Below the pieces are notes generated by a model that was not told where the DNA came from, made no database searches, and was given only the letters and a program-made list of their open reading frames with translations. Of a stretch of 56,247 nucleotides of DNA, positions 1-56,247 are shown in pieces. Within the stretch, counting starts at the first letter, position 1; each line of letters starts with the position of its first letter. Source of the DNA: Puniceicoccaceae bacterium (GTDB lineage: Bacteria; Verrucomicrobiota; Verrucomicrobiia; Opitutales; Opitutaceae); assembly GCA_007695295.1 (NCBI GenBank), contig REEB01000139.1, forward strand, positions 1-56,247, written 5' to 3'. A program made the position numbers and the translations under genes.

Positions 1-1460
1 TTTTTGGGAAAGGTGGTGGTGACAATGGAGGCGAGCTCCCGGAGCAGCTCGCCGGCGTCGACCGGGCCCCGGTTTCCGGTGGTGCCGCGGGCGAAAGTCA
101 GGACCTGTTTGACGAGATCGGCGCCGCGGCGGGCACTGCGCTCGATTTGGTCCACCAGCTTGCGCCCATCCTCGGTGGACTGCCAATTGCGGAGAAGGCT
201 CGTCCCCATGAGAATGGGGGAGAGAAGATTGTTGAGGTCGTGGGCGATGCCCCCGGCAAGGGTGCCGAGGCTTTCCATCCGTTGGGTGCGAAGAAACTGG
301 TGTTGAAGCCTCCGATGCTCGGTGATGTCACGGAAATAGACGGTGAGACCTTCGTTGGAAGGAAATGCCCGGACATCGAACCACGAATCCAGTGGTGGGA
401 AGAACTCCTCGAAATTAACGGTGCGGTTCTGCGCTCTGGCGAGGCGGTATTGTTTGTCAAAAGTCGAGCCGACGGCCTCGGGAAATTCATCCCAGACGCA
501 GCGACCAAGGAGGGAGGCGCGGTCGCGGCGGAGGAGCCGTTCGGCCTCGGCGTTGAGGTAGGTGAAGCGCCACTCCGGATCGAGGGTGAAGACGGCGTCG
601 GTGATGCTCTCCAAGGTGGTGGTCAGCCGCGTGGCGAGGCGGTTGGACTCGGCCTGGAGGCGGTGCGTTTCATGAATGTCGAGAGCGGTGCCGCACCAGA
701 GGGCGATGGCACCTTTGGCGTCGCGGATGGGAGCGGCATGAATGCGGTGCCAGCGCCAGGCTTGGTCGGCATGGCGCAGCAGCCGCAGGTCCGTGGTGTA
801 GATCGACTCCTGCTCGAGGGAGTGGGTCCAGGCATCGATCGAAGGCTGCAAGTCCTGGGGATGGACCATGGCGGGCCAGGAGGCGGCGGGATCGGCCTCT
901 TCGGGCAGGCCGGCGTATTTGTAGAAGTGATGATTGGCGTAGTCGACCCGGCCCTCGGTGGTGGCTGTCCAGACGATGAAAGGCAGTGACTCGGAGAGGC
1001 GTCGGAAGCGCGCCTCGATTTCGGCGGCGGATTGTTCGGCAAGTTTTCCGGGGGTGATGTCTTGGAAGGCTCCTTGGATGGAGGTAATGGTGCCGGCCTC
1101 GTCCCGCACCGGCTCTCCAACGGCTCGGATCCAGAGGCGTCGTTTCTTAGAGGTTATGATCTCGAGTTCGAAGTCGAAGGGCCTGCCCTCGTGGATGCAG
1201 GCTTCGACTTTCCGGGTAACCTCGGCGCGGTATTCGGGTGGGTAGAACTCAATGGCGTCTTCGAGGGTCGGGGTGAAGCCGTCCGGGACCTCGTGGATGG
1301 CCCGGATTTCATCCGACCAAGTCAGCTTGCGCCGGGGCAATTCGATCGTCCAGCCGCCGATCCGAGCAGCTTTTCCTGCGATCCGTTGCAGGGCGGCGGC
1401 CTGGGCGAGGGAGTTCTGGTGATCCTGGCCGGGAGGGGAGGCTTTTTTGGGGAAAGGCAT
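1..1460 (-). CDS. PAS-domain sensor histidine kinase (C-terminus cut by window edge)
   Basis: About 486 residues are visible, read from an ATG at 1460 and running off the window start. Three PAS-like sensor modules are seen in order, roughly residues 15-135, 150-265 and 275-380. They are followed by a HisKA dimerisation domain with the H-box around 'GTLAGGIAHDLNNLL', whose histidine is the expected phosphoacceptor. The ATP-binding HATPase domain would lie beyond the edge. The 'AHDLNN' H-box is typical of hybrid kinases that often carry a C-terminal receiver domain, but that part is not visible. No transmembrane segment is seen, so the protein is probably cytoplasmic. The start has only a weak ribosome-binding site. 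A GTG lies immediately upstream in frame, so the start could shift by one codon. The ligand and partner regulator are unknown. Confidence 0.88.
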   Translation of the reverse strand, partial: MPFPKKASPPGQDHQNSLAQAAALQRIAGKAARIGGWTIELPRRKLTWSDEIRAIHEVPDGFTPTLEDAIEFYPPEYRAEVTRKVEACIHEGRPFDFELEIITSKKRRLWIRAVGEPVRDEAGTITSIQGAFQDITPGKLAEQSAAEIEARFRRLSESLPFIVWTATTEGRVDYANHHFYKYAGLPEEADPAASWPAMVHPQDLQPSIDAWTHSLEQESIYTTDLRLLRHADQAWRWHRIHAAPIRDAKGAIALWCGTALDIHETHRLQAESNRLATRLTTTLESITDAVFTLDPEWRFTYLNAEAERLLRRDRASLLGRCVWDEFPEAVGSTFDKQYRLARAQNRTVNFEEFFPPLDSWFDVRAFPSNEGLTVYFRDITEHRRLQHQFLRTQRMESLGTLAGGIAHDLNNLLSPILMGTSLLRNWQSTEDGRKLVDQIERSARRGADLVKQVLTFARGTTGNRGPVDAGELLRELASIVTTTFPK

Positions 1461-1790
1461 CACAGGAACGGTCTTGGAAACCGATTTCCGTGGAGGCGTG
1501 CTAATTACCGGACGGCTGTTAGTTAATCCAATCCGGGACGGGCGGACAAGGCGATTCGCACGACAAGGGCCCCGCAATGGCAATCCTGATACAAATCGGT
1601 CCCCGGACGGTGGCGTCCGACTCAGAACAGACCCGGTCCGGGCGGGACCCTATGTTCTGTAGTCGGGTGCGTTGTTGGCCATGGGGGCGGGGCGGCGGGG
1701 AAGGAGGAGAGACCGGGAGCCTTCGGAAGGGGGCGGATCCCGGGATTCGCGGAGGACCTTGGGGCAAGTGGCCGCCTCCACGGCCCGCGG
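1461..1790. other. 330-bp intergenic region with an imperfect stem-loop
   Basis: No convincing gene lies between the histidine kinase and the next gene on the same (minus) strand. The region should hold the end of the upstream transcript and the promoter of the kinase. An imperfect inverted repeat is visible at 1623-1659 (CAGAACA paired with TGTTCTG, with GGTCC/GGACC inside). It has no T-tract on either strand, so I do not call it a terminator. No clear -10/-35 pair is visible. Confidence 0.4.
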
Positions 1791-2690
1791 TCAGCCTTGG
1801 GTGACGTCGGGGAAGTCGGGTGCGTCACCGCGCCACCAGGAGGAAGTGTGGCGCAGGCAGCGGACCGCGAGGGCGACGGCGCGGCCGTAGCCGCCTTGGT
1901 TGGCCTCCTCGGCGATGGCGCTTTCGATTGGCGGCAGCGGGTCGTGGTGGTTCCGCTGAAGGCCCCGGGCAAGCCGCACGACGGGGTCGGAGGCGCGGTA
2001 AAAATCGGTGGTGACGCGGTAGTCTTTGGTTTTGGCGGGATCGGGGGAGGTGAAAACGCGGCTGTAGAGATCTATATCGATGTAGAGGGGCTGGACGCGG
2101 TCGAGCAGCGTATCGAGCCAGCCTTCAAAATCCTCGTGTGGCGGTGCGAGGGTGTGGGAGCTGAGCAGGGCGCGTTGAAAGAGCGCGCGGATGAATGCCT
2201 CCAGGGCCTGACCCGGGGCGGTGGGGTTGTGGGCGGTGAGAAAGCGGCTGAAAGGACCCTCCTCGCCGGCTAGGTAGACCTCGCGGAAGACATGGCAGTC
2301 GTAGTAGGCGGAGATTTCCCGGATCGGACTGAAGCGTTTCGGGTGCTGGCCGGGTTTGCCGTGTTCGGGGTGATCGGCGGCCCACTCGCGGCCGAAGGAC
2401 CGCAGGAGCGGCTTCATGAACAAATCGGCGGGGAAGTGGAGGATGCCGCCGAGGGCAAAACCCAGCCGGCGGGCGGCGCTCTCCCAGTCGTTCCCTGACT
2501 CCCAGGCGGCGCGGGCGGCGGGCAGAATCTGCGGGATCCAGCGGGCGCCCTGACGGCAAATGGCCCCGAGGCGGACCGGCATCTCCTGTTCGCGGAGGAC
2601 CTCCTTGAGGATCGGCTCCACCGAAGTGTCGCGCTCCGCAATGCGGACAGCATCGTCCATGATGGCCCAGTGGGTGAGGAGATCGGACAT
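1791..2690 (-). CDS. Uncharacterised protein, possibly related to the zinc-dependent phospholipase C fold
   Basis: A 299-residue protein without signal peptide or membrane segments. The chosen start (ATG at 2690) begins 'MSDLLTHWAIMDD'; a longer reading frame extends upstream to 2882 but its extra N-terminus is low-complexity and unlikely. An early 'THW..MDD' and a later 'GGILHFPADLFMKPL' (about residues 85-100) loosely recall the His/Asp metal-binding pattern of helical zinc-dependent phospholipase C/S1-P1 nuclease proteins. I cannot align enough residues to claim the activity. The rest is predicted helical, with repeated Trp, His and Asp. It stands alone on its strand. Function unknown. Confidence 0.6.
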   Translation of the reverse strand: MSDLLTHWAIMDDAVRIAERDTSVEPILKEVLREQEMPVRLGAICRQGARWIPQILPAARAAWESGNDWESAARRLGFALGGILHFPADLFMKPLLRSFGREWAADHPEHGKPGQHPKRFSPIREISAYYDCHVFREVYLAGEEGPFSRFLTAHNPTAPGQALEAFIRALFQRALLSSHTLAPPHEDFEGWLDTLLDRVQPLYIDIDLYSRVFTSPDPAKTKDYRVTTDFYRASDPVVRLARGLQRNHHDPLPPIESAIAEEANQGGYGRAVALAVRCLRHTSSWWRGDAPDFPDVTQG

Positions 2691-2899
2691 GCCCCCGAGG
2701 CAGGGCCGGGTGCAGGGTGGTGTCAAGGCCGGGCCAATCCAGTGAAATGCGGCCACCCTAGAGAAGGCGGCTTCAATCTTAGATGTCTTGGGTAGTTTAC
2801 CTATTGACTTTCGGAAAGGACGGCATCCCTTCTTGGGGCAAGGTGGCAGGCCCCGCGATCCGTGTCCGGAGGCCGTGGCCACCGAAAACTATTTCATTA

Positions 2900-3244
2900 A
2901 TGAAACAGATCCTACTCACAGCGGGTGTGCTGGCGGTGGCGGCGCTCTTTGCCGGAGTGCTGGTGCAGAGCGCACCCGAACCCGAATCCGGAGAGGTCGT
3001 TCTTGCTGACCGTGCGGCGGTCATTGCCCAGTCCTGCGCGGCCTGCCACGGCACGGAAGGCCGGTTGGTGACCGCGATTCCGCCAATCGCCGGCCGGCCC
3101 GAGGCGGTGCTCCATGCGCAATTGGTCGCCTTCAAAAAAGATCAGATGCCCGGGGCGACCGTGATGCCGCGTCTGGCGAAAGGGTTCACCGATGAGGAGT
3201 TGGCCGCGCTGGCCCGCTATTTTTCCGAACTGCCTCCTGAATAG
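2900..3244 (+). CDS. Monoheme c-type cytochrome, candidate electron acceptor subunit of sulfide dehydrogenase
   Basis: A 114-residue secreted cytochrome. Residues 1-25 form a signal peptide or N-terminal anchor. The heme motif C46-A-A-C49-H50 follows, and Met89 ('TVMPRLAKG') is the likely sixth ligand; the C-terminal helix 'TDEELAALARYFSEL' is typical of class I cytochromes c. The start is the ATG at 2900, which gives a proper signal peptide, while an upstream in-frame start would add about 40 unlikely residues. It is 10 bp upstream of the FccB-like flavoprotein, so it probably takes electrons from that enzyme, as FccA does in flavocytochrome c sulfide dehydrogenase. Classical FccA is diheme and longer; this one has a single heme, closer to SoxE-like partners. 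The partnership is inferred from context. Confidence 0.85.
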   Translation: MKQILLTAGVLAVAALFAGVLVQSAPEPESGEVVLADRAAVIAQSCAACHGTEGRLVTAIPPIAGRPEAVLHAQLVAFKKDQMPGATVMPRLAKGFTDEELAALARYFSELPPE

Positions 3245-3254
3245 AACACCCACG

Positions 3255-4568
3255 ATGAAAGCGATACCTGGCATCAGCCGCCGCGAGGCGCTGCGTTTAC
3301 TCGGCGTGGTCGGCGCCGGGTCCCTGCTCGGGGCGGCGCTGCCGCTCAAGGCCCGTTCCCTGGGCAGCGCCCGCGTGGTGGTGGTCGGCGGCGGCTTCGG
3401 CGGCGCGACCGCCGCTAAGTACCTGAAGCGCTTTGCTCCCTCCCTCGACGTGACTTTGGTCGAACCTCAGCGACGCTTTTACACCTGCCCGTTCACGAAC
3501 CTTTATCTCGGCGGCCTGCGCGATTTCGAATCCCTCGGGCATGACTACCGCCAGCTCACTGATCACTATGGGGTGACGGTGGTGCACGAGCGCGCCGAGG
3601 CGGTCGACACGGAGCGGAAAGAGATCCGCCTCTCCGGCGGCGCGGCGCTGTCCTGGGACCGCCTCGTGCTTTCCCCCGGGATCGATTTCCGCTGGGGTGA
3701 GCTGGAAGGCTATGACGAGGCCGCGGCGGTGAAAGCGCCCCATGCCTGGAAAGCCGGTCCGCAGACCATGCTCCTGCGGCGCCAGCTCGAAGCGATGCCG
3801 GACGGCGGCACCTTCATCCTCGTCGCTCCGGACAATCCCTTCCGCTGTCCGCCGGGTCCTTACGAGCGGGTCAGCATGATCGCGCACTACCTGAGGACGG
3901 AGAAGCCGCGGTCCAAGATCCTGTTGCTGGATGCCAAGGACAGCTTTTCGAAGCAGGGCCTCTTCATGGAGGGCTGGAAAGAAAACTACGGCGACCTGAT
4001 CGAGTGGGTGCCGCGCTCCTCGGACGGGCGGGTCCTGCGGGTCGATGCCGGCCGGCTGGAAGTGGAGACCGAGTTCGGGGAAATCCACCGGGCCGACGTG
4101 CTCAATGTGGTCCCGCCGCAGAAAGCCGGCTTCATTGCCGAGCGGGCCGGAGTGGCGGATGAAACCGGCTGGGTGCCGGTGAATCCAAAGACCTTCGAGT
4201 CCACCCGGGTGCCGGGGATCTACGTGATCGGGGACGCGACCCAGGCGGCGCCGATGCCGAAATCCGGTTTTGTGGCCAACACCCAGGCGAAAATCACCGC
4301 CCGGGCGATTGCGGCTGATCTCGCCGGTAAAGCACCACCCGACCCCAAGTGGGCCAACACCTGCTACAGCCTGATCGCGCCCGGCTGGGGGATCACGGTC
4401 GCGGGGGTGTATGACGTCCACGACGGCAACCTGCGGGAAGTGCCCGACTCCGGGGGCGTGAGTCCGCTCGGAGCGGACCGCTCCTTCCGGGCGAGAGAAG
4501 CGACCTATGCGGAAGCCTGGTATGCGGGCATTGCCCATGATACTTGGGGAACCCGGCCCGGCGCCTGA
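3255..4568 (+). CDS. fccB: Flavocytochrome c sulfide dehydrogenase, flavoprotein subunit
   Basis: A 437-residue periplasmic flavoenzyme that oxidises sulfide and passes electrons to a cytochrome c. A twin-arginine signal (S8-R9-R10, then a hydrophobic stretch to about residue 30) indicates Tat export with bound FAD. The dinucleotide motif VVVGGGFGG is at 42-50. The three cysteines expected for this family are all present: C78 in 'YTCPFTN' (site of covalent FAD linkage in characterised FCSD), and C198 ('FRCPPGP') with C370 ('NTCYS'), which correspond to the redox-active disulfide next to the flavin. A second FAD-binding segment ('GIYVIGDAT') lies near 321-329. Cysteine equivalences are from memory of the Allochromatium enzyme. 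It is the second gene of the four-gene sulfur operon. The ATG at 3255 gives the proper Tat leader; upstream codons overlap the cytochrome gene in another frame. Confidence 0.92.
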   Translation: MKAIPGISRREALRLLGVVGAGSLLGAALPLKARSLGSARVVVVGGGFGGATAAKYLKRFAPSLDVTLVEPQRRFYTCPFTNLYLGGLRDFESLGHDYRQLTDHYGVTVVHERAEAVDTERKEIRLSGGAALSWDRLVLSPGIDFRWGELEGYDEAAAVKAPHAWKAGPQTMLLRRQLEAMPDGGTFILVAPDNPFRCPPGPYERVSMIAHYLRTEKPRSKILLLDAKDSFSKQGLFMEGWKENYGDLIEWVPRSSDGRVLRVDAGRLEVETEFGEIHRADVLNVVPPQKAGFIAERAGVADETGWVPVNPKTFESTRVPGIYVIGDATQAAPMPKSGFVANTQAKITARAIAADLAGKAPPDPKWANTCYSLIAPGWGITVAGVYDVHDGNLREVPDSGGVSPLGADRSFRAREATYAEAWYAGIAHDTWGTRPGA

Positions 4569-4576
4569 GCCGATCG

Positions 4577-5641
4577 ATGGGCGAACTTTCCGGACATGTT
4601 CTTTTGGTTCTCTGGGGTGGCTTTGCGATCGGCCTGATCTTCGGCGCGATCGGCCAGCGGATCGAATTCTGCCTTTCCGGCGGCTTGCGCGAGTGGTGGA
4701 GCGAGGGCCGTCCGCGGCGGGCGGGGGCGTTTTTCCTGGCCTCGGCGGTGGCCTTGGCCGGGACGCAGTTGGCGGCGGGGCTCGGGTGGGTGGACCTGGG
4801 TGCCTCGATTTACTATCCGGGATCCTTTTCGTGGCTGCTGGTGCCCGCCGGGGGCGTGCTCTTTGGCTACGGCATGATCTTGGCGCGGGGCTGCGGATCG
4901 CGGGCGCTGGTGCTGCTCGGCGACGGCAACGTCCGCTCGCTGCTGGTCCTGCTCTGCCTGGGGCTGGCGGCCGGGGCCATGTTGACCGGAGTCCTCGCTC
5001 CCCTGCGGCTGGCGGTGGCGGAGGCGACCGAAGTGGCCCTAAGGCCCGGCGAGCCGAGCCTGCCCGGCGTACTGGCCTCGGCCGGGCTGCCCGGAGGGTT
5101 TGCGCGGGCGGCGGCGGCGGTTGTGGCGGCGGCGGGATTGGCCGGTTGGGCGCTTTTCCGGCTGCGGCTGGCGCGCCATCCCCGGGAGGCGGCGGGAGCG
5201 GCGGGCATCGGTCTGCTGGTGCCGGCGGCCTGGATGCTCACGGGCCGCTTTGGGGCCGACGACTTCGACCCGATGCCGGTGGAGAGCCTGACCTTTGTCG
5301 CTCCGGTCACCGATGCGCTGCAGTACCTGATGCTGTCGACCGGGCTGTCGCTCCGCTTCGGAGTGGCGGTGGTGGCGGGGGTCGTGCTGGGATCCGCTAT
5401 CCTCTCCCTGGCCACGCGCAGCTTCGAGCTGCGGGGTTTCGAATCGGCCCGGGAGGTGGTGCGGATGGCGGCCGGCGGTGTGCTCATGGGCGGTGGCGGA
5501 GCGCTGGCCCTCGGTTGCTCGGTGGGGCAGGGGCTGACCGGGTTGTCGTCCCTGGCGCTGATGTCCTTTCCCGCGGTCGGCGGAATCCTGGCCGGGGCCT
5601 GGCTGGCCGTGCGCGGCCCGGAATTTCTGAGAATCCACTGA
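4577..5641 (+). CDS. YeeE/YedE (TsuA-type) sulfur compound transporter
   Basis: A 354-residue polytopic inner-membrane protein with about nine hydrophobic helices. It belongs to the YeeE/YedE family, whose characterised member TsuA takes up thiosulfate through a relay of conserved cysteines. The matching cysteines are visible: C32 ('RIEFCLSGG'), C106 ('ARGCGSRAL') and C314 ('ALGCSVGQGLTG'), the last two in the repeated gly-rich pseudo-symmetric motifs. The start is set at the ATG at 4577, 8 bp after fccB; an in-frame ATG at 4544 would overlap fccB by 25 bp. Between a sulfide dehydrogenase and a SoxYZ carrier, it probably moves a reduced sulfur species (thiosulfate, persulfide or sulfane sulfur) across the membrane. 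Direction and substrate are inferred. Confidence 0.87.
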   Translation: MGELSGHVLLVLWGGFAIGLIFGAIGQRIEFCLSGGLREWWSEGRPRRAGAFFLASAVALAGTQLAAGLGWVDLGASIYYPGSFSWLLVPAGGVLFGYGMILARGCGSRALVLLGDGNVRSLLVLLCLGLAAGAMLTGVLAPLRLAVAEATEVALRPGEPSLPGVLASAGLPGGFARAAAAVVAAAGLAGWALFRLRLARHPREAAGAAGIGLLVPAAWMLTGRFGADDFDPMPVESLTFVAPVTDALQYLMLSTGLSLRFGVAVVAGVVLGSAILSLATRSFELRGFESAREVVRMAAGGVLMGGGGALALGCSVGQGLTGLSSLALMSFPAVGGILAGAWLAVRGPEFLRIH

Positions 5642-5702
5642 AAAGGCGGCCTCGCATTCGCGATGATTTCATTTATAGTACGCTAACATGACCTATTTAC
5701 CT

Positions 5703-6515
5703 ATGAAAAAAGCAGTCGCCTCAGTCCGGGCGTGGGCCGGACGCCGGGGAGCGCTGGCGCTGGCCGCGCTGCTCATGGCTGCACCCGCGAGTGCGGCCCG
5801 CAGTCCGGAGAGCTGGGATCGGATCGCCCCGGCCCGCGAGTTGCTCGGTGATGCCAAGCCGCGGGCCGGCGGGATCGAGCTGCGGCTGCCCGCCGTGACC
5901 CAGGACGGCAGCTCGGTGCCATTGACCGTGCGGGTGGACCACCCGATGGAGGAGGGCAATTTCGTTGAAGCGCTGTACCTCTTCGCGAGTGGCAATCCTT
6001 CGCCGGAGTTGGCCGAGATTCGCTTCACCCCGCTGGCGGGCGAGGCCCGGATCGACACCCGCATCCGGCTCGACGGGAGCCAGACGGTGGTGGCGCTGGC
6101 TCGCACCAGCCGCGGGGAGTGGTTGGCCGGGGCTCGGGAAGTGCGTGTGACCGTGAGCGGCTGCAACAGCCGGTCGGCCGGATCGGTCGAAAACCTCATG
6201 GAGGTGCGCGTGCGTGCGCCGGACCGCCTGCGGGCCGGCCAGACCGGCGATGTCCGCACCCTCATCAACCACCCGATGGAAACCGGCCTGCGCGCCGATG
6301 CGGAGGGGCGGGTCATTCCCGAGCGGATCGTCCGCACCTTCCGGGTGGAGTTCGAAGGGCGCACGGTCCTCGAAGCCCGTTATTACCGGGCGATGGCGGC
6401 GAATCCTTACCTGCTCTTTCCGGTTGCGCCGGAGCGGTCCGGCACCCTCAGCTTTTTCTGGAAGGAAGACGCCGGGGAGAGCGTGACCGCGGAAGCGTCG
6501 ATCCGGGTTTCCTGA
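5703..6515 (+). CDS. SoxY-SoxZ fusion, periplasmic sulfur carrier-like protein
   Basis: A 270-residue exported protein. A signal peptide spans residues 1-32 ('LLMAAPASAA' cleavage region). Residues 35-157 match SoxY, with 'VRVDHPMEEGNFVEALYLF' and the C-terminal carrier cysteine C154 in 'VTVSGCNS'. Residues 165-270 match SoxZ, with 'INHPMETGLR', 'PYLLFPV' and 'GTLSFFWKED'. SoxY normally ends in a flexible GGCGG arm bearing the sulfur-loaded cysteine; here the arm reads SGCNS and is not a free terminus but runs into SoxZ. C154 is the only cysteine of the protein. Fused SoxYZ-like carriers exist outside the classical Sox system. No soxXA, soxB or soxCD lies in the window, so the protein more likely works with the sulfide dehydrogenase and transporter upstream. 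An in-frame ATG at 5688 is an alternative start. Confidence 0.85.
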   Translation: MKKAVASVRAWAGRRGALALAALLMAAPASAARSPESWDRIAPARELLGDAKPRAGGIELRLPAVTQDGSSVPLTVRVDHPMEEGNFVEALYLFASGNPSPELAEIRFTPLAGEARIDTRIRLDGSQTVVALARTSRGEWLAGAREVRVTVSGCNSRSAGSVENLMEVRVRAPDRLRAGQTGDVRTLINHPMETGLRADAEGRVIPERIVRTFRVEFEGRTVLEARYYRAMAANPYLLFPVAPERSGTLSFFWKEDAGESVTAEASIRVS

Positions 6516-6928
6516 CCGGGGGGACGGGGAAAGACTTGCGGCGAGCGGAGATTCCGCGGCTGCGAGATGATGGCGGGAGTCTGCTGGCACCCCTCCGGGG
6601 TGCGTTGGTTGGGCGTGCAACCGGTGGTGTCGCTGTGCTCGACCTCCGGCTACACGCTGGCATCCCTCCGGGATGCGGAGTTGGCGGGGGGCTCCGCGGC
6701 CGCGAGATAATTAATAGAGCAGAGGGAGCATCTTGCTCCCGGGCGGCGCGCCCGGCGGTCGCGCCCTACCTGGGGTGAGCGGCGCACCCTACCGGGGGCG
6801 CGGGAAGAAGGGTTCTGGAAGGTCCCTTAACCTTGGCGGAGGGTCCCCCGTCTGGCGACGGCAGCAACGGATCGGCGGGGGAAGCGGCGCTCGACAAGCG
6901 GCGCTTCGCGAAGCAGGTTGGCCTGGTT
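6516..6928. repeat. Gene-free region with two copies of a palindromic repeat and further hairpins
   Basis: No gene is supported in these 413 bp. A palindrome occurs twice, at 6583-6604 and 6656-6678, with core GGCACCCCTCCGGGGTGCG versus GGCATCCCTCCGGGATGCG. The C-to-T change in one arm is matched by G-to-A in the other, so pairing is kept. A second shared block (TCCGCGGCYGCGAGATRAT) lies at 6552-6571 and 6692-6711, on opposite sides of the palindrome in the two units. A separate hairpin GGGAGCATCTTGCTCCC is at 6724-6740. A further near-repeat 'CGCRCCCTACC' occurs near 6760 and 6783. This looks like a dispersed REP-type intergenic element; no transposase is nearby. Confidence 0.65.
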
Positions 6929-7651
6929 ATGCGCAAGCACTGGTTCGTGGCTGCGATGATCGTCATGGCAGGTACAATGGCCGGAGAGGTGACTGACTCC
7001 ATATCCCCGGAAGACTTTCTGGCCCGGCATCCCGATCTGAAGGCCCGGGCGGAGGCGAAAGGACTGCCGTGGGAGGCGCTCGCAGAGGCGGCGGCCTATT
7101 TGGCGGCACATCCGGCGCAGATCAGCCGCAGGGACCACCTCGGCATCATTGATCTCGACCAGCACTCCGGCCAGCGGCGGTTTTACCTCCTGGATACCGT
7201 CACCGGCCGCATCGATCGTCTGCTGGTTTCCCACGGGCGCAATTCCGATCCCGACCACACCGGCTTCGCGCAGGACTTTTCCAACCGGCCCGGCTCCCGG
7301 ATGACCTCACTCGGCTTTTACCGGGTGGCCGAGCCCTACCACGGCAAACACGGGTATTCCGTGCGGCTGGACGGGCTCGAGCCGCTCAACAGCTTGGCCC
7401 GTCCGCGGGCCATCGTCATCCACGCCGCGGACTACGTCGATGAGGAGGCTGGCCGGGCCGGCAGGAGCTGGGGCTGCCCGGCGGTCGATGACCGTTGGAT
7501 CGACGAAGTCATTCACCGCCTGCGGGATGGCGGTTTGCTCTACGTCCATGCGTCCGCCATTGCCCGGTACCGGGAGGAGGCGCAAGCCGGGCCTTGTCCC
7601 GAGGAGAAGCACCACTTCCCCGACGAAGCCGAAGGGCATCTTTCGGATTAA
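6929..7651 (+). CDS. Murein L,D-transpeptidase catalytic domain family protein (YkuD-type)
   Basis: A 240-residue protein with an N-terminal signal sequence (about residues 4-22, 'FVAAMIVMAGTMAG'). The C-terminal catalytic motif is 'VIHAADYV' followed by 'GRSWGCPAV', the HxxD...SxGC pattern in which the cysteine carries out transpeptidation or carboxypeptidation of peptidoglycan stem peptides. 'LVSHGRNSDP' and 'SLGFYRVAE' are also characteristic of the PF13645-like group of this superfamily. It acts outside the inner membrane on the cell wall. The start is the ATG at 6929 because it gives a clean signal peptide; an upstream in-frame TTG at 6833 would put about 32 polar residues before it. The neighbouring fur-like gene begins 58 bp downstream on the same strand. 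Confidence 0.82.
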   Translation: MRKHWFVAAMIVMAGTMAGEVTDSISPEDFLARHPDLKARAEAKGLPWEALAEAAAYLAAHPAQISRRDHLGIIDLDQHSGQRRFYLLDTVTGRIDRLLVSHGRNSDPDHTGFAQDFSNRPGSRMTSLGFYRVAEPYHGKHGYSVRLDGLEPLNSLARPRAIVIHAADYVDEEAGRAGRSWGCPAVDDRWIDEVIHRLRDGGLLYVHASAIARYREEAQAGPCPEEKHHFPDEAEGHLSD

Positions 7652-7709
7652 GCGGGATGCCGCGGGGCTGCCTTGCCATCCCCGGGCGACTTCCCTTGCA
7701 TGGCAGCCC

Positions 7710-8096
7710 ATGGAACGCATGACCCGCCAGCGCCGGGCTCTCCTTGCCGTGCTTGAAGAGGCGGGTCGCCCGCTGACCCGCGGGGAATGGTTTCGCCTTG
7801 CCCGCGAATACTGGCCCCGCCTGGGAACCGCCACGCTCAACCGGGCCATCCGCGACCTCACCGCCGAGGGCCGGCTCATCGGGGTCGATTTTCCGGGTCA
7901 AAAAATCCGCTATGAGTTGCCCTCGCCGAGCGATCATCCGCATTTCATTTGCCGGGGCTGCGGCAAAGTCTTCGACTGGGACCGGCCGACTCCCGAGGTC
8001 GCAATCGACATCCCGGCGGGCTTCGACGTCTCGGGCCATGAAGTGTTGTTTTACGGGCGCTGCCCGCAGTGCGGCCCGGCTCCGGCCCGCAAGTGA
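7710..8096 (+). CDS. Fur-family metal-responsive transcriptional regulator
   Basis: A 128-residue DNA-binding repressor. The N-terminal winged helix spans about residues 1-70 ('TRQRRALLAVLEEAGRPLTRGEW', then 'GTATLNRAIRDLTAEGRL'). The C-terminal dimer domain carries two CxxC pairs, 'FICRGCGKVF' (about 80) and 'RCPQC' (about 119), that bind structural zinc, plus 'HPHF' as part of a metal site. It is short for Fur, with a trimmed C-terminal histidine region, so Fur, PerR and Zur cannot be separated by sequence alone. A start at the ATG at 7710 is supported by the usual Fur N-terminus. No Fur-type operator was recognised in the window, including at the ferritin gene. Confidence 0.85.
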   Translation: MERMTRQRRALLAVLEEAGRPLTRGEWFRLAREYWPRLGTATLNRAIRDLTAEGRLIGVDFPGQKIRYELPSPSDHPHFICRGCGKVFDWDRPTPEVAIDIPAGFDVSGHEVLFYGRCPQCGPAPARK

Positions 8097-8110
8097 GGAG
8101 AAAGCGGGCT

Positions 8111-8635
8111 TCAGCCTCGTGCCCGGTGGGCGGCGGCAACCTTGATGTATTTCTCCGCCCAGGCCCGCAGGCCGGCTTGGCGCTCCGGCTCCAGCACGCG
8201 GGCCACTTTGCCCGGCACCCCCATGACCAGCGAGCCGGGGGGCACCTCCATCCCGGGCGGGACGAGGCTGTGCGCGCCGATGATCGAACGCGCACCGATG
8301 ACCGCGCCGTCCAAAATCGTCGCCCGCATGCCGATGAGGCACTCATTCCCGATGGTGCAGGCGTGGAGCATGGCTCCGTGGCCGACCGTCACGTAGCGGC
8401 CGATCTTCACGGGGAAGTCATCGGCGAGGTGGACGAGGGTGCCGTCCTGGAGATTGGTGGCCTCGCCAACCTCGATGAAATTGATGTCGCCGCGCAGGAC
8501 CGCTCCCGGCCAGACACTGGTCCGCGGCCCGAGGCGGACATCGCCGATGATGACCGCTCCCGGGGCAACATAGGCGCTCTCGTGAATGGAGGGACCGCGG
8601 TCCAGAAAAGTGGCAAACTGCTCTTCAAGCGTCAT
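8111..8635 (-). CDS. Gamma-carbonic anhydrase-like hexapeptide-repeat protein
   Basis: A 174-residue left-handed beta-helix protein with hexapeptide repeats through residues 20-140. The three zinc-ligand histidines of gamma-class carbonic anhydrases are present: H69 ('TLVHL'), H86 and H91 ('VGHGAMLHACTI'). A C-terminal helix follows ('GLRAWAEKYIKVAAAH'). Homologues are trimers that hydrate CO2 or are inactive bacterial YrdA/PaaY-like proteins, and sequence alone does not decide which. The ATG at 8635 starts at the first strand of the helix. It lies head to head with the carboxyltransferase gene at 8724, 88 bp apart. A role in bicarbonate supply for carboxylation is possible but inferred. Confidence 0.87.
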   Translation of the reverse strand: MTLEEQFATFLDRGPSIHESAYVAPGAVIIGDVRLGPRTSVWPGAVLRGDINFIEVGEATNLQDGTLVHLADDFPVKIGRYVTVGHGAMLHACTIGNECLIGMRATILDGAVIGARSIIGAHSLVPPGMEVPPGSLVMGVPGKVARVLEPERQAGLRAWAEKYIKVAAAHRARG

Positions 8636-8723
8636 CTCCCCACCATGGGGAGGTGTGGTCCGGCCTTCAATCCCGCCTTGCTCCGCCGATTCACGCACCT
8701 GTAACGTGCTTTCCCCACGACCC

Positions 8724-10283
8724 ATGGCCCAAACCCCTTTGAAATTCGGCAACACCGTCCTCCGGGACGGCCACCAATCGCTGGCCGCCACCCGGATGAC
8801 GACCGCCCAGATGCTGCCCGCGCTCGAGGATCTCGACGCGCTCGGGTTCAGTTGTCTGGAAACCTGGGGTGGGGCGACGATCGACGCCGGGCTCCGCTTT
8901 CTGAAGGAGTTTCCCTTCGACCGGCTCGACGCCCTCCGCAAAGGCACCCCGAAGACGCCGCACATGATGCTCCTGCGCGGGCAGAACATCGTGCAGTATT
9001 CAAATTTTCCCGACGACGTGGTCGAGGCCTTCGTGGCCTGCGCGGCCCGGCACGGGATGGACATCTTCCGGATTTTCGACGCACTCAACGACCTCCGCAA
9101 CATTGAGACGGCGGTGCGCGCCGCGAAGCATGCCGGCAAACATGCCCAGGGCGTGCTCTGCTACACGAGCAGCCCCTTTCACACGGTGGAGAAATTCATC
9201 GAACTGGGCGTGGAGATTGAGCGCATGGGGTGCGACTCGATCTGCATCAAGGACATGGCCGGCCTCATCCCGCCCTACAAGGCGGCGCTCATGGTGCGGG
9301 GCATCAAGCAGCGGGTGAAGATCCCGGTTGTCCTCCATACTCACGAAACCGCCGGCCTGGGTGCGCCAACCTACTACGCGGGCATTGAAGCCGGGGTGGA
9401 TGAGATCGACGTATCGATCAGCCCCTTCGCCAATGGTACCGGCCAGCCGGATACAGTGCGGATGCTGGCCCTGCTGGAGGATCACCCGCGGTGCCCGCAG
9501 TTCGACCGCGCCCGCCTCGCCCGTCTGGGAGAGCATTTTGCCGGCGTTTACCGTGAGCTTCACGCCTTCACCAATCCGGCGAACGAACGCGTCGACACCG
9601 AGGCGCTCGCTTTCCAAGTGCCGGGCGGCATGCTGAGCAACTTCCGCAACCAGCTTAAAGAGCAGCGCATGGAGGACCGTTTCGATGATGTCTTCCGCGA
9701 GATTCCGTATGTGCGACAATGCCTCGGCTGGATCCCCCTGGTCACTCCGACCAGCCAGATCGTGGGCGTGCAGGCCATTCTCAACGTGAAGTTCGGGCGC
9801 TGGAAAAACTTCTCCCCCCAGGCCACGGATCTCGCCCTTGGGCTCTACGGGCGCACGCCCGCCCCGGTCGATCCCGAGGTTCGCGCCATCGCCGCCCGCA
9901 AAAGCGGCAAGGATCCGGTTGAGTGCCGCCCGGCCGACCTGCTCAAGCCCAGAATGGCGGACCTGCGCAAAGAACTGACTGCCAAAGGACTCCCCGCCGA
10001 CGACGAGCACTGTGTCATCTACGCCATGTTTCCCCGGGAGCTGGAGGACTACCTAACGGCGAAACAGCGGGCGGGGGAAACCCCTCCGGCCGACGACAAC
10101 GGCCGCGAGGCCAATCCCGCCCCCCGCGCGGCAGCTCCTTCTCCCGCCGTGGCCCAGCCGGCCCCGGGCGGCCGGGAAGCTCCGCGTTCCCCGGGAGCGG
10201 TTTTCCAACCGGACGTGCCCCGGCGCTTTGCCATCACCGTCGACGGCCAGCGCCACGAAGTGACTCTGGAAGACATCGACTGA
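8724..10283 (+). CDS. Pyruvate carboxylase/oxaloacetate decarboxylase carboxyltransferase subunit without biotinyl domain
   Basis: A 519-residue protein of the OadA/PycB family. The HMGL-like TIM barrel spans residues 5-280, with the metal and substrate motifs 'NTVLRDGHQSLAATRM', 'CLETWGGATID', 'CIKDMAG' (lysine that binds the metal) and 'HTHETAG'. The conserved carboxylase domain continues to about 440. The tail is Pro/Ala-rich and ends with 'ITVDGQRHEVTLEDID', which looks like the first strand of the biotin-carboxyl-carrier domain; the stop comes before the domain and its biotinylated lysine. Only 80 bp separate the stop from the next gene, so the missing roughly 70 residues cannot be encoded right after it. 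A separate carrier protein elsewhere would be needed. Such enzymes transfer carboxyl groups between biotin and pyruvate/oxaloacetate. Confidence 0.85.
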   Translation: MAQTPLKFGNTVLRDGHQSLAATRMTTAQMLPALEDLDALGFSCLETWGGATIDAGLRFLKEFPFDRLDALRKGTPKTPHMMLLRGQNIVQYSNFPDDVVEAFVACAARHGMDIFRIFDALNDLRNIETAVRAAKHAGKHAQGVLCYTSSPFHTVEKFIELGVEIERMGCDSICIKDMAGLIPPYKAALMVRGIKQRVKIPVVLHTHETAGLGAPTYYAGIEAGVDEIDVSISPFANGTGQPDTVRMLALLEDHPRCPQFDRARLARLGEHFAGVYRELHAFTNPANERVDTEALAFQVPGGMLSNFRNQLKEQRMEDRFDDVFREIPYVRQCLGWIPLVTPTSQIVGVQAILNVKFGRWKNFSPQATDLALGLYGRTPAPVDPEVRAIAARKSGKDPVECRPADLLKPRMADLRKELTAKGLPADDEHCVIYAMFPRELEDYLTAKQRAGETPPADDNGREANPAPRAAAPSPAVAQPAPGGREAPRSPGAVFQPDVPRRFAITVDGQRHEVTLEDID

Positions 10284-10363
10284 GTCGGCGACCAAGGGCA
10301 CCGGGCTGGTGAGGATGCGATTGCGGCTTGCGCGGAAGAGCGTAGGCGCAGCAGCATTCAGGC

Positions 10364-10909
10364 ATGTCGATTGTGACCCGCACCGGCGACGATGGAACCA
10401 CCGCCCTGCTGTTCGGCCGGCGTCTCTCCAAAAATCATCCCCGGGTTCGCGCCTATGGGATGGTGGATGAACTGGGGGCGGCGCTCGGACTCTGTCGTGC
10501 CCACGGCACTGCCCGCGAATGGCAGGATCTTTTGGCCGCCGTGCAGCAGACGCTGGTCGGCTTGATGGGGGAATTGGCGGTGGCCGATGAAGACCGGGAG
10601 CGCTTTCTCGCCTCGAAGCTGCAACGCCTCAGCCAAGAAGATTTGGAACGGCTCGATGCGGCCGCGGTGGAGCTGGAAGCGGTGGTCGGTCCGTTTCGCG
10701 GCTGGGTTTTTCCGGGCGCCACCATCGAGGGCGCCCAGTGTGACTTTGCGCGCACCGTCTGCCGGCGCTGCGAGCGGGCGCTGGTCGAGCTGCAGGAAAA
10801 CGGCGGCCTCCTGCCGGAGTTGGCCCTGGCCTATCTCAATCGCCTTTCGGATGTGCTCTGGTTACTGGGCCGGCGTGCCGATGGTGTCGCCATTGCCCCC
10901 GGTTTGTGA
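10364..10909 (+). CDS. ATP:cob(I)alamin adenosyltransferase, PduO type
   Basis: A 181-residue enzyme that forms adenosylcobalamin from cob(I)alamin and ATP. The N-terminal P-loop-like 'TRTGDDGTT' (5-13) binds ATP. 'VRAYGMVDELGAALGL' (27-42) and the C-terminal 'CRRCERALVEL...LAYLNRLSDVLWLLGR' (about 130-172) carry the arginine, aspartate and asparagine positions conserved in PduO-type trimers. The length is normal for a single-domain member. It follows the carboxyltransferase gene by 80 bp. Cobalamin-dependent methylmalonyl-CoA or diol chemistry could connect them, but no such gene is in the window. The start at 10364 gives the conserved N-terminus. Confidence 0.92.
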   Translation: MSIVTRTGDDGTTALLFGRRLSKNHPRVRAYGMVDELGAALGLCRAHGTAREWQDLLAAVQQTLVGLMGELAVADEDRERFLASKLQRLSQEDLERLDAAAVELEAVVGPFRGWVFPGATIEGAQCDFARTVCRRCERALVELQENGGLLPELALAYLNRLSDVLWLLGRRADGVAIAPGL

Positions 10910-10970
10910 CGCGGGCCCGCCCGGCCCATCGCGAGCCGCGACGGGTGGCTCTCAATGGAAGCAAGAGCGG

Positions 10971-11008
10971 CGCTGCGTCACCGATTCCTGAATACGGAAT
11001 CGGCAGCG
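10971..11008 (+). other. Stem-loop downstream of the cobalamin adenosyltransferase gene
   Basis: Within the 181-bp gap before the methyltransferase gene, CCGATTCC (10981-10988) pairs perfectly with GGAATCGG (10996-11003) across a 7-nt loop, and flanking CGCTG/CAGCG extends the stem through an internal bulge. No T-tract follows, so it may be a repeat element or RNA-stabilising hairpin rather than an intrinsic terminator. The rest of the gap shows nothing else that I can name. Confidence 0.45.
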
Positions 11009-11090
11009 TGGGCGAACGTCCTCGCCGGCGGTGGCTGATCCCGGTTTTCAGGCTCGCTGCGGACGGGAGTGATCCGCCACCCTCCGGGTG

Positions 11091-11903
11091 ATGCCAATGC
11101 CTGAGGAACTGCCGAGTCATGCGCGGGAAAACCGCCGCCACTGGAATGCCATGGCCCACGAATGGGTGGAGGCGGGCGAACGCCACTGGGCGATGGAGGA
11201 GCCGGTCTGGGGAATCTGGGGGGTGCCCGAGCGGGAGTTGAATCTATTGCCCGCCTCGATGGACGGAATGCGGGCGATTGAGCTGGGTTGCGGCACTGGT
11301 TATGTCTCGGCCTGGATGCGGCGGCGTGGTGCCCGGGTGACCGGGATCGATCTCTCCGCCTCCCAGCTGGAAACCGCGCGGCGGCTGTCGGAGGCGCACG
11401 GGCTGGAGATCGAGTGGGTGGAGGGCAGCGCGGAGCGGACGCCCTTTGCGGATGAAGGATTTGACTTTGCCATCAGCGAATATGGGGCGGCCATCTGGTG
11501 CGATCCGCGGATCTGGATACCGGAGGCCTGGCGGTTGCTGCGGCCTGGAGGGCGGCTGGTCTTTCTCGGTCACCATGCATGGGCGCAAGTCTGCACGCCT
11601 TCGGACGGAGGCCCCGTGGGAAACCGCCTGGAGCATTCCTATTTCGATCTCCACCGGATGGACTGGACCTCGGCCGCGGAGGATCCCGGAGGGGTGGAGT
11701 TTGCCCTACCCATTTCCGGGTGGATGGCCCTCATTCGCGAAACCGGCTTTCTGGTGGAAAACTACCTGGAGCCCCGGCCGAAAGAAGGAGTGCCCGAATC
11801 GGCCTTCGGCATCGCATCAGCCTGGGCGCGGCGGTTTCCGAGCGAGCAGGTTTGGAAACTGCGCAAGCCCGGGGGGCGGGCGGACCTGCCGACAAGCCCC
11901 TGA
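11091..11903 (+). CDS. Class I SAM-dependent methyltransferase
   Basis: A 270-residue cytoplasmic protein. Motif I is 'AIELGCGTGYVSAWM' (about 62-76), the acidic ribose-binding loop is 'VTGIDLSASQLETA' (about 82-95), and motif IV/post-IV appears as 'FDFAISEYGAAIW' followed by 'AWRLLRPGGRLVFLGH'. These define the Methyltransf_11/25-like fold. The substrate cannot be told. Three candidate starts sit close together (GTG 11088, ATG 11091, ATG 11097); the middle one is used. It ends 13 bp from the convergent gluconokinase gene. Confidence 0.85.
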   Translation: MPMPEELPSHARENRRHWNAMAHEWVEAGERHWAMEEPVWGIWGVPERELNLLPASMDGMRAIELGCGTGYVSAWMRRRGARVTGIDLSASQLETARRLSEAHGLEIEWVEGSAERTPFADEGFDFAISEYGAAIWCDPRIWIPEAWRLLRPGGRLVFLGHHAWAQVCTPSDGGPVGNRLEHSYFDLHRMDWTSAAEDPGGVEFALPISGWMALIRETGFLVENYLEPRPKEGVPESAFGIASAWARRFPSEQVWKLRKPGGRADLPTSP

Positions 11904-11916
11904 GAGTGGGCGCTGC

Positions 11917-12471
11917 TCAGAGACCAGGCGCTCCGATGGCCGCGAGCAAACGCCGGAGGAGGTCTTCCGGAGAACCCTCGCCGGCCGGAAAAGCGACGAG
12001 GTCGTCGCCCGGCTCGAAAGTGGCGAGTTGATTGGCGAGCAGGGAAGGGGAGAAAAAATGCCCCTTGCGGTTGGCGAGGCGGCGGGCCAGTTCCCCGGCG
12101 GACACTTCCGGCCAGATGAAAAGGATGGCTTCTCCGGGCCGGCGCAGGACCTCGCGGTAGCGGCGTTTGAGCGCGGAGCAGGAGGCGACGACCGGCGGGG
12201 CTCCATTGAGGGCGGCGACCAGTTTCTGCCGGATCGCTTCCATCCAGGGAAAGCGGTCGGCATCCTGGAGAGCGATACCCCGGGCCATCTTCTCGCGGTT
12301 GCCGGGTGGATGGAGATCATCGCCCTCGACAAAAACCCAGTCCAGGTGTCGGGCGAGGCGCTCCCCGAGAGTGGACTTGCCGCAGCCCGCCGGACCCACG
12401 AGTACGATTGCGCGCCAAGGCAAAGGCGGAGTTGCCTCCCGGCCGGAGGCGGATTTGGTAGAGGCCGACAT
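11917..12471 (-). CDS. gntK: Gluconokinase
   Basis: A 184-residue P-loop kinase that phosphorylates gluconate to 6-phosphogluconate, feeding the pentose phosphate or Entner-Doudoroff pathway. Walker A is 'GPAGCGKST' (26-34). The family motif 'EGDDLHPPGNREKMARG' is at about 49-65, followed by 'CSALKRRYREVLR' and the lid region 'RKGHFFSPSLLANQLATFE'. These motifs identify GntK rather than adenylate or shikimate kinase. The first 18 residues are not part of the fold, so the true start may be downstream of 12471. Its start codon overlaps that of the divergent gene beginning at 12470. No gluconate transporter or GntR regulator is adjacent. Confidence 0.9.
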   Translation of the reverse strand: MSASTKSASGREATPPLPWRAIVLVGPAGCGKSTLGERLARHLDWVFVEGDDLHPPGNREKMARGIALQDADRFPWMEAIRQKLVAALNGAPPVVASCSALKRRYREVLRRPGEAILFIWPEVSAGELARRLANRKGHFFSPSLLANQLATFEPGDDLVAFPAGEGSPEDLLRRLLAAIGAPGL

Positions 12472-12997
12472 GATGCACCACGATTACCAGAAGACCTTGC
12501 GCCGGCTCCACTCGAAAGCAGTCCGTCAGTACCGCGATGGCGGGAGGGATCCGGGCAGCTATTTTAATGAAGAGGAAACGGCCGCACTGGGATTTCTCGG
12601 CGCCTCCCCTCAATGCCTCTACGACTATGCCGAAGACTGGGTCACCAGCGGCGAGCCGGACTTTGCCACCGTCCTGATGGTGCAGGCCGTGCGGCATGAC
12701 TACTTCCACTTCGTGATGGGTGGAAAGCGCTCGCGCAAAGTGGTGAAAGAGTCCTCCCTGCCGGCCAAAACGGATGAAGTGCGCGGCCTGGCCTGGCTGC
12801 CCCGTCTGATCGCCAAAGCCCACGCCAAGCTCCGCGGCGAACTGCCGGACAGCCTGATGTATGGGTGCGGCGGCGACCGGCCTTTCCTTCGCCGCCACAA
12901 TGTGCACTTGGCGGAGTTTCTCCGGGCGGCTTGGCATTTCGAGGGCAACGATGACGCTCTCGTGGATTGGTTCTTCGCCCGCTCACCGGAGCTCTGA
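12470..12997 (+). CDS. DUF5069-like uncharacterised protein
   Basis: A 175-residue soluble protein with no signal peptide or known catalytic motif. The part 'LAWLPRLIAKAHAKLRGELPDSLMYGCGGDRPFLRRH' (about 102-138) resembles the conserved 'LPR.I.KA' and 'GDR.FL' pattern of the DUF5069 family as I remember it, and 'AEDWVTSGEPDFATVLMVQAVRHDYFHFV' precedes it. Two adjacent ATG codons (12470 and 12473) are possible starts. The gene is divergent from gntK with overlapping start codons, so one of the two starts may be misplaced. Function unknown. Confidence 0.65.
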   Translation: MMHHDYQKTLRRLHSKAVRQYRDGGRDPGSYFNEEETAALGFLGASPQCLYDYAEDWVTSGEPDFATVLMVQAVRHDYFHFVMGGKRSRKVVKESSLPAKTDEVRGLAWLPRLIAKAHAKLRGELPDSLMYGCGGDRPFLRRHNVHLAEFLRAAWHFEGNDDALVDWFFARSPEL

Positions 12998-13062
12998 AGG
13001 CCGTCGACGCCGGTTGACCCGGAGGCGGCGGATGACCATGATGACGGGTATTCCTTCAAATC

Positions 13063-13779
13063 ATGATTTTGAAAAGTTATCTCCAGAGCGTAAACCGCCA
13101 GCTTGCGCTTCGCACCCGAAACCTTCCCGTGGTCCCGCCACGTGGGGCGAGCGAGCCACTCCCGCCGGTCATCACCCTGTCACGCCAGTCTGGCGCTGGC
13201 GCCCGCTCCGTGGCGCGCGAGCTGCTCGGCCTGCTGGAAGAAAAGCCGGGGGCCGCGGGTTGGATCATTTTCGACGAAATGGTGGCGGCCTCGATGCTGG
13301 GCGGCGAACTCCCCGGGGACCATGAAGAGATGAGGGATTATCTCGAGGAGGCGCAGGTGAACGACTTCCAGGCTTACCTCGGCGAACTCTTCGGCCTCCA
13401 TCCGCCGATTCAGGATCTCTTCGAAAAGACCCGTCACGCGATCGAGAAATTGGCGGAGAAAGGCCGGGTGATCTTTGTCGGCCGCGGAGCGACGCAGGTG
13501 GTGGGCCGGCGGCCGGGCGCCTTTCATTTCCGGCTCGTGGCCGACGATGCCACCCGACGGCAGCGGCTGGCGGAGTTCTACCACCTCGGCCCGAAGGACG
13601 CGGAAGCGTATTTGAAACGCAAGGACACCCAGCGGGCGGATTATCTGAAACGCTATTTCGAAGCTGATCCCGCCGACACCGCCCCTTACCACGCGGTTTT
13701 GAACACCGGCCTGCTGACCACCCGCCAAGCGGCGGAGATGATCGCCGGGGTGGTCCGCGGCGCCAAACAGGTGAAGTAG
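13063..13779 (+). CDS. Cytidylate kinase-like family protein
   Basis: A 238-residue nucleotide-binding protein of the cytidylate-kinase-like group (PF13189). The P-loop-like 'VITLSRQSGAGARSVARELL' spans about 36-55; the canonical GxGKS is replaced by SGAGARS, as is usual in this subfamily. A later 'VIFVGRGATQVVG' and 'FHFRLVADDATRRQRLAEF' resemble the LID and adenine-contact regions, and 'DTQRADYLKRYFEADPADTAPYHAVLNTG' is characteristic. It probably phosphorylates an uncertain substrate, and is not necessarily the housekeeping Cmk. It ends 40 bp from a convergent signalling gene, with a stem-loop between. Confidence 0.82.
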   Translation: MILKSYLQSVNRQLALRTRNLPVVPPRGASEPLPPVITLSRQSGAGARSVARELLGLLEEKPGAAGWIIFDEMVAASMLGGELPGDHEEMRDYLEEAQVNDFQAYLGELFGLHPPIQDLFEKTRHAIEKLAEKGRVIFVGRGATQVVGRRPGAFHFRLVADDATRRQRLAEFYHLGPKDAEAYLKRKDTQRADYLKRYFEADPADTAPYHAVLNTGLLTTRQAAEMIAGVVRGAKQVK

Positions 13780-13804
13780 GCGCCGGCGAAGACCGCTCCG
13801 GCGC
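13780..13804. terminator. Stem-loop between two convergent genes
   Basis: GCGCCGG (13780-13786) pairs perfectly with CCGGCGC (13798-13804) over an 11-nt loop. It lies between the 3' ends of the cytidylate-kinase-like gene (+) and the PP2C gene (-). There is no U-tract on either strand, so it could only be a weak or Rho-assisted end signal. The position between convergent genes is the main argument. Confidence 0.35.
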
Positions 13805-13819
13805 ACACCATGAGCGGCC

Positions 13820-16363
13820 TCAGGGGGTGCGGAGAATCATCAGGGTCATGTCGTCGGACTGGTCCTGGGTGCCGACAAAGGCACGGATGGCGAGGCCGAT
13901 CCGGCGGGTGAGCTGGCGGGGGTGGCGGTCGTCGGCTGATTCGAGGGCTTCGAGGAATCGGTCGCGCCCGAATTCTTCACTGTTTTCGTCGAGTGCCTCG
14001 GTAACGCCATCGGTGTAGAAGGCGAGAAGGTCGCCAGGGGCGAGCGTGAGGGAGGCTGCTTCAAGCGAGACGGTGAAAAGCCCTTCCTTTTCCAAGCCCA
14101 TGGCCATACCGTCCGGCCGCAGCAGGCGGGCCGGGGAGCCGTCTCCGGGCAGATGGGCGAGTGGTTCGTGGCCTGCCCGGCAGAAACGGAACTCTCTTGT
14201 ATCCATGTTTAGGATACCGTAGATCATGGAAATATACATGTCGCAGGGCATGTCGGGCTGAATGGTGCGGTTGACTTCGAGCAGCACCTCGCGGGGGGAA
14301 AGCAACCCGGGGGCTTTGATGCGGAGGGCGGTGCGGCAGGCAGACATGATGAGGGCCGCCGAAGCACCCTTGCCGGAGACATCGGCGATGGCCAAGCCCC
14401 ATTGGCGGTCATGGACGGGAAAGAGGTCGTAATAGTCCCCTCCGACCTGGCGGGAGGGGAGGTAGAAGGCATCGACCTCCGCATCCTCGATTTTTTGGAA
14501 GGGGTTTGGGAGAAGGTGTTGCTGGATGTCGCGGGCGGTCTGAAAGTCGCGTTCGACGAGTTCGCGCTCACGGCGGGCGGCGAGGATGCGCTCGGTGATG
14601 TCGGTGATGACACCTTGGTGGTGAGTCACCTCCCCCTCGGCGTTACGGCGGATGAGGGTGCGGTCGTCGACCCAGCGTTCGCGCCCGTCGCGGGTGATGA
14701 TGCGGTATTCCTGGGTGAATTCATTGAGTCCAAGATCGGCGAAACGGCGAACTTCGGCGCGGGCCCGGTCGACGTCGTCGGGGTGGATGAGGCTGGCGAA
14801 GCGGAAGTCGGGGGCGGTGATTTCATCCGGTGAGTAGCCGAACTGGCTGATGTTGCGGGAAACGAAATCAACCGGCCAGCCTTCCTCATTGCGCCAGAGG
14901 ATGACGACGGAGGGGGATTTTTCGATGATGCGTTCGAGTTCCTCGCGCCGGGCGAGGGCATCCTGGAGGCGGAGCTGGGCCTGCTTGCGCTCGGTGATGT
15001 CCCTCCCGACGCCCATGTAGTAGGCGAAGTGGCCGTGGTCATCGCGCACAGCCGATCCCGAGGAGGCGTGCCAAAGGTAGCGCCCGTCGCGATGACGGAC
15101 CCGGTATTCGACGCTGTGGGCGGGGGCGGTGCCGGACTTGATTTCGGCCAGGTACTGATGGCAGCGGGGAACATCCTCGGGATGGACATAATCCTCGAAG
15201 GAAGTGCCGATGACTGCGTCGACGGCATGGCCCAGTTTAACCGTCCAAGTCGGCGAGACATAAAGAAACGTGCCCCGGGCATCGAGGGAGTAGAGGATTT
15301 CACTGGCGTTTTCGACAAAGCGGCGAAAGCGCGCCTCGCTTTGGCGGAGGGCTTCCTCGGCCTCCTTGCGCAGGGTGATGTCCTTGAGTACGCCAAACTC
15401 GTGGATGACCTCGCCGCTGTCGTCGCGCACGACGGCGACATTGAGATTGGCCCAGACCTTGCGGCCATCCGGGGTGAAGTAGCGTTTTTCGAGCGAGTAA
15501 CTGTCGCGCCGGCCGGCGTAGACTTCCTTATTGAAGGCTTTTTGCCGGGCGAGGTCGTCGGGATGGGAGAGGGCGGCGATCTTCCGGTAGCTGATGGCCT
15601 CCTCCGGGGGGAGACCGATGATTTCGAAGAACGTGGGGTTGAGATGGTAGACGGTACGGCCGTTGACCTTTTCGGACCAGCTGATGCCGACGGGTGCGTG
15701 CTCGAGGAGGAGGCGGAACTGGCGGTTGGCCTGGTCGAGCTCGCGGGTGCGTTCGCGGACGCGGGACTCGAGATCGCGGTTGAGGGAGCGGATCTTTTCC
15801 TCGCTTTGGCGGAGGCGACGATTGGCGATGAGGTGTTCCTCGATCTTTTGCTGGAGGGCGGCGTTGGTGGTGGCGAGTTCGCGGGTGCGTTGCTCGACTT
15901 GGCTTTCGAGGTCATGGGTGAGGCGGGCAAACTCCTCCTCAACCTGTTTGCGCAGGGTGATGTCGGTGCGGATGGCGATGTACTGCTCGGGCCGTCCGTC
16001 CGGGCGGCAGAAAGGGACGATGGTGGTGTTGACCCAGTAGGAGGAGCCGTCCTTGGCGCGATTGCAGATCTCGCCGCGCCAGACGCGCCCGGCGGCGATG
16101 GTGGCCCACAGAGTGGTCCAGAATTCGCGGGGGTGGTAGCCGGAGTTGATGATCCGATGGGTCTGACCGATGAGCTCGTCGCGCTGGTAGCCGGAGATGC
16201 GGCAGAACTGCTCGTTGACTTCGGTGATGACGCCGCGCTGGTCGGTGATGGCGACGATGGCATGCTGGTCGATCGCGGCGTGGAGCCGTTCGAGAAGTTT
16301 GGCGGGAAACGGCTCCGTCGCAAAAGAACCGGCCTGACCGACTTTGGTGAGGGGGCTGTCCAT
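13820..16363 (-). CDS. Multi-PAS sensor with PP2C/SpoIIE-type (RsbU-like) serine phosphatase domain
   Basis: An 847-residue cytoplasmic signalling protein. Four PAS/PAC modules are recognisable: about 25-140, 215-335, 345-465 and 480-600. Each ends in a 'DIT.RK/ER'-like PAC signature, and a coiled-coil-like linker rich in Glu/Arg (about 145-215) lies after the first. The C-terminal 230 residues form an RsbU-like phosphatase: '[10 protein letters not shown]', 'GGDYYDLF', '[16 protein letters not shown]', '[12 protein letters not shown]', '[13 protein letters not shown]' and 'SDDMTLMIL', with the metal-binding aspartates D of GGDYYD, D of DVSGKG, D of TDGVTE and DD of SDDM. It likely dephosphorylates an anti-anti-sigma factor or similar partner; no such partner is in the window. 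No transmembrane segment is visible. Confidence 0.92.
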
Positions 16364-16511
16364 GTCAGGAGGGCGGGCGGAGGCGCCCGGTGAAAGGGTC
16401 GGACGCCTCCGCCAACGCTTTCATCAAAACCGGGCGGCGGGTGCGGGTCAACTCCACGCTGGCGCGGCATTTGGGCTTTCCGTGGCGGAGTCTGGCGGCA
16501 GACTCCCGCCG

Positions 16512-17390
16512 ATGGGGCGCTACCTGCTTTTGGTACTGGGTGTCTTCGCCTGCTCGACTTCGGTGATTTTCATCCGTTCGAGCGGGGTGGAAGCGTCCTT
16601 GCTGGCGGCCTACCGGCTCTTGCTGGCGGCGCTGTTTCTCAGCCCGTTTTTTCTGCGGGCGCACCGGGCGCATCCGGGGGCTTTGACGATGCGGCGGCTG
16701 GCACGTTCGGTTTGGCCGGGTGCGCTCCTGGCGGTTCATTTCATCTCATGGAACCTGGGGGCGCGGATGACGGCGGCAGCCAACGCGACCTTGATTGTGA
16801 ACCTCGTCCCGGTGGCGATGCCGGTGCTGCTCTTCCTGGTGGTGCAGGAGCGGATCAACCGGCGGGAAGCCCTCGGGACGGTGGTGGCGTTGACGGGGGT
16901 GGCGGTGTTGGGAGTGGCCGACTTCCGGCTGGGGCCGGAATACCTGCTTGGGGACCTGGTCTGTTTTGCGTCCATGGTGCTGTTTGCCTGGTATCTGGTC
17001 ATGGCGAGGAAAAACGCGGACATTCCGGACCTTTGGCTGTACTTGGTGCCCTTATACGCGGTGGCGGGGGTGATCTGCCTGGGGGTGGGGGCGGTGCGGA
17101 ACGGTGGCGACATCTGGGTGGCGGAGGCGGGGGAGTGGATCTGGTTTCTGGCCCTCGCCCTCGTTCCGACCATCACCGGACACTCGATCCTGAACCACTG
17201 CATGAAGCACCTGCGCGGGCAGATTGTAAGCCTGATGAACTTGGCTCAGTTTATCTTCGCAGGGCTGCTCGCGGCGCTGATTTTCGTGGAGTTCCCGGCG
17301 CCGGCCTTTTATCCCGCGAGCCTTCTGGTGGTGACCGGGGCGCTGTTCGTGATTCGCGGGCGGCGGCGGGCCCTGCCGCCGCCGGATTAA
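16512..17390 (+). CDS. DMT-superfamily (EamA) transporter
   Basis: A 292-residue inner-membrane protein with ten predicted helices arranged as two EamA repeats (about 5-135 and 150-285). Typical features are the early 'TSVIFIRSSGVEASLLAAYRLLLAALFL', the basic loop between helices 2 and 3, 'AANATLIVNLVPVAMPVLLFL' and 'LNLAQFIFAGLLAALIF' near the end. Members export amino acids, nucleosides or other metabolites; the substrate cannot be read here. The start at the ATG at 16512 gives the first helix directly; further upstream codons are not hydrophobic and overlap the divergent PP2C gene. Confidence 0.86.
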   Translation: MGRYLLLVLGVFACSTSVIFIRSSGVEASLLAAYRLLLAALFLSPFFLRAHRAHPGALTMRRLARSVWPGALLAVHFISWNLGARMTAAANATLIVNLVPVAMPVLLFLVVQERINRREALGTVVALTGVAVLGVADFRLGPEYLLGDLVCFASMVLFAWYLVMARKNADIPDLWLYLVPLYAVAGVICLGVGAVRNGGDIWVAEAGEWIWFLALALVPTITGHSILNHCMKHLRGQIVSLMNLAQFIFAGLLAALIFVEFPAPAFYPASLLVVTGALFVIRGRRRALPPPD

Positions 17391-17401
17391 GTTGCAAGTC
17401 G

Positions 17402-17429
17402 TTGAATACAAATAGTTAAAGAAAATATC
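17402..17429 (+). promoter_or_regulatory. Possible sigma70-type promoter upstream of smc
   Basis: In an AT-rich patch just before smc, TTGAAT (17402-17407) and AATATC (17424-17429) are spaced by 16 bp. The match to consensus is modest, and the call rests mainly on the local AT-richness in otherwise GC-rich DNA. Confidence 0.3.
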
Positions 17430-17498
17430 GGAACCATTTCGACCGCGGGGGATTTTGGGGTTGCTTGGGTATGGGGGCGAGTTTCAAATCGCCCCTTC

Positions 17499-20400
17499 AT
17501 GCACCTGAAGGGCCTCAAATTGAACGGCTTTAAAAGCTTCGCCGACCCGACCCACCTCGTCTTCGAGCCGGGGGTGACGGCGGTCGTGGGGCCCAACGGG
17601 TGCGGCAAGAGCAACATTGCCGACGCGATCCGGTGGGTGCTGGGAGAACAGAGCGCGAAGGCTCTCCGCGGCGGCAAGATGCAGGACGTGATTTTCGAGG
17701 GCACGGACGTGCGCAAGCCGGTCGGATTGTGCGAGGTTTCCCTGCTGCTGACGAACTGCGAGGAACAGCTCGGGCAGGAGTTTCACGAGATCGAGATCAC
17801 ACGCCGGGTCTCCCGGGACGGTGCCAGCGACTATTTTCTCAATGGAAAAGCCTGTCGGCTGAAGGACATCCACCGCCTCTTCATGGACACCGGAGTCGGG
17901 CGGACCTCCTACTCGATCATGGCCCAGGGGCAGATCGACCAGATCCTGTCCTCGAAACCCGAAGACCGGCGGGCGGTTTTCGAAGAAGCGGCCGGCATCA
18001 CGCGCTACAAGAGCCAGCGGCGCGAGGCGATGAACAAGCTGGCCCTCGTGGAAGCCAACTTGGCCCGGATCACCGACATCGTGGCGGAAGTCACCCGGCA
18101 GATCGGCAGCCTCAAGCGCCAGGCCTCGAAGGCGGTGCGCTACCGCAAACTGAGCCACCGGCTCCGGCATCTCGATCTCGCCCAATCGGCCCGGCAGTCC
18201 GGGATACTGGGGCGGGAGATCGCGGACCTGGAGGGGCGGGAGCGTGAACTGGCGGAGCGATTCTCCACTCTCCAAGAGGAATTGAGTCAGAAGGAGGAAG
18301 CCCTCTCCGGACGCAAGACCGAGCGCCAGGAACTGATCGAGCAGGTCCAGGAGGCCCAGCAGAGCGTCTTCGACCTCCGCAGCCAAGTGGAGCAGGCCCG
18401 CAATCAGGCGCATCTCTGTGAAGTTCGCCAGGGCAGCCTGCAGGAGCGGATCGCCCAGGCCGGGGAGGAGGCCGCCGGTTTCGCCGCCCAACTGGAGGAA
18501 ATCGAGCGCGAGGTGGACTCCTCCGCCCGCAGCAAACAGCTCCAGCTCGATGTCCTCGGCACGTCCGACGAGACCTTCCGTACCCGCAGCGGCGAAGTCG
18601 CCGCGGTGGAGAAGAAACTGGCCGAGGCCGAGGAAGAGTTAAAGCGTACCCGCTATCGGATTCTGGAGGAGGAAAGCACCCAGGTGCGGTTGCGCAATGA
18701 CTGCGCCAATCTCGAAGTCGAGGCCCGCACCGCCCGCAACCGCCTCGAGCGGTTGGGTGAAGAACGGGCCGACCAAGAGGAGGCGGTGCGGGTGGCGGAT
18801 GAAGCCCGGGTTACCGCCGCCAGTCACCTCGCGGAGGTCACGACCAGCCACGACCAAGCACAGAATGCGCTCAAGGAACTGCAGGAGAAGGCGGGCCGAC
18901 TGAACGCGGAGTTTCGCACACTGCAGCAGCGTATCCAGGAACTGGATCGCGGCCTGGCCCAAAAGACGGGTCACCTGCGCTTGCTCCAGCAATTGCAGGA
19001 GCAGTTCGAAGGCTTCGGCGAAGGTGCGAAGGCACTCCTTCAGGGGAAACTGAAAGGCTCTTGGGAAGAGCGCCGGTTTCGTCCCCTCTTCGAGGGTTTG
19101 GTGATTGAGAAAGGGGCGGAGACCGCGCTCGAAGCCCTCCTCGGAGCCGCCGTCGAGGCGGTGGAAGTGGGGGATGCGGCCCTCGCGCTGGAAATCACCG
19201 GCCTCTTGCGCGAGCGGAAAACCGGCCGAGCCTGCCTGCACTTCACCCCGCCGCGATCGGACACTTCCAACGCCTCCAATGACCTGCCGGAGGGACTGGT
19301 GGCGGCGTCCGGGTTGGTGCGTCACCCCGAGAACCCCGACCATCCGGTGGCCGCGCTGATGGCAGGCTGTTACGTAGCCGACCGGGCGGAGGACTTTCTT
19401 GAATTCTGGAAAGGGCGCCCGGCCTTCAGTTTTCGCCTGGTGGCCGCGCGGGACGGTGCCCTCATCGATGCCCGCGGCCTGATCCAAGGCGGCAAAAACC
19501 GGAGCTCCGGCAAAGGGGCGGGCATCCTCGGCCGCGAAAACGAAATTCGCGAGACGACCGCTGCCATCGCCGCGGATAAAAAGCAGCTCGACGCTTTGCG
19601 CGAAGAGAGCGCCGCCCTCAACCGCCGGCTCGAAGAAACCGTACAGGCGGAGGAGCAGGCCCGCGCCGCCCTCCTGGAAGCCTCGCGGCAGGTCTCCACC
19701 GCCCAGGCCGAAGAACGCGGAGCGGTGCGCACTCACGAAGAAGCCGCCCGCCGGTTGGAGCGTCTGGCCGCCGAGGACCGCCAGCTCCGCGAAACGGTAG
19801 CCGGGGCCGAGGAACGCCTGCAGCGCTCCCGGGACAATCTCTCCGCCGCGGAAGGCTCGCTTGGGACGGCCCGCGAGAACCTCGCCCGGCTCGAACAGGA
19901 AGCCGAAGGCCTGCGCCAGGAGCGCGATGCCCGGCGCGAAGCCCTCGCCCAGGCCCGCTTTGACCTCGCCGAAAAAAAACAGCGCCTCGAGCTGCTCAGC
20001 CGCGGTCTTTCACAAATGGAAGAGCGCCGCACGGAACTCGTGCGCCAGCGCGAGCAACGTCTTTCCGAAGTGGATACATGGTCCGAGCAGATCGCGGAGT
20101 TTGCGTCCCGCCGGGAGGAGGAGCTGGCCCGCGCGGCCTCCCTCGAGCAGTCGCTCACCGCCGCCCAGGAATCCGTCCAGACTATCCGCAAGTCCCTCGC
20201 CGCTCGCGAGCAAACAATTCAAGTGCTGGAGCGCGAGCAATCGTTCGTCCGCACCGAATCCGAGAATCTCCGCTCCGTGCACGGCGGCATCCAGGTGAAG
20301 CTGGCCGAAAAACGCGGGCGCCGCGAATTCCTCGGCGAGGAAGTGCAGCGGGAGTACGGCGTGGCCCTCGACGGGCTCGATTGGCCTTACGAACTCTGGC

Positions 20401-21263
20401 GGGCCTCCCGCCCGCCGGAAGGTCGCCACCCGCTCGATCTCGACGACGAGGGCGAGTCGGACGACGGGGACAGCACTCCGGCCGAGCCGACCCCGCGGGA
20501 TGCGGAAGCGGGCGCCGAAAAGCCGACTCCCGAAGACCTTGCCGCCCTCGAGCAGACCGACTGGGCCGCGGTCGCCAACGAAGTCGAAGCTCTCCGCCAG
20601 CGCCTGCAAAGCCTCGGTCCGGTCAACCTCGTCGCCATCGAGGAGTACAGCGAGCTGCGCGAACGTCACCAGTTTCTCACCACCCAGTGCAATGACCTGA
20701 CCCAGTCACGCGACCAGCTCCTGGCCGCGATCGACGAAATCAACCGCACCTCGCAACAGCAGTTTTCGGAGACCTTTGAACAGATCCGCCGCAATTTCGC
20801 CCAGACCTTCGAGACGCTTTTCGGCGGTGGCCATGCCGACCTCCGGTTGCTTGAGACGGAGGATGTGCTGGAAAGCGGGATCGAGATCGTGGCCCAGCCT
20901 CCGGGCACGCGGTTAAAAAGTGTCAGTCTGCTTTCGGGCGGCCAGCGGACGATGACGGCCGTGGGTCTCCTCTTCGCCATTTACCTGGTGAAACCGAGTC
21001 CCTTCTGTCTGCTGGACGAGCTGGACGCACCCTTGGACGAGTCGAACATCGGCCGCTTTACCAAGCTTCTTTCGCAGTTCACCGACCGCTCCCAGTTCAT
21101 CATCATCACGCACAACAAACGGACGATTGCCGCAGCCCAGGCGATTTACGGCGTGACGATGGAGGAGAAAGGCGTGAGCAAGGTCGTGTCCTTGAAATTC
21201 CACCACGAGCATCATGCTCCCGAGGAACCCCGCCTCGCGGAGGCCGCGCCGGCAGTCTCCTGA
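17499..21263 (+). CDS. smc: Chromosome segregation ATPase SMC
   Basis: A 1254-residue condensin-like protein that loops and organises the chromosome with ScpA/ScpB. The N-terminal head holds the starting 'KLNGFKSFADPTHLVFEPGV' and Walker A 'GPNGCGKSN' (32-40). A long coiled coil follows (about 165-500). The hinge lies at about 505-665 ('FGEGAKALLQG', 'FSFRLVAARDGALID'), and a second coiled coil runs to about 1030. The C-terminal head has the ABC signature 'LLSGGQRTMTAVGLLFAI' and Walker B 'FCLLDELDAPLDESN'. The length is slightly over the usual 1150-1200, partly from an acidic low-complexity insert near residues 985-1015. yraN follows on the same strand. No scpA or scpB is in the window. Confidence 0.97.
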   Translation: MHLKGLKLNGFKSFADPTHLVFEPGVTAVVGPNGCGKSNIADAIRWVLGEQSAKALRGGKMQDVIFEGTDVRKPVGLCEVSLLLTNCEEQLGQEFHEIEITRRVSRDGASDYFLNGKACRLKDIHRLFMDTGVGRTSYSIMAQGQIDQILSSKPEDRRAVFEEAAGITRYKSQRREAMNKLALVEANLARITDIVAEVTRQIGSLKRQASKAVRYRKLSHRLRHLDLAQSARQSGILGREIADLEGRERELAERFSTLQEELSQKEEALSGRKTERQELIEQVQEAQQSVFDLRSQVEQARNQAHLCEVRQGSLQERIAQAGEEAAGFAAQLEEIEREVDSSARSKQLQLDVLGTSDETFRTRSGEVAAVEKKLAEAEEELKRTRYRILEEESTQVRLRNDCANLEVEARTARNRLERLGEERADQEEAVRVADEARVTAASHLAEVTTSHDQAQNALKELQEKAGRLNAEFRTLQQRIQELDRGLAQKTGHLRLLQQLQEQFEGFGEGAKALLQGKLKGSWEERRFRPLFEGLVIEKGAETALEALLGAAVEAVEVGDAALALEITGLLRERKTGRACLHFTPPRSDTSNASNDLPEGLVAASGLVRHPENPDHPVAALMAGCYVADRAEDFLEFWKGRPAFSFRLVAARDGALIDARGLIQGGKNRSSGKGAGILGRENEIRETTAAIAADKKQLDALREESAALNRRLEETVQAEEQARAALLEASRQVSTAQAEERGAVRTHEEAARRLERLAAEDRQLRETVAGAEERLQRSRDNLSAAEGSLGTARENLARLEQEAEGLRQERDARREALAQARFDLAEKKQRLELLSRGLSQMEERRTELVRQREQRLSEVDTWSEQIAEFASRREEELARAASLEQSLTAAQESVQTIRKSLAAREQTIQVLEREQSFVRTESENLRSVHGGIQVKLAEKRGRREFLGEEVQREYGVALDGLDWPYELWRASRPPEGRHPLDLDDEGESDDGDSTPAEPTPRDAEAGAEKPTPEDLAALEQTDWAAVANEVEALRQRLQSLGPVNLVAIEEYSELRERHQFLTTQCNDLTQSRDQLLAAIDEINRTSQQQFSETFEQIRRNFAQTFETLFGGGHADLRLLETEDVLESGIEIVAQPPGTRLKSVSLLSGGQRTMTAVGLLFAIYLVKPSPFCLLDELDAPLDESNIGRFTKLLSQFTDRSQFIIITHNKRTIAAAQAIYGVTMEEKGVSKVVSLKFHHEHHAPEEPRLAEAAPAVS

Positions 21264-21294
21264 GGGAGGCGGCGATTCCGAGGGGGGATTCCCG

Positions 21295-21708
21295 GTGGCG
21301 GCGGTGCTGGATTGGCTGCGAAGGTGGCTGGGGCGGCGTCCCGGCGCCGCGGGAGAGCGGCGGGCGGCACGGTATCTGCGGCGGCAGGGCCACCGCATCC
21401 TCGAGCGCAACTGGCGCCATGGAAAAGACGAGATCGACCTCATCACCCTGGATTCCCGAGTACTGGTGATTGTGGAAGTCAAATCGCGGGCCGCCGAGGC
21501 CCTTGTGCCGGGGTATTATGCCGCCGTCGCCCCGGAGAAAAAGCAGGCCTTGATCCGGGCGGCCCGGGCTTACCTCCGGAGGCTGCAGCCGAAACCCGTG
21601 ACCATCCGCTACGACGTCATCGAGATTTCGCACCAGCCGGGGGAACGAGGCGGAGAACTGCGCCACTATGAAAACGTCCCCCTGTTTTCGAAGCGCTTCC
21701 GTTGGTAG
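21295..21708 (+). CDS. yraN: YraN family (UPF0102) putative endonuclease-fold protein
   Basis: A 137-residue protein of the YraN/UPF0102 family, which has a Holliday-junction-resolvase-like nuclease fold. The conserved pattern is visible: 'GERRAARYLRRQGHRILERNWR' (about 17-38), 'DEIDLI' and 'VIVEVKSR' (the D...ExK catalytic core). I chose the GTG at 21295 because it is preceded by a strong GAGGGGGGA ribosome-binding site six bases away and does not overlap smc. An ATG at 21214 would add 27 residues of low-complexity sequence inside the end of smc. Its biological role is not settled; linkage to smc suggests a link with chromosome maintenance. Confidence 0.88.
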   Translation: MAAVLDWLRRWLGRRPGAAGERRAARYLRRQGHRILERNWRHGKDEIDLITLDSRVLVIVEVKSRAAEALVPGYYAAVAPEKKQALIRAARAYLRRLQPKPVTIRYDVIEISHQPGERGGELRHYENVPLFSKRFRW

Positions 21709-21801
21709 CCCCGCGATCCTCGACCAAGGTGGTGGGAGCGGAGGCCGGTCGCCGGATCGGAAAACGGCCGGGTGGCAGGAGGCGGCGAAATTTCCCCTGG
21801 C

Positions 21802-22794
21802 TCAAACTTTCCAGAGTTGGAGGGTGCGCAGGTAGTTGGTGCGTTCGAAGGCGGAGGGGTCGGGGCAGTGGGCCAGGCTCATGCTGCCCTGCATCTGGCG
21901 CAGGGAGTCGTACTCATTGACCTCAAGCCAAGTCGTCAGGTCGGTCAGCACTTTGGCGAGGTGCCCGGGGCCGTGGTGGAGAAGGGCGCTGGTCATTTGC
22001 ACGGCGGAGGCGCCGCACATGACGGCCTTGATGGCATCGCGGGCGGTGTGGACGCCGCCGGTGACGGCGAGCGAGGCGCGGACACGTCCATGAAGAATGG
22101 CCAGCCAGCGGAGGCGGAGCAGCAGCTCGGAGGAAGTGGAAAGCTCCAGGTGCGGCTTGACCTCGAGGTTTTCGAGATCGATGTCGGGCTGGTAGAAGCG
22201 ATTGAAGAGGACCAGGCCGCGCACCCCGAGGGCATCCAGCTCGGTGGCGAAATAGCTCAGGGAAGTGTAGAAGGCGGAGAGCTTGACCGCGACCGGGATT
22301 TTCACATTGCGGGTGACCTCGCGGACAATCTCGAGCGAACGCTGCTCGACCTCCTCGGATGATTCGGTGGCGTCCATGGCGAGGAGGTAGAGATTGAGCT
22401 CAAGAGCATCAGCTCCCGCCTTCTCGATGAGGCGGGCGTAATCGAGCCAGCCGCCGGGCCGGGTACCGTTGAGGGAAGCGATGACCGGGATGGCGACGGC
22501 CTCCTTGAGGCGGCGAATTTGTTCGAGGTATTGATCGGGCCCGAGGGCGAAATCCTCCTGCCACGGCAGGTAGCTGGTGGCTTCGGCAAAGGATTCCTCG
22601 TGGGATTCGCGGTGAAAGGCGGCCGCCAGCTCGTCCTTGACGATCTGTTCCTCGAAAAGCGAGTGCATGACGATGGCGGAGGCGCCGGCGTCTTCGAGGC
22701 GGCGAACCACGTCAAGATCGTCGACGAGCGGGGAAGCGCCCGGCATGAGGGGGTGCTTGAGGGGAAGACCGAGGTAAGTGGTGGCGAGATCCAT
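21802..22794 (-). CDS. Dihydroorotate dehydrogenase-like FMN protein
   Basis: A 330-residue TIM-barrel flavoprotein related to class 1 dihydroorotate dehydrogenase. It begins 'MDLATTYLGLPLKHPLMPGASPLV'. Strands with FMN and substrate residues follow: 'VIASLNGTRPGGW', 'ADALELNLYLLAMD', 'VAVKLSAFYTSL', 'GLVLFNRFYQPDID' and 'LAVTGGVHTARDAIKAVMCGASAVQMTSALL'. The last is the phosphate-binding glycine region. The catalytic Cys/Ser loop of true PyrD is not obvious, so another oxidoreductase role is likely. It follows the PFOR gene by only 13 bp on the same strand and is probably cotranscribed, pairing it with ferredoxin-linked metabolism rather than pyrimidine synthesis. That functional pairing is inferred. 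Confidence 0.87.
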   Translation of the reverse strand: MDLATTYLGLPLKHPLMPGASPLVDDLDVVRRLEDAGASAIVMHSLFEEQIVKDELAAAFHRESHEESFAEATSYLPWQEDFALGPDQYLEQIRRLKEAVAIPVIASLNGTRPGGWLDYARLIEKAGADALELNLYLLAMDATESSEEVEQRSLEIVREVTRNVKIPVAVKLSAFYTSLSYFATELDALGVRGLVLFNRFYQPDIDLENLEVKPHLELSTSSELLLRLRWLAILHGRVRASLAVTGGVHTARDAIKAVMCGASAVQMTSALLHHGPGHLAKVLTDLTTWLEVNEYDSLRQMQGSMSLAHCPDPSAFERTNYLRTLQLWKV

Positions 22795-22807
22795 GGCGGG
22801 TCGATGG

Positions 22808-26392
<3,585 letters not shown>

Positions 26393-26503
26393 TGGGATGG
26401 CGGGTTGAGCAGTCCGACTATGCCAGAGCGGCGCACCGGCAACCTCCCATCCATTGCCAATGACTGTGCATGGATTGCCCCGCCCGGGTGGGGAGGCAGT
26501 CCT

Positions 26504-28012
26504 TCACGGCTCGGCCAAGCCCTGTTCGAAGGAGGCGAGTAGCCTCTCGGAGGGCTCGGTGCCGAGCGCGAGGCGAAGCAGCTCCGGCTCGATGCCATGA
26601 CTCCGCAAGGTGCGGCGGCCCTCGGCCGAGCAAACCAAGTCATAATGGGCCAGGTAAAGGAATGGGCAGAGCAGGGAACGGCACATGCCGAAGCTCGGCC
26701 CCTTGGCGAGCGGAAGGCGGTCGTACACCGGTTCCATGGCACCGCGGACGGAGAAACTGATCACGCCGCCGATCCTGTCGGGAGCACGTGCGATGGCGCG
26801 GTAGTGGCTGGCGGAGGCCGGTTCCAGCGCCCAGTGAACCTTGGCTATGCGGGGATGGTCGCGGAGAAAGTCGACCACACAGCGGGTGTTGGCGTTGATG
26901 CGCTCGACGACGGACTCGTAGGCATCGATCTGGGCGGCGAGCCGGGCGGCATCCCTCGGGTAGAGAGGATCGGCGGTCCGGCGGATGCCTTCGACGACTT
27001 CCGACGCCATCGGACAGGCCGCGGACACGGCGGCCGCGCCGGCGATGACGTCCCCCTCGGAAGCGGCGTATTTGGTGAGGCTGTTGATGAGGACATCCGC
27101 ATGAGGAAGGACATCCACATTGTAGGGTGAGGCGAGGGTGGGATCGACGAGGAGGAGGGCGCCGGCGCGCCGGGCGGCGGCGGCGACGGCCGGCAGGTCC
27201 GGGGTCTGGATGAGGGGATTGGTGGGCGTTTCGAGCACGAGACCGGCGAGGCGGTCGCCGTGAGCGGCGACAAAATCGAGGATGGCGGTGGTCTCGGCGA
27301 CCCGGAAGGTCTTCAGATTGCCGGCCAGCCCGATGGTCTTCTGCAGGATGGCCATTGTATCGAGATAGAGCCAACCGACCTGAAGCCAGAGGGTGCGGCC
27401 GCGGGCGGCCTGGAGCCGCTCGATGGTCGAAAAAGCGGCCCAGAAGGCATTCATGCCACTGTTGGCGAGCACGATGCCGGCGACTGGGGTGGGGCCGTAC
27501 AGGGCGGCCAACCGCCGGGTGAGGTGACCGACGGCGTCGCCCTCGAAAAGCGTTTCGGTGACGGTTTCGGAAAGCTCTCGGGAGGCGAGGAGCAAGTCTT
27601 CGGCGGCCCGGGAAGAGAGCAGGCCGCCGGTGTGTTGCAGCCACGCCTTGGCCCGAAGGGTAATGGCCGCATCCTCCTCATGCCAGACGCCGAAGCAGCC
27701 ATCTTCGCTCAGCATCCCGCCACGGGCGGGCGCGATCCACCGGATCAGCCGTTGTGCCATGGCCTCCGAGCAGACCGGCCAGACGACGCTGCCGGGGGGG
27801 GCGAGGCGGGCGGCCCAGCTTTCCCGCACCCGGGCGACATAGCCATGAGCCACAAAGCGGGGATACCCGCTGCAGAGAGCGTCCATCACCGAACGGTCTT
27901 TCTCCTCGTAACCGATGACCGCCTGCATGGTGGGCAGGCTACAGGAGACTCCATGGAGGCGATCGGGGATGCGGGCTCCCAGCGGAAGCGGCTCGAGCGG
28001 CAGAGAGTTCAT
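26504..28012 (-). CDS. Cystathionine gamma-synthase-like PLP enzyme with long N-terminal domain
   Basis: A 502-residue trans-sulfuration enzyme. The PLP-binding lysine is K314 in 'NSLTKYAASEGDV'. 'VLETPTNPLIQTPDL', 'LLVDPTLASPYN' and the C-terminal 'ISFSVRGAMEPVYDRL' complete the Cys/Met-metabolism fold at about 140-500. Bacterial MetB/MetC proteins are usually near 390 residues; this one has an extra 110-140 residues containing 'GVSCSLPTMQAVIGYEEKDRSVMDALCSGYPRF' in two pieces, a layout that I recall from fungal Str2-type cystathionine gamma-synthases. The likely reaction is O-acyl-homoserine plus cysteine to cystathionine in methionine synthesis, but other members of the fold (gamma-lyase, sulfhydrylase) cannot be excluded. 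Confidence 0.85.
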   Translation of the reverse strand: MNSLPLEPLPLGARIPDRLHGVSCSLPTMQAVIGYEEKDRSVMDALCSGYPRFVAHGYVARVRESWAARLAPPGSVVWPVCSEAMAQRLIRWIAPARGGMLSEDGCFGVWHEEDAAITLRAKAWLQHTGGLLSSRAAEDLLLASRELSETVTETLFEGDAVGHLTRRLAALYGPTPVAGIVLANSGMNAFWAAFSTIERLQAARGRTLWLQVGWLYLDTMAILQKTIGLAGNLKTFRVAETTAILDFVAAHGDRLAGLVLETPTNPLIQTPDLPAVAAAARRAGALLLVDPTLASPYNVDVLPHADVLINSLTKYAASEGDVIAGAAAVSAACPMASEVVEGIRRTADPLYPRDAARLAAQIDAYESVVERINANTRCVVDFLRDHPRIAKVHWALEPASASHYRAIARAPDRIGGVISFSVRGAMEPVYDRLPLAKGPSFGMCRSLLCPFLYLAHYDLVCSAEGRRTLRSHGIEPELLRLALGTEPSERLLASFEQGLAEP

Positions 28013-28184
28013 GAAAATCAGCGAAACGGCCGGAGAGGGCGGGGGCCGCCGTCAGTGGCAGCGATGCGACCGGTGCGGAGCGGTGCTGGCAAGCCGCAAA
28101 TCGCCGCATGGGAGCGGGGTGGCAGACGGGCCGCGATGGCAGCCGGATGAACGAGCCGCTGGGTCCCGCCCCCGCCTGCAGGCC
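28013..28184. other. Spacer upstream of the cystathionine gamma-synthase gene
   Basis: 172 bp between the TPR protein gene end and the long-form cystathionine gamma-synthase start, both on the minus strand. It is GC-rich and has several short GC-rich inverted segments, but I could not match a known methionine-linked riboswitch. No promoter or terminator can be assigned. Confidence 0.3.
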
Positions 28185-29846
28185 TCAGGACGTCTGCGGC
28201 AAGGCGTCGCGGCGTTCCTGGATGACTGCATCGAGTCGGTCGAGCAACTCGCCGGATCCGCGGGTGAAAAGGAAAAGGTCGGAGCCGAGGGTGCGGGCGG
28301 CGTCCTCCAGCAGAGAGAGCGAAGGCCGGCGCATTTCGAGCAGCCGTTGCAGGTTGGGGATGAGATTCTGGGTCAGCCCCATTTCCATCTCCAGGCGGAT
28401 GAGACCGGAGAGGGCGGCCTGGTTGCGCTCGTCGGTGGCGACGGCCTGTTGCAGGATGCGGCGGGCGGGCGCGAGGGCGTTGATTTCCCGGAGCCGGTTG
28501 GACATGGCGAGGAGGTTCTCGATCCGGAGGGTGCGCTGGTTGAGAAACTGGTTGAGGTAGATGGTGCCGAGCTCCTCGTTGCCGGAGCCGAAGTAGGCCA
28601 CGGCTTGGAGGCCGCCGAGGGTGGCTGCGAGTGGTTCGAGCCACTCCGGTTGTTCCTCGTTGATGGCCTCGGCCAAACGCAGCGCTTCGGCAAAGCGCCC
28701 CGCCACAATCCTTGCTTCCATGGCCATGAGGCGGAGATTGCCGACCGGATAGTCCCGCCGCTCGGCGATCTCCACGAGGCGGTCGGCCAGCTGATAGTTG
28801 CCTGATTTGGCGGCGAAGTCGGCCATGTTGACAACCACCTCCTGGTTGTTCCGGAAATAGGCGAGGACGGAGTTGATGTCACGTTCGAGGGACTCCGGGT
28901 TGCCGCGCTCAAGCTTGAATTCCAGCATGCTGATGCGCGGGGCGGGGCGGTCGGGATTGTTGATCTGGCGAAGGAATGCGTAGTGCTCCGCCTCCGACAT
29001 GCGCCCCTGCCGGCGGAGATAGTTGATGAGAAGAACGTAGAGCTGATCGTCGGTGGCAGTCTCCTCCAGGTAGCGCTTGAGACGGAGGATGGCGAGATCG
29101 TGCATGCCGCGCTCCCACTCGATCTGTGCCTGCAGCAGGCGACCTTCGCGGGTGCGGCCGAGCTGGTAGGCCTCGATCAGCTCATCGGCCTGGTCGAAAT
29201 TGCCGCGGTGAAAGTGGGCGCTGGCGCCAACGACGGCGAGAAACTGGTGGCGGTTGTCGATCACGGGCCTTTCCGGCAGCAGCCGATTGACCTGATCGAT
29301 GACCCGGAAGTCCTCTTGGTTCTGCAGGAGGGTGGTGAAGTAGAGCCGGAGGTAATCCATGTTGTCGACCCAGCGGTCGAGCCCTTCGTCGAGGGTGCGG
29401 ATGCTAAGGTCGGGCCGGCCGAAGGCGCCGAAGAACTGGGCGAGCAGCATGCGGCCCTCGAGGTGCTCGGGGGCTTTGTCGACACCGATGCGGAGGAGCT
29501 GAAAGGCTTGGCGAAACTCTTCGTCCTCCATGTGGGCCTGGGCTTTTTCGATATAATCGAAACCCCGGGCCCGGTGGTAGTGCTCCCAGCGGAAGGGCAG
29601 GGCGAGGTCCCAGAAACGGGCGTCTTCGAAATCACGGACATACTTGACGAAGGCGTAGGCGGCGAAAGCCAAACCGAACCAGCCCACGATCGCCATGAGG
29701 ACGAGGGCGGCCGTGATCCGGCCCCAGATGAGGCGGATGGCGGGCCGGCCGTCGGCACGGCGGAAGCGGCGGGCAAATCCGAAGAGGAAGTTGCCGCGGG
29801 CAAAGAAACCCGGCGAACCGGACGAGGATCGTTTGGGAGGAGGCAT
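28185..29846 (-). CDS. Membrane-anchored TPR-repeat protein next to the exopolysaccharide cluster
   Basis: A 553-residue protein. A basic N-terminus (residues 1-40) is followed by one transmembrane segment at about 42-64 ('ITAALVLMAIVGWFGLAFAAYAFV'), in two-part form. The remainder is an array of tetratricopeptide-like helical hairpins, for example 'FRQAFQLLRIGVDKAPEHLEGRMLLAQFFGAFGRPDLSI', 'FDQADELIEAYQLGRTREGRLLQAQ' and 'APARRILQQAVATDERNQAALSGLIRLEM'. Orientation suggests that the TPR part faces the periplasm. The ATG at 29846 is preferred; an in-frame start at 29945 would add 33 unstructured residues. It is divergent from the polysaccharide export genes at 30075, so a scaffold role in that machinery is plausible but inferred. 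Confidence 0.82.
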   Translation of the reverse strand: MPPPKRSSSGSPGFFARGNFLFGFARRFRRADGRPAIRLIWGRITAALVLMAIVGWFGLAFAAYAFVKYVRDFEDARFWDLALPFRWEHYHRARGFDYIEKAQAHMEDEEFRQAFQLLRIGVDKAPEHLEGRMLLAQFFGAFGRPDLSIRTLDEGLDRWVDNMDYLRLYFTTLLQNQEDFRVIDQVNRLLPERPVIDNRHQFLAVVGASAHFHRGNFDQADELIEAYQLGRTREGRLLQAQIEWERGMHDLAILRLKRYLEETATDDQLYVLLINYLRRQGRMSEAEHYAFLRQINNPDRPAPRISMLEFKLERGNPESLERDINSVLAYFRNNQEVVVNMADFAAKSGNYQLADRLVEIAERRDYPVGNLRLMAMEARIVAGRFAEALRLAEAINEEQPEWLEPLAATLGGLQAVAYFGSGNEELGTIYLNQFLNQRTLRIENLLAMSNRLREINALAPARRILQQAVATDERNQAALSGLIRLEMEMGLTQNLIPNLQRLLEMRRPSLSLLEDAARTLGSDLFLFTRGSGELLDRLDAVIQERRDALPQTS

Positions 29847-30074
29847 ATGGTGGGGATTCGCTAAGGCCTGAAGTCTGCGGCAATTCCGGAACTGCCTGCA
29901 AGGATATCGGTCGGACAGCAAGACAACCTGAAGAGTTTCCTGCAAATGCGGTTTCCGATCCTCAATGCGACCGCGTCCACACCGATATTCAGCCTTGCCA
30001 AAGGAGGTTGAAGTGATTTAAAACTTTGTCCCAATTCCGCCTCCCTCAGTGACCTTCGTAACGTTTTTTCATCC
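29847..30074. promoter_or_regulatory. Divergent promoter region for the TPR protein and export cluster
   Basis: 228 bp between two divergently transcribed genes. It must carry both promoters. It is the most AT-rich intergenic stretch in this part of the window, with patches such as TTTAAAACTTTG near 30015 and AACGTTTTTT near 30060. An inverted pair ATATCGGT/ACCGATAT at 29904-29911 and 29981-29988 may be an operator, but is short enough to be chance. No regulator can be named. Confidence 0.4.
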
Positions 30075-30584
30075 ATGAAACGCATCCCCTTTTTCCTGCT
30101 GCTTTCCGTGGCGCTGTTTGGTTCCTCGCTCCAGGCGAATCTGGACTTGACGGAGCTCCGCCTTCGCATGGAAGCCAACGGCGGCCGCCTCGCCCTTGAG
30201 GTCCGCGACGTCGTTCGCGCCCATCCGGAATCCGCCGGAGTGATCATCAACCTCGCCCAGGGGCTGTTCCCCGATCAGATCTGCGACATCGTCAAGGCAG
30301 CCATCCAGGGCGACCCGCGGCAGACCGCCGCCATCGTCCGCGCGGCCGTGCTCCAGCAGCCGGAGCTGGCCGAGATCATCATCCAGTGCGCCGAAGAGGA
30401 AGTCAGCCGGGCCGAAATCGCACGACTGATGGGTCTGGATCCCGAAGGCGCGCGCGAGGTCGTCCGCAATGCCGGCCGGCCAGACTCCCCGCCCGGCGAT
30501 CCGGCGGTCGGTCCCGGCGGGGGACCTCCGGCGCCGTTTCCTTTCCAGCCCATTGATGCGGATACGGTCAGTTCTTCGGGTTGA
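30075..30584 (+). CDS. Small secreted helical-repeat protein of unknown function
   Basis: A 169-residue protein with a clean signal peptide (residues 1-21, 'MKRIPFFLLLSVALFGSSLQA'). The mature part is helical with a repeated pattern of about 23-35 residues: 'EVRDVVRAHPESAGVIINLAQG', 'DIVKAAIQGDPRQTAAIVRAA' and 'QQPELAEIIIQCAEEE', each built on a D/E-I-V-x-x-A-x-x-x-x-P-x-x-A-A pattern. The last 45 residues are Pro/Gly-rich and disordered. I recognise no family. It is first in the direction of the exopolysaccharide export genes and would act in the periplasm. Confidence 0.78.
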   Translation: MKRIPFFLLLSVALFGSSLQANLDLTELRLRMEANGGRLALEVRDVVRAHPESAGVIINLAQGLFPDQICDIVKAAIQGDPRQTAAIVRAAVLQQPELAEIIIQCAEEEVSRAEIARLMGLDPEGAREVVRNAGRPDSPPGDPAVGPGGGPPAPFPFQPIDADTVSSSG

Positions 30585-30620
30585 TTCCCGGGCAACCCCT
30601 TCCCGCCTGCGAGGTCTCTT

Positions 30621-30653
30621 CGAAGCGTACTGGGTTCGTCCCGGTGCGCTTCG
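30621..30653 (+). terminator. Strong 14-bp stem-loop between the secreted protein gene and the outer-membrane protein gene
   Basis: CGAAGCGTACTGGG (30621-30634) pairs with CCCGGTGCGCTTCG (30640-30653) around a TTCGT loop: 14 pairs, two of them G-U. A moderately U-rich stretch follows (CGTCTGTTTAGTGTTTG). It may be an intrinsic terminator, a partial terminator tuning expression of the downstream export genes, or an RNA-processing hairpin. Confidence 0.5.
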
Positions 30654-30707
30654 CGTCTGTTTAGTGTTTGACTTATCCAAAAGAAAGCCGTCCCTCGAAA
30701 TTTTGCC

Positions 30708-31844
30708 ATGAAACCAGCCCAAACCCTCCCTGCCGCCGTTGGCAGTTTGCTTCTCCTGCTGGCCGCGCCCCTTGCTTCCGGCCCCTTCATGACGATTGGC
30801 GACCGCGCCTGGGTTAACCTCACCGCCAGCGGCACCCTGCGCTACACCGACAACGTCTATCTGGACCGCACCAACCGGACCAGCGATCTGGTGGTGCTTC
30901 TCTCCCCCGGGCTGCGCTTCAACTATGGCGAACCGGGCATCAACCAGGGCAGCCTGACCTACCGGGAGGACTTCGTCTTCTACACTGACAACTCCTCGCT
31001 CGACTCCAACCTCTCCTTTCTCGAAACGCGCAACACCTTCAACAATCCCCGCTCCGAGGTGCGCCTTGATGGCAGCCTCCAGCAACTGAGCCAGAACAGC
31101 CGGGACTTCCGGGGCGACGACTTCCTGGTCCGGCGAACCGAGTACCGGGCCCGCGTCTATGGGGAGTACGAGCTGACCGAAAAGACCAGCATGGGGGCCG
31201 GTCTCCAATTCGATCGGCGCGATTTCAAAACCTTCGGCTTTCTCGACCGCGACCGGATCACGGTGCCGGTCGATTTGTTTTATGAACTCACCCCGCTGGT
31301 CGATCTCAGCATCGGCTACCGCTACCGCACGACCGACCTGAAGTCGCCGTTTCTGCGCGACTCCAAGGACCACCGGATCAGCGTCGGTCTGCGCGGGGAA
31401 GTCGCCCCGAAAGTCACCGGCTTTTTCCAAGTTGGCGCCGAACACCGCCGTTTCGAAGTCACCGGCTCGGATACGATTCTGGCCGTGGAAGGGAGCCTGA
31501 CCTATGCCGCCACTCCTAAAACGGCCTATTCGCTGACCGCCAGTCGCGATTTTGGCAACTCGGGGATCGGCGGCGACACCATTGAGCGGTCCAATGTGGA
31601 ACTGCGGGCCCGCTACTCTGTCTCGGAACTCTGGTCCACCGGAGCCGGGGTCAGCTACGAAAGAGCCGATTACCTGAGCGGCCGGAAGGACGACTACATC
31701 ACCGCCGACGCCAGTGTGGCGTATTCTCCCAACGAATATACCACCCTCTCGGCGGGTTACATTTTCCTCCACAATGATTCCAACCGTCCCCAGTCCGAGT
31801 TTCGAAACAACGTCTTAAGCTTCTCGGCTTCCTTCCGTTATTAA
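30708..31844 (+). CDS. Outer-membrane beta-barrel protein of an exopolysaccharide export system
   Basis: A 378-residue protein with a signal peptide (about 1-24). The mature part has alternating amphipathic strands throughout, for example 'VNLTASGTLRYTDNVYLDR', 'GSLTYREDFVFYTD', 'ITVPVDLFYELTPLVDLSIGYRYR', 'HRISVGLRGEVAPKVTGFFQVGAEHRRFE' and 'YTTLSAGYIFLHND'. It ends in 'LSFSASFRY', with the terminal aromatic residue expected for BamA-dependent assembly. This resembles the BBP2-type barrels found beside Wza/Wzc genes (EpsL/GumB-neighbour proteins). It likely forms or lines the export channel in the outer membrane. It lies 17 bp upstream of the Wza-like gene. Confidence 0.85.
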   Translation: MKPAQTLPAAVGSLLLLLAAPLASGPFMTIGDRAWVNLTASGTLRYTDNVYLDRTNRTSDLVVLLSPGLRFNYGEPGINQGSLTYREDFVFYTDNSSLDSNLSFLETRNTFNNPRSEVRLDGSLQQLSQNSRDFRGDDFLVRRTEYRARVYGEYELTEKTSMGAGLQFDRRDFKTFGFLDRDRITVPVDLFYELTPLVDLSIGYRYRTTDLKSPFLRDSKDHRISVGLRGEVAPKVTGFFQVGAEHRRFEVTGSDTILAVEGSLTYAATPKTAYSLTASRDFGNSGIGGDTIERSNVELRARYSVSELWSTGAGVSYERADYLSGRKDDYITADASVAYSPNEYTTLSAGYIFLHNDSNRPQSEFRNNVLSFSASFRY

Positions 31845-31861
31845 CCCGACGTTTACCCGGC

Positions 31862-32509
31862 ATGGCTATTTCACTCCCTATTTCTCTTTCCCGCCGCACG
31901 GTTTTTCTCCTCCCACTGATGGTTTCCGCCCTCATCCTCACCGGGATGAGCGATGCCTGGGGCCAGCGCGAAAGTCCTGAAGGCCGCGAAGGCCCGGCCG
32001 CGCGGGGCAACTACATCCTCCAGCCCGGCGATCTGCTCCGGGTTCAGGTTTTCAAGGAGCCGGACCTCAATCTCGACACCCGGGTCTCCCAGGATTTCAC
32101 CATCCACATGCCCCTCATCGGCACCGTCGATGTGCGCAACACCACCATCCGCCAGCTCGAACGGGAGGTGACGCGCCGCTACGACGCCGACTTCCTGGTC
32201 AACCCGCAGGTTTCCATCAACGTGCTCCAGTATGTGGAGCGCAAGGTCAACGTCCTCGGTATGGTCAATCGCCCCGGCACGGTGATTTTCCCGCAGGAGG
32301 AGCCGATGAACCTGCTCGACGCGATTTCCCGGGCCGGCGGATTCACCCGGCTGGCGAACCGCCGCAACGTCCGGCTGACCCGCGTCAATGCCTCCGGCGA
32401 AATGGAGCACCAGGTCATCGATACGGAAGATCTTATCCGAGGCGGCAGCCAAGCTCATTTGCAGATCCTGCCCGACGATGTCATCTACGTGCCCGAGCGC
32501 CGCTTCTGA
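31862..32509 (+). CDS. Polysaccharide biosynthesis/export protein (Wza-like)
   Basis: A 215-residue periplasmic/outer-membrane protein. Residues 1-34 are a signal peptide, without a lipobox cysteine. The Poly_export domain spans about 48-130 ('YILQPGDLLRVQVFKEPDLNLDTRVSQDFTIHMPLIGTVDV'). A SLBB-like domain follows ('VNVLGMVNRPGTVIFPQEEPMNLLDAISRAGGFTRLANRRNVRLTR'), and the end 'ILPDDVIYVPERRF' is typical. It is shorter than Wza, with one SLBB repeat, like the minimal exporters found with separate beta-barrels. It lies 12 bp upstream of the co-polymerase/kinase gene. Confidence 0.9.
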   Translation: MAISLPISLSRRTVFLLPLMVSALILTGMSDAWGQRESPEGREGPAARGNYILQPGDLLRVQVFKEPDLNLDTRVSQDFTIHMPLIGTVDVRNTTIRQLEREVTRRYDADFLVNPQVSINVLQYVERKVNVLGMVNRPGTVIFPQEEPMNLLDAISRAGGFTRLANRRNVRLTRVNASGEMEHQVIDTEDLIRGGSQAHLQILPDDVIYVPERRF

Positions 32510-32521
32510 TACCTTTCATCC

Positions 32522-34726
32522 ATGTCCCAACAACCCCCTCATCAAGAACCGGAATCCACCCGACCCACACCGCACCGCTATGCCTATTCCGATTCGGGGA
32601 TCGACAGCAGTCCTTACGGTGAGGGAGGACCCCAGCGCTCCATCAAGGACTACATCCTGATCCTACGGGAGCGCATCTGGTACATCATCATCATCTTTTT
32701 GGCGGTTTTTTCCGCCGCGCTCATATACACCCTGACCCGGCCCAAGGTCTATGAAGCGGTCGCCAGCGTGGAAATTCTGCGCACCAGCCCGGTCGTGCTT
32801 CAGGTCCAGGACGTTCTCGACCCCACCATCCGGACAACCGAGGACTTCAACACCCAGGTGCGCCGGATGGAAAGCATTTCCCTCATCCAACGTGTGGCTA
32901 GCCGCCTGACCGGGGAGGAGATGCGCCGTTTCATGGCACCCTATGAGACCGGCGACGCCAGCGACCCGGTCACGCCGATCGAGATCATCGGCCAGAACCG
33001 GAGGATCATGCCCCTGCGGCTGAGCTTGGTCATCTCAGTGCAATACCGTCACCGTGATCCGGTGCTGGCCGCCCGGGTGGCCGATCTCTTTGTCGAGGAG
33101 TTCATCAATCTCAACACCCAGATGCGTATCCAGGAATCGCTGCGGGCGGTGGAGGATCTGCGGGACCGCGCCGAGCAACAGCGCAAGGTCGTCGAGGATC
33201 TTGAGCTGCGCCTGCAGGCCTTCCGCGAAGACGCGAACATGATCTCGCTCGACCAACGCCGCGACATCGTGACCGAAAAGCTCAAGATGCTGAACATGAT
33301 GCTGACGGAGGCGGCCGCCCGGCGCAACGAAGCCGCCGTCCGCTGGAACTTGGTCCAGCAATACCGAGAAGAAGGACGCCCCCTCACCGAAATCAGTTTC
33401 ATCGCCAACAACCCCATCGTGAATGATCTGCGGGCTCGCCTGGCCGCGAAGGAGATCGAGATGGCGCAGTTGCGCGACCGCTACCGGGACCTGCACCCGA
33501 CCATGATCGAGGCCCGAAACTCCATCCAACAGACCCGAACGGAATTGAACCAGGCCGTCGAACAGGCCGCCGCCCGGGTGCATTCGGAGTTTCAAACCGC
33601 CGAGCGCAGCGTGGCCGAAGCCAGGGCCGCTCTCAGTAACCAAGAGTCAGAAGCCCTCAATCTCGGCCGCCTCGCGGTCTCCTACGATTCCCTGGCCAAC
33701 GAGGCGCAGGTCAACGAGCTGATCTACCAGTCCATCGTCGCCCGGATGCGGGAGACGACCATGACCAGCACTCTGGAGTCCGGCAATGCTCGCGTCGTCG
33801 ACAGCGCCATGGTTCCGCTGCGTCCGGCCTCGCCGAATGTGAGGCTCAATCTCGGACTTGGTTTGCTCGGTGGCCTCGGTCTCGGCCTGGGCGTGGCCTT
33901 TTTTATCGCCATCCTCGACGACCGCGTGAAGAGCGCCTTCGACATTGAGTCGGTCGTGGGCCTGCCTCTGATCGGGCTCATCCCGCGTTTGCGCAAAATG
34001 GAGGTCCACGAAAAAGCCCAGATCGTGCTCAACAACGAGGACCGACAGGCGGTGGAGGCATTCCGCACCTTGCATTCCAGCCTCAAGCTGCATGACGAAA
34101 GCAAAAACGCCCAGGCTCTGCTCATCACCTCGACCACCCCGGGCGAAGGCAAAAGCTTCACCGCCACCAATCTCGCCCTCACCTATGCGCAGCACGGCGA
34201 AAAAACGCTGCTTATCGACTGCGACCTCCGCAAACCCAACATCCATCAGGGACTGCAGCTTGAAAACGACACCGGCCTGATCGATTTCGTGCGGGGGAAC
34301 GCCAACTTCGATGCGCTCGCAAAGCGCTCACCGCACGAAAACCTTGATGTGATCTTGACCGGGGGCCGCGCCAAGCAACCAAGCCAGATCCTCAACAGTG
34401 CGGATTTCGAGCGCTTCATCGCCGAGGCCCGCCAGCGCTACCAGCGCATCATCATCGACACGCCTCCCTTGGCGGCCGTCAGCGATTCTCTCATCCTTCT
34501 GCCGCTGGTGGACGGGGCGCTCTTCACGATCCAGTTCAACCGGGTCAAGCGCAAGGCCGCCCAGACGGTGGTGCGCCGGCTCAGCGAGACATCGGTTCCC
34601 GTTTTCGGGGCCATTCTCAATGGTCTCAATCTCTCCCTCGCCGGCTACTACTACGCGCAGTATTACGACAAGTCCTACAAGGACTATTACGTGGTCACCA
34701 GCGAGGACGAAAAGGAGATGCGCTGA
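32522..34726 (+). CDS. Polysaccharide co-polymerase with bacterial tyrosine kinase domain (Wzc-like)
   Basis: A 734-residue inner-membrane protein that controls polysaccharide chain export. The N-terminal Wzz domain has a first transmembrane helix near 57-77, a large coiled-coil periplasmic part to about 440 and a second helix near 440-465 ('LLGGLGLGLGVAFFIAIL'). The cytosolic BY-kinase follows: Walker A with K544 in 'TPGEGKSFTA', Walker A' 'LLIDCDLRKPN' (about 564-574) and Walker B 'IIIDTPPLAAV' with D646. The C-terminal 30 residues hold a tyrosine cluster (eight Tyr in 'GYYYAQYYDKSYKDYY') that is the expected autophosphorylation site. It ends in a strong terminator, so the operon stops here without glycosyltransferases. 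Confidence 0.94.
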   Translation: MSQQPPHQEPESTRPTPHRYAYSDSGIDSSPYGEGGPQRSIKDYILILRERIWYIIIIFLAVFSAALIYTLTRPKVYEAVASVEILRTSPVVLQVQDVLDPTIRTTEDFNTQVRRMESISLIQRVASRLTGEEMRRFMAPYETGDASDPVTPIEIIGQNRRIMPLRLSLVISVQYRHRDPVLAARVADLFVEEFINLNTQMRIQESLRAVEDLRDRAEQQRKVVEDLELRLQAFREDANMISLDQRRDIVTEKLKMLNMMLTEAAARRNEAAVRWNLVQQYREEGRPLTEISFIANNPIVNDLRARLAAKEIEMAQLRDRYRDLHPTMIEARNSIQQTRTELNQAVEQAAARVHSEFQTAERSVAEARAALSNQESEALNLGRLAVSYDSLANEAQVNELIYQSIVARMRETTMTSTLESGNARVVDSAMVPLRPASPNVRLNLGLGLLGGLGLGLGVAFFIAILDDRVKSAFDIESVVGLPLIGLIPRLRKMEVHEKAQIVLNNEDRQAVEAFRTLHSSLKLHDESKNAQALLITSTTPGEGKSFTATNLALTYAQHGEKTLLIDCDLRKPNIHQGLQLENDTGLIDFVRGNANFDALAKRSPHENLDVILTGGRAKQPSQILNSADFERFIAEARQRYQRIIIDTPPLAAVSDSLILLPLVDGALFTIQFNRVKRKAAQTVVRRLSETSVPVFGAILNGLNLSLAGYYYAQYYDKSYKDYYVVTSEDEKEMR

Positions 34727-34758
34727 GCGCATTCGGTCGTTTTCCAGGACAACTTTCC

Positions 34759-34787
34759 GGCGGCTCCACGGAGCCGCCTTTTTATTT
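34759..34787 (+). terminator. Rho-independent terminator of the exopolysaccharide export operon
   Basis: GGCGGCTC and GAGCCGCC (34759-34778 overall, with a short CACG loop and one more closing pair) form a stable GC stem followed by TTTTTATTT. It sits 33 bp after the Wzc-like gene. The T-tract overlaps the stop codon of the convergent tsaC/sua5 gene at 34782. Confidence 0.85.
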
Positions 34788-35786
34788 CGCGGCAGCTCGG
34801 AGGAGACGATCGGTGATGGCGGAACCGAGGGATCCGGGAGGCGGAAGCTCGGCCAGAATCCCGGCCGGGGCGGTGGCATCGATCTTCCGGAGGACCGCGT
34901 AGAGATTGGCGGCGGCTTCCGAGTGGTCGCCGGCTTCGGACAACCAATGACAGTGGGCGGGCGGGCCGGAGCCGGCCGTGGGCTGCGGCCGGGTAAAAAA
35001 CAATGCCACCCAGCCGGGGGGCAGCGCGTCGAGCGCCGCCCCGGTCAGCGGATATGGATGGATGCGCAATGGACTTCGGGGGCTGTAGTGGCGGGCCAAG
35101 GTGCCGGGCGCAACCGCCGGCTCGCGGGCGGCGGCGGTGCCTGCGGCGGACTTGGGTCGCAAGATCGGACGCCCCGCGGCTGCCTCGATGGCTTCGGCGC
35201 CAATCACGCCCAGCCGGAGGATGGCCGGCTTTTCGGGATCCCGCAGGTCGAGGATGGTGGACTCGATTCCGTGGCGGCAGGGACCGCCGTCGAGGACATA
35301 CGGGACGACTTCACCGAGGCTTTCTTCGACATGACCGGCGGTGGTCGGGCTGATGTAGCCAAAAGGGTTGGCGCTGGGGGCGGCCAAGGGCAGGTCGCAG
35401 GCCGCGAGCAGTTTTCTGAACACCGGGTGCGCCGGAATCCGGATCGCAACCGAGGGCAGGCCCGCGGTGACGAGATCGGAAATCACCTCCCGTTTCGGCA
35501 GCACAACCGTCAGCGGCCCCGGCCAGAATCGTCCGGCCAGCACGTCGAGCCAGGGTGGCGGCCGGGCATAAGCGGCAATGTCGGCCGGATCGCGGAGATG
35601 AACAATGAGCGGATCCTGCCAAGGACGCTGCTTGGCCTGGAAAATCGCTTTGCAGGCTGCGGGATCGAGGGCGTTGCCGGCCAGGCCGTAAACGGTCTCC
35701 GTGGGCACTCCGACCAGACCGCCGCCGGCGAGATGCCGGGCCAGGAGCGTGTAGTTGGCTTCGGTGGGAGCGAGGATTTCGGCCAT
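34782..35786 (-). CDS. L-threonylcarbamoyladenylate synthase, Sua5 type
   Basis: A 334-residue enzyme that makes threonylcarbamoyl-AMP from threonine, bicarbonate and ATP for the t6A37 modification of ANN-decoding tRNAs. The YrdC-like domain fills about residues 10-205: 'GGGLVGVPTETVYGLAGNAL', 'KQRPWQDPLIVHL', 'FWPGPLTVVL', 'VAIRIPAHPVFRKLL', 'PLAAPSANPFGYISPTTAGHV' and 'STILDL'. A linker with 'APGTLARHYSPRSPL' leads to the C-terminal Sua5 domain (about 240-334), which the short TsaC proteins lack. It is 52 bp downstream of rpsR on the same strand, but two hairpin terminators lie between. No promoter is obvious between those hairpins and the start codon. Confidence 0.93.
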   Translation of the reverse strand: MAEILAPTEANYTLLARHLAGGGLVGVPTETVYGLAGNALDPAACKAIFQAKQRPWQDPLIVHLRDPADIAAYARPPPWLDVLAGRFWPGPLTVVLPKREVISDLVTAGLPSVAIRIPAHPVFRKLLAACDLPLAAPSANPFGYISPTTAGHVEESLGEVVPYVLDGGPCRHGIESTILDLRDPEKPAILRLGVIGAEAIEAAAGRPILRPKSAAGTAAAREPAVAPGTLARHYSPRSPLRIHPYPLTGAALDALPPGWVALFFTRPQPTAGSGPPAHCHWLSEAGDHSEAAANLYAVLRKIDATAPAGILAELPPPGSLGSAITDRLLRAAAK

Positions 35787-35809
35787 AAAAAAAGACCGCC
35801 GGAGCGGTC
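35787..35809 (-). terminator. Intrinsic terminator-like hairpin directly against the tsaC/sua5 start codon
   Basis: On the minus strand GACCGC and GCGGTC (35794-35809) form a stem with a short loop, followed by seven T residues (35793-35787) that run straight into the ATG at 35786. It is the second of two such hairpins after rpsR. It leaves no ordinary ribosome-binding site for the downstream gene. Confidence 0.7.
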
Positions 35810-35812
35810 CGT

Positions 35813-35840
35813 GAAAAAAACCAGCCGATGGGAATCGGCT
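35813..35840 (-). terminator. Rho-independent terminator of rpsR
   Basis: On the minus strand AGCCGATT...AATCGGCT type pairing (35823-35840) is followed by a run of T residues (35813-35819). The stem begins inside the TAG stop codon of rpsR, so the gene and its terminator overlap. Confidence 0.75.
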
Positions 35841-36042
35841 ACATCATCAGCCGCAGATTGCGGGCCCGCTTGATCATGCGCGTGATGTAGCGCTGTTGCT
35901 TGGCGGTCAACCCGGTCATCCGCCGCGGCAGAATTTTTCCGGTATCGGTGACGTAGCGCGTGAGGATGTGGGGCTGCAGGTGCGTGAACTGCAGCGGAGT
36001 GAGACTCTGGGTCGTTTTGGGCGGGGACTCTTCGGAACTCAT
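35839..36042 (-). CDS. rpsR: 30S ribosomal protein bS18
   Basis: A 67-residue basic protein of the small ribosomal subunit platform. The signature '[37 protein letters not shown]' spans about residues 28-64, and the length is typical. It starts at the ATG at 36042; the preceding sequence reads ...TTTTTTCC with no Shine-Dalgarno motif. The usual S6 and L9 neighbours are absent; instead it sits between tsaC/sua5 and lexA, a solitary copy that may be a paralog of a copy in the S6 operon. Confidence 0.96.
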
Positions 36043-36271
36043 TGGAAAAAACGGAGATTGAAAGCCACTCCATCCTTCCCGTCAACCCTGAAGATTGCCG
36101 GAAATCGCACCGTCGCACCGCGCGCGCACCAGGACAGGCGGGGTGGGTTTCGCTTCGGGCCGGGACACGCATTCCCGGGCCCCTGCGCGCCAGTCGCCGG
36201 CCCTCCGGCAGCCGGGCCGGGAGCACCCGTGATGAGCGGGAATTGTCGGCGGGGTTCGCTGCAGGGGTGGA

Positions 36272-36300
36272 TTGACTTGGGGCCGGGGGCAGACATCAAT
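36272..36300 (+). promoter_or_regulatory. Putative sigma70 promoter of lexA
   Basis: TTGACT (36272-36277) is a near-consensus -35 element. After 17 bp, ATCAAT (36295-36300) is a weak -10 candidate. Transcription would then start within a few bases of the lexA ATG at 36308, suggesting a leaderless message, and the LexA-type palindrome would lie across the start site. Confidence 0.5.
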
Positions 36301-36316
36301 AGTGTTCATGAACACT
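36301..36316. promoter_or_regulatory. Probable LexA operator overlapping the lexA start codon
   Basis: AGTGTTCATGAACACT is a perfect 16-bp palindrome with the half-site TGTTC/GAACA. It immediately follows the -10 candidate and contains the start codon of lexA itself. Autoregulation is the rule for lexA genes, and a TGTTC/GAACA-type LexA motif has, as I recall, been described in Verrucomicrobia. The exact spacer of the published motif was not checked. Confidence 0.75.
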
Positions 36317-36925
36317 GAAAAGAAGGAATTGACGGGGCGGCAGGCGGAGGTGCTGGCGTATGTCCGGCGGCGGCGGCGGGAGACGGGGGCGGCGCCTTCG
36401 ACGCGGGAGATCCAGCGGGCCTTCGGATTTGCCAGCCAGACGGCGGTCATGCACCACCTCCGCGCCCTCGAGCGCAAAGGGGCGCTCTGGCGGTTGCCGG
36501 GAGATCTGCGTCCGGCCGTCCCGGCGGAAGGTCTGCGCGAGGTTCCGATCCTCGGCCAGATTCCGGCCGGGTTGCCGGCCTACGGCGAGGAGGAGCAGCG
36601 CGAGGGATGCGTAACGGTCGATCTGGCCTCGGTGGGCATCCCGCGCAATGCCCGGACCTTTGCTCTCCGGGTGCGGGGGGACTCGATGACCGGAGCCCAC
36701 GTCGCGGAGGGCGACGTGGTCGTGCTGGAGTTTCGCGAGCCGCGGTCCGGGGACATTGTGGCCGCGTTGATCGATGGGGAGACAACCCTGAAGCGTTTTT
36801 TGCTGCGGCAGGGCCGGCCCTACCTGAAGGCGGAAAACCCCCGCTATCCGGATCTTATCCCGGCGCGGGAGTTGGTCGTGCAGGGCGTGATGGTGGCCTT
36901 GGTGCGGACGGTGGCACGGCGATGA
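36308..36925 (+). CDS. lexA: SOS-response repressor LexA
   Basis: A 205-residue transcriptional repressor and self-cleaving protease. The N-terminal winged helix covers residues 1-70 ('LTGRQAEVLAYVRRRRRETGAAPSTREIQRAFGFASQTAVMHHLRALERKG'-type layout). The cleavage site is A87-G88 in 'GQIPAGLP'. The serine-lysine dyad is S126 ('RGDSMTG') and K162 ('TTLKRF'). All elements needed for RecA-stimulated autocleavage are present. It starts within a palindromic operator and is followed 70 bp downstream by the fused DinB-DnaE2-like gene, with no terminator between. It therefore probably controls that gene directly as well as itself. Confidence 0.95.
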   Translation: MNTEKKELTGRQAEVLAYVRRRRRETGAAPSTREIQRAFGFASQTAVMHHLRALERKGALWRLPGDLRPAVPAEGLREVPILGQIPAGLPAYGEEEQREGCVTVDLASVGIPRNARTFALRVRGDSMTGAHVAEGDVVVLEFREPRSGDIVAALIDGETTLKRFLLRQGRPYLKAENPRYPDLIPARELVVQGVMVALVRTVARR

Positions 36926-36995
36926 GCGCGGCGGCTCGGTCGGGCGCCGGGGGCGGGCGGAGGGTCCGGGGATCTTTTTCACGGAGACCGCCGCA

Positions 36996-39900
36996 ATGAT
37001 CATCCACCTGGATGCGGACGCTTTTTTCGCCTCGGTGGAGCAGGCGGCGGACCCGAAGCTGCGGGGCCGGCCGGTGGCGGTGGGCGGCGGGCGGCGCGGG
37101 GTGATCGCGAGCGCCAGCTACGAGGCGCGCAAGCTGGGGGTGTTCACGCCGATGCCGACGGCCCGGGCGCGGCGGCTCTGCCCGCAGTTGGTGGTCCTGC
37201 CGGGGGACTTCGAGAAGTACGAGCGCTTCTCCCGCTTCATGTTTTCCTACGCTTACGACTTCACCCCGATGGTGGAGGTCTGCTCGATCGACGAAGGCTA
37301 CTTCGACCTGCGGATGGATGCCCGCCGGCCGGCCCGGGAAGTGGCCGAGGCGCTGCGGCGGGCCATCGGCCAGAGTCTGAAAATCCCCGTTTCGGAAGGC
37401 ATCGCGGGCAACAAACTGGTGGCGCAGGTGGCCTCGAAGCTGAAGAAGCCGGCCTGTTTTCTGGAAGTGCCGGCGGGCGGGGAGCGGGCTTTCCTGGCCC
37501 CGTTGCCGAACCGCTGGCTGCCCGGGGTGGGGCCGAAGTTGGGCGGGGTGCTGGATGCGGCCGGGCTGCGGACGATCGAGCGGATCGCGGGCGTTTCGCC
37601 GGAGCAATTGGCGCTTTTCGCGGGGGGGCTGGCGCCGGAGCTCTGCCGTTTTGCCCGGGGCGAGGATGAGCGCCCGGTCATCCCGGAGCCGCCGGAGGCG
37701 AAGTCTTTGGGCAAACAGGAGACTTTCGAGGAGGACGTGACCGATGAGGCCTTCATTCTCGCCCGGCTGCGGCGGATGGCGGACGGGCTCGCCGCGGAGC
37801 TGCGGGCGGAGGGGAAAAGTTTCCGCACCGTGTCATTGAAAATTCGCTACAACGACCGGGCGGAAGAGAGCCGCAGCCACAGTTTTTCCGAGCCGACCGA
37901 CCTGGAGGACGACCTTTACGCGATCTTTCCCCGGCTGCTGCGGGAGGCGTGGTCGCGGCGGGTGAGCCTGCGGTTGGCGGGGATTTCGCTCTCGCGGTTT
38001 TACGCCACTCCGGGGGCCGAGCTGGAGCTGAACGATGCGGGGGCGGCCAACCGGCCGGCGCGGCGGCGGCTGGCGGCGGTCATCGATGCGCTCCGGCGCG
38101 AGGGCCACGACCGCATCCTGCGCGGGCACGATCTCTGGCTGCGGTCCCGGGGCGGGCGGCCGCGGCGGGAGGTGCTGCCGCCGCCCCGCGGCGGGCCGGC
38201 GGTGGAGCCGGGCCTGCCGTCGTCGTCGGTCGCGGTCGCGGAGGCTCCGGCAGCCTACGGAACGGCTCCGGGGGGGCGGCCGTGCCCGGTGCGGCGGCTG
38301 CAGCCGTATGCGGCGCTGAATGTGCGCAGCCACTACAACTTTCTCGATTCGCTCCTTTCCCCGGCGGCGGCGGTGGAGCGGGCGGCGGCCTACGGTTTGC
38401 CGGCGGTGGCGCTGACCGATCCCAACCTGCACGGCCTGCCGGCTTTTCTGGCCGCGGCGCGGGCGGCCGGGGTGCGGCCGATCGTGGGCGCGGAGCTGCG
38501 GGTGGCGGCCCCGGCGGACAATCCCGCCGCGGGCGGCCGCCGGCTCGCCTACGTGGAGAGCCGCCGGGGCTACGGCAACCTCTGCCGGCTCCTTTCGCTG
38601 GAGCGGATCACGCCGGCGGACCTGGCCGATCACCGGGAGGGCCTGCTCCTGCTTCCGCCGGATGATCCGGCCGGGCCGGTTCTGCCGGAAGTGCGTTACC
38701 TCGATCCCAAAGACCGGCGCGGCTACGACATCGTCCAGAGCATCCGCACCCTCACGCTGCTGGCCCAGCCGCATCCGGAGAAGCGGCTGGGAGGCGGGTT
38801 TGCCTTTCTCTCGCCGGCGGAGGTGGAGCGGCGGTGGGGTGGGGCGCCGGACCGCATCCGCGCCACGCTCGCCGTCGCGGAGCGCTGCACCTGGGTGCCG
38901 GAGTTCGAGGGCCTGCAGTTCCCGGCCTGGCAGCCGCCGGACGGGTCGACCCCGCGGGAATTTCTCCGCCGGCTCGTGCTGGAGGGCTTGGCGCGGCACT
39001 ACCCGGATGCGGGGGAGGCCGTCCGCGGCCAGGTCGAAGCGGAGCTGCGGACCATCGCGGAGGTTGGCTACGAGGAGTATTTTCTCGTCGTCTGGGACAT
39101 CCTGCAGGAGTGCCGGAGGCGGGGGATCGAGTGGATCACGCGGGGCAGCGCGGGCGATTCGCTGGTCTGCCGCTGTCTGGAGTTCAGCGATTTCTGCCCG
39201 CTCCGCTTCGAGTTGTACTTTCGCCGGTTTCTCAACCGCGACCGGATGGCGCGCCACAAACTGCCCGACATCGACCTCGACTTCGCCCACGACCGCAAGG
39301 ACGAGGTGGTGGACCTCATCTTCGAAAAATACGGCCGCGAGCATGCGGCGGTGGTGGGCGGATTCAGCACCTTTCGCGGGCGCTCGGCGGTGGCGGAGAT
39401 TGCCAAGGTTCTGGGCGTGGCGGAGTTCGAGATCCGGCGTTTCACCGAGCGGCTCCCCTACGCCACCGGGGCGGCCGGCCTGCGGCGCGCCATCAGCGAA
39501 AGCCCCGACTGCCGGGACCTGCCGGTCGAGGATGAGCCCTACGCCACCGCGCTCGCGCTCGCGGACCTCCTCGACGGCTTTCCCCGCCACCGCAAAATGC
39601 ACCCTTGCGGGGTGGTGCTCTCGCGGGTGCCGATCCGCCAGATCACCCCCGTCTTCACCTGTGCCAAGGGCTATCCGGCGACCCACTTTGACATGGATGC
39701 GGTCGAGGACGCCGGCCTCGTCAAGCTCGACATCCTCGCCCAAGGCGGACTGGCGGTGATGCGCGACACCGTCGAGATGGTGCGGGAGCGCCACGGGATC
39801 ACGCCCGACCTCAAGGCCCTGAAGCCGTGGAACGATCCGGAGGTCTGGCGGCTGATCGCCTCCGGCGGAGCGCGTGGCGTGCACCACATTGAAAGCCCGG

Positions 39901-41249
39901 CCATGACCTCGCTCGTCCGTATGTGCCAGGCGGATACGATCGACACCCTGATCGCGATCGTCTCGGTGATCCGGCCCGGGGCGGCCAACACCATGCGCAA
40001 GGTGACCTTCTCCCGCCGCTGCCAGGGCCTGGAGGCCCCGGAGTATCCGCACCCCAGCCTCGAGCCGGTCCTGCGTACGACCCACGGGGTGATGGCCTAC
40101 GAGGAGCATGTCCTCCAGATCTGCGAGGCCTTCGCCGGGATCGAGCCCGGCCGCTCCGATGTGCTCCGCCGCGCGCTGGTGAAACTGCGCGACGACATCG
40201 TGGCGGATTTCAAGAAAACCTTTTACACCGCCGCCGCCGGCCGGGGGCGGACGCGGGAGGAGACCGACCGGGTCTGGGCGCTGCTGGAGGGCTTCCGCGG
40301 CTACGCCTTCTGCCGGGCCCACAGCACCGCCTACGGCATCGAGGCCTTCGAGGCAGCGTATCTGAAGCATTACTACACTCCGGAATTTCTCGCCGGGGTG
40401 CTGACCCACGGGAAAGGTTTCTACTCCCGGCTGGTCTACACCCTGGAGGCCCGGCGGCTGGGGATCGGGCTGGTCCATCCCTGCGTGAATCGCCCGCGGG
40501 ACGGATTTTATCCGGAGGAGGCCGCCGGTGGGGGAGGAGTGGTCCTGCGGGTGCCGCTGGAGCGGATCGGAGGGCTTTCGGAAGGGCTGCTGGCGCGGTG
40601 GCGGGCGGAGCGGGCGAAAGGGAGCTTCGCCTCGCCGCGGGATTTTTATTTTCGCTGCGCCCCCGGCGCGGAGGAGATGCGGCTGCTGGTGCGGGCGGGG
40701 GCGCTGGACGGCTTTGGGCAGCCCCGCACGGCGCTCTGCTGGGAGCTGCACCGACTCGCCCACTGGCCGCGGGGGTCTCGGCAGGGGCTGCTCTTCACCG
40801 GCGGAGGCGAGGTGGTGGCGCCGCCGCCGGGCGAACTGGAGGAGCCCTCCCTGGCGGAGCGGCTGCGGGATGAGATGGAGCTGTTTGGCTTCACCATTTC
40901 GGCGCATCCGTTGGCGCTTTATCCGGAAGTGGACTGGACAGGCTACCCGCGGGTGGCGGAGCTGGGCGGCTTGGCCGGGCGGCGGGTAACGGTCTGTGGC
41001 CTGGTCGTGGAGACGCGGATACACCACCAAGCGGACGGCGAGCCGATGAAATTCATCACCCTCTGCGACCACTCCGGGATGCTGGAGATGGAACTCTTTG
41101 CGACGGTTTACCGGCGCTTCGGGGTGCTGACGGTGCGCCACCCGGTGCTGGAGGCGACCGGGGTGGTGGATGCGTTTGAGAACGGGCGCGGCTACACCCT
41201 GCGGGTGGAGCGGGTGGCGCCGCCGCGGCGGCGACCGGCCGCCTCTTGA
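36996..41249 (+). CDS. Fused Y-family (DinB/Pol IV) and C-family (DnaE2-like) DNA polymerase
   Basis: One uninterrupted 1417-codon gene. Residues 1-382 are a full Pol IV: 'HLDADAFFASVEQ' with D6 and steric-gate F11, 'CSIDEGYFDL' with catalytic D99-E100, the helix-hairpin-helix 'LPGVGPK' (175-181), and a little finger from about 235 to 345. Residues 383-437 are a Pro/Gly/Ala-rich linker. Residues 438-1417 are DnaE2-like: a PHP domain from 438 (its HxH replaced by N442-V-R444), 'TRGSAGDSLV' (715-724), the catalytic aspartates D760 and D762 in 'PDIDLDF' and D912 in 'VKLDIL', and a C-terminal OB fold ('RRVTVCGLVVETR'). Unlike ImuB, the Y-family part keeps its active-site acids. The start is the canonical Pol IV N-terminus, with GGAG upstream. 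It likely performs SOS-induced translesion synthesis. No imuA is present. Confidence 0.92.
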   Translation: MIIHLDADAFFASVEQAADPKLRGRPVAVGGGRRGVIASASYEARKLGVFTPMPTARARRLCPQLVVLPGDFEKYERFSRFMFSYAYDFTPMVEVCSIDEGYFDLRMDARRPAREVAEALRRAIGQSLKIPVSEGIAGNKLVAQVASKLKKPACFLEVPAGGERAFLAPLPNRWLPGVGPKLGGVLDAAGLRTIERIAGVSPEQLALFAGGLAPELCRFARGEDERPVIPEPPEAKSLGKQETFEEDVTDEAFILARLRRMADGLAAELRAEGKSFRTVSLKIRYNDRAEESRSHSFSEPTDLEDDLYAIFPRLLREAWSRRVSLRLAGISLSRFYATPGAELELNDAGAANRPARRRLAAVIDALRREGHDRILRGHDLWLRSRGGRPRREVLPPPRGGPAVEPGLPSSSVAVAEAPAAYGTAPGGRPCPVRRLQPYAALNVRSHYNFLDSLLSPAAAVERAAAYGLPAVALTDPNLHGLPAFLAAARAAGVRPIVGAELRVAAPADNPAAGGRRLAYVESRRGYGNLCRLLSLERITPADLADHREGLLLLPPDDPAGPVLPEVRYLDPKDRRGYDIVQSIRTLTLLAQPHPEKRLGGGFAFLSPAEVERRWGGAPDRIRATLAVAERCTWVPEFEGLQFPAWQPPDGSTPREFLRRLVLEGLARHYPDAGEAVRGQVEAELRTIAEVGYEEYFLVVWDILQECRRRGIEWITRGSAGDSLVCRCLEFSDFCPLRFELYFRRFLNRDRMARHKLPDIDLDFAHDRKDEVVDLIFEKYGREHAAVVGGFSTFRGRSAVAEIAKVLGVAEFEIRRFTERLPYATGAAGLRRAISESPDCRDLPVEDEPYATALALADLLDGFPRHRKMHPCGVVLSRVPIRQITPVFTCAKGYPATHFDMDAVEDAGLVKLDILAQGGLAVMRDTVEMVRERHGITPDLKALKPWNDPEVWRLIASGGARGVHHIESPAMTSLVRMCQADTIDTLIAIVSVIRPGAANTMRKVTFSRRCQGLEAPEYPHPSLEPVLRTTHGVMAYEEHVLQICEAFAGIEPGRSDVLRRALVKLRDDIVADFKKTFYTAAAGRGRTREETDRVWALLEGFRGYAFCRAHSTAYGIEAFEAAYLKHYYTPEFLAGVLTHGKGFYSRLVYTLEARRLGIGLVHPCVNRPRDGFYPEEAAGGGGVVLRVPLERIGGLSEGLLARWRAERAKGSFASPRDFYFRCAPGAEEMRLLVRAGALDGFGQPRTALCWELHRLAHWPRGSRQGLLFTGGGEVVAPPPGELEEPSLAERLRDEMELFGFTISAHPLALYPEVDWTGYPRVAELGGLAGRRVTVCGLVVETRIHHQADGEPMKFITLCDHSGMLEMELFATVYRRFGVLTVRHPVLEATGVVDAFENGRGYTLRVERVAPPRRRPAAS

Positions 41250-41262
41250 GCAAACCAGGCCA

Positions 41263-41287
41263 TCACCCCGCTTCGCGGTCGGGGTGA
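41263..41287. terminator. Stem-loop at the end of convergent polymerase and permease genes
   Basis: TCACCCCG (41263-41270) pairs with CGGGGTGA (41280-41287) across a 9-nt loop, 14 bp after the polymerase stop codon. It includes the stop codon of the permease gene on the other strand. No U-tract is present, so its strength as a terminator is doubtful. Confidence 0.35.
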
Positions 41288-43923
41288 AGGCGCGCCCCCC
41301 AGCGACCGACGGCCGAGCAGACAAGAGCGCCGCAGGCGAGGATGAGGCCGGCGAGCAGGAGCCACTCCGTCCAAGGCAGTTGAAGTTGAAGCGTCCAGCC
41401 GAAGGATTGGCGGTTGATGACGTGGATCAGGAGCAGGCCGAGCACGCCGCCGAGGAGGAGGCCCCCGCAGACACCCGCGGCCGCGAGGGCGAGTCCTTCG
41501 CCGGCGGCGCCATGGGCGATCTCGCGGGGAGAAAAGCCGAGCACGCGGAGGACGCCGAGTTCGTGGCGGCGTTCCAGCAGCAGGGTGGCGAGGCCAAGGC
41601 CGAGTCCGGCGATGGCCACGACCAGCCCGATGGCGAGCAGTGCATAAGTGACGGCGAAGGTGCGACGAAAAATCTGCAGCGCTTCCTCGCGAAGATCGCG
41701 GTTGGAGAAGAGGCGGAGGCCCGGGTGGTCGGCGGCGAGGCCGGCAATGAATGCATCCACCCCGACGTCCTCTTCCAAATGGATGGCGAGGGTGCGGGCG
41801 CCGGTGGGCCCGAACCATGCCTGCAGGCGGTTCTGGTCGATGAGGAGGGAGCCAGCCTCATCGCCATAATCGGCGTAGATGCCGGCGATGGTGGTCTCGA
41901 CGGAGTCTCCGCCGGGCAAGGGCAGGCGGAGCCGGTCCCCCGGTTGGAGGCGGAGGCGGAGGGCGAGGCTTTCACTGGCGGCGGCGAGAGCCGGAGCCTC
42001 CTCATCGGAGGTGAAAAACGCCGCCGGGGGCGGTCGCAACCAGACCACGCTCCCGTAGTGGATAACCAATGACAGATCACGTCCGCCGAGGGTGACTTCG
42101 CGCCCATTGATGAGCACGGAGCGCACCCGGTGGGGCGCAATCGCATGCACCCCGGGGCGTGCCGCAATGGCTTCGAGCGTCTCCGGTGCGATCTGCGCCC
42201 CGGAGCCGGCCCCGCGGGCGGCGGCCGGGGAGGCGAAAACATCGCCTTGCAGCACTTGGCCGATCCAGCCCCGCACCGTACTCTCGAAGGAGCCGATGAG
42301 AAACAGCATTGAGGCGGTCATGCCCACGGCCATGACCACGCCAGCGACCGCCTGACGGTGGCGGGCCCCCGCCTGTCGTAGTTGACCCGCCATGACACGG
42401 CGGACCGCCCCGGCGCGGAAGCCGCCGGCGATCCGGCCCAGCAGCGGGAGCAGAAACGGCGTCAGCAGGCTTCCGGCGAGGATCCAGGCGAAAGCGGCCG
42501 CGTACCCGGCGAGCGGGAAGCGGTTGCCGGCGGCATCCTGAAGGGGCGGCAGGATGAAGCCGAGCACACCGACGGCGAGGGCGGCCGTGGCCGCGGCCAG
42601 CCGCGTGGGCCGCGGGAGCCCGGCTCCGGAAGACGCGCGCCCGAGATGCTGGGCGGGAGGCGTGCGGGCGGCCTCGCGGGCGGGTATCCAACCCGCGACC
42701 AACCCGGCGCCGAGGCCAAGGAGAAGGGCGAGCACGGCCTCGAAGCCAGCCGGATCCGCGGAGCGGACCGTGGTTTGGAAATAGAGCGTGTTGATGGAAT
42801 CGGCGACCAGCCGGACCGTGAACTGCGCCCCGGCCCAGCCAAGGAGGCAGCCCAGCGCTCCGCCGGCGAGTCCGAAGAGCGCACCTTCGGAGAGCCAGAG
42901 GCATTGTATCCGTTTGTCGGACACACCGAGGGAACGGAGAATGGCGCTCTCCTCCCGGCGCCGCTCCACCGCACTGCCCAGCCCCTGCAAGACGAGGGAC
43001 AAGCCGACCAGCAAGGCGACGAGGGCGAGAACCCCGAGATTGAGTCGGTAGGAGCGGGTGAGCATCCGGCCGGTGTCTTGCCGGAAGGCCGCCTCTTCGA
43101 GCACCCAGCGTCTCTCTCCTGCGGCTCTCAGCCGGTCGGCGGCAGCGGCGGCGATGCGGGCGGCGGCATCGCTGGCATCGATGATCAGCTCGACTCCGTC
43201 CACGGTGTCACCTCTGCCCAGGAGGTGCTGGAGGTCGGGCAGGTCCATGACGGCGAGGCGGCGATCGGCGAGTCCGGCCCCCGGCGTCTCCGGGATGCGG
43301 CCGAGAATGCGGACCTCGTGGGGACGGTCGCCGATGAGCAGGGAGAGGGTGCCATCGCCTTGGACGAGGTGGCCGGCTTCCGGCGAGAGAAAGACGCCCG
43401 GACTGGAACGGAAAGCTGCCCAGAAGTCGCCGCCCGGGTCCCGCTCCAAGTTGGTGAAAAAGGTTTCCCGAGCTCCGCGCTCCGCGAGAAGAGATCCGGC
43501 TGCGACAACATCGATCCCGAGAAGCCGCAGCGAAGGACCCGTCGCGGTCGGATCGTCCCGGTCCGAAATGATGGTGGCGGAGGTTTCGATGAGGGGGAAA
43601 AGCACCACCGGCAGTTCACCGAGGGCGTCTCTCATCTCCCGCAGCTCGGCCACGGAGAAGGCTCCGCTGGCGGGGCGGAGGGAGAGGTCACTGCCGCCGG
43701 TGACGGCTTCGGCAAAGACGGTGAAACTCTGGAGGGCGGCCCGGTTGGCCAGGCGGATGGAGACGACGGTGGCGACGCCGAGCGCGATCGTCAGCAGGAC
43801 CAGCAGGGATTGGCTGGGAAACCGCCGGGCGTGGCGCAGGGTGAAGTGGCGAAACCAATACCATCCGCCCAAGCCGCCGCCGGTAGTTGCCCCGCCCCGG
43901 GGAGCAGGGGATTCAAGCGGCAT
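41263..43923 (-). CDS. ABC transporter permease with two FtsX-like modules
   Basis: An 886-residue inner-membrane protein. The first helix is near 35-60 ('SLLVLLTIALGVATVVSIRLA'). A periplasmic domain follows to about 270, then an FtsX helical block at about 290-430 ('LALVALLVGLSLVLQGLGSAVERRREESAILRSLGVSDKRI'). A second unit has a helix near 530, a further periplasmic domain ('GVHAIAPHRVRSVLINGREVTLGG') and a C-terminal FtsX block with 'LLERRHELGVLRVLGFSPREIAHGA'. This matches the duplicated MacB/LolC-like permeases working with a LolD-type ATPase. The start at 43923 overlaps the ATPase gene by 11 bp, so the two are translationally coupled. The substrate is unknown; lipoprotein or lipid transport is one possibility. 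Confidence 0.87.
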   Translation of the reverse strand: MPLESPAPRGGATTGGGLGGWYWFRHFTLRHARRFPSQSLLVLLTIALGVATVVSIRLANRAALQSFTVFAEAVTGGSDLSLRPASGAFSVAELREMRDALGELPVVLFPLIETSATIISDRDDPTATGPSLRLLGIDVVAAGSLLAERGARETFFTNLERDPGGDFWAAFRSSPGVFLSPEAGHLVQGDGTLSLLIGDRPHEVRILGRIPETPGAGLADRRLAVMDLPDLQHLLGRGDTVDGVELIIDASDAAARIAAAAADRLRAAGERRWVLEEAAFRQDTGRMLTRSYRLNLGVLALVALLVGLSLVLQGLGSAVERRREESAILRSLGVSDKRIQCLWLSEGALFGLAGGALGCLLGWAGAQFTVRLVADSINTLYFQTTVRSADPAGFEAVLALLLGLGAGLVAGWIPAREAARTPPAQHLGRASSGAGLPRPTRLAAATAALAVGVLGFILPPLQDAAGNRFPLAGYAAAFAWILAGSLLTPFLLPLLGRIAGGFRAGAVRRVMAGQLRQAGARHRQAVAGVVMAVGMTASMLFLIGSFESTVRGWIGQVLQGDVFASPAAARGAGSGAQIAPETLEAIAARPGVHAIAPHRVRSVLINGREVTLGGRDLSLVIHYGSVVWLRPPPAAFFTSDEEAPALAAASESLALRLRLQPGDRLRLPLPGGDSVETTIAGIYADYGDEAGSLLIDQNRLQAWFGPTGARTLAIHLEEDVGVDAFIAGLAADHPGLRLFSNRDLREEALQIFRRTFAVTYALLAIGLVVAIAGLGLGLATLLLERRHELGVLRVLGFSPREIAHGAAGEGLALAAAGVCGGLLLGGVLGLLLIHVINRQSFGWTLQLQLPWTEWLLLAGLILACGALVCSAVGRWGARLHPDREAG

Positions 43924-44635
43924 CGGTGAGGCGGCCGTCGAGGAGGCGGAGGCGCCGGGTGCAAATGGCGGCGGCCTCGTCGCTGTGGGTGACAAGGACC
44001 AGGGCGGCCCGGTTTTCCCGGCTGACTTCGGCGAGGAGGCGGAGGATTTCAGCGCCATTGGTCTGATCGAGACTGCCGGTGGGTTCGTCGGCGAGAAGCA
44101 GCGACGGACGATGGGCGACGGCCCGGGCGACGGCCGCCCGCTGCCGCTCGCCGCCGCTGATTTCGCCGGGCAGGGCGTTGGCACGGTGCCGGAGACCGAC
44201 ACGGTCGAGCAGTTCATCGACCCGGGCCTCCCGGAGAGATCCCGAAACTCTCGTGAGGATGAGAGGCAGCTCGATGTTCTCCCGCACCGTGAGGGTCGGG
44301 AGGAGATGAAAGAGCTGAAAGACCGTGCCGAGGTGGCGTCGGCGAAAGCGGGCCAGAGCTTCGGGATTCAACCCGCCGAGATGCTGGCCGTGGATGAAGA
44401 CCTCCCCCGCGCGGGGTCGATCGATGCCTCCGATGCAATTGAGCAGAGTGGTTTTGCCGCTGCCGGAAGGCCCCGTGAGGGCGAGCCGTTCACCGGCTCC
44501 GAGGGTGAGATCGATGCCGCGCAGGACCGGTTCGCTGTTGTAGGTGTGGTGAAGGGCGCGGACCTCGAGGAGCGGGTCGGGCGAAGGACTCGCAGCCACG
44601 GCCGGGAGGTCGGAGCGGGTGGAAACGGCGGGCAT
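43913..44635 (-). CDS. ABC transporter ATP-binding protein, LolD/MacB type
   Basis: A 240-residue ATPase. Walker A is 'GPSGSGKTT' (about 55-63), the Q-loop is 'GTVFQLFHLLPTLTVRENIELPL', the signature is 'ISGGERQRAAVARAV' (a variant of LSGGQ), Walker B is 'LLLADEPTGSLD' and the switch histidine is in 'LVTHSDEAA'. These features place it with the LolD/MacB/FtsE group that powers FtsX-like permeases. It is the upstream partner of the permease gene, overlapping it by 11 bp. The first 20 residues are a non-conserved extension. Confidence 0.93.
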   Translation of the reverse strand: MPAVSTRSDLPAVAASPSPDPLLEVRALHHTYNSEPVLRGIDLTLGAGERLALTGPSGSGKTTLLNCIGGIDRPRAGEVFIHGQHLGGLNPEALARFRRRHLGTVFQLFHLLPTLTVRENIELPLILTRVSGSLREARVDELLDRVGLRHRANALPGEISGGERQRAAVARAVAHRPSLLLADEPTGSLDQTNGAEILRLLAEVSRENRAALVLVTHSDEAAAICTRRLRLLDGRLTDAA

Positions 44636-44747
44636 GGTGAGGGTAGCAAATCCGCTTTGGCCAGTCGGACAAGCGGGGTTGAAAAAAACCGGTGGGAGCC
44701 GCCCCTGTGGGTTGAAGGAAGCGAGGAAGTGACCAACCTATCCCCCT

Positions 44748-46028
44748 ATGCGACGTCACATCAGGCCCACAGGTATTGCCGGTTTTCGTTGGTTGTTGCT
44801 CTGGGGGGTCCTCGCCGCGCTCCTCTGCCTGGCCCGCGGGGAAGGAAAGCCGACGGTCTTTCTCATCAGCCTGGACGGCATCCGTCCCGATTACCTCGAG
44901 CGGGCGGAAACGCCGTTTTTCGACCATTTAATGGAGACGGGCGCATACTCCTTGGAGCTGGCGCCGGCCTTTCCCACGGTGACGTTTTCCAGTCATGTGA
45001 ACTTCGCCACCGGAGTGAAGGCCGCGCAGCATGGCATCACCCTGAACACCTTCTACGATACCCGCACCCGCGAGCGTTACCGTTACGCCGGGGACCAGGC
45101 GCTGCTCGAAGCCGAGCCGATCTGGACCACCGCCACCCGGCAGGGGGTGCGCACGCTCGTCAAAGACTGGGTCAACGCCCACAATCAGACCGGGCCGCAC
45201 GCGACCGCGTATTTCGGTCCTCACTACACGAGGGGCATCAGCGACCGCGAGCGGGTGGAGCGCATCCTGCGGACCTGGGAGGAGGATGAGCATGGGGAAC
45301 CCCTGCGCTTCATCCTCGCCTACACGGAGTCGCCGGACACCGAAGGCCACCGCTACGGCCCGGATGCGCCGGAAACGACGGCGGCCCTGGCCGAACTGGA
45401 CGGCTTCATGGCCGAAGTGTACGAGCGTGCCCTCGCTCTCTGGCGGCGGACCGCCGGTCCGGAGGATGTGTTCTACTTTGTCATCGTGAGCGACCACGGC
45501 ATGGCTCCGGTCCGCTATCATGTGGATCCTTCCCGGACCATCGCCATCGACCCCCGAATCACGGTGACGGCATCATCCGCGCTGACGCACTACTTCTTCG
45601 ACCAGATAGCGGACCGGGAAGAAGCGATGGGGTTGATGCAGGAGCTGCGGGAAAAGTTGGAGGCGATCGAGCCCATCACCGTCCACGCCCGCGACGAGTT
45701 GCCGACGGCCTGGGATTATGCCCACCCCTACCGCACCGGAGACTTGGTGGCGCTGGTGCCGGTGCCCTATGCTTTTTTCCGCCATCAAGGACCAGGCCCG
45801 ATCCAGCCTTCGGAGCAAACCGGCCGGTTTTTCGGCGCCCACGGCTATGATGTGCGCACCGAGCCAACGATGATGACCGTTCTGATGGCGCAGCGCCATC
45901 CCGAACCACTGGGAAGCGGAAACCTCGGCCGGATCCATGGTTCGCAGCTTCACCCGACCATCGCGCGCCTACTCGAGATCGAGCCCGCGGAGACGGCCAC
46001 GGCGGAGCCGGTGCGGCTGGCGCAGTAG
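44748..46028 (+). CDS. Exported ectonucleotide pyrophosphatase/phosphodiesterase-like protein (alkaline phosphatase superfamily)
   Basis: A 426-residue protein with a signal peptide (about 10-32). The alkaline-phosphatase-fold metal ligands and nucleophile of the NPP group are visible: D of 'SLDGIRPDYL', the threonine nucleophile in 'FPTVTFSSHVNFATG', D and H of 'ESPDTEGHRYGP', D and H of 'VSDHGM', and H in 'HGSQLHP'. These bind two zinc ions in characterised relatives. It likely hydrolyses a phosphodiester or pyrophosphate outside the inner membrane. The natural substrate is unknown. It is divergent from the ABC ATPase gene, 112 bp apart. Confidence 0.88.
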   Translation: MRRHIRPTGIAGFRWLLLWGVLAALLCLARGEGKPTVFLISLDGIRPDYLERAETPFFDHLMETGAYSLELAPAFPTVTFSSHVNFATGVKAAQHGITLNTFYDTRTRERYRYAGDQALLEAEPIWTTATRQGVRTLVKDWVNAHNQTGPHATAYFGPHYTRGISDRERVERILRTWEEDEHGEPLRFILAYTESPDTEGHRYGPDAPETTAALAELDGFMAEVYERALALWRRTAGPEDVFYFVIVSDHGMAPVRYHVDPSRTIAIDPRITVTASSALTHYFFDQIADREEAMGLMQELREKLEAIEPITVHARDELPTAWDYAHPYRTGDLVALVPVPYAFFRHQGPGPIQPSEQTGRFFGAHGYDVRTEPTMMTVLMAQRHPEPLGSGNLGRIHGSQLHPTIARLLEIEPAETATAEPVRLAQ

Positions 46029-46089
46029 CGGCGGCAAAGGCGGACGACACGGAAGTCGTCGCTTCACAGGTGCGGCCGGCGGATCGGGG

Positions 46090-46590
46090 TTACTCCGCTG
46101 CGGATCGTTGGCCGGCCATCTGGTCGAGCAGGAGGAGTGCTTCGGGATTGTCTCCGGCAAGCTCGAGGCGCTGGACCATGTCCGCGGCGCTGCGCTCTTC
46201 CTCGACCTGTTCGTCGTTGAACCACTTGAGGAACGAGACGGTGGCGTAATCCCGTTCGTTGTGAGCGAGTTCGTAGATATCGTAGATGCTGGCGGTAACC
46301 TTTTCCTCTTGGTCGAGGCTGACTTGGAAGACCTCCAGCGGGGAGCTGAAATCGATCCGGGGCTTAGGCATCTCCAGCAGGGTGACCTGCCCGCCGCGGT
46401 CATGCAGATAGTCAAAAAACTTCATCGCGTGAACGTTTTCCTCCTCGCTTTGCAGACGCATCCACTTGGCGAAACCCTGGAGGGCGCGGCTTTCGAAATA
46501 GGCTGCCATGGCCAAGTAGCTGTAGGCGGAGTTGAACTCCATGTTGATCTGGCGGTTGATGATGTCTTGGACGGGTTGGGTGATGTTCAT
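46090..46590 (-). CDS. ftnA: Non-heme ferritin
   Basis: A 166-residue four-helix iron-storage protein. Ferroxidase residues are recognisable: E18 ('QINMEFNSAYSYLAMAAYFES'), E50 and H53 ('EEENVHAMKFFDY'), E94 ('LDQEEKVTASI') and Q126/E127-E130 ('NDEQVEEERSA'). Length and motifs fit FtnA rather than bacterioferritin, since the heme-binding methionine layout is missing. It oxidises and stores iron as a 24-mer in the cytoplasm. A good ribosome-binding site (AAGGAA) precedes the ATG at 46590. No Fur box could be identified upstream. It is divergent from the amidohydrolase gene, 130 bp apart. Confidence 0.94.
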   Translation of the reverse strand: MNITQPVQDIINRQINMEFNSAYSYLAMAAYFESRALQGFAKWMRLQSEEENVHAMKFFDYLHDRGGQVTLLEMPKPRIDFSSPLEVFQVSLDQEEKVTASIYDIYELAHNERDYATVSFLKWFNDEQVEEERSAADMVQRLELAGDNPEALLLLDQMAGQRSAAE

Positions 46591-46720
46591 GACAATGAAT
46601 TCCTTTCTGGCGGCATCCTAGCGTGGGCCGGGTCCGGGAGGAAGGATTTTCTCGTGCAGGCGGAGCCCCGGGCATTTTGCGGTTGTCCGTTCCAACCCGC
46701 TCTGTATCCTGTTTTTCATT

Positions 46721-47530
46721 ATGATCATTGATGTCCACACGCACCTGAACAATTACGATGAAGATATCACGGTGTCGCTGGAGGCGCGGTTGGAGCAATT
46801 GCAGGCATCCATGTCCCACAACAAAGTGGACCATGCCTTGGTCCTGACTTCCTACACCGTCAATCCCCACCGCCCCTCCACCCGGGAGGTGGTCGAGCTG
46901 ACCAAGGACATCGACTCCATCCACGTGGTCGCGGGGGTGAGCTACAAGAACTACCGGGAACGTGACCTGCGGGAGCTGGCCGACTATCTCACGGACGGGC
47001 TTGTCAAGGGTCTCAAACTCTATCCCGGCTACGAGCCCTTTTATCCCTACGACCCGCGTTGCCAGGTGCTCTATGATCTGGCCATGGAGTTCGACGTGCC
47101 GGTCATGATCCACACCGGCGACACCTACACGCCCAAGGCAAAGGTTCGTTACGCCCACCCCCTCAATGTCGACGACGTGGCGGTGGACAACCCCACGCTC
47201 AAGCTCGTCATCTGCCATGTCGGCAACCCCTGGATCCGGGACTGCATGGAAGTGGTTTACAAAAACGCCAACGTGCATGCGGACATTTCCGGCCTGGTGT
47301 TGGGTGATTTCACCGACCGCTTCGAGGCCTTCATGCTAAGCCAGATCCGTGACATGATCCTCTACGCCGGTGAACCCGCTTATCTCCTGTATGGCACCGA
47401 CTGGCCAATCTGCCGGATGCGCAGCTACCTCAAATTCGTCCGTGAGCTGGGCCTGCCGCCGGAGCATCTGGAGCAGATCCTGTGGAAAAACGCCAACAGC
47501 CTCTTCCGGCTCGGTCTTTCCGAGAAGTGA
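46721..47530 (+). CDS. Amidohydrolase_2-family metal-dependent hydrolase
   Basis: A 269-residue TIM-barrel hydrolase. The metal-binding motif 'DVHTHLN' (4-10) at the first strand, 'VMIHTGDTY' (about 127-135), 'LVICHVGNPWIRD' (about 166-178) and 'YGTDWPICR' (about 224-232) give the H-x-H, H, H and D ligands of the amidohydrolase/ACMSD-like family (PF04909). 'KGLKLYPGYEPFYPYDP' is characteristic of the uncharacterised group that acts on unknown substrates. Cytoplasmic, no signal peptide. Its stop is 3 bp from the convergent membrane protein gene. Confidence 0.87.
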   Translation: MIIDVHTHLNNYDEDITVSLEARLEQLQASMSHNKVDHALVLTSYTVNPHRPSTREVVELTKDIDSIHVVAGVSYKNYRERDLRELADYLTDGLVKGLKLYPGYEPFYPYDPRCQVLYDLAMEFDVPVMIHTGDTYTPKAKVRYAHPLNVDDVAVDNPTLKLVICHVGNPWIRDCMEVVYKNANVHADISGLVLGDFTDRFEAFMLSQIRDMILYAGEPAYLLYGTDWPICRMRSYLKFVRELGLPPEHLEQILWKNANSLFRLGLSEK

Positions 47531-47533
47531 GCC

Positions 47534-48010
47534 TTACCGGCGATGGCGCCGGAGGAGCGAGCCACGGAACTGGGTCAATGCGATCCGGGCACTGAAGGCG
47601 AGAATCCCGACGGGGGCGAAAATCCAGCAGAGCAGGACCTCGATCGGAGCATGGATCCGGAGGCGGCCCGCCTCACGTGTGATGGCGAGACCGGCAAAGA
47701 GATTGAGGTTCTGCAGAGCCGCCCAGAGAACCACAAAGACCAGCGGATGGACGAAAAACCGCCGGATGGACCGCACCCGCAGATCCGGCGGCGCCGGCGG
47801 CGGATTGGAGATGAGCAGCATCCAGAGCAGGTAGAGGCAGACACCTCCGAAAATGGCCGGGAAAAGCCATGGGGAGAGAAAAGGGCGCAGGAGCGGATGG
47901 CGTGGAAAAAACACCGCCAGCAGCCAGACCGGCACCGGCAGGAGCGTCACCATCCAGAACAGCCGGGTCAGCTGCCGGTCGGCGAAGAGATCGATCAGCC
48001 AGGGCGTCAT
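47534..48010 (-). CDS. ABA4-like (DUF4281) membrane protein
   Basis: A 158-residue integral membrane protein with four predicted helices: about 15-35 ('LFWMVTLLPVPVWLLAVFFP'), 46-68 ('SPWLFPAIFGGVCLYLLWMLLI'), 88-110 ('FVHPLVFVVLWAALQNLNLFAGL') and 123-145 ('PIEVLLCWIFAPVGILAFSA'). The pattern 'PVWLLAVFFPRHPLL', then 'LFAGLAITREAGRLRI' and 'FAPVGILAF' resembles the ABA4-like family, which is named from a plant carotenoid protein. The family WLHYLAFDLFVG motif is not conserved here. Function in bacteria is not established. It lies 15 bp upstream of lipB on the opposite end of a same-strand pair. Confidence 0.65.
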   Translation of the reverse strand: MTPWLIDLFADRQLTRLFWMVTLLPVPVWLLAVFFPRHPLLRPFLSPWLFPAIFGGVCLYLLWMLLISNPPPAPPDLRVRSIRRFFVHPLVFVVLWAALQNLNLFAGLAITREAGRLRIHAPIEVLLCWIFAPVGILAFSARIALTQFRGSLLRRHRR

Positions 48011-48025
48011 CGCAGTTGGGCCGGT

Positions 48026-48712
48026 TCAGATCCGCCGTCCGGAGAGGAACGCCTCCCGCAGGGGCCGAAACTCCCTCACCACGACCGCCTTCACCTCGTC
48101 CATTGGCACCGGTTCTCCCAGCTCCGCTTCCAGGGAAGTGACCGAAGCCTCGGCCAGGCCACAGGGCACGATGCCTTGAAAGTGTGTCAGGTTGGTGGAT
48201 ACATTGAGGGCGAAGCCGTGGAAAGTGACCCAGCGACGCGAGGCCACGCCGATGGCGGCGAGCTTGCGCGGACCCAGCCAGATGCCGGTTTTGCCGGGGT
48301 CGCGCGCGGCGGCGAGGCCGAGGCAGCCGGCGGTGTTGATCAAAACCTGTTCGAGCAAGCGCAGGTAGGCGTGGAGGTCGCGCCGCCCCGCCAGGCTGAT
48401 GATCGGATAGCCCACCAGCTGGCCGGGGCCGTGGTAGGTGATGTCGCCCCCGCGGTTGGTGCGCTCGACGGCAATCCCGCGGAGCCGGCAGTCCTCTTCC
48501 GACCAGAGCAAGTGGTCGGCGGCGCCCTTCCGAACTCCGAGGGTGAAGACCGGATCGTGCTCGGTGAAGATCAAGGTGTCGGGGATGTCTCCGGCAATAC
48601 GTCGCGCGACCAGCGCCTCCTGGCGTTCCCGGGCCTCCCGGTAACCGGTGCGCCCCCAGTCCTCGACTTGGAGTGGGGCCGTTTCAGCCAACGAAGAACC
48701 GGGTGTGTTCAT
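48026..48712 (-). CDS. lipB: Octanoyltransferase
   Basis: A 228-residue enzyme that transfers octanoyl from acyl carrier protein to lipoyl domains of 2-oxoacid dehydrogenases and GcvH. The conserved 'TNRGGDITYHGPGQLVGYPI' region (85-104) binds substrate, 'GPRKLAAIGV' supplies catalytic K150 and 'VPCGL' supplies the nucleophile C184; both match the E. coli Cys/Lys dyad. The ATG at 48712 is favoured: the longer frame to 48913 would overlap the divergent mutY gene. The ABA4-like gene lies downstream. lipA is not in the window. Confidence 0.94.
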   Translation of the reverse strand: MNTPGSSLAETAPLQVEDWGRTGYREARERQEALVARRIAGDIPDTLIFTEHDPVFTLGVRKGAADHLLWSEEDCRLRGIAVERTNRGGDITYHGPGQLVGYPIISLAGRRDLHAYLRLLEQVLINTAGCLGLAAARDPGKTGIWLGPRKLAAIGVASRRWVTFHGFALNVSTNLTHFQGIVPCGLAEASVTSLEAELGEPVPMDEVKAVVVREFRPLREAFLSGRRI

Positions 48713-48830
48713 GCCGGGAAAAGGATGGGGTCTGGACGGGTTTGGACAAGCCTCTCCTTGGTGACGCGCTCCAGCCGGGCGCGGTGACGGGTGGATTGAC
48801 ACCCGCCGGCCAGCCCGGTCGGTTCTTCGG

Positions 48831-49934
48831 ATGAGCAAACGGATACCCCCATTCCCGCCGCCCGAGCGGATGGAACTCCTCGCCCGGGCCCTGGTAGAAT
48901 GGTTCCGTGCCAACCGCCGCCGCCTGCCTTGGCGGGAGCGGCCTTCCGTCTATGGGACGGTCGTTTCCGAGTTCATGCTTCAACAGACCCAAGTGGCAAC
49001 CGTGGTGCCCTATTTCGACCGCTGGATGCGGGAGTTGCCCGGCTTTGCCGCTCTCGCGGCCGCCCCGGAGGATCGGGTGCTGAAGCTCTGGGAGGGGCTG
49101 GGCTATTACAGCCGGGCCCGCAATCTGCACCGGCTGGCCGAGGAGGTGGCGGAGCGCGCCCGGCTCCCGCAGACGGCGGCGGAGTGGCGGGAGCTGCCCG
49201 GGGTCGGCCCCTACACGGCGGCGGCCATCGCCAGCATCGCTTTTGGCCAACCCGTGGCGGTGGTGGACGGAAATGTGGTCCGGGTGTTGGCGCGGCTGAC
49301 CGGGGACGAAACCCGGTTTAGCTCGGGCGCGGCCGCCGTGGCTCACTTCCAGGAGCTGGCCGGCGCTCTGCTCGATCCTGAACGTGCCGGCGACCACAAC
49401 CAGGCCATGATGGAACTGGGTGCGACGGTTTGCCTGAAGCGCAGGCCGCAGTGCCTCCTCTGCCCCTGGCGTGCGGACTGCCGGGCGCTTAAGCAGGGCC
49501 GGCCGGAGGAACTGCCCCAGCTGGAGCGCCGGCCGAAGGTGGATGTGGCGGTCGTGCGCTACTGGGTGGAGCGGAAGGGCGAACTCCTCGTGCACCGGAT
49601 TCCGCCCGAAGGCCGGCGGATGGCGGGCCTGCACGAGCTGCCGACCGGCCCGCAGTTGGGGTGGGCGGAGGAGACGGCCGAGCCGGAGCCGGATCGTATC
49701 AGGTTTGTGGGGACGCGCGGGATCACTCATCACCGTATCCGGGAAACCATTCTCATCCCCCGGAGGGATGCGCGCCTGCCGCGGAACGCGGAAATGGGGC
49801 GGCTCCACCTCTTCTGGATCCCCCGGGAGAACCTCGGCGGGCTGGCCTTTTCCGGGCCGCACCGGCGCTGGGTGGACCACCTGCTGGCGGAGCGTGGCGG
49901 TCGTCGGAAACCTAGCCGGCCGGTGGTGATTTAG
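48831..49934 (+). CDS. mutY: A/G-specific adenine DNA glycosylase
   Basis: A 367-residue base-excision enzyme that removes adenine opposite 8-oxoguanine. Catalytic E47 is in 'VVSEFMLQQTQ', the helix-hairpin-helix is 'LPGVGPYTAAAI' (122-133), and D146 is in 'VVDGNVVRVLARL'. The 4Fe-4S cysteines are C201, C208, C211 and C217 in the C-x6-C-x2-C-x5-C spacing. A C-terminal NUDIX-like recognition domain covers about 235-350 ('GTRGITHHRIRETIL'). The 3' end overlaps the convergent dxs stop by 4 bp. Confidence 0.96.
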   Translation: MSKRIPPFPPPERMELLARALVEWFRANRRRLPWRERPSVYGTVVSEFMLQQTQVATVVPYFDRWMRELPGFAALAAAPEDRVLKLWEGLGYYSRARNLHRLAEEVAERARLPQTAAEWRELPGVGPYTAAAIASIAFGQPVAVVDGNVVRVLARLTGDETRFSSGAAAVAHFQELAGALLDPERAGDHNQAMMELGATVCLKRRPQCLLCPWRADCRALKQGRPEELPQLERRPKVDVAVVRYWVERKGELLVHRIPPEGRRMAGLHELPTGPQLGWAEETAEPEPDRIRFVGTRGITHHRIRETILIPRRDARLPRNAEMGRLHLFWIPRENLGGLAFSGPHRRWVDHLLAERGGRRKPSRPVVI

Positions 49935-51901
49935 ATGCGGGCGAGTTCTCCGCGGGGTCGGGCACGCTCGGCGCGGGCCGGCCGCAGCCGGCTGAGGACG
50001 CGGGTGAGAATATCCTCTTCGGAGAGTCCGTGCGCGGCCTGCAAGTCCGCCGGAGAGGAGCCGTGCTCGACAAAAGCGTCCGGCCAGCCGATCGACTCCA
50101 CGGGCAGCACCAGACCCGCCTCCTGGAGGGTCTGTTGGACGGCGCTGCCGAATCCGCCCTGGACCACGTGATCCTCCAGTGTCACCACCAGGCGACTACG
50201 GCCGGCTTGTTCGAGAAGAAGCTCACGGTCGAGCGGTTTGACAAAGCGGGCGTTGACCACACCGAGGGAAATCCCTTCGGCCTTGGCGGCGCGTTCCGCG
50301 ATGCGCAGGGCGACGGCGACCATCGGCCCCAGCGCCCAGATGACGGCATCGTCGCCTTCGCGCAGGACCTCCGCACGCCCGACCGGGAGGGCGGTGGCGG
50401 ACTCCTTGATGGTCACCCCCTCGCCCGCGCCGCGGGGGTAGCGGATGAAGCACGGCCCCGGGTGGGCGAGGCCGGTCTGCAGCATGTCGACCAGTTCGTC
50501 CTCGTCCTTGGGTTGCATGAGAGTGACGTTCGGGATGCAGCGCAGGTAGGCGATGTCGAAAAGCCCGTGGTGGGTGGGACCGTCGTTGGGGGAAAGCCCG
50601 GCGCGATCCATGCAGAACAGCACGGGGAGATTCTGCAGGCAGACATCGTGGACGATGGGGTCGTAGGCTCGCTGCAGAAAAGTGGAATAAATGGCCACGA
50701 CCGGTTTCATGCCCTGGGTGGCGAGACCGGCGGCGAAAAGCACCGCGTGCTCCTCGGCGATGCCGACGTCGAAAAACTGTTCCGGCAGCGCCTCGGCGAG
50801 ATGGCTGAGGCCGGTGCCGCTGGGCATGGCCCCGGTGATGCCGACGATGCGCTTGTCGGTCCGGGCGAATCGGGCCAGGGATTGCCCGAAAACATCTTGG
50901 TAAGTGGGAGGAGTGCCGGCGGGAGTGGGTTTGCTTTTGCCGCTGGGGATGTCGAAGGGGCTGGTGCCGTGAAACCGTTCCGGGGCGGCGAGGGCACCGG
51001 CATAGCCACGGCCCTTTTCAGTGAGCACATGGATGAGAACCGGCTCGTCCGCATGGGCGGCGAACTCGAGGTATTTGGTGACGAGATCAAGGTCGTGGCC
51101 GTCGATCGGGCCGAGGTAGCGGAGCCCGAACTTCTCGAACAGCGACGAAGGCACGACCATGTTCTTGGCTCCCGCCTTGGCCTTGGCGCCCATCCGCAGC
51201 AGGGAATCACCGCCCGGCACGCGGCGGAGAAAGGATTCCAGGTCGTCATGGATACGCTTGTAGACCGGGTTGGTGATGAGCTCGTTGAGGTAGGTGGGGA
51301 TGGCGCCGACATTTGGCGCGATGGACCACTTGTTGTCGTTGAGCACGACAATGAGCCGCCGGGTGTGGGATTTGATGTTGTTGAGGGCCTCCAGCGTAAT
51401 GCCGCAGGTGAGGGAGGCATCGCCGATGACCGCGACGACATGCTCGTCCGAACCGTGCAAGTCGCGGGCGGTGGCCATGCCGAGGGCGGCGGAGAGGGCG
51501 GTGCCGGCGTGGCCGGCGCCGAAGCAGTCGTGCTCGCTTTCTCGACGATAGAGAAAGCCGCTGTAGCCGCCGGTCTTGCGGATGCGTTGGAAAGGGGCGT
51601 CGTTGCGGCCGGTGAGCAGCTTGTGCACGTAGCCCTGGTGGGCGACGTCGAAGACGAACTTGTCCCTCGGGGTGGAAAAGACCCGGTGGAGGGCGAGAGT
51701 GAGCTCGACAACGCCTAGATTGGGGCCGAGGTGGCCGCCGTTTCTCGAAGTGACCTCGATGATGGTTTCGCGGATCTCGGCGGCCAGCCGGGGAAGGTCG
51801 GCGGCAGGGAGGGCTTTCAGGTCGTCGGGGCCGGCGAGGGTGGGCAGGATGGGATCGGTGGCTGGGTTCCCCGGGCGGGGCGAGGCGGCATTGGAATCCA
51901 T
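49931..51901 (-). CDS. dxs: 1-deoxy-D-xylulose-5-phosphate synthase
   Basis: A 656-residue thiamine-diphosphate enzyme that starts the non-mevalonate isoprenoid pathway from pyruvate and glyceraldehyde 3-phosphate. Hallmarks: 'GGHLGPNLGVVELTLALH' (about 55-72), 'DVAHQGYVHKLLTGR', the TPP/Mg motif 'GDASLTCGITLEALNN', 'YLGPIDGHDL', and in the second half 'FDVGIAEEHAV' with the catalytic glutamate and 'DRAGLSPNDGPTHHGLFD'. The first 20 residues are a variable extension. It is preceded by xseB, 26 bp upstream, without the ispA gene that often lies between them. Its 3' end overlaps mutY by 4 bp. Confidence 0.97.
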   Translation of the reverse strand: MDSNAASPRPGNPATDPILPTLAGPDDLKALPAADLPRLAAEIRETIIEVTSRNGGHLGPNLGVVELTLALHRVFSTPRDKFVFDVAHQGYVHKLLTGRNDAPFQRIRKTGGYSGFLYRRESEHDCFGAGHAGTALSAALGMATARDLHGSDEHVVAVIGDASLTCGITLEALNNIKSHTRRLIVVLNDNKWSIAPNVGAIPTYLNELITNPVYKRIHDDLESFLRRVPGGDSLLRMGAKAKAGAKNMVVPSSLFEKFGLRYLGPIDGHDLDLVTKYLEFAAHADEPVLIHVLTEKGRGYAGALAAPERFHGTSPFDIPSGKSKPTPAGTPPTYQDVFGQSLARFARTDKRIVGITGAMPSGTGLSHLAEALPEQFFDVGIAEEHAVLFAAGLATQGMKPVVAIYSTFLQRAYDPIVHDVCLQNLPVLFCMDRAGLSPNDGPTHHGLFDIAYLRCIPNVTLMQPKDEDELVDMLQTGLAHPGPCFIRYPRGAGEGVTIKESATALPVGRAEVLREGDDAVIWALGPMVAVALRIAERAAKAEGISLGVVNARFVKPLDRELLLEQAGRSRLVVTLEDHVVQGGFGSAVQQTLQEAGLVLPVESIGWPDAFVEHGSSPADLQAAHGLSEEDILTRVLSRLRPARAERARPRGELARI

Positions 51902-51927
51902 GGAAATGGCAGGGACGCTAGCAGGAC

Positions 51928-52188
51928 CTATTCCCGATCGGGATCGAAATCTTCGAGGCTGGCGCCGGCATCGGTTGCTTTGAGTTGAAGAATCTTTTGT
52001 TCGGCTTGGTTGAGGTGAAGCTCGCAGACCTTAAGCAACTTGGTGCCTTCTTCAAATTTTTCAATCAGTTCTGAAAGCGGCACCGAACCCTCCTCGAGGG
52101 CGGCGATGAGCGCTTCCAGCCGGGCAAGCGCCTGCTCGAAGGTGGGCTCGGAAGGTGGGTCGGAAGAGGCGGGCACGGGCGACACCAT
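51928..52188 (-). CDS. xseB: Exodeoxyribonuclease VII small subunit
   Basis: An 86-residue helical protein with the XseB pattern 'TFEQALARLEALIAALEEGSVPLSELIEKFEEGTKLLKVCELHLNQAEQKI' in the middle. With XseA it degrades single-stranded DNA. I used the ATG at 52188; a start at 52227 would add 13 residues. It is upstream of dxs in the same direction. xseA is not seen in this window. Confidence 0.9.
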   Translation of the reverse strand: MVSPVPASSDPPSEPTFEQALARLEALIAALEEGSVPLSELIEKFEEGTKLLKVCELHLNQAEQKILQLKATDAGASLEDFDPDRE

Positions 52189-52254
52189 GGCAGGTCGGGA
52201 CTTGATTTCAACCCCGCGCTGCAACACCGTCAGCCGAAGACAGACTGGAAGCCC

Positions 52255-52743
52255 ATGCCATTCTCCGACGAACCGCAGGTCATTAAAGACCGCCCTCCGC
52301 TGAACCGCAGCAACACTCTCCTGATCCTGGGGGTTTTTCTGCTCGTGGGACTGGTTTTGGTCACCTCACTGATCCCCGCCTACCGCTCCTACCTGAAGCG
52401 GACGACCCCGCACGGGATCAACCACGGGAGCATTTACACGATCGACTTGGAAGGGCGGTCGACGGAGGTGGAGATCGGCCGGTATGACTGGGTCTACTTC
52501 GGATTTTGGATGGATCCGATCCCCCCGCGGCCTCAGGAAGTGGAAGTGCTCTTCACAATTCGGGGGCTGGAGGAGCGATTCCGCCTGGGCTGGAATCCAG
52601 AGGGGACTTTTTTCGGGCCGACCGAGATGAGTTTCGATGTTTACGGGGACTTTCACATGACCATCGAAATCACCCGGGCGGGCGAGCGGATCTGGTCGGG
52701 GCGCCGCTGGGCATTCGGCGAGGAAGGCCACCACCACCATTGA
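52255..52743 (+). CDS. Single-pass membrane protein of unknown function, possibly FixH-like
   Basis: A 162-residue protein with one transmembrane helix at about 23-44 ('LLILGVFLLVGLVLVTSLIP') and a periplasmic beta-rich domain that follows. Phrases such as 'TIDLEGRSTEVEIGRYDWVYFGFWMDPIPPRPQEVEVLFTIRG' and 'MSFDVYGDFHMTIEITRAGERIWSGRRWAF' resemble Ig-like FixH/YtkA domains, but no cco genes are nearby. The last residues are GHHHH, a natural histidine tail that could bind metal. It lies 83 bp upstream of the Ste24 protease gene. Function unknown. Confidence 0.6.
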   Translation: MPFSDEPQVIKDRPPLNRSNTLLILGVFLLVGLVLVTSLIPAYRSYLKRTTPHGINHGSIYTIDLEGRSTEVEIGRYDWVYFGFWMDPIPPRPQEVEVLFTIRGLEERFRLGWNPEGTFFGPTEMSFDVYGDFHMTIEITRAGERIWSGRRWAFGEEGHHHH

Positions 52744-52825
52744 GTGAGGCTCCGTTCCGGGAGGGGAGGCTTAATCGGGTTGCCTTGGTGGACGGTGGAG
52801 GGAAATCTCGCCGGTTTCATCTGCC

Positions 52826-54091
52826 ATGGCTGTCGTCACTCTTTTCCTGATCGCTCTCCTGGCCCGACTGGGCATGCAGCTTGCCCTCGACTGGGCCAAC
52901 TGGCGCCACCTGCGCCGGCACGGCGGGGTTCTTCCGGAACGCCTGCGCGGGGTGGTGGAGCCGGAGACCTTTCGCCGATCCACCGATTACACGGAGGCGA
53001 AGCTGAGGCTCGGGCTGGTGGAGACGCTGGCCGACACGGTGGTGCTGGCGGTGGTTCTGCTGAGCGGCCTGCTGCCCTGGCTGCACGGTGCCTTCGCGGG
53101 CTGGCTGGGGGAGACGGTCTGGGTCTCGGGCCTCTTTCTCTTCGGGGTGCTGTTGCTGCTCTCCCTGGCCTCGCTGCCCTTCGACTGGTATGGCCAGTTT
53201 CGGCTTGAGGAGCGCTTTGGCTTCAACCGGACCACTCCCGGGCTCTGGGTGGGGGACAAAGTCAAAGGAGCGCTGGTGGGATTTGTCATCGGCTATCCCC
53301 TGGTCGTGCTGTTGATGAAACTGGTGGGCTGGCTCGGGGCTTGGTGGTGGCTGTGGGGATTCGCGATCTTCTTCGTCTTCCAGCTCCTCATGGTGGTGTT
53401 GTACCCGATGTTCATCATGCCGCTGTTCAACAAGTTCACCCCCTTGCCGGAAGGGGAGTTGAGGGACCGGTTGATGGCGCTGGCGGAGCGGACCGGATTC
53501 AGGACGCGGGCCATCCTCGTCATGGACGGCAGCCGGCGGTCGACGCATGCGAACGCCTTTTTCACCGGTTTCGGCCGCTTTCGGCGGATCGTACTCTTCG
53601 ACACCCTAGTCGAGCAGCTCACGGCCGAGGAGCTGGAAGCGGTTTTGGCCCATGAGATCGGCCACTACAAACTCGGCCACATCCCGCGCACCCTGGCGGT
53701 TTCGGCGTTGGTGGTGCTGGGCGCGTTTTGGTTGATCGACCGACTGTTGCAGAGCCCTTGGTTTTTCGAAGGCTTTGGATTCGGCTCGCCGGATATCGGC
53801 GTTGCCCTGCTGCTCTTCCTTCTGCTCGGCGGCTTGGTGGGCTTCTGGCTTTCGCCGCTTTTCAATCGCCTGTCGCGGCGGCATGAATACCAGGCCGATG
53901 CCTTTGCGGCCGAGGCGGTGGGGGCGGTGTCGCCGCTGAAGTCGGCCCTGCGCAAGCTGTCCGAGAAGAACCTCAGCAACCTGGTGCCGCACCCGTTCTA
54001 CAGCGGCTTTTACTACTCCCACCCGACCCTGCTGGAGCGGGAATCGGCCTTGGACCGATCCGGCCCTCCGGCCGCCGCGGGGGAGGCCTGA
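52826..54091 (+). CDS. M48-family (Ste24-type) zinc metalloprotease
   Basis: A 421-residue integral membrane protease with about seven predicted helices. The zinc motif is H276-E277-x-x-H280 ('LAHEIGHYKLGH') and the third ligand is E354 in 'RRHEYQADAFAAEA'. The N-terminal part has the Ste24-specific region ('DYTEAKLRLGLVETLAD', 'FDWYGQFRLEERFGFNRTT') and 'LPEGELRDRL...SRRSTHANAFFTGFGRFRRIVLFDTL'. Family members cleave CAAX-prenylated peptides in eukaryotes; bacterial relatives act in membrane protein quality control. It lies 83 bp after the FixH-like gene. Its stop is part of an inverted repeat shared with the convergent lipoprotein gene. Confidence 0.91.
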   Translation: MAVVTLFLIALLARLGMQLALDWANWRHLRRHGGVLPERLRGVVEPETFRRSTDYTEAKLRLGLVETLADTVVLAVVLLSGLLPWLHGAFAGWLGETVWVSGLFLFGVLLLLSLASLPFDWYGQFRLEERFGFNRTTPGLWVGDKVKGALVGFVIGYPLVVLLMKLVGWLGAWWWLWGFAIFFVFQLLMVVLYPMFIMPLFNKFTPLPEGELRDRLMALAERTGFRTRAILVMDGSRRSTHANAFFTGFGRFRRIVLFDTLVEQLTAEELEAVLAHEIGHYKLGHIPRTLAVSALVVLGAFWLIDRLLQSPWFFEGFGFGSPDIGVALLLFLLLGGLVGFWLSPLFNRLSRRHEYQADAFAAEAVGAVSPLKSALRKLSEKNLSNLVPHPFYSGFYYSHPTLLERESALDRSGPPAAAGEA

Positions 54092-54126
54092 GCCGGTTTC
54101 GAGGCTGGCCGGCGCGGGGGCTCAGG
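54087..54126. terminator. Inverted repeat spanning both stop codons of convergent genes
   Basis: CCTGAGCC (54087-54094) pairs with GGCTCAGG (54119-54126), enclosing 24 bp. The left arm contains the TGA of the protease gene and the right arm contains the stop (TCA on this strand) of the lipoprotein gene. No T-tract is seen. It may act as a weak bidirectional end signal. Confidence 0.4.
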
Positions 54127-55048
54127 AATCGCCCCGGCGGATGGTGACGGGGATGATGATTTCCTCGAAGCCGGCGGCCTCGACGTAGAGATTGCCGCTG
54201 CCAGGTGAGCCGCCTTCGATGGGGATGTTCACCGAACGCGAGCCCGCCGGCACAATTACTTCAGGCATGATCACGCTGTCGGGCACATCGGTGGTGACCG
54301 GGATGAGCAAGCCGCCCGGGGGCGCCTCCGAGGGAAGGGTGAAGACCAGCATGCGGCGAGCGCCGGTGGTCAGGGAAAGGCTTTCCGGGACAACCCGCAG
54401 ACGGCCTTCGTCGATCCGGATGCTGCCGGCGTTGAGGGTGGATTCCGCGCCACGGAGCGTCACTTGGTAGGTGCGCCCGGCGGGCAGGGCGGGGAGGAAA
54501 AAGGCCAGCGAGGTGGGGGATTCAAAAACCGTCTCGGCCGGCTCGCCGCCGACAAAAACCTGGTCACTCCTGGAAAAGCCCCGGCCGACGAGAGCAACCC
54601 GGGAACCGGCCGGGGCGCGGTCGACTTCGAGGCTGAGGGCGTAGCGGTTGACCACGGCGAGGTTGTGGATGGCGGAATGCTCCTCGCGCTGGTGACGGCG
54701 TCCGTCGGAAACGATGTCGTAGCGGACGAGATAATAGTAGGCGGCGCGGTCCCGGCCCGGGGGAAGGCGGTAGTCGAACTCAAAGAGGTTTTCACCGACC
54801 GCGGCCGGGCTCATGGGGAACATCTGGCCGTCGATGACAACCTGGGGTGAAATCGATTCGCGATCCACCGCACCGCTGCGGTGATTGACTTCGAGGGTCA
54901 GCGTGTAGACGTTGGACGGGTTGGCCGGATGAGTCTCCGGGGTCAGATTGACCAGACTCATGTTGCAGCCGCCGAGCAGGACCAAGCCCGCCAGCAGCAA
55001 ACCACCGAGGCCGAGGTTCCGGCGCATGATTCGTTTTCTCATCTCCAT
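54122..55048 (-). CDS. Putative lipoprotein with Ig-like/IPT-type repeats
   Basis: A 308-residue lipoprotein. The signal peptide ends in the lipobox 'LVLLGGC' with the cysteine near residue 28. The mature protein is beta-rich, for example 'VYTLTLEVNHRSGAVDRESISPQVVIDG', 'YYLVRYDIVSDGRRHQREEHS', 'APAGSRVALVGRGFSRSDQVFVGGEPAETVFESPTSLAFFLPALPAGRTYQVTL' (an IPT/TIG-like Ig domain) and a last segment 'IPVTTDVPDSVIMPEVIVPAGSRSVNIPI'. It is likely anchored to the outer membrane. The ATG at 55048 is preceded by GGGAG. Its start is only 21 bp from the divergent hemW start. Function unknown. Confidence 0.8.
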   Translation of the reverse strand: MEMRKRIMRRNLGLGGLLLAGLVLLGGCNMSLVNLTPETHPANPSNVYTLTLEVNHRSGAVDRESISPQVVIDGQMFPMSPAAVGENLFEFDYRLPPGRDRAAYYYLVRYDIVSDGRRHQREEHSAIHNLAVVNRYALSLEVDRAPAGSRVALVGRGFSRSDQVFVGGEPAETVFESPTSLAFFLPALPAGRTYQVTLRGAESTLNAGSIRIDEGRLRVVPESLSLTTGARRMLVFTLPSEAPPGGLLIPVTTDVPDSVIMPEVIVPAGSRSVNIPIEGGSPGSGNLYVEAAGFEEIIIPVTIRRGDS

Positions 55049-55069
55049 TTTCTCCCTACCATTCCGTTG

Positions 55070-56247
55070 ATGCCGATCCGTTGGCAAACAAAAACCAGCA
55101 GCCCCGGCTCCGCCCCCAAGGCAGGCGTCTCCGGACCGGACGACACCGTCTTTGGACCCGGGCTCTACGTGCACGTTCCCTTCTGTGCGCGGGCCTGCGA
55201 TTTCTGCAATTTCTATCAGATCGCCCCCGACCGGAGGAGGATGGACCGTTATCTGGAAGGCATGCGGCGCGAGGCCGGCATGGTCGAGGCGTCCGCCGGC
55301 TTCGCGACCTGGTTCTGGGGCGGGGGCACGCCCGGGCTCCTCAGTGCGGGTGACTTCGAGCGCCTGGGCACCCTGTTGCGGGAGCGGTTCGGCCCGCCGA
55401 GGCTGGAGTGGACGGTGGAAACCACGCCTGCGGTGGTGACCCGGGAGCGCCTGCGGGTGATGAAAGATCTCGGGGTGACGCGTCTTTCGATTGGCGTGCA
55501 GACCTTCCAGCCCCGGTTGCTGGAAGCGTTGGGCCGGCCCTTCCGGCCTGACGCCATTTACCGTGCCTGGGACCAGGTGCGGGAGGCGGGCTTCGCCTCC
55601 GTCAACCTCGACCTCATGTTCGCCCTGCCGGGCCAGAGCCTGGAAGACTGGAAGCGCGATCTGGCCGAAGCGGCCCGGCTCGGCCCGGACCACCTCTCCA
55701 CCTATTGCCTGACCTTGGAGGAGGACACCGCGCTCTACCTGCGCCTGCTGCAGCAAGGGCGCCGTCCCGATCCGGAGGAGGAAATCCGCTTCTACCGTGA
55801 AAGCCCCGCATTGCTGGCGGATCTCGGCTATCAACGGTATGAAATTTCCAACTACGCCCGGCCCGGTTTCCGTTGTCTCCACAACCTCAATACCTGGGCG
55901 ATGGGGGACTGGCTGGGACTGGGGCCGGCCGCCGCCGGCCAGTGGGCGGGACGGCGGGAGCGCAATGTGGCCGACCTGGAGGCTTGGCGGACCGGACTGG
56001 ACGGCGGCGAGCGGGCCACCGAAGACCGCGATCCCCTCGCTCCCGGGCGCCTCCTGCAGGATTGCCTGATCTTCGGACTGCGCCGAACCGACGGCGTGGA
56101 TTTGGCCGAGCTGGAACGCAGATTCCCCTTCTGGCGGGCAACCGACCACGATGGCCTCTGGCAGCGTTTGCGGGAGGGTGGCTGGCTCGAATCCGAGGCG
56201 GCGGCGCCCGGACGGCTGCGATTGACGTCCGAAGGTCTGCTTTTGGC
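55070..56247 (+). CDS. hemW: Radical SAM heme chaperone HemW-like protein (3' end cut by window edge)
   Basis: About 392 residues are visible to the edge. The radical SAM cysteines are in 'VPFCARACDFCNFYQ' (C-x3-C-x2-C, about residues 39-46), followed by 'TWFWGGGTPGLLS', 'TVETTPAVVTRERL', 'RLSIGVQTFQPRLLEALGR' and 'NLDLMFALPGQSLEDW', the SAM-binding motifs of HemN/HemW proteins. The C-terminal 'YEISNYARPGFRCLHNLNTW' and 'GLGPAAAGQWAGRRERN' follow HemW, which shuttles heme in aerobically grown cells rather than acting as coproporphyrinogen dehydrogenase. The start at the ATG at 55070 has only a weak ribosome-binding site. It is divergent from the lipoprotein gene with 21 bp between starts. Confidence 0.9.
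   Translation, partial: MPIRWQTKTSSPGSAPKAGVSGPDDTVFGPGLYVHVPFCARACDFCNFYQIAPDRRRMDRYLEGMRREAGMVEASAGFATWFWGGGTPGLLSAGDFERLGTLLRERFGPPRLEWTVETTPAVVTRERLRVMKDLGVTRLSIGVQTFQPRLLEALGRPFRPDAIYRAWDQVREAGFASVNLDLMFALPGQSLEDWKRDLAEAARLGPDHLSTYCLTLEEDTALYLRLLQQGRRPDPEEEIRFYRESPALLADLGYQRYEISNYARPGFRCLHNLNTWAMGDWLGLGPAAAGQWAGRRERNVADLEAWRTGLDGGERATEDRDPLAPGRLLQDCLIFGLRRTDGVDLAELERRFPFWRATDHDGLWQRLREGGWLESEAAAPGRLRLTSEGLLL

Follow-up and report, generated by a model that had tools for sequence, protein, structure and literature searches.

Because bacterial mutasomes are multi-subunit, transient complexes, the exchange of inserter and extender polymerases at lesions and the part that RecA plays are still open questions. 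ImuB has lost its catalytic acids and typically serves in clamp docking. In the ImuA-ImuB-DnaE2 system the Y-family member acts as a non-catalytic organiser, and the RecA-NT of ImuB was shown by experiment to be essential for the interaction with ImuA (PMC11791113). An active Y-family polymerase adjoining DnaE2 is already known in Bacteroidetes, as two genes (PMC6511836, PMC12926913). There, a DnaE2B-PolY-RecA complex made of separate active PolY, DnaE2B and RecA was proposed (PMC6511836 Fig. 8; PMC12926913), on the grounds of gene neighbourhood and AlphaFold models (PMC6511836, PMC12926913).

We analysed a stretch of 56,247 nucleotides from a Puniceicoccaceae bacterium (hereafter the window), in which a single gene encodes polymerases of both families. 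Its features are as follows.

36996..41249, plus strand: fusion gene, 1417 aa; Y-family (DinB-type) polymerase, RecA-NT motif, linker and C-family (DnaE2-like) polymerase; 60 single-frame homologues
36996..38009, plus strand: residues 1-338, catalytic core plus little finger of the Y-family polymerase; Pfam IMS and IMS_C, with D6, F11, D99 and E100 conserved
38019..38033, plus strand: degenerate sliding-clamp motif position, residues 342-346, ELELN (QL[ED][MLI]F in 12 inspected DinBs of the family)
38046..38147, plus strand: RecA-N-terminus-like motif, residues 351-384, containing RRRLAAVIDALRREGHDRILRGHDLWLRS; conservation, profile match and model
38148..38306, plus strand: variable Pro/Gly/Ala-rich linker, residues 385-437 (about 53); alignment and AlphaFold
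38307..38645, plus strand: PHP domain, shortened and with its metal-site motifs degraded (first motif LNVRSHYNF); Pfam and sequence inspection
38688..40295, plus strand: C-family palm, thumb and fingers with catalytic D760, D762 and D912; Pfam, conservation and model
40461..41216, plus strand: HhH region (1156-1246) and OB domain (1331-1407); Pfam and model
40782-40796, plus strand: QGLLF, residues 1263-1267, weak candidate for a clamp motif, located in a disordered loop; sequence and model

The original prediction of one frame of 1417 codons was borne out: from the ATG at 36996 to the stop ending at 41249 the frame is open throughout, with 0 internal stops, and Pfam places domains of both polymerases in the one chain (IMS 5-148 and IMS_C 236-338 in the N-terminal half; PHP 441-539, DNA_pol3_alpha 656-915, finger 919-1081, HHH_6 1156-1246 and OB 1331-1407 in the C-terminal half). 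D6, F11, D99, E100, D760, D762 and D912 all lie where they had been placed. We recovered 60 full-length single-frame homologues across Verrucomicrobiota, about 50-60% identical, and the fusion is present in the isolate Brevifollis gellanilyticus NBRC 108608. It is nonetheless rare, with matches in 7 of 388 genomes of the phylum, not all of them full fusions. No relative was found in viral contigs and no phage record spanned at least 80% of the protein, so that a phage or mobile origin was rejected. A fusion of this kind is not known to have been published, and none was found in the searchable literature.

The window belongs to an assembly of 278 contigs, and the joining of two neighbouring genes by an assembly or annotation error might be suspected. 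Dozens of independent genomes, the isolate included, match in domain order and in the junction region; this recurrence already refutes an artefact, whose probability we consider negligible. Equally, relatives are not always organised as two genes, the single-frame fusion being the recurrent form.

We then considered the Y-family half. Pfam, NCBIfam, tree and fold all gave a DinB-type core: its model had pLDDT mostly above 90, Foldseek matched DinB/Pol IV structures, and the free-standing DinBs of the same family were its nearest relatives in the trees built (grouping value 98). Among the 60 homologues D6 and E100 were invariant, D99 was kept in 59 (one E), and the steric gate F11 was F in 57 and Y in 3. 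The catalytically dead Y-family subunit typical of ImuB was thus not seen here, D6, D99 and E100 being intact; with its catalytic residues kept and both polymerases in one chain, the protein differs from ImuA-ImuB-DnaE2 as had been proposed.

The C-family half has the three palm aspartates and a DnaE fold (pLDDT 89.2, pTM 0.88; top Foldseek matches to Pol III alpha subunits, e.g. 7pu7 and 3e0d). D758, D760, D762 and D912 were each present in 60/60 homologues and the palm/finger region was strictly conserved. Conservation of both active sites over such wide divergence agrees with the earlier suggestion that both polymerases look active. Two different error-prone polymerases, both apparently working, are covalently joined in one protein. 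The C half, described earlier as DnaE2-type, is not canonical DnaE2: an AU test rejected a clade consisting of the fusions and canonical DnaE2 alone (p-AU 0.0005). In an unrooted C-family tree that lacked DnaE2B reference sequences, the fusions fell on the Bacteroidetes/Desulfosarcina side (value 99), on a separate branch of their own. The median PHP-to-palm distance was 213 residues in the fusions, 294 in DnaE1 and 277 in canonical DnaE2. The C half stands apart from the DnaE2 partnered with ImuA-ImuB and appears nearer to the Bacteroidetes type that adjoins an active Y-family polymerase. No fully conserved clamp motif was found in it, a Q-x-x-L-x candidate occurring in about half of the homologues.

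At the junction, QL[ED][MLI]F was intact just before the RecA-NT-like helix in all 12 family DinBs inspected (e.g. QLEMF). At the same position in the fusions, Q stood first in 1/60 and F fifth in 1/60, and an intact clamp motif after the little finger was found in 0/60. The RecA-NT-like segment was kept in all 60, and also forms the C-terminal end of free family DinBs (E 8e-10 to 6e-5). Its best profile match within RecA was to residues 3-37, a similarity that is weak alone (p 0.013), and AlphaFold predicted a helix at 348-368 with high confidence. A linker at 383-437 had been proposed; these limits were about right, the residues before it (348-384) forming a conserved, structured motif. Linker sequence and length varied across homologues and disorder was predicted over residues 399-437; alignment and AlphaFold gave a variable, predicted disordered region where ImuB carries a C-terminal beta-barrel after RecA-NT. 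The junction showed no in-frame ATG.

Directly upstream of the fusion gene lies lexA, the sole S24 gene found in the source genome.

36308..36925, plus strand: lexA, HTH and self-cleaving S24 protease; Ser/Lys dyad and an Ala-Gly site for cleavage; domain and motif evidence
36301..36316, no strand assigned: candidate operator, a perfect palindrome of 16 bp (AGTGTTCATGAACACT) that spans the lexA start codon; sequence

A LexA/UmuD-like (S24) partner was found near the fusion in 54/60 loci, all 54 with the AG site and Ser/Lys, and in 14 relatives the upstream partner was UmuD-like (S24 without HTH). A LexA motif of Verrucomicrobia has reportedly been described in a 2016 Frontiers paper. LexA boxes as in an SOS regulon were present upstream in the relatives, where TGTTC-N4-GAACA occurred 22 times in 51 kb of upstream sequence versus once in 515 kb elsewhere in these loci, and in the window as the palindrome at lexA. 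The latter is TGTTC-N2-GAACA, with a spacing unlike the N4 box of the relatives. TGTTC-N2-4-GAACA had 6 sites in the source genome with no clear excess, and a genome-wide SOS regulon for this operator was rejected on that ground; a promoter scan found nothing. The fusion gene appears to be DNA-damage-inducible.

Only RecA matched PF00154 and only the fusion matched PF00817 in the source genome; these profile searches found neither ImuA nor ImuB there. Within the organism's own family, 4/4 carriers have no Y-family gene besides the fusion, and 93 of 96 non-carriers have another Y-family gene (Fisher p 9e-6, kinship ignored). The fusion takes the place of the free DinB within this family.

As read from the DNA, the locus unites one chain, two conserved active sites, a RecA-NT-like motif, clamp-motif loss, a degraded PHP domain, lexA linkage and SOS boxes. 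We consider it probable that the fusion is a LexA-controlled, RecA-docked, single-chain translesion mutasome, a covalent version of the proposed DnaE2B-PolY-RecA complex; that the protein docks on RecA, that each half is catalytic, and in which order one hands off to the other are what we infer. DNA damage would lead to RecA filaments, LexA self-cleavage and expression of the lexA-fusion operon. The motif between the polymerases would dock the protein on RecA, by analogy with UmuC-RecA and ImuB-ImuA. Insertion opposite the lesion would most likely fall to the DinB half, and extension from the distorted end to the C-family half tethered to it, which lacks a working PHP nuclease. Because its own clamp motif is lost, the DinB half would be active only at sites to which it is brought by RecA or by the C-family half. 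More tentatively, and short of an even chance in our estimate, the chain might be a bifunctional polymerase whose active sites, from unrelated polymerase families, both catalyse and pass the primer end from one to the other. RecA, in place of the Y-family clamp motif, would then be its anchor, and in Verrucomicrobiaceae it would have a UmuD-like, apparently LexA-derived partner.

An organiser role for the Y half, which would mainly recruit RecA and lesion DNA while the C half does the bypass synthesis, has its precedent in ImuA-ImuB-DnaE2 (PMC11791113). The joining of Y-family and C-family enzymes in one protein also suggests recruitment. We hold this unlikely, though worth keeping in view: D6, D99, E100 and the steric gate are kept over deep divergence, whereas ImuB lost its acids, and clamp docking, typical of ImuB, is exactly what the fusion lost. 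The reverse division, with the Y half doing all lesion bypass and the C half mainly an anchor or short-gap filler, would suit a sole Y-family polymerase, which in these carriers has to cover DinB functions, and a C half whose clamp-like Q-x-x-L-x motif is kept in only some fusions; the strict conservation of the C-half aspartates and palm/finger region makes it a poor candidate.

Two separate enzymes might also arise by a post-translational cut in the linker, or from an internal start for the C half. Disorder and variability of the linker would permit this, and the gene is naturally split in L081/L082, where a crcB-like gene parts the halves. Most homologues nevertheless retain a single frame over deep divergence, the junction lacks a visible in-frame ATG, and the RecA-NT motif is retained along with both active sites, which leaves such a separation improbable.

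A natural single-chain mutasome of the kind we favour would have fixed stoichiometry, could be purified, and would allow each site to be inactivated separately. That comparable parts occur as a gene fusion is independent evidence for joint action in the DnaE2B-PolY-RecA complex. The exchange of a clamp motif for a covalent tether, and the series from LexA to UmuD-like partners, offer testable evolutionary steps.

Compared with stand-alone Pol IV (DinB) of the same family, the fusion shares the RecA-NT tail; the free enzymes retain QLEMF and stop soon after this tail, whereas the fusion has no clamp motif and runs on into a second polymerase. With Pol V (UmuD'2-UmuC-RecA) it has in common a RecA-NT docking motif and, in the 14 relatives, a UmuD-like upstream partner, but its Y half is DinB-like, not UmuC, and a second polymerase is attached. 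It resembles ImuA-ImuB-DnaE2 in combining a Y-family member and an error-prone C-family polymerase with a RecA-NT motif and LexA linkage, and differs in that the catalytic site of its Y half is intact, its C half falls outside canonical DnaE2, the region between the halves has no predicted domain, and neither ImuA nor ImuB was found in the source genome. With DnaE2B-PolY-RecA it shares an apparently active Y-family polymerase with a RecA-NT motif beside an error-prone C-family polymerase, a stretch from PHP start to palm shorter than in DnaE1 or canonical DnaE2, and the lack of ImuA/ImuB. In contrast to that system, the Y half belongs to the DinB lineage of Verrucomicrobiota, the partner is a LexA/UmuD-like gene, and what are two separate genes there form one covalent chain of 1417 aa here.

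The gene at 36996-41249 (+) is a single frame of 1417 codons, as the translation of the window bore out. A full Y-family polymerase forms its N-terminus (Pfam IMS and IMS_C), followed C-terminally by a full DnaE-type polymerase (PHP, DNA_pol3_alpha, finger, HhH and OB). The positions that the original prediction had given for the catalytic residues of both halves proved correct. Among 60 full-length homologues, the Y-family residues D6 and E100 were kept in 60/60 and D99 in 59/60, and the C-family catalytic aspartates in 60/60. The predicted one-chain architecture also held in relatives: all 60 homologues, own-family ones included, were single-frame. An apparent stop or frameshift was observed in fusion copies L042, L065, L103 and L107, which are pseudogenes or sequencing errors. 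Antisense to the window fusion lies a 1163-aa open frame (37833-41324, -) that high GC content most likely explains.

3′ of the little finger, the homologues have RLAxVVDxLRxxxGxxxILRGHDL in common, followed in the alignment by a linker of variable length and then the PHP start. A profile of this segment matched the C-terminal end of own-family free DinBs (E 8e-10 to 6e-5), with weak matches to the RecA-NT regions known from UmuC, Bacteroidetes PolY and RecA; in profile-profile comparison with RecA the best match was residues 3-37 (p 0.013). Judged by its sequence, this segment corresponds to the RecA-NT motif of PMC6511836, a motif needed for ImuB-ImuA interaction (PMC11791113). AlphaFold modelled a confident helix at 348-368 of the window protein, and disorder at 399-437. 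Just N-terminal to the motif, QL[ED][MLI]F was present in 12/12 own-family free DinBs inspected; the corresponding place in fusions reads ELPLE, ELALD or similar, the leading Q and the final F each remaining in 1/60, so that the fusions have lost this sequence. In about half of the fusions the C half contains Q-x-x-L-x, at a place that is disordered in the model of the window protein. The median distance from PHP start to palm was 213 residues in fusions, 294 in DnaE1, 277 in canonical DnaE2 and 245 in Bacteroidetes/Desulfosarcina proteins. Since the PHP domain is thus shortened and its metal motifs are degraded, proofreading by it appears unlikely.

Among sampled sequences, the Y half was sister to own-family free DinBs (support 98). 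The C halves formed one clade (100), joined by an unfused Verrucomicrobiota protein (L124), and a branch (99) separated canonical DnaE2 and DnaE1 from fusions, Bacteroidetes and Desulfosarcina. An exclusive grouping of the C half with canonical DnaE2 was rejected (p-AU 0.0005); the tree being unrooted, a place within DnaE2 broadly defined is compatible with this. In its features the C half agrees with DnaE2B as described in PMC12926913. The nearest unfused relative of the C half among those found was a 1144-aa C-family polymerase with an N-terminal extension (L132 2839-6273, genome G103), with no Y-family gene beside it on the stretch read. In loci L081 and L082 the Y and C halves are separate, with an antisense frame of crcB type (fluoride-channel-like, named by eye) between them at L081 4212-4710, in a subdivision 6 genome. 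Because their Y and C sequences branch among fusions in both trees, they probably represent a later split of the fusion.

A genome scan gave 78 loci; with few exceptions they carry Verrucomicrobiota labels (Prosthecobacter, Brevifollis, Limisphaerales/Pedosphaera, Spartobacteria, Chthoniobacterales and others). Carriage was patchy: 4/100 genomes in the own family, 24/68 in the family of genome G269 (at most 3 copies per genome) and, phylum-wide at a strict cut-off, 7/388, some of these not full fusions. Two or three copies occurred in G485, G480, G510 and G469, and L034 and L079 are two copies from one bin. Some public bins that bear the name Klebsiella pneumoniae or Akkermansia also hold Verrucomicrobiota-type fusions (L059 and several Akkermansia muciniphila-labelled loci); these labels look wrong.

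The fusion is the sole Y-family locus of its own genome (98.6% complete), which holds one further C-family polymerase, DnaE1-like. The 4/4 own-family carriers had no other Y-family gene, versus at least one in 93/96 non-carriers (Fisher p 9e-6, uncorrected for relatedness); hence the usual tasks of DinB probably fall to the fusion too. G269, of another family, has two Y-family genes besides the fusion.

Besides the fusion, the window carries a gene for an S24 protein, the sole one found in the own genome:

36308-36925: lexA, directly upstream of the fusion, with Ala-Gly cleavage site and Ser/Lys dyad

Its start is overlapped by a perfect 16-bp palindrome with N2 spacing. A ribosomal protein S18-like gene (by eye, from translation) adjoins lexA at 35838-36042 (-), and an HhH-GPD base-excision repair glycosylase gene lies at 48831-49934 (+). 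A LexA/S24 gene was found near 54/60 fusions; of the six loci without one, L005 and L007 have nearly no upstream sequence. In 14 loci of a Verrucomicrobiaceae/Prosthecobacter-like group (L044, L045, L048, L058, L064, L102 and 8 others) the S24 partner lacks the HTH and is thus UmuD-like; it lies ~490 to 10 bp upstream of the fusion, mostly behind a TGTTC-N4-GAACA box. Stepwise derivation of this subunit from LexA is possible. Across the fusion loci, the exact box occurred 22 times in 51 kb of upstream sequence and once in the other 515 kb.

The fusion is best read as a LexA-linked single-chain mutasome, a reading we hold to be fairly probable. Conservation and precedent suggest that both halves would catalyse, dividing insertion and extension. 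No paper matching the fusion term was found among open-licence papers, and a text search of PMC12926913, which surveys >3000 species and describes 11 complex types as multi-subunit, returned no Y-family/C-family fusion. In Bacteroidetes, active PolY and DnaE2 form an operon (PMC6511836); there the two polymerases are two genes in annotated plasmid records, whereas in the fusion they are one chain.
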